Position numbers and translations under genes: made by a program. This document shows, piece after piece, positions 1-33,553 of a DNA stretch of 33,553 nt. Source of the DNA: an uncultured Clostridia bacterium. GTDB taxonomy: Bacteria; Bacillota; Clostridia; Christensenellales; UBA1242. The stretch is taken from the NCBI GenBank assembly GCA_946484195.1, contig CAMLSW010000011.1, positions 1-33,553 of the forward strand. Reading direction: 5' to 3'. Below the pieces are notes generated by a model. The model was given only the letters and a program-made list of their open reading frames with translations, was not told the DNA's origin and ran no database searches. Positions within the stretch are counted from its first letter, which is position 1. Each line of letters begins with the position of its first letter.

Positions 1-54
1 AGCAAAGGACTGAAAATCCTTGTGTCGGTGGTTCGATTCCACCTTAGGGCACCA
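1..54 (+). tRNA. tRNA-Phe (GAA), 5' truncated by window edge
   Basis: The 3' two-thirds of a tRNA. The anticodon stem AAGGA/TCCTT encloses loop CTGAAAA (anticodon GAA, Phe). The T arm is GGTGG-TTCGATT-CCACC, then acceptor strand TTAGGGC, discriminator A and an encoded CCA at 52-54. The 5' acceptor strand and D arm lie outside the window. Confidence 0.93.
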
Positions 55-77
55 GTATACATTAAGTATGCAAACGA

Positions 78-197
78 AAATCTTTTAAAGATTTAAAATT
101 AAAATTGCTTGTCAATTTTAATTTTGCAAAAGATACTATTCTTTTGCAAAGGCTAAAATAAAATTTTTATAAGAAAACTTAAATATTTTATTTTAGC
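78..197. repeat. Chain of four nearly contiguous perfect hairpins between tRNA genes
   Basis: Four inverted repeats follow each other almost without spacing. AAATCTTT/AAAGATTT lies at 78-94. A 13-bp stem at 95-107/113-125 has loop CTTGT. GCAAAAGA/TCTTTTGC lies at 126-147. A 13-bp stem at 152-164/185-197 starts GCTAAAAT. No protein or known RNA gene is recognised here. It may be transcribed with the tRNA cluster and act in RNA processing, or be a palindromic repeat element; the sequence does not decide between these. Confidence 0.6.
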
Positions 198-200
198 TTA

Positions 201-285
201 TGTGTAATGCAATTCACCTACTCGTAGGAGAACGTGGAATGAAACATTACCCCCTTTATCCAATGTTCATTCCACTAATTACACA
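201..285. repeat. 85-base branched inverted-repeat element
   Basis: Outer stem TGTGTAAT (201-208) pairs with ATTACACA (278-285). Inside are a short hairpin CCTA-CTCG-TAGG (217-228) and a long stem-loop, GTGGAATGA (234-242) with TCATTCCAC (267-275), continued by ACATT/AATGT after one bulged A. Length and architecture resemble the cloverleaf elements at 898 and 1651, but with two inner arms and unrelated sequence. It ends 14 bases before tRNA-Thr. Confidence 0.5.
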
Positions 286-299
286 AAAATCAATAATAT

Positions 300-374
300 G
301 CTGGTGTGGCTCAATGGTAGAGCAGCTGACTTGTAATCAGCAGGTTGAAGGTTCGATTCCTTTCACCAGCTCCA
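300..374 (+). tRNA. tRNA-Thr (TGT)
   Basis: Complete 75-base tRNA with acceptor GCTGGTG/CACCAGC, D arm GCTC-AATGGTA-GAGC, anticodon stem GCTGA/TCAGC around loop CTTGTAA (anticodon TGT), T arm with TTCGATT, discriminator T and an encoded CCA. A 7-bp hairpin AAAGCAC/GTGCTTT (376-396) separates it from the next tRNA and could guide processing. Confidence 0.97.
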
Positions 375-404
375 AAAAGCACCATAAAAGTGCTTTAAGT
401 TTAT

Positions 405-489
405 GGGTAGGTTGCAGAGCGGCCAAATGCAACGGACTGTAAATCCGTCGACTACGTCTTCGATGGTTCGAATCCATCCCTGCCCACCA
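405..489 (+). tRNA. tRNA-Tyr (GTA)
   Basis: Complete class II tRNA of 85 bases. Acceptor GGGTAGG pairs with CCTGCCC (one G-T pair). The anticodon stem ACGGA/TCCGT holds loop CTGTAAA (anticodon GTA). A long variable arm (about 446-460) is typical of bacterial Tyr tRNAs. The T arm GATGG-TTCGAAT-CCATC is followed by A and an encoded CCA. Confidence 0.97.
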
Positions 490-628
490 TAGTATTTTAA
501 GGATTATAGTTATAAATATATAACCAAAAATTAAATTAACGAACTTTTCTGACGACTTTTTTCTCAAAAGTTTATTTGAGATTTGACGAACTTTAAATCA
601 TTTAGTCTTTATATCTTTCTTAATCTAG

Positions 629-650
629 GCGACACTATAGTCGCTTTTTT
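629..650 (+). terminator. Intrinsic terminator of the tRNA cluster
   Basis: GCGAC (629-633) pairs with GTCGC (640-644), loop ACTATA, followed by six T. It is the first plausible terminator after tRNA-Tyr. Confidence 0.75.
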
Positions 651-697
651 GTTTATAATTGATTTTATGATTTTTATATCTTTATTTATACTATTAA

Positions 698-758
698 AAG
701 CCGAACTTGCTTGTAAATATGAGTTTGATGGTCATATTGTCTGAAATGCCTTGAGGCT
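698..758 (-). repeat. Inverted, loop-expanded copy of the repeat tail module
   Basis: Read on the minus strand, this begins AGCCTCA (758-752) and ends CAAGCAAGTTCGGCTT (713-698). The last 16 bases are identical to 1006-1021 of the first repeat copy in the other orientation. The AGCC/GGCT stem is kept but the interior is much longer and contains its own hairpin (TATGA/TCATA). No protein is encoded. Adjacent minus-strand hairpins ATGAG/CTCAT (761-774) and GAACTC/GAGTTC (786-805) suggest a structured region of about 110 bases. Confidence 0.55.
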
Positions 759-785
759 GGATGAGGACGCTCATTACAGGATGTT

Positions 786-813
786 GAACTCGGGTGTCTG
801 AGTTCTTTTTTTT
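786..813 (+). terminator. Rho-independent terminator ending a structured non-coding segment
   Basis: GAACTC (786-791) pairs with GAGTTC (800-805) and is followed by eight T. No ORF lies upstream, so it may end a short non-coding transcript covering about 690-805. I could not match that segment to SRP RNA, 6S RNA, tmRNA, RNase P RNA or a riboswitch I know. Confidence 0.6.
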
Positions 814-843
814 ACTTGTTTTTTCTGGAACTAAGTATTATGC

Positions 844-880
844 AAAAAACACTTTAACTATTTTTGTTAAAGTGTTTTTT
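844..880. terminator. Strong bidirectional terminator
   Basis: A perfect 15-bp stem (844-858 with 866-880, core ACACTTTAAC) has a 7-base loop, with A-run and T-run on the two outer sides, so it can terminate transcripts from either direction. It stands just before the first cloverleaf repeat. Confidence 0.8.
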
Positions 881-897
881 GTTAGGATAATATATAA

Positions 898-1023
898 ACT
901 ATGTGATGTTAAAATTTTATTATCATAAAATTTTATAAATTCTAACGAATTTGCGTGCTTTGCCCGCCCATCACATAGTGTGTATAAACATCAGCCTCAC
1001 CCTTGCAAGCAAGTTCGGCTTCC
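898..1023 (+). repeat. Cloverleaf-plus-tail repeat, copy 1
   Basis: Cloverleaf 898-979: outer 11-bp stem ACTATGTGATG/CATCACATAGT encloses three hairpins, AAAATTTTAT/ATAAAATTTT (loop TATC), AAATTC/GAATTT (loop TAAC) and GCGTGC/GCCCGC (one mismatch, loop TTT). A 12-base linker leads to the tail module 993-1021, where AGCC pairs with GGCT around CTTG/CAAG. A near-direct repeat GATAATATA stands before this copy and before copy 2, so the two form a tandem array with a period of about 136 bases. No coding sequence is inside. Confidence 0.85.
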
Positions 1024-1033
1024 GATAATATAA

Positions 1034-1173
1034 ACTATGTGATGTTAAAACTTAAACAAGTTAAGTTTTAATTTTGCTAAACGCAAAAACACAATAAATT
1101 GTGTTCATCACATAGTATGTATAACCCTCAGCCTCACTCAAATACAACTAAAGTTGTGCTTGGTTCGGCTTCC
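1034..1173 (+). repeat. Cloverleaf-plus-tail repeat, copy 2
   Basis: Same 11-bp outer stem (1034-1044/1106-1116) and same layout, but different arms: AAAACTTAA/TTAAGTTTT, TTTTGC/GCAAAA and ACACAAT/ATTGTGT-type pairing. The tail (1130-1171) keeps the AGCC/GGCT stem, but its interior is replaced by an unrelated hairpin ACAACT/AGTTGT. Structure is retained while sequence changes. Confidence 0.85.
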
Positions 1174-1257
1174 AAGAAAAAATTGTATTATTTATATTTA
1201 CTATACATAAAAAACATTTAGGCACAATTTAACGCAGCGACAACTTAATACATATAA

Positions 1258-1298
1258 CAAAAAGAAGGCGTTTAACCATACAGGTTATTTGCCCTCTT
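1258..1298 (-). terminator. Terminator of the DUF378 gene
   Basis: On the minus strand AAGAGGGC pairs with GCCTTCTT (one G-T pair), with additional pairing of AACC/GGTT near the loop, and is followed by a T-run. It lies 5 bases past the stop codon of the gene at 1303. Confidence 0.7.
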
Positions 1299-1302
1299 TT
1301 GT

Positions 1303-1530
1303 TTATGCTCTATTGTATAGTCCATCTGTTAATACAATTCCGCCATCTATTGCTGCTGAAATAATTAACCAAATAGTTGCTAATAGAACTAATACATAGA
1401 TAATTCGTTCTACAATTCTATTACCCATACTGATAAACGCAACTAAATTGAAGTTGAAAAGTCCTACAAGTCCCCAATTGAGTCCGCCTATGAGCAAGAT
1501 AATAAATGCTATCCAATTTGCAATTATCAT
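1303..1530 (-). CDS. DUF378 family small membrane protein
   Basis: 75-residue membrane protein of the DUF378 (YuzA-like) family. Function is unknown in the family. Two hydrophobic segments are visible (about residues 4-33 and 42-62). The N-terminal segment carries the family signature, a glycine-rich stretch with GGLNWGLVG at 15-23. Start ATG at 1530 follows an AGGAGG ribosome binding site 8 bases upstream, and a sigma-A promoter lies at 1571-1600. It has its own promoter and terminator, so it is a single-gene transcript. Length is normal for the family. Confidence 0.88.
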   Translation of the reverse strand: MIIANWIAFIILLIGGLNWGLVGLFNFNLVAFISMGNRIVERIIYVLVLLATIWLIISAAIDGGIVLTDGLYNRA

Positions 1531-1570
1531 ATCTTAACCTCCTATACTTATCTTGCCTAAAATTGTGATT

Positions 1571-1600
1571 TTTATACTAAGCTTGCAAATTTATAGTCAA
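1571..1600 (-). promoter_or_regulatory. Sigma-A promoter of the DUF378 gene
   Basis: Minus-strand -35 TTGACT (1600-1595), 18-base spacer, -10 TATAAA (1576-1571), about 40 bases before the start codon. Confidence 0.7.
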
Positions 1601-1650
1601 GTATTGGGGTTTGATATTAAAAAAGATTTATTGTAATAAATTATAGAAAA

Positions 1651-1736
1651 GGCTTGTCATCGCCTCATTTTAAATGAGGCAAAAAAGCGAAAGCTTTTTA
1701 AGCAAACGCCGAAAAGGCGTTTGCTGATGACAAGCC
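1651..1736. repeat. Perfect 86-base cloverleaf palindrome downstream of mnmA
   Basis: Outer 11-bp stem GGCTTGTCATC (1651-1661) with GATGACAAGCC (1726-1736) encloses three perfect hairpins: GCCTCATTT/AAATGAGGC (1662-1680), AAAAAGC-GAAA-GCTTTTT (1682-1699) and AGCAAACGCC-GAAAA-GGCGTTTGCT (1701-1725). Architecture and size equal those of the repeat at 898-979, but the sequence is unrelated. On the minus strand the outer stem is followed by TTTTC, so it may also act as the mnmA terminator. Confidence 0.85.
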
Positions 1737-1789
1737 GTGTTCTCTCGGTCACATTTAACTTAATTTCATCAAAATTTATCCACTTTAAA

Positions 1790-3621
<1,832 letters not shown>

Positions 3622-3669
3622 ACGCAAAGTATAGTACTTTCGGCATTAATTTGTCAAGTGTATTAAAAG

Positions 3670-5049
3670 CTATTGACTTCTAACCTTATCTTTGGCGTTA
3701 TTGTAATAAACATAACCCGCCTTGTCGTCTGGATATGAGCGGATGTTCTCTTGAAAATAGTCTAACGCCTTTTGATATTGACCATCATCATAGCAAATCA
3801 CACCGCGCTCAAACATCCCCTTGTTTTTGACAAGTTTTGAGACAACATCACGTGGATAAACATCAAGTTTTTCAAAGATTAAGATGTCGTTTCCGTCATA
3901 GTTATTTATGCTACCAAGATATCGGTATGCAAATTTATACCTAAGAGGCAAGTCGTCTAGGCAACTTTTGGTAAATATAACTTTGCTATGCAAAAAGGAT
4001 ATTATTTTGTCTATTTTAGATAAGACCTCATATTCTTTTGTGGCTATTTCAAGTTCTTTACTTTCAATCTTAAGTTTAAAGCCTACTTTTGATGTGTATA
4101 TTGCAATCTTTTCTTTAAACTTCTGACTTGTTGATTTATTTTTAACTTTTACAGTTCTGCAAATAGATAATGAGCTGTCAAGTGCATCTTCAGACCTTTG
4201 AAAAACCACCACAATGCCATCTCCAAGATATTTAATGACAAAACCGCCAAAGCGTTTTATTATAGGTGTAATCACATTCAGATAGGAGTCGACAAGCTTA
4301 TAGTCCCCTTCAAGCGTCCTTTCACTGCACTCAAGTTTTATAACCATCAAGGTAGATTTTTTCTTAACTTCAAGCCCTTGCTCAAGCTCCTCTATGCTCG
4401 CCTTGCCAAAAAATCTTGTAAGCTGTCTAAACTCCTTTTGTGGCAGGTCCGTACGCTTTAAAGTATTGTCCTTTTCCTTATAATTATTGTTGATTTTGTT
4501 TAAACCGTGCTCTATATTTTTAAATTGTTTGCTACCGCCAACTTGGAGCATATTCTCTTTAACTTTGCCATCACCAAGCCTTGAAACAATCTTTTCCACT
4601 TTGTTCATCGGTTTACAAATGAAAAAATAATTGATAGACAATAGCACCACAAAGAGTATTGTCACAAGTATTGCCCACAATATTGTATTATAGGCATTGT
4701 CAGGCGAAAGGTTTAATACACTGCGTACTGATATCGCAAGATTATTGTTTAGGTTAGATAAATCAGCAATTAAAAACATAATGGCTCCATAAATCATAAT
4801 CATTGGTATGCTTGAGAAAAATAGCACTCGCTCTAGGCTTAAGGACATCAAAAATTTGACGTATAAAATCGTGCCTAAAATAGTTGAAATTATAGATAAC
4901 ACTATCGCAATGATGCCTTTAGTGTCAAAATCAAACACGAACCCGTTTTCTGTTGCCTTTATGCCAGCAAAAATAGAACCTCCTAGCACCAAAGCAGGTA
5001 TTGTAACAAGTATAAATAATACGAGCAATATTTTAGTTGACATCTTCAT
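3670..5049 (-). CDS. Membrane protein with degenerate class III cyclase domain and TPR-like tail
   Basis: 459 residues. About four transmembrane segments (7-29, 46-68, 76-96, 123-145) are followed by a HAMP-like linker (about 145-170) and a class III nucleotidyl cyclase-like domain (about 225-390). Its best match is KYLGDGIVVVF, where K273 fits the usual substrate-specifying lysine and D277 the second metal aspartate. The first metal aspartate position appears to be E240 (VIKLECSERT), and the usual Asn/Arg transition-state residues are not recognisable, so catalysis is doubtful. One TPR-like helix pair (about 415-455, GQYQKALDYFQENIRSYPDD) ends the protein. It could be a signalling protein with an inactive cyclase fold or a divergent enzyme. 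First gene of the run with TM2 and mnmA. Confidence 0.72.
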   Translation of the reverse strand: MKMSTKILLVLFILVTIPALVLGGSIFAGIKATENGFVFDFDTKGIIAIVLSIISTILGTILYVKFLMSLSLERVLFFSSIPMIMIYGAIMFLIADLSNLNNNLAISVRSVLNLSPDNAYNTILWAILVTILFVVLLSINYFFICKPMNKVEKIVSRLGDGKVKENMLQVGGSKQFKNIEHGLNKINNNYKEKDNTLKRTDLPQKEFRQLTRFFGKASIEELEQGLEVKKKSTLMVIKLECSERTLEGDYKLVDSYLNVITPIIKRFGGFVIKYLGDGIVVVFQRSEDALDSSLSICRTVKVKNKSTSQKFKEKIAIYTSKVGFKLKIESKELEIATKEYEVLSKIDKIISFLHSKVIFTKSCLDDLPLRYKFAYRYLGSINNYDGNDILIFEKLDVYPRDVVSKLVKNKGMFERGVICYDDGQYQKALDYFQENIRSYPDDKAGYVYYNNAKDKVRSQ

Positions 5050-5163
5050 ATAGATAGAATTTGCAATCTTTCAAAATGTATACAAGATAATAAAAAATTA
5101 AGCAAATTTTAAATTGATGTATTAAATTATAAAATTTACACATAACAATTAAAAGGAGAAATT

Positions 5164-5607
5164 ATGGACGAAAAAGAAAGATTAACAGAATATTTAAATG
5201 CAATCTATCAAAACATTAAAACAGCTGTACAATCTATTGAAGATATACTGCCAAAAGTAAAGGAAAACAACCTTCAACGCGAGCTTGCAAACGAGCAAGA
5301 TAAATATATGGCTCTTGAAAAAGAGTGCGAGCTTTTTGCTAAAGCTGAAAAGATTGAAGGCATAAAAGATAACAATTGGCTTGAAAAGGTAAGGCTTTGG
5401 GGCTCTATTAATATGTCAACAATGACAGACAAAACCACAAGACATATTGCAGAGCTTATGCTTCTTGGCACTTTTATGGGCGTTCTCACCTGCGAAAAAG
5501 ACCAGGCAGACCATAAAGGTGTTTCAAGCGAACTTGACGAAATACTAACCAACCTAAAAGAACTCGAGCGAAACAATATTGACGCTTTAATGCCATTTTT
5601 AATTTAA
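5164..5607 (+). CDS. Uncharacterised helical protein, possibly ferritin-like
   Basis: 147 residues, predicted almost wholly alpha-helical and soluble, with no signal peptide. The start ATG follows AAGGAG by 6-7 bases. The pattern of long amphipathic helices (residues 5-35, 38-60, 85-112, 118-140) suggests a four-helix bundle, as in DUF2383/ferritin-like proteins, but I see no metal-binding ExxH pair, so function is not assigned. A conserved-looking block TDKTTRHIAELMLLGT lies at about 88-103. It is a single-gene unit, divergent from the cyclase-like gene, with its own terminator. Confidence 0.75.
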   Translation: MDEKERLTEYLNAIYQNIKTAVQSIEDILPKVKENNLQRELANEQDKYMALEKECELFAKAEKIEGIKDNNWLEKVRLWGSINMSTMTDKTTRHIAELMLLGTFMGVLTCEKDQADHKGVSSELDEILTNLKELERNNIDALMPFLI

Positions 5608-5626
5608 GGGTTTGTGAATTGAAATT

Positions 5627-5661
5627 GACACTTTACTGAAAAGTTAAGGTGTCTTTTTTTT
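5627..5661 (+). terminator. Intrinsic terminator after the helical protein gene
   Basis: GACACTTTA pairs with TAAGGTGTC (one G-T pair), short loop, followed by eight T. Confidence 0.8.
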
Positions 5662-5751
5662 GATTTTAATATTTTGATTATTTCTACTTGTTATAGGCTA
5701 CAACAATTTTATATACTTTTTCCCATTATTGATGCAAAAATCAATAATTTA

Positions 5752-5760
5752 TGATATAAT
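5752..5760 (+). promoter_or_regulatory. Extended -10 promoter of the nucleoside phosphorylase gene
   Basis: TGATATAAT is a perfect -10 hexamer with a TG extension, 22 bases before the start codon. A TTGATG at 5729 is 20 bases away, so the extended -10 probably dominates. Confidence 0.55.
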
Positions 5761-5781
5761 AAATTTTAATAGGAGCTACAA

Positions 5782-6600
5782 ATGAAAAACAAAGAGATCT
5801 TTCCAATTTTAATGTACGGTGACGACAAAAACGAAATTACCTCTGCTAAACGATTTGCAGAACAATTCCCAGACCTTTTTAAAAATGTTGATAAAATAAA
5901 AAAATTAAATATACATAGATGTTATATCATCTTTTATGATAATCCAAAAAAATCTAAGTTTTTGAAAGACTTAGAGATAATTTATGAATATCACGCAGGG
6001 AGTTGCACAACTAATGTGTTTTTATACAAAAATAATCTTGTTGCAATTGCTCAACTCGGCGGTCCAGCAGCGGTTAACCTTATGGAAGAATTGTCAATAT
6101 TCGGCATTGACGAATTTATTGCGGTGGGCTCCGCGGGTTGTCTTGACGACAAGGTAAAAAATAAATTTTTGATTGTCACTAAAGCAATCCGCGATGAAGG
6201 TGCAAGTTATCATTATTTAAAGCCTTCGACTTATATCTCAACATCCACTATACTTAATAAAGAACTTGAAACATATTTAAAAGAAAATAAGCTAGAATAT
6301 ACAAAAGGTATAACGCGAACTACTGACGGATTTTACCGAGGAACGCAAAAAAAGACAGAACTAAGTAAAAATTTAGGAGCCGTTTGTGTAGAAATGGAAT
6401 GTGCATCGTGGGCCGCTTGCGCAAAGTTCAGAGGCTTTAAATTCAGTCAATTATTATATTTTAGTGACGTTGTTATTGATAATAAACAGCAGTGGCAAAG
6501 AATTACCAAAACAACAAAAGAAGCTTATAATAAGAAAGAAATTATCGCCCAAATTGTTAAAAATATAATAGATGATTACGTGAATAAACAACATCAATAA
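5782..6600 (+). CDS. Nucleoside phosphorylase (PNP/UDP phosphorylase family)
   Basis: 272 residues. The family splits nucleosides with phosphate to base plus ribose-1-phosphate in purine or pyrimidine salvage. Visible family features are the glycine-rich GGPAAVNLMEEL (about 93-104), the strand and turn FIAVGSAGCL (about 112-121), and the signature GAVCVEMECASWAACA (about 205-220), whose ME pair contacts the ribose 2'-hydroxyl in known enzymes. This pattern is closest to uridine phosphorylase-type members, but base preference cannot be read from sequence. The start ATG follows AGGAG by 6 bases. It is monocistronic with its own extended -10 promoter, and convergent with the protease gene. Confidence 0.85.
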   Translation: MKNKEIFPILMYGDDKNEITSAKRFAEQFPDLFKNVDKIKKLNIHRCYIIFYDNPKKSKFLKDLEIIYEYHAGSCTTNVFLYKNNLVAIAQLGGPAAVNLMEELSIFGIDEFIAVGSAGCLDDKVKNKFLIVTKAIRDEGASYHYLKPSTYISTSTILNKELETYLKENKLEYTKGITRTTDGFYRGTQKKTELSKNLGAVCVEMECASWAACAKFRGFKFSQLLYFSDVVIDNKQQWQRITKTTKEAYNKKEIIAQIVKNIIDDYVNKQHQ

Positions 6601-6760
6601 AAATGTCATTTTCCCAAAAATCACATACCTAATTATTTGAAAATTTGCTTAGATTTATATGATATCAAATAATAAAAATGTTGTATAATTAACTATTTAT
6701 TATCTTAATTAACAGATTTATAATAAATATAAAAGTGAAATTTAATTGTATAAAAAAAAT

Positions 6761-7633
6761 TTAATTTTGGTTTTTAAAAAGGTCACATAGCTTTGCGTTC
6801 AATGGATAGCTCATTGAAAGTTTTTTGACTTTACCTTCATCTAAATGTAGAGAGTTACCGTTTTTTAGCACAACAACAAAGATAGTATACTTGTTGACCT
6901 CTATATGCTTTAAAAGCTCGCAGAGGGTGACCTCGCAGTTGACTGCGATAAAAACTGGCTTAGAAAAATCTTTTGTACGCTTTTTAAATATGTTTACAGG
7001 CTGATAGCGACACTCAAACTTTGAGTCAATAATTCCTAGCACCAAAAAACAGCCACACAAACATAGAGTTGGGTTAAAATCAATGAATAGGCTTACAAAA
7101 AAGAGGCTAAGCAAAATAAAAGAAAAAAAGTAGTTAAATTTTACTGTAAGCTTAACCGCCCTTTCTCTTGAGAGAGAATTTTGTAGCAGGCTGGCAAATA
7201 TCCTTCCGCCATCAAGCGGATAACAAGGCAGTAGATTAAAAAGTCCTAGCATTACTGATTGAACGACAATAACACTTGTAAAATTATATATATCGGGAAT
7301 AATCCACCAAAGTGTCACCAAAACTAAACTTATAAAAAAATTTACACAAGGCCCTGCAAGAGCTATCAATAGTTCATCTTTACTGTCAAACGCCTTTTCG
7401 CTGTAATTTAAACTAACTCCATAGGGTGCAATAAAAAATCCGTCAAGCTTGTACCCTAATTTTTTTGCAACAAAATAATGTCCATATTCGTGCATTAGAA
7501 CAACAAGAACAAAACTTAAAAAACCTATAAAATTTTTAGTTAAAATAAACCATAAAAAAAGCAAAATGAAAGTTGGATGCACAGGAACTACTGAAAGTCT
7601 GCTTTTTATCGCCTTAAAAACATTTTTACTCAT
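6761..7633 (-). CDS. SpoIVFB-like site-2 (M50) intramembrane protease
   Basis: Zinc metalloprotease of the M50/SpoIVFB family that cuts substrates within the membrane. In spore formers SpoIVFB processes pro-sigma-K, but other targets are possible. The motifs are intact: HEYGH (H70-H74 when counted from an upstream ATG at 7699) and the distal metal ligand in LPCYPLDGGR (D163). About five to six membrane segments are followed by a C-terminal domain of about 90 residues in the place of the CBS-like region. I chose ATG 7633, which has AAAGG upstream and gives an N-terminus like known SpoIVFB; the ATG at 7699 adds 22 residues without a ribosome binding site. Location near scpAB and a DacF-like gene is typical of Clostridia. 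Confidence 0.85.
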   Translation of the reverse strand: MSKNVFKAIKSRLSVVPVHPTFILLFLWFILTKNFIGFLSFVLVVLMHEYGHYFVAKKLGYKLDGFFIAPYGVSLNYSEKAFDSKDELLIALAGPCVNFFISLVLVTLWWIIPDIYNFTSVIVVQSVMLGLFNLLPCYPLDGGRIFASLLQNSLSRERAVKLTVKFNYFFSFILLSLFFVSLFIDFNPTLCLCGCFLVLGIIDSKFECRYQPVNIFKKRTKDFSKPVFIAVNCEVTLCELLKHIEVNKYTIFVVVLKNGNSLHLDEGKVKKLSMSYPLNAKLCDLFKNQN

Positions 7634-7801
7634 CTTTGACCTTTTAAATACATTGAATACGCCTTCTTTCTTATATAGCATTTCCATCAATCTCGTCATT
7701 ATGTTTGGCTTGCGATTATGCTAGTTTACTATAACTTAACTTTGTGAGATAAATATTTTCATAACTCTAATCAAAAAAGTAAATGATAAAATTTGTAAAT
7801 T

Positions 7802-7951
7802 TTAGTACCCAAGGCACCACAAAATACCAAGCACAATTTCAGCAATCACTAGAACAATGAAGAGAACCTTTAAAAGCAGAAGTTTATTGAGTTTTATCTT
7901 TACTTTGACAAAATTATATCTTTCGCCATAGCTTTTATACTTTTTAAACAT
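7802..7951 (-). CDS. Possible 49-residue single-pass membrane peptide
   Basis: Small ORF from ATG 7951, with a basic N-terminus (MFKKYKSYGERYNF...KVKIKLNK) followed by one hydrophobic segment (about residues 25-46) and stop TAA. It fills most of the 355-base gap between the protease gene and scpB (7700-8054), which otherwise holds only the scpB terminator. No clear ribosome binding site is seen. Membrane-like composition and basic charge argue for a real peptide; the missing ribosome binding site argues against. No function assigned. Confidence 0.4.
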   Translation of the reverse strand: MFKKYKSYGERYNFVKVKIKLNKLLLLKVLFIVLVIAEIVLGILWCLGY

Positions 7952-7988
7952 AGTTTATTTTATGCAGGTAGTAATATATTAATGCCAA

Positions 7989-8031
7989 TAAAAAAAGACA
8001 TAGATAACACTATATCTAGTATTATTTATGT
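7989..8031 (-). terminator. Terminator of the scpAB operon
   Basis: On the minus strand GACATA (8031-8026) pairs with TATGTC (8001-7996), with inner ATAA/TTAT and ACTA/TAGT, and is followed by seven T. It lies 24 bases past the scpB stop. Confidence 0.8.
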
Positions 8032-8054
8032 CAGACATAATAGTATATATTGTA

Positions 8055-8810
8055 TTATGCGTTGTCCGCGTTTTGTGCATCGTCAGCGCTGTCAATAAGC
8101 GACCTAAGCTCATTTACATCAACTTCGTTTACTATGACATCGTCGTCAATGTCATCGGCTTCTATCTTTTGTACATCCTCACCTTTTAGGTAATCAGGAA
8201 GCTCCTCATTAAACTCAAGGTCATCAACATTTCTAAACAGCGTGTCTTGTTTCTCTTCATCCTCTTCCTGTCTTATTGTCTTAATTCTCTCTAAAAGCTC
8301 CTCATAGTCAGGCAGGTCAGAAATATTTTTTATATCAAACCTTTTTAAAAAGTTCTCGGTTGTTCCAAACAAAAGTGGCTTTCCAACAGCATCCTTTCGC
8401 CCGACAACTTCTATCATATTTTGGTCTATAAGAATTTGCACGGCATAGTCGGAATTAACTCCCCTAATATCCTCTATATCAAGCTTTGTAATTGGCTGTT
8501 TGTATGCAATTATAGCAAGAGTTTCGAGCGCTGCTCTTGTCAAAGATTTCTCTCGTATTGGATTTAGCACATCTGATATGTAACTTGCATAATCTGGGTT
8601 TGTCGCAAGTTGCACCTTGTCCTTATATTCAATAAGATGGATACCTTTTTCGCCGTTAAGCTCCTTTTTAAGTTGTTCTAGAGCGTTATCAAGCTGTTTC
8701 TTGCTTATATCTAGCTTCTCTGCTATAAAGGACTTCTCTATTCCATCCCCTGCAACAAATAGGATAGAATAAATTATCTCTTTTAAATTCTTGTCATCTA
8801 ACATATTCAT
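8055..8810 (-). CDS. scpB: Segregation and condensation protein ScpB
   Basis: ScpB is the winged-helix (kite) subunit of the SMC-ScpAB condensin that organises and segregates the chromosome. Two winged-helix domains are recognisable (about 1-80 and 85-165), with the conserved block LTRAALETLAIIAYKQPITKLDIEDIRG split across 91-118. The C-terminal 70-80 residues are a long, very acidic tail of Asp/Glu-rich sequence, longer than in Bacillus. The ATG overlaps the scpA stop by 4 bases, so the pair is coupled. Confidence 0.95.
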   Translation of the reverse strand: MNMLDDKNLKEIIYSILFVAGDGIEKSFIAEKLDISKKQLDNALEQLKKELNGEKGIHLIEYKDKVQLATNPDYASYISDVLNPIREKSLTRAALETLAIIAYKQPITKLDIEDIRGVNSDYAVQILIDQNMIEVVGRKDAVGKPLLFGTTENFLKRFDIKNISDLPDYEELLERIKTIRQEEDEEKQDTLFRNVDDLEFNEELPDYLKGEDVQKIEADDIDDDVIVNEVDVNELRSLIDSADDAQNADNA

Positions 8811-9619
8811 ACTTGAACCTCATTTGAAATAATATTGATTTGCTCAAAAATCCCTGTTTGCTCCACCCTTACACTTTGCAGTTTTAATAGCTCCAAAAGA
8901 GCAAGAAAGACATTTATCATCTCACTCTTAGTCATATCGTTTGTAAAAAGGTCTTCAAACGGAAATCTGCGATGCTCTCTAGCATAACCTCTTATAGATA
9001 TAATCTTCTCGGCTACTGTAAACCTATCCTTGACAATCTTTTTAGGCTCTTCTTTCTCCTTGCCTCTAGCCTGCTGTTTTGCAAGCAGGTTTGCAAATGC
9101 GTCCAAGAGTTTGTCAAGAACCATATCTTTGATTATTATCTTGACTTTTTCGGTCTCTTTGCCAGGCGCTCTATATAATTTATTGATATCCTCAATCTCT
9201 CTAAGTCTTTGCCCTGTCTTTTTAAATAACTCGTACTCTTTTAATCGTTGAAGAAGTAGCGCCTCGCTATCTTCCACCTCCTCGCTTTCTTCACTTTCAA
9301 CTGGAAGCAAGTGTTTAGACTTTATTTCAATCAAAGTTGCTGCGACAGTTATAAACTCGCTCGCCCTATCCATATCGATGCTATCTAAATCCTGCATATA
9401 CTCAAGGTACTGCTCGGTTATGTCGGCAAGTTTTATGGTCATAATATCAAGTTTGGCGTCTTTAATAAGGTGCAAAAGCAGGTCTAGCGGACCTTCAAAG
9501 TTGTCTAGCTTAAACCTGTATTTATCGTCAACAAAAGATAGCTGTTCTGTTTGAACATCATTTTCGCTTTCTAATGTATTTACTTCGTTTTGACAATCTA
9601 TTTTATTTTCTTCTAACAC
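8807..9619 (-). CDS. scpA: Segregation and condensation protein ScpA
   Basis: ScpA is the kleisin that bridges SMC heads and binds ScpB. The signature is FKLDNFEGPLDLLLHLIKD near residues 36-54 (counted from the start chosen here), followed by the helical region with AEFITVAATLIEIKSK-type sequence and a C-terminal winged helix ending in FLALLELLKLQSVRVEQ. About 30 residues precede the usual ScpA start. GTG at 9619 is preferred because GGAG stands 5 bases upstream; an in-frame TTG at 9634 has none. It is transcribed with scpB from the promoter at 9649-9677. Confidence 0.94.
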   Translation of the reverse strand: MLEENKIDCQNEVNTLESENDVQTEQLSFVDDKYRFKLDNFEGPLDLLLHLIKDAKLDIMTIKLADITEQYLEYMQDLDSIDMDRASEFITVAATLIEIKSKHLLPVESEESEEVEDSEALLLQRLKEYELFKKTGQRLREIEDINKLYRAPGKETEKVKIIIKDMVLDKLLDAFANLLAKQQARGKEKEEPKKIVKDRFTVAEKIISIRGYAREHRRFPFEDLFTNDMTKSEMINVFLALLELLKLQSVRVEQTGIFEQINIISNEVQV

Positions 9620-9648
9620 CTTCACTCCAAGCAAATCATTACTAAATT

Positions 9649-9677
9649 ATTATATTATATATTTGTTTTAAAATCAA
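9649..9677 (-). promoter_or_regulatory. Sigma-A promoter of scpAB
   Basis: Minus-strand TTGATT (9677-9672), 17-base spacer, TATAAT (9654-9649). The -10 element is 30 bases before the GTG start. Confidence 0.75.
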
Positions 9678-9776
9678 GCGATTTTGCATATTAACCAAGC
9701 GATATAATAAAAATAAAGTCAACAAAATTATAAAATTCTTTTGTCTTTTCGACAAAATTTGCTATTATTTTCTTGT

Positions 9777-9914
9777 ATGACAAAACGAGCAATTTCACTT
9801 TTGACAAGTCTTATAATGCTTCTTGTAAGCATATTTTTATTGCTCTGTTATTTTGTATTTAAAACCGATAAAATCACTTTGCATTTAAACGCGAACAATT
9901 TGACTTTATTATGA
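9777..9914 (+). pseudogene. 45-codon ORF with signal anchor, apparently cut off by a repeat element
   Basis: ATG at 9777 opens an ORF with a basic N-terminus (MTKRAISLLT), a strong hydrophobic segment (about residues 5-28) and a polar continuation FKTDKITLHLNANNLTLL, then TGA at 9912-9914. The stop lies at the edge of a half-copy of the cloverleaf repeat (from about 9914). This looks like the N-terminus of a longer membrane-anchored or exported protein disrupted by the repeat. It could instead be a genuine short peptide. No ribosome binding site is obvious. Gap 9635-10151 otherwise holds the scpAB promoter, repeats and the dacF terminator. Confidence 0.4.
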
Positions 9915-9952
9915 AATTCGAATTTGTGTGCTATGTCCACCCATCACATAGT
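9914..9952 (+). repeat. 3' half of a cloverleaf repeat (partial copy)
   Basis: The sequence matches the second half of copy 1 (936-979): AAATTC directly joined to GAATTT (loop TAAC missing), then GTGTGC/GTCCAC, which differs from copy 1 GCGTGC/GCCCGC by a paired C-G to T-A change, then the right outer arm CATCACATAGT (9942-9952). The left arm, first hairpin and tail are absent. It abuts the left arm of copy 3 with only four bases between. Confidence 0.7.
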
Positions 9953-9956
9953 ATAA

Positions 9957-10081
9957 ACTATGTGATGTTAAAATTTAAACAAGTTAAATTTTAATTTTAC
10001 TAACGTAAAAACAAAATAAATTGTGTTCATCACATAGTATGAAAACCCTCAGCCTCACCCTTGCAAGAAAGTTCGGCTTCC
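9957..10081 (+). repeat. Cloverleaf-plus-tail repeat, copy 3
   Basis: Outer stem 9957-9967/10028-10038 is identical to copies 1 and 2. Inner arms are AAAATTTAA/TTAAATTTT (copy 2 has C-G where this has T-A), TTTTAC/GTAAAA (copy 2 has G-C where this has A-T) and AACAAAA/TTGTGTT with one mismatch. The tail 10051-10079 keeps AGCC/GGCT and resembles that of copy 1. It lies just before the dacF terminator. Confidence 0.85.
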
Positions 10082-10088
10082 GATATAT

Positions 10089-10135
10089 AAAAAAGGTGAC
10101 TTTGGAAAGCCTAAGCTTCAAAATCACCCTTTTTA
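10089..10135 (-). terminator. Terminator of the dacF-like gene
   Basis: On the minus strand GGTGA pairs with TCACC, then TTTTG/CAAAG and AAGC/GCTT around loop TTAG, followed by six T. Confidence 0.8.
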
Positions 10136-10151
10136 TTTAAATATTTATTAT

Positions 10152-11306
10152 TTACCAAGTTTCAACCACTTTATCAAAGCAATCTTTTAGTGATAAAGCG
10201 TCAATATTACTTTTTACAACAAGGTCTATCTCTTTTAAAACATTGCCATTATTTGAAACTATTACCTTGCCTATTACGTCATCTTGTTTTGTAGGCGCCT
10301 TGATGGCAACAGGATTTTCAAAGGTGACGTCATAAGTTGTCTTATCACCCTTCTTTACAACGACAGCATAGTTTTCCTTTGCGTAAATGTCAACATTATC
10401 TTGCTGACCTTTGCTAACTTTCAAATTCATAACTGGTTTACTTGCGTCAACTATATTTCTGCTTTCATAATTTGCAAAGCCGTAGTTAAAAAGTTTTGTA
10501 CATTCGTTAAATCTTGTTTGGCTGTTTTGAGCACCGATAATAACCGATATCAAGCGCATATTATTTCTTTTTGCCGATGCCGAAAGGCAACATCCAGCCT
10601 CATTAGTTGAACCAGTTTTACCACCATCACAGCCCTCATAATATCTTATAAGTCTATTGGTATTTACAAGCTCGGTCTTTCTACCTGATGGATGCACAAG
10701 CTCGTCCATCCATATGGTGCTATATTTGTGATAAAGTTCGTGTTCTGCAACCTCTTTAAGAACTATGGCGCAGTCTTGAGCACAAGAGTATTGCTCTGGC
10801 GCTGGCAACCCTGTGCAGTTGACATAGTTTGTATCAAGCATACCAAGTTCTTTTGCCTTATCATTCATTTTTACAACAAATGCCTTTTCACTACCACTTA
10901 TGTATTCTGCTAGTGCAACTGAAGCGTCATTTGCCGAAGCCATAACTACGCTTTTTAGCAAATCGCCTGCATTGTAATCGACATATGGGTCTATGAACAC
11001 CTGGCTACCACCCATACTAGAGGCGTTTTCGGTGGTGGTGATGAGTGTATCCTCATTAATTGAGCCATTATCAAACTGCTCAAGCGTCAAAAGTATTGTC
11101 ATCATCTTTACCATACTTGCGATAGGAAGATGTTCTTTTGGATTGTGGCTATACAGCATATTCCCTGACGCATAATCTACAAGGCAGGCACTTTTACAAG
11201 TCAAATCTACCTCATTACCACTTTCAGCTAAGGCGCTAATCGGCGACAAAACTAGCGACGATAGTGTCAAGCAAAGCATTATCATTATAATTAAAAATTT
11301 TTTCAT
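10152..11306 (-). CDS. D-alanyl-D-alanine carboxypeptidase (DacF/DacA type, S11)
   Basis: Low-molecular-weight penicillin-binding protein that removes the terminal D-Ala of peptidoglycan stem peptides outside the membrane. The 384 residues start with a signal peptide (basic MKK, hydrophobic 4-20, cleavage near ALA-ES at 27-28). All three active-site motifs are present: SMVK (S64-K67), SAN (S124-N126) and KTG (K230-G232). A C-terminal beta-sandwich domain follows from about 285. The usual C-terminal amphipathic anchor is weak: the protein ends LKDCFDKVVETW. ATG at 11306 follows AAGGAG. The next gene upstream is SpoIIM-like, as in many Clostridia where dacF serves sporulation. Confidence 0.93.
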   Translation of the reverse strand: MKKFLIIMIMLCLTLSSLVLSPISALAESGNEVDLTCKSACLVDYASGNMLYSHNPKEHLPIASMVKMMTILLTLEQFDNGSINEDTLITTTENASSMGGSQVFIDPYVDYNAGDLLKSVVMASANDASVALAEYISGSEKAFVVKMNDKAKELGMLDTNYVNCTGLPAPEQYSCAQDCAIVLKEVAEHELYHKYSTIWMDELVHPSGRKTELVNTNRLIRYYEGCDGGKTGSTNEAGCCLSASAKRNNMRLISVIIGAQNSQTRFNECTKLFNYGFANYESRNIVDASKPVMNLKVSKGQQDNVDIYAKENYAVVVKKGDKTTYDVTFENPVAIKAPTKQDDVIGKVIVSNNGNVLKEIDLVVKSNIDALSLKDCFDKVVETW

Positions 11307-11375
11307 AAAACTCTCCTTTTGAAAATAGTTTTATCAAAAAATTGTTTTTTATACTTAATTTGTCTATTTATAAAA

Positions 11376-11993
11376 TCAAATTACTAAAATAACTTTTGCG
11401 CTGAATAGTGCGAGTAGCAATGTTTCAAGCAGGCACAGCAAAAGAAGGACGCAAAGCGTTGTTAAAATTATCTTTGATTTTTGTTTTGGAGTGCTACATC
11501 CACCAAAAGAGCGATAATCACAAAACGTCTTTGACATCATAATAAAAAATGCCGAAAGCACGAGGAGCGTTAAAAGCTGGCAAGGAAAGGCGACTATTAC
11601 CGATACAACTATACCAGAAAAGCCATAAATTGTCACCATCAGGCAAATGTTGAGCCCCAATAAATATGCCCTATACCCTAAAAATATTATGCCAATCACA
11701 AAGGTATAATTGTTATAAGACGAGGCAAGTAAAATCAAAAAGACAACTATCATTGACAGCAATCTTGTAAAAAAGGTTGAGCTTATAACACCATTGTCTG
11801 ATATATCAACTACGCCAAAGTTGTTAGATATAGCGATGTTATTATGAGTTCTCGCACCAACTATGATGCCGGTGATTAGAGCTATAACAACTAGCGACGT
11901 AATAATGATAGACTTAATCTTGCATTGTTTAATTGTGTCAATTACAAAGCTTGTGGCGTTTGCAAAAAGTCGATTTTTGTGTTTATTTGTCAT
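11376..11993 (-). CDS. SpoIIM-like multi-pass membrane protein
   Basis: 205 residues with a basic cytoplasmic N-terminus (1-27) and about five or six hydrophobic segments (28-47, 76-92, 95-115, 118-150, 175-200). Size, topology and position next to a dacF-like gene fit stage II sporulation protein M, part of the SpoIIDMP complex that drives septal peptidoglycan remodelling during engulfment. I recognise no short diagnostic motif, so the call rests on shape and context. It could be another SpoIIM/DUF95 membrane protein. No good ribosome binding site precedes the ATG. It is 69 bases from the carboxypeptidase gene downstream. Confidence 0.5.
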   Translation of the reverse strand: MTNKHKNRLFANATSFVIDTIKQCKIKSIIITSLVVIALITGIIVGARTHNNIAISNNFGVVDISDNGVISSTFFTRLLSMIVVFLILLASSYNNYTFVIGIIFLGYRAYLLGLNICLMVTIYGFSGIVVSVIVAFPCQLLTLLVLSAFFIMMSKTFCDYRSFGGCSTPKQKSKIILTTLCVLLLLCLLETLLLALFSAKVILVI

Positions 11994-12017
11994 ATTTTAA
12001 TCTATGAAAGTGCCAAA

Positions 12018-12042
12018 GAAAAAAGAACAGAAATTCTGTCCT
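12018..12042 (-). terminator. Terminator after ynbB
   Basis: Minus-strand AGGACAGA pairs with TCTGTTCT (one G-T pair) and is followed by a T-rich run. It lies 114 bases past the ynbB stop and would end the miaB-mutSL-miaA-ynbB transcript. Confidence 0.65.
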
Positions 12043-12155
12043 TTATCTATAAAAATATTTATTATTTTAAATTTCATCAATCTTTAATAATTTAAAAAAA
12101 ATTATAATTAAATGACATATCGAAAAACCTAAAATATTACAATTAAATAAAACAA

Positions 12156-13376
12156 TTAATAAAGCTCTATAAGCTTTTCGGCAAACGCTTTTACGTGTTC
12201 GTAAGTGAGTCCGCCTTGGAAATAGGCAATGTACGGCGCTCTTATCGGGCTGTCACAAGAAAGTTCTATTGATGAGCCACCAACAAAGGTACCTGCTGCC
12301 ATTATTACTTGGTCGGTGTAGCCTGGCATATCCCAAGGCAGAGGCAAAACATAGCCATCAACTGGCGAAACTTTTTGAACGGTTTGGACAAATTTGATAA
12401 GCTCATCCGCAGTGTTAAATATAACTGATTTGACTATATCTTGAGGTTTTTCATCGTTTGATGGCACAACCTTGTAGCCCTTATCTTCCATAATTTGCCC
12501 TACGAGTGCTGTGCCTTTTAATGCTTGAGCTACTGTGTGAGGCGCCATAAACAGCCCTTGATAGAATAGTCTATAGCCCATCTCAAAGGAGCCAACCTCG
12601 AGTTTTAATGAAGGATTTGTATATCTTGTTGAGATTTTATCAATAGCCTTCTCACTGCCTACAATGTATCCGCCTGTTGGAGCAAGTCCGCCACCTGGAT
12701 TTTTGATTAAAGAGCCAACTACGACATCGGCGCCAACATTGGTAGGCTCAATATCATCGACAAACTCGCCGTAGCAATTATCTACAACTATAAAACTGCT
12801 CTTTGATATCCTCTTAATGTTATCAAAAATCTCTTTCATATCATAAGGCGACAGTGCCTTTCGCGAAGTGTATCCTCGAGAGCGTTGAAGATAGACCATC
12901 TGTGGCTTATATTTTTTTACCTGCTTATATATCTCCTGCTCATTAAAAGAGCTGTCAGAGTTTAACTCAATTTGCTTATATTTTACCCCCATATTTTCAA
13001 GCGAGCCATTATCCTTGCCAAAAAGGCTGTCGTGCAATGTGTCATACGGCGCGCCTGTTATTGAAAGCATTAAGTCGCCCGGTCTCAATAGACCATACAA
13101 AACAGTTGATATTGCGTGAGTGCCACAGGTAAGTATTGGTGAAACTATCGCTTTTTCTCCGCCAAAGACCTTTGCATAAACCTTTGCAAGTGTGTCTCGC
13201 CCTACATCATCATAGCCGTAACCTGTGGTGCCAGCAAAACACTGCGCAGAAACCTTTAGCTCTATAAAGGCGTCTAAAACCTTTTTTTGATTTTTGAATG
13301 CTATCTCGTCAATTCGTTTGAATTGCCCTTCAAGTTTCTTTTCTGCCTCATCTAAAACTTTTTTTACTTCAGCCAT
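12156..13376 (-). CDS. Methionine gamma-lyase family protein (YnbB-type, aluminium-resistance family)
   Basis: 406-residue PLP-dependent enzyme of fold type I. The family is annotated as methionine gamma-lyase-like or aluminium-resistance protein; its true substrate is not settled. The PLP lysine is probably K225 in GSLIKNPGGG, with upstream D199 in IVVDNCYGEF contacting the pyridine nitrogen. Family blocks QCFAGTTGYGYDD (45-57) and TCGTHAIS (83-90) are intact. A strong AAAGGAGG lies just before the ATG inside the end of miaA, and the two genes overlap by 13 bases. The miaA-ynbB order is widely conserved in Bacillota. Confidence 0.92.
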   Translation of the reverse strand: MAEVKKVLDEAEKKLEGQFKRIDEIAFKNQKKVLDAFIELKVSAQCFAGTTGYGYDDVGRDTLAKVYAKVFGGEKAIVSPILTCGTHAISTVLYGLLRPGDLMLSITGAPYDTLHDSLFGKDNGSLENMGVKYKQIELNSDSSFNEQEIYKQVKKYKPQMVYLQRSRGYTSRKALSPYDMKEIFDNIKRISKSSFIVVDNCYGEFVDDIEPTNVGADVVVGSLIKNPGGGLAPTGGYIVGSEKAIDKISTRYTNPSLKLEVGSFEMGYRLFYQGLFMAPHTVAQALKGTALVGQIMEDKGYKVVPSNDEKPQDIVKSVIFNTADELIKFVQTVQKVSPVDGYVLPLPWDMPGYTDQVIMAAGTFVGGSSIELSCDSPIRAPYIAYFQGGLTYEHVKAFAEKLIELY

Positions 13377-14272
13377 TTTTCTATATCCTCCTTTGCAACC
13401 ATCAATGCCTTTTCTTTGTTAGAATTGTCAATATAATCAACATCCTTTAAACCGCGTAAGAAAGTAAGCTGTCTCTTTGCGTAGTTTCGAGTGTTCTTTT
13501 TGATAAGCTCGCTCATCTCGGACAAATTTATCTCGCCTTTTATATACTTCAAAACCTCTTTATATCCTATTGCCTTCATAGGTTGCAAGTTTTCGCCGTA
13601 CCTGTTATAGATTGCCTTCACTTCATCTATAAGTCCACTTTCAAGCATCTGGTCAACTCTTTTGTTTATCTTTTTGTAAAGAAGTTCTCTGTCAAGTGAG
13701 GTTGCGATTATCTTGAAATCATATTCACAGACGTTGTTTTTAGTTTTGTTGCTACCAAATTTTGCAATCTCAAGCGCCCTAATGACTCTGACAGGATTGT
13801 GTCTATCTAAGCTTTTTGCAAGTTTTTCATCAAGCTTTAAAAGCTTGTTATAAACACTTTCTAAGCCATTTTTTTTAATCTCTTTCTCAAGCTCCTCTCT
13901 ATAGTCACTATGCTTTTCAGTGTCACCAAAATTGTAGCCTTCAATTAGAGACTTGACATAAAGTCCTGTTCCTCCAACAACAATAGGAAGTTTACCTTTC
14001 TTTGCGATTATATCTATCATCTTCTTTGTATATTCGACGTAGTCGTACACTGTAAACTCGGCGTTTGGCTCAATTAGGTCTATACCATAATGCACTATGC
14101 TCTGCATTTCGTCTTTTGTTACCTTTGCTGAGCCAATATTAAACTGCTTGAATATTTGCACTGAGTCGGCTGATATAATTTCTCCGTCAAAAAGTTTGGC
14201 AAGTTTAACTGCAAGGTCTGACTTACCCGAGCCTGTTGCACCTAAAATAAATAGTACCTTTTGTTTTTCCAT
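13364..14272 (-). CDS. miaA: tRNA dimethylallyltransferase MiaA
   Basis: MiaA transfers the dimethylallyl group from DMAPP to N6 of A37 in tRNAs reading codons that start with U; MiaB then methylthiolates it. P-loop GATGSGKS near the N-terminus, DSVQIF (the DSxQ block) and the GGTGLYVKSLIEG block are all present, and the C-terminal half has MKAIGYKEV and the TRNYAKRQLTF signature. ATG at 14272 has AAGGA 5 bases upstream and is preferred over an ATG at 14293 and a TTG at 14299. The 211-base gap after mutL contains no gene. Confidence 0.95.
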   Translation of the reverse strand: MEKQKVLFILGATGSGKSDLAVKLAKLFDGEIISADSVQIFKQFNIGSAKVTKDEMQSIVHYGIDLIEPNAEFTVYDYVEYTKKMIDIIAKKGKLPIVVGGTGLYVKSLIEGYNFGDTEKHSDYREELEKEIKKNGLESVYNKLLKLDEKLAKSLDRHNPVRVIRALEIAKFGSNKTKNNVCEYDFKIIATSLDRELLYKKINKRVDQMLESGLIDEVKAIYNRYGENLQPMKAIGYKEVLKYIKGEINLSEMSELIKKNTRNYAKRQLTFLRGLKDVDYIDNSNKEKALMVAKEDIEKWLK

Positions 14273-14483
14273 ATCATCCTTATGTGTTTTCATAATCAAT
14301 GTTAGTTTCTGTTTCCTCGCCGTTTAATATTATTTAATTACTAGGATTTTAAAGAGAATATACCTTCTATTCTAATAATTTCTTTATAGCAAAATTTCTA
14401 AGCAAATTTCTATTTAAACTATAGCGTTTTTAAAAGTCCTACTTCTAATTTTAACCGGTTTTGTAAATTATAATGCAAATTAT

Positions 14484-16514
14484 TTACACAATTCTCTTGA
14501 ACATCTTTTCAAATTCACGATTTGATATTACAAGAGTTATTGGTCTGCCGTGCGGACATAGCATAACACCTTTTCTAACCTGCTCAATAATATACGCGCA
14601 CTCGTCTTTTGAGATGCTGTCTCCAGCCTTGATTGCGTGTTTGCAAGCGGTTTGACAAAGTTTGTTATGAATGTAATCGCTAGGCTTTTTATCCCAATTT
14701 ATGCTATCTTTAACTAGCTCATCAACGAATTTGTCAAGTTCTATAAAAGATAGCACGAGCGGAACGCTTTTGATTTCATACCTATAATCATTCTTTTCAA
14801 TATCAAAGCCCATTTTTCGCAGTTCATCAAGTGCCAAATCAAGATTTTGCGACTCCTTTGCGCCAAGAGTAAAACTATATGGCACAAGTAAGCCTTGCTT
14901 ATTTATGTTATTTTCATTGATTTGCTTGACAAGTTTGTCATAAAGCAGTCGTTCGTGAGCTGCGTGCTGGTCTATAAAATAGACGCTATCCTGTAGCTCA
15001 ATCACAATATATGTTTTAAAAAGAGTGCCTAAAATCTTCATCTCATCTTTGACAGAGGCATTTAAAAATTTTTCTGACTGACTTTTAGCCATTATAGAAG
15101 AAGTAAATTTTTCGCCAGACTGGTCAAAGAAAAAGGTTGAGTCATCTTTTGACTCCACAATGTAGCGACCTTTAAGCGACATATTTGATAGGTCATCAAT
15201 CTCGTCACTACTTTTCTCATTTTTTTTGATTTCTATCTCAAACTCCTCAGGTGAAGCTAGTTTGCTGTTTGGGTCAATCAAATCAATTGAAAAACTTTTC
15301 CCACTATTTTTTATATATGTGTCCTTTGTAGCATTCTCAAAATTTGTCTTATTAAAAGCGTCGTTATTTTGGTAGTTAGCATTTTGCAAGCTGGTTTTGT
15401 TTTCTTCTTGACTTGCAAGAGAAATATCTTGACTAAACCTTGGCAGGCTTTCACTTACGTTATTATTTTGAGGTTGATTGCTATACAAACTGCTTTGAGT
15501 TTGCTCGTCATCAGCGATAAAGCTTGCTATTTGGTCAACTGAAAGTAGGGCATTTTCAACAGCCTTTCGAACGATAGAAAACATTTTATTAGGATTTTCA
15601 AATTTTACTTCTCTCTTAGAAGGATGCACATTGACATCAACGCTATCAGTTGGCACCGTTATAGAAAGCACGTAGACAGGAAAACGCCCCTTCATCAAAA
15701 ATGCCTCGTAAACCGATTGCACTGCCGACGAGATTAAAAAGTTTTCAACTGTTCGCCCATTGATAAAGAGTGTTTGATAGGTTCTATTACTCTTTGATAT
15801 TTTTGGTTTGGTAACGAATCCGCGGACTAAAATATTGTCGTTTTGATAGTTGACTTCCACTAAGTTATCATAGACCTCTCTTCCATATATCGTATATATT
15901 ATGTCTTGCATACTACAAGATGTAGTGTTGTAAACTTGTTTTCCGTCAACATAATAGGCAAAGGCAATATCACTATGAGAAAGCATAAACTTTTCTATTA
16001 AATGAGTTACTTCTGCCTCTTCGGTTTTAGGTTTACGTAAAAATTTCGCTCTGACAGGAGTGTTAAAAAAGAGGTTTGAGCAAGATATTGTCGTGCCTTT
16101 TTCTCTTGCAACTTCTACAACATCGTCGAATATTCCGCCACTGACCTTTATTGAGTAGCCAATCTTGCTGTCGGCAGTTTTTGAAGATAGTTTAACCTGG
16201 CAGACAGCAGAAATACTTGCAAGCGCCTCCCCTCTAAAACCAAGGCTCAAGATATTGTCAAGGTCTTCAACATCTTTAATTTTGCTTGTTGCGTGAGGTA
16301 AAAATGCAGTGACAATATCACCCTTTTCAATGCCACAGCCATCGTCTGAGACGGTGATATTTTTGATACCACCTTCGGTAATGTCAATCACAATATGTTT
16401 TGCGCCTGCGTCAATACTGTTTTCAACAAGTTCTTTGACAATAGAGGCTGGCTTTTCTACAACTTCGCCCGCCGAAATTCTATTGTATACCCTTGGCTCT
16501 AGTACATTAATCAT
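14484..16514 (-). CDS. mutL: DNA mismatch repair protein MutL
   Basis: MutL is a GHKL ATPase and latent nickase that links MutS mismatch recognition to excision. The 676 residues have the N-terminal ATPase motifs KELVENSIDAGA (27-38), DDGCGI (57-62) and GFRGEALASI (93-102), a variable linker (about 335-480) rich in Asn/Ser, and a C-terminal dimerisation/endonuclease domain. The nuclease signature reads DQHAAHE at 515-521 and then RLLYD, so the final Glu of DQHA(x)2E(x)4E is Asp526. The other metal-site blocks ACKHAIKAGD and CPHGRP are intact, so nuclease activity is still likely. It overlaps the mutS end by 8 bases. Confidence 0.97.
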   Translation of the reverse strand: MINVLEPRVYNRISAGEVVEKPASIVKELVENSIDAGAKHIVIDITEGGIKNITVSDDGCGIEKGDIVTAFLPHATSKIKDVEDLDNILSLGFRGEALASISAVCQVKLSSKTADSKIGYSIKVSGGIFDDVVEVAREKGTTISCSNLFFNTPVRAKFLRKPKTEEAEVTHLIEKFMLSHSDIAFAYYVDGKQVYNTTSCSMQDIIYTIYGREVYDNLVEVNYQNDNILVRGFVTKPKISKSNRTYQTLFINGRTVENFLISSAVQSVYEAFLMKGRFPVYVLSITVPTDSVDVNVHPSKREVKFENPNKMFSIVRKAVENALLSVDQIASFIADDEQTQSSLYSNQPQNNNVSESLPRFSQDISLASQEENKTSLQNANYQNNDAFNKTNFENATKDTYIKNSGKSFSIDLIDPNSKLASPEEFEIEIKKNEKSSDEIDDLSNMSLKGRYIVESKDDSTFFFDQSGEKFTSSIMAKSQSEKFLNASVKDEMKILGTLFKTYIVIELQDSVYFIDQHAAHERLLYDKLVKQINENNINKQGLLVPYSFTLGAKESQNLDLALDELRKMGFDIEKNDYRYEIKSVPLVLSFIELDKFVDELVKDSINWDKKPSDYIHNKLCQTACKHAIKAGDSISKDECAYIIEQVRKGVMLCPHGRPITLVISNREFEKMFKRIV

Positions 16515-19116
16515 TATCTGACTCCTTTGCTTTTGCAGTTAAATCACTGAGAATATCAAATGCGTGAAGAGGTGTCACCCTATTCATATCTATATCTTTA
16601 AGTATCGAAAGTATTGAAAGAGCAAGTTTGCTGTTCCCTTCGGCTTTTTCTTTATTCTCTTTAAATATGTTGAGGTCTAACTTTTGATTTACAAGCTCAA
16701 GATTTTTAGATATCTCTTTCGCTCTTTCTATAACCTCGTTTGGCACACCTGCAAGTTTGGCAACCTCAATACCAAAGCTTCTACTTGCGCCACCTCGAAC
16801 AATCTTTCTTAGGAAAATGACATCATCGTTTATCTCTTTTACTGAAATTTTATAGTTTTTAACGCCGTCAAGCACGCCTTCAAGTTCTGTAAGCTCGTGA
16901 TAGTGAGTTGCAAACAGCGTTTTTGCTTTAAAGTTTTTAGATAGATATTCAACAACTGACCAAGCAATACTAAGTCCGTCAAAAGTTGAAGTACCTCTTC
17001 CTATTTCGTCAAGAATAATGAGACTATTGTTTGTTGCGTTTGCTAAGATGTGTGCAACCTCGCTCATCTCAACCATAAAGGTGCTCTGTCCAAAGGCAAG
17101 GTCATCGCTTGCGCCTACCCTTGTAAATATTCTATCTGTAATTGGTATGTGTGCCTCTTTTGCTGGAACAAAACTTCCGATATGTGCAAGCAAAGTGATT
17201 ATCGCAACTTGTCTCATATATGTACTTTTGCCAGCCATATTTGGACCTGTTATAATCATAATACGATTGTCCTCTTCGTCAAGCAAGGTGTCGTTGACAA
17301 CAAACTGCCCTCTGTCCATAAACTGCTCAACAACAGGATGTCTGCCATCGATAATATTTAGCGTTTTAACATTTGCGTTTATGGTTGGCTTAACAAAATT
17401 ATTCTTAACCGCAACCTCTGCAAGTGACAATATCGCGTCTATCTTTGCAATTGATTGAGCGATAAGTTGGAATGTTTGAATATATCTACTCAAAATATTT
17501 TTAATTTGAGTGTATATCTCATTTTCAAGCTGGATTGCCTTTTCTTCAGAGCCTAAAATTTTATTTTCAATCACCTTTAAATCTTCGGTTATATACCGCT
17601 CATTATTGGCAATCGTCTGCTTTCGTATGTATCTTAGTGGAACCTTATCAATCTGGCTTCTATTTACTTCTATAAAGTAGCCAAAGACCTTATTTCTCGT
17701 GATTTTAAGGTTCTTTATGCCAGTTTCGGCAATCTCTTTCTGTTGAAGGTCATCAATCCATTTTTTACCTTGACTCTTGGCATCTCGGTAGTCGTCAAGT
17801 TCTTGATTGAAGCCACGTTTGATAAAGTCGTTCTTGGCTGTAAGCACACCTTCATCATCTCTTATGGACTTTTCAAGCAGGTCCACCACACTGCTAACAT
17901 CTACAAGATTTTTGTTGCATTCATCGAGCAGGCTATCATTTAAGCCACTTAAATTTTCCTTTATCTCAGGTAGCTCCTTTAATGAGGTTTTTAAAGACAA
18001 AAGCTCGCTTGGATAGATATTTCCATAGGCAATTTTGCCTGATATTCTTTCAATATCTTTAATTTTGGATAGGCTCTGCGAAAGTTTATCTCTCACAATC
18101 AACTTTTTGACAAGTTTTTCAACTGCGTTCAGTCTTGAGTTTATCTCTTTTGGATCTTGCAAAGGCTCGTCAAGCATCTTTCTTAAATATCTAGCACCCA
18201 TCGCGGTTTTAGCCTTATCTATCACCCATAAAATTGTGCCATACTTCTTTCTATCTCGGTTATTTTCGGTAATCTCAAGATTACGTCTTGTGTTCATATC
18301 AAGGGTCATAAAATTCTTGTTTTTTACAAGTTTTATCTTGTTGATATTTGATAGACTTCGCTTTTGTGTTTCATTCAAATACTCAAATAGTGCGCCCGCA
18401 CTTGAGATTATGCAGTCCTTACCCTTTAGTTCGTAGACTGCCTGATAATTTTCGCCAAACTGCTTTACTAGATTGTCATTTGCACGTGATTTAGAAAATG
18501 CCCACTCAAAATATGGATTAAGTCGGCTGGCATTACCAAGTTTTACTATTGTAAGATTGTTGTAAAACTCTTTTGCCTCCTCATTACCTATAACTTCAGA
18601 AGGATTTATTCTTGCAAGGATGTTGCAAAGCTGTCCTTCAAGTCTATCCTTTATCTCTTGCGCCTCAAATATACCTGTCGAGATATCGACATAACTAATT
18701 CCTATCTTATCTCCATTTTTATATACAGACATAAGATAGTTGTTCTTCTGCCCTTCAAGCAAGTCCTCTTCAACTATTGTACCCGGCGTAATAACCCTTA
18801 CAACATCACGCTCAAGCATCTTAACGCCTTTTTGTGGCACTGTAAGTTGTTCGCATATAGCAACTTTATGTCCATTTGCCACAAGTTTTCCAATATAGGT
18901 TTGTGCAGAATGGTATGGAACACCACACATTGGCGCACGCTCAGGCTTTCCGCAGTTCTTGCCTGTTAAAATTAAATCAAGCTCCTTTGATGCTAGTATT
19001 GCATCGTCATAAAACATCTCATAAAAATCACCCATTCTATAAAATAGAACGCAGTCTTTATATTTATCTTTTATCTGAAGATATTGCTCCATTGCCGGAG
19101 ACACTTTCTCTATCAT
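16507..19116 (-). CDS. mutS: DNA mismatch repair protein MutS
   Basis: MutS recognises mispaired or unpaired bases and recruits MutL. The 869-residue length is standard. The N-terminal mismatch-binding domain has the Phe-x-Glu wedge in GDFYEMFYDDA (29-39). The connector, lever and clamp domains follow, then the ABC-type ATPase with Walker A GPNMAGKST (624-632), signature region TFMVEMSEVAHIL, and Walker B LIILDEIGRGTSTFDG (first residues about 700). The ATG overlaps the miaB stop (ATGA), and its AAGGAG is supplied by the last codons of miaB. Confidence 0.98.
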   Translation of the reverse strand: MIEKVSPAMEQYLQIKDKYKDCVLFYRMGDFYEMFYDDAILASKELDLILTGKNCGKPERAPMCGVPYHSAQTYIGKLVANGHKVAICEQLTVPQKGVKMLERDVVRVITPGTIVEEDLLEGQKNNYLMSVYKNGDKIGISYVDISTGIFEAQEIKDRLEGQLCNILARINPSEVIGNEEAKEFYNNLTIVKLGNASRLNPYFEWAFSKSRANDNLVKQFGENYQAVYELKGKDCIISSAGALFEYLNETQKRSLSNINKIKLVKNKNFMTLDMNTRRNLEITENNRDRKKYGTILWVIDKAKTAMGARYLRKMLDEPLQDPKEINSRLNAVEKLVKKLIVRDKLSQSLSKIKDIERISGKIAYGNIYPSELLSLKTSLKELPEIKENLSGLNDSLLDECNKNLVDVSSVVDLLEKSIRDDEGVLTAKNDFIKRGFNQELDDYRDAKSQGKKWIDDLQQKEIAETGIKNLKITRNKVFGYFIEVNRSQIDKVPLRYIRKQTIANNERYITEDLKVIENKILGSEEKAIQLENEIYTQIKNILSRYIQTFQLIAQSIAKIDAILSLAEVAVKNNFVKPTINANVKTLNIIDGRHPVVEQFMDRGQFVVNDTLLDEEDNRIMIITGPNMAGKSTYMRQVAIITLLAHIGSFVPAKEAHIPITDRIFTRVGASDDLAFGQSTFMVEMSEVAHILANATNNSLIILDEIGRGTSTFDGLSIAWSVVEYLSKNFKAKTLFATHYHELTELEGVLDGVKNYKISVKEINDDVIFLRKIVRGGASRSFGIEVAKLAGVPNEVIERAKEISKNLELVNQKLDLNIFKENKEKAEGNSKLALSILSILKDIDMNRVTPLHAFDILSDLTAKAKESDND

Positions 19117-20261
19117 ATATAATTCTCCTTTTGCAGTTTTTTCTCAAGTGCTAAAAGTTTATTTACCCTTTCGCTTTTTATCTCTTCTGGAACCTGTCCT
19201 TCCATCTTGCTTGCAACTGTTCCTTCTCTTGGAGAGTATTTAAATGCAAAAATACTGTCATACTTTACTTCGCTGACAAGAGAGCAGGTGTCATTAAATT
19301 CTTCTTCTGTTTCGGTCGGAAATCCAACAATGAAGTCTGATGTAATACGACAATTTGGTATCTTCTGCCTAATCTTTTTGATAATATCAAGATACTTCTC
19401 TCGCGTATAACTTCTATTCATAAGCTTTAGTATTCTGTTGTTTCCGCTTTGCGCAGGAAGATGAATGAACTTCTCAATCTTGTCCTCTTCTGCTATTGCA
19501 TCAATGACGTCATCTGTCAAATCTTTAGGATGTGACGTCATAAATGATACCGTGAAATTCCCGTCAAGCAAACAAATGTCACGCAAAAGTTTAGAAAAAC
19601 TCACTGGCGGGACCAAATCTTTGCCATAAGAATTTACATTTTGTCCAAGCAAGGTTATCTTTTTGTATTTGCCTTCGGCGATAATATCTTTTATCTCTTT
19701 TAGAATATTTTCTTCTTTTCTCGACTTCTCTCGCCCCTTGACATAAGGCACTATACAGTAGGTACAAAAGTTGTTACAGCCCTGCATAATATTGACCCAA
19801 GCATTGTCACCGCTTGTACGCTTGTAAGGAAGGGTCTCATCAATCTCACCTTCGTCAAACAGTTCAAGTTGCTTGCCACTTCTTTCGCTTTCAAGCTCTC
19901 TACCCTTTTTGACCGCTTCTATATAATAGCCAAGTTTTGGCAGATTAAAGGTGCCTATAACAATATCTATAAAAGGAAATGTGTTTAATAGATTTGTCGC
20001 TGTACGCTCTTTCTGCGTCATACATCCGCAAACGGCAATTATAAGGTCTTTATTTTTCTTTTTTAATTTCTTTAAGTTGCCAACATTGCCTAAAACTCTA
20101 TCTTCTGCACCTTCCCTTATGGCACAAGTGTTAAAAACTATAATATCTGCATCTTCTCTTCTATCGGCTGGGCTGTAGCCTAGTTTTTCTAAAATACCAG
20201 CTATCTTTTCAGACTCGTGTACATTCATCTGACAGCCATATGTAACTATAAAATACTTCAT
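19113..20261 (-). CDS. miaB: tRNA methylthiotransferase MiaB lacking the TRAM domain
   Basis: Radical-SAM enzyme that converts i6A37 of tRNA to ms2i6A37. Domains seen are the UPF0004 N-terminal domain with auxiliary-cluster cysteines C10, C46 and C80, then the radical-SAM core with GCNNFCTYC (C162, C166, C169) and the MiaB-type continuation IVPYVKGREKSR. The protein ends at 382 residues (LLALEKKLQKENYI), just where other MiaB proteins continue into a TRAM domain of about 60 residues. The stop is a clean ATGA junction with mutS, whose ribosome binding site lies inside the last miaB codons. ATG follows AGGAG. It is the first gene of the miaB-mutS-mutL operon. Confidence 0.93.
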   Translation of the reverse strand: MKYFIVTYGCQMNVHESEKIAGILEKLGYSPADRREDADIIVFNTCAIREGAEDRVLGNVGNLKKLKKKNKDLIIAVCGCMTQKERTATNLLNTFPFIDIVIGTFNLPKLGYYIEAVKKGRELESERSGKQLELFDEGEIDETLPYKRTSGDNAWVNIMQGCNNFCTYCIVPYVKGREKSRKEENILKEIKDIIAEGKYKKITLLGQNVNSYGKDLVPPVSFSKLLRDICLLDGNFTVSFMTSHPKDLTDDVIDAIAEEDKIEKFIHLPAQSGNNRILKLMNRSYTREKYLDIIKKIRQKIPNCRITSDFIVGFPTETEEEFNDTCSLVSEVKYDSIFAFKYSPREGTVASKMEGQVPEEIKSERVNKLLALEKKLQKENYI

Positions 20262-20291
20262 CTTTTCTCCTGAAAATCATTTTGCACTTAA

Positions 20292-20320
20292 ATTATACAA
20301 TAAATTATCCAATTTTTCAA
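20292..20320 (-). promoter_or_regulatory. Sigma-A promoter of the miaB-mutS-mutL operon
   Basis: Minus-strand TTGAAA (20320-20315), 17-base spacer, TATAAT (20297-20292), 31 bases before the miaB ATG. It lies in the divergent region shared with the penicillin-binding protein gene. Confidence 0.8.
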
Positions 20321-20377
20321 ACAAAAAATTATTTTATACACAAATATTTTTTAGCTTTATGTTACATAATAACCTTA

Positions 20378-22606
20378 ATGAAAAAATTTCTCAAGGTATT
20401 TTTTATTATTTTATTTATCCTTATCCTAGCTGCTATTATAGGTGTGGCTTTTTATGTGTCTGCAAGCTATATCAATGCAAGGGCTTTAAAGCTCGACAAA
20501 CAGGCTCTCTCCTCGCCGTACATATCCCTCCAAGTGTTTGATAGCGAAAATAAGCCTATCAAAGAGGACAATGAGCTAAGTCGCTCGTTTGCAAGCATAA
20601 GTTCTCTCTCGCAGAACACTAAAAATGCCTTTATCTCTATTGAGGATAAAGATTTTTACCACCATAAAGGCGTCAACTATAAAAGAATTGCTAAAGCAAT
20701 GCTAAACAATGTCAAGGCAGGCAGGCTCAAAGAAGGCGCGTCCACGATAACGCAACAACTTATAAAAAACACTCAACTATCTTCTGAAAAGACCTTTGAG
20801 CGCAAGATTAAAGAGATAGCACTTGCCCAAAAGTTAGAGGCAAGCTATGATAAAGATAAAATTCTCGAGCTATACCTTAATGTCATATATTTTGGCAACA
20901 ACTGCTATGGCATCGAGAGCGCATCAAACTATTATTTCTCAAAGAGCGCTAAAGACTTGTCGGTGGAAGAGGCAGCCCTGCTTGCTGGGCTAATCAAGTC
21001 GCCTGCAAAGTACTCGCCTATTAAAAACTATGATTACGCCCTGCAAAGACGCAATCTAGTTTTAAGCCAAATGAATAGTGACGGCTTGCTTGCGACAGAT
21101 GAGTACACAAGGGCAAAACAGAGCAAGATTGAACTTAACATCAACAGTCAAAAGAAAAATCGGCTAAATTCATATAGTCAAGCAGCTATTGATGAGGCCG
21201 AAGAGGTGCTAGGACTTCCTGCGAAACAGATTGCACTTAAAGGGTATAAAATCTATACCTACCAAAATCAAGAAAAACAAGAGGCACTTGACAAAGCCTT
21301 AAACAATTGCAACCTTGGCTGCGACTATAGCGGTATTGTAATCAATAATAAGTCCCATTACGTTGAGGCGTATAGCGGAAGTAGTAACTACAAAATTTTG
21401 GACGCGAAAAGGCAACCTGGCTCAACTATCAAGCCTATTCTTGTGTATGGACCAGCATTAAATGAAGATATCATTTATCCTTGCTCGCAAATCTTAGATG
21501 AAAAGACAACCATATCAGATTACACACCTAAAAATGTTGGCAATGTTTATCACGGGTATGTCAGCGCAAGAGAGGCGCTATCTAAATCAATAAATATCCC
21601 TGCCGTGAAGGTGCTTTCTTATCTTGGAATAGAGAAAGCCAAAGCCTACGCTGAAGAGATGGGTATCAGTTTTGATGAAAGGGATGATAGCTACACCCTC
21701 GCCCTTGGCGGTATGACCTATGGCGTAAATATCAAGGAGCTTGCCGGAGCATACTCGACTTTTTCAAATGGTGGTAGTTACACCTCGCCTAAATTTGTCT
21801 CCTTTATAACCGACAAAAATAACAAGCTTGTCTATGTCAACAAGCCTCAAGAAAAGCAAGTAATGCGTGAAGATAGTAGTTACTTGATTACCGATATGCT
21901 TAGAACGTGCGCCAAAAGTGGAACAGCTAAAAAGCTAAATTCACTTAATATAGATATAGCCTCCAAGACTGGAACCGTTGGTAAAAGCAATTCAAAACAG
22001 AACCTTGACGCCTGGAATGTGTCATATACTAAAGACCAAACCTGCGGAGTTTGGCTTGGCAACCTCGATAACACTCCAATCAGTTACGCTGGTGGCAATC
22101 AGCCAACCGAAATAGTTAAAAATTATTTTAGCACAGTCCAAGATGACTCCACTTTTGACAAGCCTAGCACCATCGTTGAGCGCGAAATTGATGAGACCGA
22201 ACTTAACGAAAACCACAGAGTTATGCTTGCAAACATCTATATGCCAGAGCGTTACAAGAAAAGCGAACTTTTCTCATCGCTCAACCTGCCAAATGATATT
22301 TCCGACAAGTTTACTTCGCTTGAAAAGCTGGACATATCAAGTTTCGTTGAAGATGAAAGGGCTATTATAAAACTAAATGCAAAAAGTTATCTGACTTATG
22401 ATTTTATAATTGATGGAAAGGTGATAAAGCAAATCACCTCAAAGTCAGGAGAAGAGACAGTCACCTTACCACTAAAGAAACAAAAGCAGACGGTTGAAAT
22501 TGAATACTATTACACTTTAGATAATGATATACGCTCTACAGAGAAAATAAACTTTATTAAGAGCGAAAACACCAAAAAGTCCCACGGCGAAAAATGGTTT
22601 ATATAA
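20378..22606 (+). CDS. Class A penicillin-binding protein (glycosyltransferase-transpeptidase)
   Basis: Bifunctional peptidoglycan synthase, 742 residues from ATG 20378. The N-terminus is MKKFLKVFFI plus one membrane anchor (about 5-28). Glycosyltransferase 51 domain motifs are EDKDFYHHKG (catalytic E89), GASTITQQL, KIKEIALAQKLE and LYLNVIYFGNNCYGIESAS. Transpeptidase motifs are STIK (nucleophile S349), SIN (S404-N406) and KTG (K530-G532). The C-terminal 130 residues include a beta-rich extension. I chose the internal ATG because it starts the membrane anchor; an in-frame ATG at 20282 adds 32 unlikely residues and overlaps the miaB promoter. No ribosome binding site is evident. Confidence 0.93.
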   Translation: MKKFLKVFFIILFILILAAIIGVAFYVSASYINARALKLDKQALSSPYISLQVFDSENKPIKEDNELSRSFASISSLSQNTKNAFISIEDKDFYHHKGVNYKRIAKAMLNNVKAGRLKEGASTITQQLIKNTQLSSEKTFERKIKEIALAQKLEASYDKDKILELYLNVIYFGNNCYGIESASNYYFSKSAKDLSVEEAALLAGLIKSPAKYSPIKNYDYALQRRNLVLSQMNSDGLLATDEYTRAKQSKIELNINSQKKNRLNSYSQAAIDEAEEVLGLPAKQIALKGYKIYTYQNQEKQEALDKALNNCNLGCDYSGIVINNKSHYVEAYSGSSNYKILDAKRQPGSTIKPILVYGPALNEDIIYPCSQILDEKTTISDYTPKNVGNVYHGYVSAREALSKSINIPAVKVLSYLGIEKAKAYAEEMGISFDERDDSYTLALGGMTYGVNIKELAGAYSTFSNGGSYTSPKFVSFITDKNNKLVYVNKPQEKQVMREDSSYLITDMLRTCAKSGTAKKLNSLNIDIASKTGTVGKSNSKQNLDAWNVSYTKDQTCGVWLGNLDNTPISYAGGNQPTEIVKNYFSTVQDDSTFDKPSTIVEREIDETELNENHRVMLANIYMPERYKKSELFSSLNLPNDISDKFTSLEKLDISSFVEDERAIIKLNAKSYLTYDFIIDGKVIKQITSKSGEETVTLPLKKQKQTVEIEYYYTLDNDIRSTEKINFIKSENTKKSHGEKWFI

Positions 22607-22757
22607 CAGTAATTAAAACTAGGTGGGTTAAGGTTGAAAACAAAATATAAAACACTATTACACATAAAAAATAACTATTATGTTTTAGTTATGATATTAT
22701 TACATAATAGATTTAATTTTCTATGAAAAAGGATTAAAAACATACAATTGTTCAAAT

Positions 22758-22819
22758 AAAAAATGCACCACCTTTAGTGTTGGACTTTTATAGTAGCAAA
22801 CTAATGGCGATGCATTTTT
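22758..22819. terminator. Long bidirectional terminator between pbp and recA
   Basis: A stem of about 20 bp with AAAAATGCA/TGCATTTTT at its base and two G-T pairs plus one mismatch further in (ending near ACTAA/TTAGT). A- and T-runs on both sides allow termination of recA (minus) and the penicillin-binding protein gene (plus), which converge here. Confidence 0.75.
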
Positions 22820-22852
22820 GTAATAACTTACTCTTCTACTTTGTATTTTAAC

Positions 22853-23905
22853 TTATTCTTCTACTGTTGTTGTCTGCTCGCTTGGCGTTGAGTTTTTATC
22901 GCCTATGCCGTATGCCTCTTTAACCTTTTCAAAGATTTCATTGTAGATATCTTTATTTTGTTCAAGGTATGCTTTAACATTTTCTTTACCCTGCCCAATC
23001 TTCTCATCATCATATGAGAACCAAGAGCCAGACTTTTTAATGATGTCTTTATCAAGAGCAAGGTCTATCACACAACCAACTTGACTAATACCTTGTCCGT
23101 AGACAATATCAAACTCAGCTGTTCTAAATGGAGGGGCAAGCTTATTTTTAACTACTTTAACAACCGTTCTATTACCAATAAAATTGGTGCCATCTTTAAT
23201 TGCATCCTTCTTTCTTACATCAAGTCTTATACTTGAATAGAACTTAAGTGCTTTACCTCCTGTTGTTGTTTCAGGCGAGCCAAACATAACACCGACCTTT
23301 TCTCTTAGCTGGTTGATGAAAATGACTGTGGTGTTACTCTTGTTTATGATACCAGTAAGTTTACGTAATGCCTGGCTCATCATTCTAGCTTGAAGTCCTA
23401 CGTGATTTTCGCCCATCTCACCATCTATTTCAGCCTTTGGTGTTAGTGCTGCAACAGAGTCAACAACAATGATATCAACAGAGCCTGATTTAACCAAGGT
23501 TTCACAAATGTTAAGTGCCTGCTCACCATTGTCTGGCTGAGAGATAAGAAGGTCGTTCAACTGTACGCCTAACTTTTCTGCATAGGCTGGGTCTAGCGCG
23601 TGCTCGGCGTCTATAAATGCAGCCGTTCCGCCCGCCTTTTGTGCCTCAGCAATGATATGTAGTGACACTGTCGTTTTACCTGAGGACTCCGGTCCATAAA
23701 TCTCGATAATTCTGCCCTTTGGTATACCACCAATTCCTAAAGCGATATCAAGAGTTAGGCACCCTGTTGATATTACATCTATTGGTGCATTGACCTTTTC
23801 GCCAAGTTTCATTATAGCTCCCTTGCCATACTGCTTTTCAATTTGAAGTAGAGCTTGAGAGAGCGCATCTTGTTTGCTATCTTTTTTAACATCTTTCTTT
23901 TCCAT
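22853..23905 (-). CDS. recA: Recombinase RecA
   Basis: RecA forms ATP-dependent filaments on single-stranded DNA for strand exchange and triggers LexA self-cleavage. The 350-residue length is normal. Walker A is GPESSGKT (71-78), Walker B is [14 protein letters not shown], the L1 loop region is [12 protein letters not shown] and the L2 region is [20 protein letters not shown]. An acidic, Thr/Glu-rich C-terminal tail ends TTVEE. ATG follows AGAGG. No Bacillus-type SOS box (CGAAC-N4-GTTCG) is visible before the gene. The last coding bases are duplicated just after the stop (see findings). Confidence 0.98.
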
Positions 23906-23938
23906 AATAACCTCTTAAATGATACTTTTTACCCTAAT

Positions 23939-23966
23939 ATTTTAGCATATTTTTTAAAAATAACAA
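23939..23966 (-). promoter_or_regulatory. Promoter of recA
   Basis: Minus-strand TTGTTA (23966-23961), 16-base spacer ending TGC, then TAAAAT (23944-23939), making an extended -10. It lies in the gap between the cinA-like gene and recA, so recA can be expressed apart from the upstream operon. Confidence 0.65.
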
Positions 23967-23980
23967 AACAATATTCAACA

Positions 23981-24958
23981 TTAATCATTTTGTCTAAGTT
24001 TTTTTGTAAGATGAAATAACAAGGCATTTTTTGCCATCTGTTTACAAGATTTTTCGCCCGCTTTGAAGGTGTTTTTAAATATATGCACTTCCTTCTTGTC
24101 AGCAATGGCAAAGGTAAAATCCATTATGCCATCGATATATTTACCATTTGTTACAACGGCGACATCACTTTGAGCGTCCTTCAAAAATTTAAGCGTTTTG
24201 TCATAAAGTACATCATTGTTGGTAAAGTCAAACTTTTCATACTTAACCGATTTTATAGCGGTAAAGTCGTCATCATATTTTAGTAAACTGCCTGCAATCA
24301 AGCCTTGTGTAACATTTTCGCATATTGCAAGATTTTTCTCTTTTAGCTTTAATAGTCTAACAACTATCTCAGGCAAACGCATTTTGTTTTCGCTATAGGC
24401 ATTTTGCTTAAACTCTGAGGCAATCTTAACCATATTGTCGTCAAGCAGACTATCTTGCCAATCGTATGAGACAACTATATCACAAAGTAGATTGTCATAA
24501 CTTATTTTATAGTTAAAATTTACAATTTCATCATTTAATTTATTTAATTTTTCAAGGATAGTCTCTTTTGAAAGTCCAAAAATATGAAACTCGCTATATT
24601 TTTTGTTATTGTCCTTTACAAAAACCTTATCAAGCAAATTAAAATCGCACTCGAGGGGTACAAAAACAACCTTTCGTCCTGCCCTATCAAATATTACAAT
24701 CTGCTCGTCAATAAATGTCTTTTTACTGCCGAGTTTATTTATATTTTCAATAACCAGATTATCAAGATTTTTATTCTCGCAAAAAACAATAAGGTTCTCG
24801 TCTGTCTGAACAAAGTCTTTTTTTTCGTCATACTTATCAACTTGAAAATATGTAATATTAACCAAATTATACAAGCAAATTTGATTAAACAGCTCATAGT
24901 CAAATTTAAGTCTGCCTTTTAAAACTTCGTCAGAAAAAACAAAAACCTTATAGTCCAT
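23981..24958 (-). CDS. Degenerate CinA-like protein
   Basis: 325 residues between pgsA and recA, the classic cinA position. The layout fits CinA. The N-terminal MoCF-like domain (about 1-110) has SDEVLKG (9-15) where CinA usually has GTELLLG. A KH-like middle (about 120-170) has FHIFGLSKETILEKL, matching the FGI-x-E-S region. The C-terminal domain is PncC-like (about 175-325). In this last domain the usual ESCTGG reads ENVTQG (214-219), so the catalytic serine is Asn215, and the conserved ITGIAGPGG block is replaced by VTNGKYIDGI. CinA/PncC normally deamidates NMN; this protein probably cannot. It directly abuts pgsA with no gap. Confidence 0.72.
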   Translation of the reverse strand: MDYKVFVFSDEVLKGRLKFDYELFNQICLYNLVNITYFQVDKYDEKKDFVQTDENLIVFCENKNLDNLVIENINKLGSKKTFIDEQIVIFDRAGRKVVFVPLECDFNLLDKVFVKDNNKKYSEFHIFGLSKETILEKLNKLNDEIVNFNYKISYDNLLCDIVVSYDWQDSLLDDNMVKIASEFKQNAYSENKMRLPEIVVRLLKLKEKNLAICENVTQGLIAGSLLKYDDDFTAIKSVKYEKFDFTNNDVLYDKTLKFLKDAQSDVAVVTNGKYIDGIMDFTFAIADKKEVHIFKNTFKAGEKSCKQMAKNALLFHLTKKLRQND

Positions 24959-25717
24959 TTATCCCTCGTTTTTATCTTCTTTTAGATTGTCGTCTTCCTT
25001 TGTCTCTGCTTGAGTATCATTCTCCACTGGAGTAGTTTGAGATACATTATCTTCATAAAAAGCGTCCTCATCCTCAGCCTCTGTGAGCTTTTTGAAGGTT
25101 TCGTTATCTTTTGAAGAAAACACTTTTTTATTTCTAATCAAGTAACTAGCGCCTGTATACAATGTAACAAGTGTTGTTATAATAAGAAGTATCATCATAA
25201 CAAAGTTAATAATACCTACTACCCTATTGCCCTCTTCAAAATTCACTATATCCGTTAAAACAAAGGCATAAATCATATACATACTAAGCACAACAAACTG
25301 AAGAGTTGCCTTAATCTTTCCACCTTTATCAGCGGCAAGCACGATGCCCTTTGTGGCTGCAATTTGACGAAGGGCGCTTATAATAAACTCCCTTGCAAGC
25401 ATTATTATCACGCAGGTAACACCAAGCCAAGATGGATATACAATAGCTGGCATTATCTTTACTGGTACTGCAACAATCAGTATCATCGCCGTCATAACAA
25501 GCACTTTATCTGCAATTGAGTCTAAGAATATCCCTAGGTTTGTAACTTGGTTATTCTTGCGTGCAAGATGTCCGTCAACAAAATCTGTCAGGCAAGCAAC
25601 TATGAAAAGTAGTGCCGCAACAAGTCTTGCATATGGAATGAATGTTGCTAAATAGAAAAATACTATTAGCGGAATTAGGCAAAGCCTTGACAATGAAATT
25701 TTATTTGGTGTGTTCAT
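24959..25717 (-). CDS. pgsA: CDP-diacylglycerol-glycerol-3-phosphate 3-phosphatidyltransferase PgsA
   Basis: Membrane enzyme making phosphatidylglycerol phosphate from CDP-diacylglycerol and glycerol-3-phosphate. The CDP-alcohol phosphatidyltransferase signature is complete: D45-x2-D48-G49-x2-A52-R53-x8-G62-x3-D66-x3-D70. About five or six membrane helices run to residue 193. The remaining 60 residues are a hydrophilic, strongly acidic tail (rich in Asp/Glu/Thr) not typical of PgsA. The ATG overlaps the rimO stop by 4 bases. Confidence 0.94.
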   Translation of the reverse strand: MNTPNKISLSRLCLIPLIVFFYLATFIPYARLVAALLFIVACLTDFVDGHLARKNNQVTNLGIFLDSIADKVLVMTAMILIVAVPVKIMPAIVYPSWLGVTCVIIMLAREFIISALRQIAATKGIVLAADKGGKIKATLQFVVLSMYMIYAFVLTDIVNFEEGNRVVGIINFVMMILLIITTLVTLYTGASYLIRNKKVFSSKDNETFKKLTEAEDEDAFYEDNVSQTTPVENDTQAETKEDDNLKEDKNEG

Positions 25718-27036
25718 ACAACCTCCCCTATATAATCACTTCCATCAAAATCTTTTATTTTAACTTGTACAAATGTGTAACATTCTACATTACCATTATC
25801 TACAAAACGGACATTAAAGTCAACTAAAGGAGACATTTTTTTACTGTGAGCTAAAAATTCCCCAGTTTGACTGTCAAATGAATCAACTAAAACTTCTATT
25901 GTTTGTCCGACAAGTTCTAGCGCTTTCTCTTTAGCTATTTGATTTTGCAGTTTTGTTATTTTATGTAATCTCATCTTTTTAATAATATTTGGCACCTGCT
26001 TTTTCATAAAATAACTTGCTGTATTAGGCTCTCTTGAATACGGGAAAAAGCCAGCATAATCAAATCTAGTCTCTTTTATAAAATTATAAAGCTTTTTAAA
26101 TTGAGAGCGGTTTTCTCCAGGATAGCCAACAATAAAAGTTGAACGCAAGGCTATTTCTGGATAGTTTGTCTTAATTTTATCAAGTAGCGCCCTTGTAGCT
26201 TCCTCGTCTAATTTTCGCCTCATACTTTTAAGGAGCTCGTCATCTATATGTTGAAGTGGCATATCAAGATATTTGCACATCTTTTCATTCTTGCTAATGT
26301 AATCTAAAAGCTCATCGCTGACCTTTTCTGGATAGGCATAGTGAAGTCTTATAGATAAAAGCCCTTTAATCTTGCTAAGCTTTTCGCATAGCTTTATGAG
26401 GCAGTTTTCTTTGTACAAATCCTCGCCATAACGCGTTGGGTCTTGAGCAACTAGTATTATCTCCTTCACCCCTCTTGACACAAGGTTCTTTGCCTCGTCA
26501 ACAAGGTCGTCTATAGGATAGCTTTTATATCTACCTCTTATCCTTGGAATTGTACAGTATGAGCATACATTGTCACAGCCGTCAGCTATCTTTAAATATG
26601 CATAAGACGGACTGTTTGTCAGCACCCTTTCATATTTTTTGATTGGCTTGCTTGGTTCAAGCCCATAAAGTTTTTCTATCGTTTGGCAAATCGTGTCGTT
26701 TTCGCTAAGTTTTAAATAGGCATCTATCTTAGGAAAATTCTCTTTAAAACTATTGTAATTCCGCTCTGGAAAACAGCCGGTAACAATAATTTTTTCAATC
26801 CTACCGCTGTCCTTAAGTTTTTCCATAGCAAGTATATTCATTATAGCCTCTTCTTGTGCAGGTTGAATAAAGGCGCAGGTGTTTACAATAACTATGTCGG
26901 CACTTTCTACCTCATCGGTTATTGTAAAGCCATACTCCTTTAGTTGCCCTAGCATCTTTTCAAGGTCGACCTTATTTTTGTCACATCCTAAACTTATGGC
27001 AGAAATAATCTTACCTTTAAGCTCATCTTTAGTCAT
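25714..27036 (-). CDS. rimO: Ribosomal protein S12 methylthiotransferase RimO
   Basis: Radical-SAM enzyme that methylthiolates the conserved Asp of ribosomal protein S12. N-terminal auxiliary-cluster cysteines lie in SLGCDKN, NTCAF and GCFPE. The radical-SAM cluster is in DGCDNVCSYCTIPRIRG, the RimO-type form, and LSIRLHYAYPE follows. A full C-terminal TRAM domain (VGQTIEVLVDSFD to GEVV) is present, unlike in MiaB of this window. ATG at 27036 is chosen because GGAG lies 7 bases upstream and it overlaps the ftsK stop by 8 bases; an ATG at 27066 would add ten residues without a ribosome binding site. Confidence 0.95.
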   Translation of the reverse strand: MTKDELKGKIISAISLGCDKNKVDLEKMLGQLKEYGFTITDEVESADIVIVNTCAFIQPAQEEAIMNILAMEKLKDSGRIEKIIVTGCFPERNYNSFKENFPKIDAYLKLSENDTICQTIEKLYGLEPSKPIKKYERVLTNSPSYAYLKIADGCDNVCSYCTIPRIRGRYKSYPIDDLVDEAKNLVSRGVKEIILVAQDPTRYGEDLYKENCLIKLCEKLSKIKGLLSIRLHYAYPEKVSDELLDYISKNEKMCKYLDMPLQHIDDELLKSMRRKLDEEATRALLDKIKTNYPEIALRSTFIVGYPGENRSQFKKLYNFIKETRFDYAGFFPYSREPNTASYFMKKQVPNIIKKMRLHKITKLQNQIAKEKALELVGQTIEVLVDSFDSQTGEFLAHSKKMSPLVDFNVRFVDNGNVECYTFVQVKIKDFDGSDYIGEVV

Positions 27037-30000
27037 AAATATCTCCGAAAATTGAATAAAATTCATCTATTGTAATGTAAACTGAGCGCTGTTTTGCACC
27101 CTCTGCACTTGAAATATACCCGCGCTCTTCCATTTGGTCAACAATTCTTGCAGCACGAGGATAGCCAATCGATAACTTTCGCTGAACCATAGTGGTAGAC
27201 GCCACGCCATTATCAATGCAAATCTTTAGCGCCTGTGGAAGAAGTGGGTCTACGCCGTTATTTTCCCCGCCACCATTACTTGATTTGCCCGGGTTATTGA
27301 TGGCGTTGTTTGCCTCCTCATCAAAAACTTCTTCATTGTTTTGGATGATGAAATTGACAATATCCTTGGTCTCTGGTGTGTCGATAAAGCACCCTTGGAG
27401 TCTTGCCGGCTCGGCATCAGATGGTTTATAGAGCATATCACCATAGCCAAGCAGTTTTTCGGCGCCTGTTGAGCCTAAGATAACTTCGCTATCCACCCTA
27501 CTTGCAACCTTGAAGGCAATTCTTGATGGAAGGTTACCTTTAAGTGTACCTGTGACAACATCGGTGGATGGTCTTTGCGTTGCAAGTATCAAGTGTATTC
27601 CAGCAGCACGCGCTTTCTGTGCGATACGTCTAATCTTATCCTCTATTTCATTCTTAGCAACTGCCATAAAGTCGGCAAACTCATCGAAAATTACAACGAG
27701 GTATGGCATCTTTTTGACTCTGTTTTGAATTACCTTGTCAAGTTTGTTGTACTCACCAATATTTCTTACGCGCTCTTCTGATATCAGTTTGAACCTTCGC
27801 TCCATTTCGTCAACTGTCCACTGAAGTGCGTTGACGGCTTTTGTTGGGTCTGTGATGACCTTTGGCACAACTAAGTGTGGCAAGCCCTCATACATTGAAA
27901 GCTCCACTTGTTTTGGGTCTATCATAATGAATTTAACTTCATCTGGTGACGCCTTAAAAAGCAAGGAAATAATGATAGAGTTTAGGCATACACTTTTACC
28001 AGAACCGGTAGTTCCCGCAACAAGAAGGTGTGGCATCTTTTGAAGGTTGCATACCTTTACATTGCCGGTGATATCTTTACCGAGGGCAAAGGTCAATGGA
28101 GATGGCGACATTGTAAACTCTTTAGATTGAAGCACATCCTTAATCGAAACTTTTGCCACCTTGCTGTTTGGCACTTCGATACCGACTATGCTACGCCCTG
28201 GAATTGGCGCCTCAATTCTTATCTGTCCATTTGCCGAAAGCGCATAGGCAATATCGGCGTCAAGAGAAAGTATCCTTTTAACAGATATGCCCTCTGGCAT
28301 CTCAATTTCATAGCGCGTTACAGTTGGTCCGATGACCACATTTTGCACCTTTGCAGGCACTCCAAAATTTTCAAGAGCATTTTCAAGAGCCACCCTCTTC
28401 ATTGGTATCTCTTCATTGATGGTTGAAAGGTCGTCAGATTTTGTTGTAATCAAATCTATCGGTGGCTTTGTATATTTGTATGGCTTGATTTTTTCTTGAG
28501 GCTTATCCTCGTCAAGCTGAACAAATCTCTTTCTTCTTTCAATCTCGTCAACCGGCTTTTGTGGACTTTCTTGTCTATCAAATCTATGTCTATCTGGAGA
28601 TACTTCTTGCCTATTTGGAAGATTGTTTTGCCCTTCTTGAGAGATACCTGCCCTATCTAAACTCTCTTGACGGCCAAAGTTGTTATCACGGCTAAAGTTA
28701 TCTCTTGCAAGCGAATTATCGCGTGACAGATTTACGCTATTATTTGGTAATTGCTGTCTATCTCTAGTTAAAGGATTGTCTCTATCTCTATTTAAAGAGC
28801 CATTGTCACGAGAAAAATTATTAAAGTTCTCTTCGCGTTTTGGTGTTTCTTCAAGAGCGCTATAGTCAATAAAATCACGCTCGTCGCTAACAATACTGTC
28901 ATCAAAATCATCTTGGCTATTGAGGTCATCCTCCCTTTCAATCTTTTCTTGCTCTACAACTGACCTTATGATGTCCTCCGCCTCACTTGTAATCTCTTCA
29001 GGCTTGACGTCTGGCAAATTGCCCCTGCGAATTGGCTGACCAGCCGACAAATCATAGCTCTCTTCGTGAACATATGAGGAAGGCTTGATTGTGTCATTGT
29101 CTTTTAGGTCGCTAACATTCTTGTTAATCTCATTTAATGAAACATTATTGTTTGGCATTACTTGAGTTTGTTGAGAGTAATTGTTTGAGTTATATGCCTG
29201 AGTTTGCCTCTGCTTTGGCTTATGCTCCATAAACTTATCCATATCAACTTTTGGCGGTGACAAGAGATACTCTTTCATTGTCATACCAGCTGGAACTTTG
29301 CTATTCTTAATCTCCTCTTTATCATCTTGCGGAAGTTTAACCTCAAAAGGCTCGTTATTTGTATAACCCTTTCCAACAAGCCCTAGTTTTTCTCTTGCCG
29401 AGAGCTGTCGTTTCTCTTCCTCTTGGCGGTTGCCATCAAACATAACATTTGGTTGCTTTATAGGCTTGATTTGCTCATAATGTTTGTTTACACCTCTAGG
29501 ATTGACAACTTCGGTTTTCTCTTGTTTTTCTCTTATCTGAAGCTTGATTGGCTTTTGCTGGTTACCTGTCTTTTTAAGTGAAATAACAGCCTCAACAAAA
29601 AAGGCTACACAGGCAACAAGTGCGAGCGCGAGAATAACGTATGTGGCAGGGAGCCCCATAAGATAGGCAAATGTTGATGGTATAAAACCAATTATCATAC
29701 CGCCCGCCGTGAACTTTTTGGTATAATTTAAAGCAAGATATTGCCCATAGTTTAGTCCGCTTGGCGAGCCTACAATGATAAGCTGAATGATAGTCAAAAA
29801 GAAAAACAAACTGAGCGACAGAAAGATTGCATATCTCTTTGGCATAACATATTTTTTATTGTTTAATAGTGCAAGCGAGATGATAAAGCCAAGCACTGTA
29901 AGTGGATAAACAAAAATACCCAAAATGCCTAAAAAGAAGTCTTGCAAAGCTGGTATAATGGAGGTTACAGAGAATAAAAACACGATGGTTGATAATGCAA

Positions 30001-30070
30001 GCAGTGACCAACCTACTATCTTCTTGACATTCTTTTTAGAATTGTTTTTATTAACTTGAAATGTTGCCAT
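27029..30070 (-). CDS. ftsK: DNA translocase FtsK/SpoIIIE
   Basis: Hexameric DNA pump that clears chromosome DNA from the closing septum, or moves it into the forespore. The 1013 residues have an N-terminal membrane domain with about four helices (15-165) and a long Asn/Asp/Arg/Gln-rich linker (about 170-540). The motor has Walker A AGTTGSGKSV (about 682-691) and Walker B VVIFDEFADFM. The C-terminal gamma winged helix (about 940-1005) has ASTTMVQRKLSIGYPRAARIVDQME, which in the family reads KOPS/SRS sites. The linker contains a run of imperfect RDN repeats. ATG follows AAGGA. Promoter at 30101-30129; rimO, pgsA and the cinA-like gene follow with overlaps or no gap. Confidence 0.96.
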   Translation of the reverse strand: MATFQVNKNNSKKNVKKIVGWSLLALSTIVFLFSVTSIIPALQDFFLGILGIFVYPLTVLGFIISLALLNNKKYVMPKRYAIFLSLSLFFFLTIIQLIIVGSPSGLNYGQYLALNYTKKFTAGGMIIGFIPSTFAYLMGLPATYVILALALVACVAFFVEAVISLKKTGNQQKPIKLQIREKQEKTEVVNPRGVNKHYEQIKPIKQPNVMFDGNRQEEEKRQLSAREKLGLVGKGYTNNEPFEVKLPQDDKEEIKNSKVPAGMTMKEYLLSPPKVDMDKFMEHKPKQRQTQAYNSNNYSQQTQVMPNNNVSLNEINKNVSDLKDNDTIKPSSYVHEESYDLSAGQPIRRGNLPDVKPEEITSEAEDIIRSVVEQEKIEREDDLNSQDDFDDSIVSDERDFIDYSALEETPKREENFNNFSRDNGSLNRDRDNPLTRDRQQLPNNSVNLSRDNSLARDNFSRDNNFGRQESLDRAGISQEGQNNLPNRQEVSPDRHRFDRQESPQKPVDEIERRKRFVQLDEDKPQEKIKPYKYTKPPIDLITTKSDDLSTINEEIPMKRVALENALENFGVPAKVQNVVIGPTVTRYEIEMPEGISVKRILSLDADIAYALSANGQIRIEAPIPGRSIVGIEVPNSKVAKVSIKDVLQSKEFTMSPSPLTFALGKDITGNVKVCNLQKMPHLLVAGTTGSGKSVCLNSIIISLLFKASPDEVKFIMIDPKQVELSMYEGLPHLVVPKVITDPTKAVNALQWTVDEMERRFKLISEERVRNIGEYNKLDKVIQNRVKKMPYLVVIFDEFADFMAVAKNEIEDKIRRIAQKARAAGIHLILATQRPSTDVVTGTLKGNLPSRIAFKVASRVDSEVILGSTGAEKLLGYGDMLYKPSDAEPARLQGCFIDTPETKDIVNFIIQNNEEVFDEEANNAINNPGKSSNGGGENNGVDPLLPQALKICIDNGVASTTMVQRKLSIGYPRAARIVDQMEERGYISSAEGAKQRSVYITIDEFYSIFGDIYD

Positions 30071-30100
30071 ATCAGTCCTTTTTTATATCAATATATATTA

Positions 30101-30129
30101 AATATAGCACAAATAAAAAATATTCACAA
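30101..30129 (-). promoter_or_regulatory. Sigma-A promoter of the ftsK-rimO-pgsA operon
   Basis: Minus-strand TTGTGA (30129-30124), 17-base spacer ending TGC, TATATT (30106-30101), 31 bases before the ftsK ATG. The rest of the gap 30071-30372 is AT-rich with no gene seen; it ends in the deacetylase terminator. Confidence 0.75.
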
Positions 30130-30342
30130 GTGCTAGGATAAATTTTAACAAATATTTTTGTTTTATTATGGATTTTTTTGTAAAATGATTTTTACATAAA
30201 ACAGCGCACAATCTTAACAAAAGCATATTATTTAATCGATAAAATGGTCTATTATGTTATAAAAATAAAACTTTTACATAACAGCTAAGAATAAAAATTT
30301 AAAAGCCTCATTTTTAATTTTTATTTAAACTCATCAAATTAC

Positions 30343-30373
30343 AAAAAAAGAATGAGGAAGCTATCTCATTCTT
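30343..30373 (-). terminator. Terminator of the deacetylase gene
   Basis: Minus-strand AAGAATGAG pairs with CTCATTCTT (9 bp), followed by five or more T. The stem begins right at the stop codon of the gene at 30373. Confidence 0.85.
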
Positions 30374-31098
30374 TAAACAAGTCCAATCGTCTGTGAAACT
30401 GTGGTTAAATTAAAGTTGTTTTGCTGGAAGTAATCTATAATTTTTGGTAGTGCCTCGACTGTCGCCTCAGTTGGATGCATCAATATTAAGTCACCGCCTT
30501 TTGCGTTTTTGATGGCACGCTGATAAATCAAATTTGCATCGTGGTCACGCCAGTCGATTGTGTCGCGTGTCCACATAATTGTATGATAGCCTAGCTCCTG
30601 CGCGCACGAAACTGTAAGCTTGTCATAGGCGCCACTAGGTGGAGCAAAAAGGTTCATATCTACACCTAGTAGCTCCTTGACAATAGTATGAGTTGTTGTA
30701 ATCTCTTCAATATTGCCCTGCTCGTCAAGTTTGTCGTGGTCCTTATGATGATAACCGTGATTTGCAATCTCATTGCCTGCGTCGTAAATCTTTTGCAAGT
30801 AGTCCTCATTTAGCACCGCCCAAGTGCCACCAATGAAAAATGTCGTTTTAACATTCTTCTCATTTAATATGTCGAGCATTGCGTCAAGATATTCTGTACC
30901 CCAATAGACATTAATCATAAGTGATACATTATTCTTAGTTGTATCACCATTATAGTATACACCGCTTACCGATGTTGTCGGCACAACATTTACTCCCGCA
31001 AAAATTGCAAAGCCGCCTACAACCGCAATTATAAGTGCAATGGCAAGATTGCTTGCCCATCTTCTAACCTTTATTACGCCAAAATGTATTTTTCTCAT
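30373..31098 (-). CDS. PdaB-like polysaccharide deacetylase family protein with altered motif 1
   Basis: 241 residues: short basic N-terminus, one membrane anchor (about 17-35), then an extracytoplasmic NodB homology domain. Retained are the HGYHH metal motif (H114, H118), the DTIDW block (179-183) and LMHPT (H208). Motif 1, usually TFDD or TFDVGWG, reads MINVYWG, so the catalytic-base Asp is Asn63 and the Arg of the RPPYG motif is Ala (APPSG, 152-156). I recall that clostridial relatives share the NVYWG form, so this may be a subfamily trait rather than decay. PdaB-type proteins act on spore or cell-wall polysaccharide; activity here is uncertain. Confidence 0.82.
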   Translation of the reverse strand: MRKIHFGVIKVRRWASNLAIALIIAVVGGFAIFAGVNVVPTTSVSGVYYNGDTTKNNVSLMINVYWGTEYLDAMLDILNEKNVKTTFFIGGTWAVLNEDYLQKIYDAGNEIANHGYHHKDHDKLDEQGNIEEITTTHTIVKELLGVDMNLFAPPSGAYDKLTVSCAQELGYHTIMWTRDTIDWRDHDANLIYQRAIKNAKGGDLILMHPTEATVEALPKIIDYFQQNNFNLTTVSQTIGLV

Positions 31099-31142
31099 AC
31101 CCTACTATATTCATAGCAAGGTTAAATCATTACAATTTATTT

Positions 31143-32114
31143 CTAAAACAACTCACAAGCTATTTGGTTTAATGCTTGTTCTTGTTGTTTGTCTACGCTA
31201 TACAATTTTATAAATTTCTCAATTTCTGCTTTGTCTTTCATATACATCAATCGCGTATTAAATAGGTTTGCACACAAAAATGCGTCTACATCTGTTTTTA
31301 ATTCTCTATACTCTGTATCATTTTCAATCTTAAAAAGCTCTGTCTTGTATGCCTGTATAACATCTTTATCCTCTTGCATTGTTTTAGATAAATATGGATA
31401 GAGTTTATAACAATAATGCATCATTTTAAGTGCTAAAGGCTTGTCTTCTTTAATCTTTTTAGTTACTGCTTTATAACAGTGATAATCTCTTTCACAAGCA
31501 ACCTGTGCAAGAGTTAAATCATTTTTATTTTTTGTTGGAAGTTCGAAGAATAGCGATGGACTTGTTTGCAATGCTTCGTTTATGTACACACGAGAGTTTT
31601 TTATTCTATTTGAAAGGTAATTTAAAGCGTAACCATTCATCTTTAACAGTTTTAAAGCAAGTTCTCCGTCATTCTTGAGCCAAGGATGCATATACTTCAA
31701 ACCTTCTATGCGATAAAACTTCGCCATAAACATCGCCATAGTTTTATCTTTTTTCAATCTATCTGAAGCATACTGCATAGCCTCTGGGTCATAATACACC
31801 GCAAGTTGTACAACATCGGCATTATCTCTTAACTGCTCACTAGCATATTGTAAGTTTAATGGATTTTCTTTTATCATATATACCAAAGTGTCAAGTCTCT
31901 CACCTAGTTTGCATTTTATAGAATTCAAAATATTAGCATCTATTAATCGGGCCTTTCCGCGATTATTTATAATGTCATCCAAAGTAACACTCAATGTTCC
32001 AAATTCAATATTTTCATTTGATTCATCATCTGACAAACGATTATTTAAGTAATCGACATACCCATTGATTTGCTTTAAAAGAACAGACAAAATTAGACTT
32101 TTATCTTTATACAT
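31143..32114 (-). CDS. DUF4116-repeat protein
   Basis: About 323 residues, soluble and helical, with DUF4116-type repeats (about residues 75-200). Each unit of roughly 22-25 residues has the pattern aliphatic-x-Tyr-A-S-x-x-L-K-x-D, seen as LQYASEQLRDN, MQYASDRLKKD, LKYMHPWLKND and LNYLSNRIKNS. Function of DUF4116 is unknown; it probably forms a helical-repeat surface. ATG 32114 has an AGAGGTGG Shine-Dalgarno sequence just before it; an in-frame GTG at 32120 lies within that site and is less likely. A fully consensus sigma-A promoter drives it. The deacetylase gene follows 44 bases downstream and may be cotranscribed. Confidence 0.8.
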   Translation of the reverse strand: MYKDKSLILSVLLKQINGYVDYLNNRLSDDESNENIEFGTLSVTLDDIINNRGKARLIDANILNSIKCKLGERLDTLVYMIKENPLNLQYASEQLRDNADVVQLAVYYDPEAMQYASDRLKKDKTMAMFMAKFYRIEGLKYMHPWLKNDGELALKLLKMNGYALNYLSNRIKNSRVYINEALQTSPSLFFELPTKNKNDLTLAQVACERDYHCYKAVTKKIKEDKPLALKMMHYCYKLYPYLSKTMQEDKDVIQAYKTELFKIENDTEYRELKTDVDAFLCANLFNTRLMYMKDKAEIEKFIKLYSVDKQQEQALNQIACELF

Positions 32115-32138
32115 ACCCACCTCTTTTTAATTAAATCA

Positions 32139-32167
32139 ATTATACAATATACGCCTTTGTCTGTCAA
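32139..32167 (-). promoter_or_regulatory. Consensus sigma-A promoter of the DUF4116 gene
   Basis: Minus-strand TTGACA (32167-32162), 17-base spacer, TATAAT (32144-32139): both hexamers and spacing are exactly consensus, 24 bases before the ATG. Confidence 0.88.
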
Positions 32168-32230
32168 GAGCAAAGATGGTGACAGGCTGATTTATTCGCT
32201 TAAGAAACAAGTTAAGATAAACTAATATAA

Positions 32231-32764
32231 TTAAAAAATACAAATATTGTCATTATTTAATTTTACATATTTTATATGCAATCTTTTACGTTTAGCATAC
32301 ATTAATGACTTATATACAATATAATCTCCCCATTCAAAAGTTATAACTTTTGATGAATTATCTATAAGTAACTTGTATTTAATTTCTTTACCTTCTGCTC
32401 CATCGTCTCTTTCGAAGAATATGCACTTATCGGCATCTTTTTTGACCTTTTGATATCGAAGGATTTGTGACTTTGTTAAATTTCTTGGACAATTTCCTAA
32501 TAAACATATCAGTTTAATGTGTGGATATTTTTGTTTTAACTCTAATATGCGTTCTGCTATATTTAACTCAAATAAGGTGTCAACACATATCAAAAAATTA
32601 ACATAGTCATCGTTGATAGCATCTTCTAAATCATCTTTTATATTACCTAAAATATTAATACAAACAAGCAAATTTTCGTCAAATACATATTTTGTTTTCG
32701 GACTATCTGAAACGATGATACAACAATTATCTACAATATTTTCATTAAATAATTCTTTTAGCAT
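32231..32764 (-). CDS. SLOG/YpsA-like Rossmann-fold protein
   Basis: 177 residues with alternating helices and strands. The central pattern resembles the SLOG/DUF1273 (YpsA) superfamily: strand VNFLICVDTLFELNIAERILELKQKYPHIKL (split at about residues 55-85), where YpsA has G-x-D/E-x-W-x-A-E before a helix and a PxxK strand. A second strand around ADKCIFFERDDG and IKYKLLIDNSSKVITFEWG (about 128-146) correspond to the Tyr-x-x-Arg/Lys-x-x-x-x-Ile-Asp-x-Ser region. SLOG proteins often bind nucleotides or nucleic-acid-derived ligands; no catalytic residue is assigned. It is divergent from the Xre regulator, with the promoter inside an inverted repeat. Confidence 0.55.
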   Translation of the reverse strand: MLKELFNENIVDNCCIIVSDSPKTKYVFDENLLVCINILGNIKDDLEDAINDDYVNFLICVDTLFELNIAERILELKQKYPHIKLICLLGNCPRNLTKSQILRYQKVKKDADKCIFFERDDGAEGKEIKYKLLIDNSSKVITFEWGDYIVYKSLMYAKRKRLHIKYVKLNNDNICIF

Positions 32765-32769
32765 AAAAA

Positions 32770-32818
32770 CTCCTAAGGTTATTATAGCATATTAGGTATA
32801 AAAAAACAACCTTAGGAG
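32770..32818 (-). promoter_or_regulatory. Promoter bracketed by 11-bp inverted repeats, probable operator
   Basis: CTCCTAAGGTT (32770-32780) and its exact reverse complement AACCTTAGGAG (32808-32818) flank a minus-strand promoter TTGTTT (32809-32804), 17 bases, TATAAT (32786-32781) with a TGC extension. The left arm overlaps the -35 end and the right arm supplies the AGGAG ribosome binding site of the SLOG-like gene. It is well placed for repression by the divergent Xre protein. Confidence 0.65.
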
Positions 32819-32884
32819 CAAAATAATTTACCCCTCTTTAAAATACCCTATTGTTAAAATACTATAAAAGTGAGGTAAAGAAAA

Positions 32885-33124
32885 ATGAATTTAATTGAAG
32901 CAACTGCTATGAGAATACAAGATTTATTAAAAATACACAATAAATCACAATATAGGCTTATTAAAGACACTTGTCTTAGTAAGAAAACCATTCAAAATAT
33001 AATGCAACTTAAACATCCTGACATTAGATTGTCGACAATATACTTAATTGCTGAGTTCTTTGGTATGACTTTAGCTGAATTTTTTGATTGCGATTACTTC
33101 AAAGGTATTGATATTTATAATTAA
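32885..33124 (+). CDS. Xre-family helix-turn-helix regulator
   Basis: 79-residue single-domain DNA-binding protein. The Cro/CI-type helix-turn-helix spans about 10-66: RIQDLLKIHNKSQYRLIKDT (helices 1-2), then the recognition helix SKKTIQNIMQLK and the closing LSTIYLIAEFFGMTLAEFFD, a very common small Xre form in Bacillota. ATG follows GAGGT by 9 bases. It is divergent from the SLOG-like gene; the shared 120-base region contains a perfect inverted repeat that may be its operator. No partner domain or toxin is adjacent on the plus strand. Confidence 0.9.
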   Translation: MNLIEATAMRIQDLLKIHNKSQYRLIKDTCLSKKTIQNIMQLKHPDIRLSTIYLIAEFFGMTLAEFFDCDYFKGIDIYN

Positions 33125-33330
33125 GTGAATACAAAAGATTAATAATCACAAGAAAGTTTGTTCAAAACAATCAAAAAACAATTGCAAAAGGTCAAAATGC
33201 AGTAAATAGGACCGAAAGCTAAAAATATATTAAAATAGTTTTATCTATATTAAAGCAAACGTTAATCCCCGTACAATTTAAAAAGTCAATACTTGTCAAT
33301 TTACGTATAGCAACTAGATAAACTAGACAC

Positions 33331-33359
33331 AAAAAAAGACTAAGCAAAAGCTTAGTCTT
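33331..33359 (-). terminator. Terminator downstream of the 16S rRNA
   Basis: A perfect 10-bp stem AAGACTAAGC/GCTTAGTCTT with a 4-base loop, followed on the minus strand by a T-run. It lies 148 bases past the 16S 3' end. The gap 33125-33330 on its far side is AT-rich with no gene seen. Confidence 0.85.
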
Positions 33360-33403
33360 CTTTTATGAATTAAATATTCTAAGTACATTCTTTAAAGCTA
33401 TTT

Positions 33404-33487
33404 GAGCGGTTGTATGTTTTACCATACATTGTACTCTAGAGTAAGTTATTCCTTACTCCGCTCTATGTATATATTTAATATACATAG
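33404..33487 (-). repeat. Branched hairpin region after the 16S rRNA
   Basis: CTATGTATAT/ATATACATAG (33463-33487) is a strong hairpin. Next to it GAGCGG/CCGCTC (33404-33409/33458-33463) closes a junction holding TGTATG/CATACA (33411-33428) and GAGTAAG/CTTACTC (33439-33458). In the transcript this would fold right after the 16S 3' end and might guide processing. No tRNA, 5S or 23S sequence is present in 33360-33506. Confidence 0.6.
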
Positions 33488-33506
33488 CCTCGACTCTGTC
33501 TCTTTA

Positions 33507-33553
33507 AAAGGAGGTGATCCAGCGGCACCTTCTGATACCGCTACCTTGTTATG
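33507..33553 (-). rRNA. 16S rRNA, 3' end only
   Basis: The minus strand reads the last 47 bases of 16S rRNA: AACAAGGTAGC, helix 45 with loop AGAA, then GGATCACCTCCTTT with the anti-Shine-Dalgarno CCTCCTTT at the end. The rest lies outside the window. Helix 45 keeps its pairing although two bases differ from the usual Bacillota sequence (GCGG/CCGC for GCCG/CGGC). The anti-SD agrees with the AGGAGG-type ribosome binding sites in this window. Confidence 0.95.

Follow-up and report, generated by a model that had tools for sequence, protein, structure and literature searches.

The window, which is the whole stretch of 33,553 nucleotides analysed, holds three cloverleaf-bearing repeat units on its forward strand. 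Unit 1 (898-1033) begins with a three-armed cloverleaf of "type A" at 898-979, with outer stem ACTATGTGATG/CATCACATAGT, and continues through a linker and tail hairpin to a right end, CTTCCGATAATATAA, at 1019-1033; the sequence ATATAA precedes it at 892-897. Unit 2 (1034-1173; R1 170.7 bits) adjoins unit 1 head to tail and has a "type B" cloverleaf (1034-1116), a tail with a long arm 4, and a degenerate right end (CTTCCAAGAAAAAAT, to 1183). Unit 3 (9957-10091; R1 145.9 bits) also has a type B cloverleaf (9957-10038), followed by a tail hairpin and a right end extending to 10091. Directly 5' of it, on the same strand, lies a truncated older type A unit consisting of the 3' half of a cloverleaf (9911-9952). 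On the minus strand, a weak and decayed relative (686-786; R1 17.3 bits, E 0.037) has a recognisable tail hairpin at about 686-736 and a degenerate cloverleaf. Beside this decayed unit, positions 780-882 contain a terminator-like hairpin (GAACTC..GAGTTC, then a T run) and a perfect 16-bp hairpin, CAAAAAACACTTTAAC/GTTAAAGTGTTTTTTG. Another three-armed cloverleaf of like layout and unrelated sequence, with outer stem GGCTTGTCATC/GATGACAAGCC and no strand assigned, is located at 1651-1736.

The initial annotation had described cloverleaves at 898-979, 1034-1116 and 9957-10038, and re-reading of the sequence confirmed these coordinates. The compensatory changes that it named are real, both between copies 2 and 3 (C-G to T-A in arm 1, G-C to A-T in arm 2) and in the comparison of copy 1 with the partial one at 9911-9952 (C-G to T-A in arm 3). 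That the arms always pair is nearly correct, but one mismatch is present in arm 3 of copy 1 and another in arm 3 of copy 3. Likewise, the cloverleaf was properly recognised, but the true unit is longer, with nearly every copy continuing into a tail hairpin that ends in CTTCCGATAATATAA. In DNA folding against 200 dinucleotide shuffles each, the window cloverleaves gave z values of -8.5, -8.4 and -7.2, with no shuffle equalling them.

Alignment of copies together with their flanks revealed the layout of the full unit as a left flank TATAA, the three-armed cloverleaf, a linker (RTGTATRACCAT), a tail hairpin (CAGYCTCAC[arm 4]GTTCGRCTTCC) and a right end (GATAATATAA). Most units measure 136-151 nt; in 101 units whose stems had no more than two mismatches, the usual lengths were 135-139 and 147-153 nt, according to whether arm 4 is short or long. 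The tail stem itself covaries (AGCC/GGCT, AGTC/GACT, AGTT/AACT). In dimers, one TATAA is common to both units. Because the AA of the right end is less conserved (56/69 and 53/69) than the preceding bases, the exact unit boundary is uncertain by 2 nt. Under a strict rule with no mismatch allowed, three perfect arms are present in 10 of 19 chosen units, and the remaining 9, window unit 1 included, fail. Exceptions to the layout include cloverleaves without the usual tail or right end (L028, L053, L142:9508), the tail being absent in a few (L028, L142:9508). In a cloverleaf-like structure at L062:858-1047, arm 3 is separated from the outer stem by a large extra segment; a family unit adjoins this structure.

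The host genome (G000; 1.34 Mb, 88 contigs, 80% complete) contains the exact outer stem pair at 20 places and the reversed pattern at none, and an exact-pattern scan of a GTDB-based collection returned 59 stretches, all from uncultured Clostridia, Firmicutes or Christensenella records; the stem repeats are therefore not chance. The exact stem pattern was absent from viral contigs, and blastn of window positions 880-1190 against phages and plasmids gave no match. A covariance-model search, as proposed in the initial annotation, was run with 20 type B units as the model and gave 43 host-genome matches at E <= 0.001, partial ones and ones at contig ends included. Units were found in 13 of the 61 genomes closest to the host. 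All 13 belong to a single genus, represented by 37 genomes with the host included, and the 24 genomes from other families have none. The number of matches per congener ranges from 0 to 26, with 0 in many genomes that are at least 97% complete; the longest arrays are five consecutive matches in G029 and three in G022. Across the order, 12 of 396 genomes gave matches, a lower bound set by strict filters, 7 of them belonging to the genus, 3 to other genera of its family and 2 to other families (G198, G260). The element was not met in a literature search confined to openly licensed PMC texts.

Evidence that the fold is kept comes from an alignment of 21 matches fitted to the structure, which includes two opposite-strand matches of palindromic copies. 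In this alignment 93.2% of cells are paired, as against 31.8-44.5% when the structure is slid, and double changes occur in 32 of 38 pairs, a count reached in 0 of 500 shuffles and compared with 10 to 18 for slid structures; 167 cells are changed on both sides and 7 on one. A MAFFT alignment of 20 units, where the outer stem is invariant because the copies were collected by that stem, gave double changes in 8 of 38 pairs (0 of 500 shuffles) and further pair types not above shuffles (11 versus 11.9). Inspection by eye showed that outer-stem and arm sequences differ in the units of G198, G358 and G260, and that the arms of two tandem units in G198 differ from each other; TATAA or something close to it nonetheless stands at the left of most order-wide units, most have a GTTTGAATWAACAT-like linker, and in most the right end is CTTCCGATAATATAA or close to it. 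What is conserved across families is the two-part fold together with the ends and, partly, the linker; the arm sequences are not conserved. Since the letters change freely while the shape stays, this suggests that the folded shape itself lets the element spread. The initial annotation took the compensatory changes as the signature of a maintained structure. The covariation is indeed strong, but selection is not compelled by it, because DNA template switching can rewrite both arms at once and inverted loops between orthologs, described below, point to such switching.

Comparison of the host with a close relative, G032 (93-98% identity where compared), showed that the unit is mobile, as judged from its presence in only one of the two genomes at three orthologous sites and from the head-to-tail arrays. 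At C45:5224, G032 has the empty site TTTTTATAA|TTAATT and G000 the filled site TTTTTTATAA[unit ending GATAATATAA]TTAATT. At C34:12577 a unit is present in G000 and the site is empty in G032, with A-rich flanks that make the alignment less exact. At G032:C3:21041 the unit is in G032, opposite about 33 other bases in G000 and so not a clean empty site. At another site, a single G000 unit stands opposite at least two units in G032. By reading of the alignment, the G032 unit at the window's first site appears to be nested in the tail of an older unit; at the second site, the truncated unit and unit 3 of G000 correspond in G032 to one type A unit, whole but partly decayed. Presence and absence at orthologous sites, head-to-tail arrays and patchy copy number together support the small hairpin mobile element that the initial annotation had offered as one option.

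Units sit immediately 3' of ATAATATAA-like sites, ATAATATAA being a copy of the unit's own right end. After filtering, 98 of 115 units were kept for target analysis, and in the 59 of these without a unit to their left, the left flank matches the unit's own right end at a mean of 6.56 of 8 positions (expected 3.19). The agreement spans nine positions, -9 to -1, with per-position p values of 1e-3 to 1e-23. Among 38 singletons, identity of the last 2-5 nt on the two sides is no more frequent when both come from one copy than when they come from different copies, and the left-right likeness over 8 nt shows a small excess (5.92 versus 5.68 of 8, p 0.011). From these alignments the insertion site is read as the element's right end plus a matching target, with no clear target duplication; the weak 8-nt excess leaves a little room for a degenerate one. 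The ATAATATAA rule in the 59 units and the empty sites display the pattern of IS200/IS605-type elements, which insert 3' of a short, fixed target and do not duplicate it. Each insertion adds one unit ending in its own ATAATATAA and in this way supplies a new target, which fits the head-to-tail arrays.

A search for two to four hairpins inside an outer stem of 9 bp or more revealed cloverleaves besides those of the family. In 1.204 Mb of genus sequence, part of it chosen around units, 13 three-armed, one two-armed and no four-armed structures were found; one of the former, L259:226 (ACTAAGTGATG), was rejected as a family variant, leaving 12. In other families of the order, 306 kb plus 369 kb (675 kb) gave no three-armed cloverleaf and one two-armed one, where about 6.7 three-armed would be expected at the genus rate of 12 per 1.204 Mb. 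These outside genomes are richer in G+C (0.42-0.43 versus 0.33-0.35 in the genus). Fivefold block shuffles (single bases within 200 nt) of the samples in the first of the two scans, the genus sequence among them, gave one two-armed hit. The lone cloverleaves are unrelated in sequence, those whose flanks were read are without the unit right end, and 14 of 15 overlap no ORF by more than 40 bp (the 15 include two orthologs, and the filter dropped L138:3995).

The window cloverleaf at 1651-1736 is one of these. It lies downstream of mnmA (1790-2884, minus strand), has perfect arms, and is without the unit linker or right end. The mnmA spacer of G032 contains an orthologous cloverleaf in which the arm loop TTTTC is inverted to GAAAA. 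Altogether, cloverleaves are present in this spacer in four other species, with those of G082 and G008 mutually related and showing compensatory outer-stem changes and that of G079 being another sequence; none was seen by eye in the other 9 of 13 spacers. A strict scan of 30 mnmA-spacer loci, which misses mismatched structures, found three-armed cloverleaves only at L270, L275 and L298, the last being a family unit. In a second orthologous pair, L136:1988-2081 (C45:1988, G000) and L187:4653-4746 (G032), the middle loop is CTT in one and AAG in the other. Inverted arm loops are a sign of a DNA-level event, and from their sequences they point to template switching in the lone-cloverleaf class; inverted loops are described as a template-switch pattern in PMC8794818. 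Two seemingly paralogous cloverleaves also lie 5.5 kb apart in G032 (L253:6594-6693 and L253:12073-12175), with related outer stems (GGCGAGAAA) and arms that are changed yet still paired.

Whether the fold is one of DNA or RNA was approached through mismatches, orientation and location. In 110 distinct cloverleaves, mismatch types number 36 G-T and 40 A-C (p 0.73), a count resting on a type A/B split that mixes some sequences. Unit orientation relative to genes is random (32/67 and 21/42), and the spacers that hold units are like background, with co-directional, convergent and divergent types at 42/12/11 versus 325/71/78. In a first pass, RNA folding energy was lower on the minus strand in 94 of 112 copies; the mismatch-type count is preferred to this result because the type split used there was faulty and because the consensus sequences share the same direction (-28.3/-31.3 and -26.5/-27.7). 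The initial annotation had named a match to a known Rfam family as evidence against its reading, and none was found in Rfam 15: at gathering score only tRNAs were returned in the window, and at relaxed E-value nothing reached gathering score in window positions 500-1200 or in 14 of 19 further stretches, where the best score was 32.2 bits against 43 needed and lay outside the units. Mismatch counts, intergenic location, orientation and spacer types do not appear, on sequence grounds, to suggest a transcribed RNA. With mismatches strand-symmetric, orientation random and Rfam silent, folded DNA would seem to fit better than RNA, and the non-coding RNA option of the initial annotation is weakened by the first two of these findings.

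To look for a mover encoded near the units, ORFs 70 aa or longer were clustered from the window together with 20 other stretches; the largest of 40 listed clusters had five members. Pfam searches with one member of each of the ten largest clusters around copies revealed no transposase; the matches were leucine-rich repeat, SRP54, terminase, sigma-70, valyl-tRNA synthetase, DegV and radical SAM, with three clusters having no match. In all, 260 right ends (not deduplicated) were found. A recognised unit lies upstream of 247; among the 10 distinct others none ends a visible gene-bearing larger element, with 7 lying inside open frames, 2 being tails that adjoin a full unit, and 1 a unit's left flank.

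The Y1 transposases (PF01797) to which the initial annotation's REP or IS200 lead would point were found in 6 of 61 genus genomes. At least 17 genomes are unit-positive, and these include 5 of the 6 with Y1 (hypergeometric p 0.005). PF01797 is absent from the 80% complete host genome, from the unit-bearing G029, G082 and G079 (97-98% complete) and from the unit-bearing G061. Of the four full-length Y1 copies, the three that were read (L300, L302, L303) are IS200-type elements with their own, differing end hairpins. No unit ends were found in 3357 bases examined at L300 and L302; at L303:1471-1926 (G065), which is the IS200-type transposase gene, a separate unit lies tens of bases beyond the IS element. 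A scan for unit ends at the partial Y1 copies L304-L307 and at L301 found none complete. GT[AG]G, 0-2 nt 5' of the hairpin foot, occurs at 1 of 115 cloverleaf feet and 0 of 115 tail feet. Elements that move in the IS200/IS605 manner should insert on the lagging strand; by the crude proxy of dominant gene strand, 32 of 67 units are oriented with that strand. The lead thus keeps the statistical co-occurrence in its favour but otherwise fares poorly, given the absence of PF01797 from the host and the other ends of the three copies read; the co-occurrence may simply reflect a richness of these genomes in mobile DNA.

Together, these comparisons show a real, mobile, sequence-flexible, two-part folding element with a ATAATATAA target rule, and we infer that an enzyme moves it in the form of folded DNA, or that template switching does so. 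The favoured reading, with a probability of about 0.58, is that the cloverleaf belongs to a mobile DNA element which is non-autonomous and moves as shape-recognised folded DNA via a trans-acting recombinase or transposase. The moving form would be a single DNA strand or an extruded cruciform, presenting a four-way junction and a hairpin, and its fold would be recognised by shape by the enzyme supplied in trans. Pairing would be kept partly since the fold is needed for movement, and partly via replication template switching that copies one arm onto the other. Weighing against this reading are the lack of a transposase among the ten largest ORF clusters, the right ends that close no larger element, the lack of bias against the main gene strand by the crude proxy, the weak 8-nt excess and the co-occurrence of Y1 genes with units. 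Of the interpretation in the initial annotation, the mobile element option stands, whereas the non-coding RNA option is weakened, REP/IS200 is little favoured and maintenance by selection is not compelled.

An account that dispenses with a dedicated enzyme holds that the cloverleaf stalls replication and the polymerase jumps between ATAATATAA copies at the target, the unit's left flank and the right end, copying the unit in or out; any strong fold would stall the fork, so the shape spreads. Target and right end are indeed one sequence, cells changed on both sides outnumber those changed on one (167 to 7), arm loops are inverted in two orthologous pairs in the manner described in PMC8794818, unrelated cloverleaves of like layout exist in the genus, and no transposase was seen among the largest ORF clusters and unit-less right ends examined. 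This account is nonetheless unlikely, because end sequences are kept across families where variable flanks and other microhomologies would be expected, and template switching alone leaves the recurrence of three arms unexplained. A broader idea, speculative and somewhat more doubtful, is that there is a class of mobile DNA inheriting a fold (a four-way junction with three arms) with replaceable arms, in which transposase-free births take place via ATAATATAA template switching and lone cloverleaves are other births or remains.

Passage of the units as REP-like passengers of IS200/REP Y1 transposases, present or past, would explain the co-occurrence (5 of 6 Y1 genomes among at least 17 unit-positive ones, 0.005) and an insertion geometry like that of IS200/IS605; it is improbable, as Y1 is found neither in the host genome nor in unit-bearing G029, G082, G079 and G061, L300, L302 and L303 have their own end hairpins with a unit, a separate one, only at L303, and the GT[AG]G foot is nearly lacking (1/115 cloverleaves, 0/115 tails). 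A structured non-coding RNA or bacterial SINE-like element, with its RNA fold selected and spread by reverse transcription, could account for the strong covariation, the partly conserved linker and the conserved 3' end, and RNA intermediates have been suggested, in PMC2800124, for Allomyces hairpin elements without flanking duplications. On neither strand, however, do G-U types exceed A-C types among the mismatches, the units are randomly oriented with respect to genes, Rfam gives no match and the loop inversions of the wider class are DNA-level, all of which make this reading quite improbable. That the units are ordinary palindromic protein-binding sites or bidirectional terminators spread within a conventional MITE agrees with their being palindromic and intergenic (0/93 overlap an ORF by more than 40 bp), but it is the hardest to credit: arm sequence is not conserved, the left ACTATG.. 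and right ..GATAATATAA are not terminal inverted repeats and the 11-bp stem is internal, there is no clear target duplication, and spacer types are like background.

The shape-recognised mobile DNA favoured here can be set beside several known systems. REP, BIME and REPIN elements, with their TnpA-REP (RAYT) proteins, form hairpins that have a GT[AG]G foot, and every family has a Y1 gene of its own, whereas the units are a three-armed cloverleaf plus tail with such a foot at 1 of 115 and with no cognate Y1 gene found in the genomes examined. The ends of IS200/IS605 and their deletion derivatives resemble the units in having the target at the left, a right end of similar sequence, no target duplication and secondary structures near both ends; they differ in that the unit cloverleaf starts at the junction, the host is without Y1, no strand bias shows by the crude gene-strand proxy, and the three IS200-type copies read in congeners have other ends. 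On this comparison the element works like a REP or IS200/IS605 passenger but fails defining tests of both, and so is not filed there. Integron attC sites are also recognised by shape as a folded single strand with little sequence conservation, but attC consists of one imperfect hairpin, is attached to gene cassettes and is cleaved at GTT, whereas the unit junction is ATAATATAA and no cassette genes were seen. Mitochondrial hairpin and double-hairpin elements of sponges and Allomyces and the yeast GC clusters are, like the units, small, thought mobile, hairpin-forming, mostly intergenic and with paired stems, and Allomyces hairpin elements have no flanking duplications (PMC2800124); those are organellar, whereas the units are bacterial, with an outer stem enclosing three arms and conserved linear ends, so that the resemblance is of kind only. 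The enterobacterial MITE-like RU-1 (127 bp), RU-2 and RU-3 are mobile intergenic repeats of similar size, and the start of the abstract of PMC2759123 mentions no three-armed architecture.

The unit is thus apparently a bacterial mobile element defined by its shape, with ends and fold kept, arms exchanged and a clear target rule. It offers one system in which to ask what mobilises folded DNA without a recognised transposase, and also how much of the "compensatory change" taken as proof of RNA structure arises from DNA template switching. The genus is a resource for such work, with filled and empty sites in close relatives and natural loop inversions. Units keep clear of genes: when ORFs of 120 aa or longer are considered, none of 93 units overlaps one by over 40 bp. 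Insertion at -10-like ATAATATAA sites could alter expression. At L006 (G000:C6:36758-36913), whose surroundings have no counterpart in G032, a unit lies between a promoter-like motif and a ribosome-binding-like site of an ORF, the former being TTGAAA..TATAAT, which we take to be promoter-like, and the downstream site being presumed to be ribosome-binding-like.
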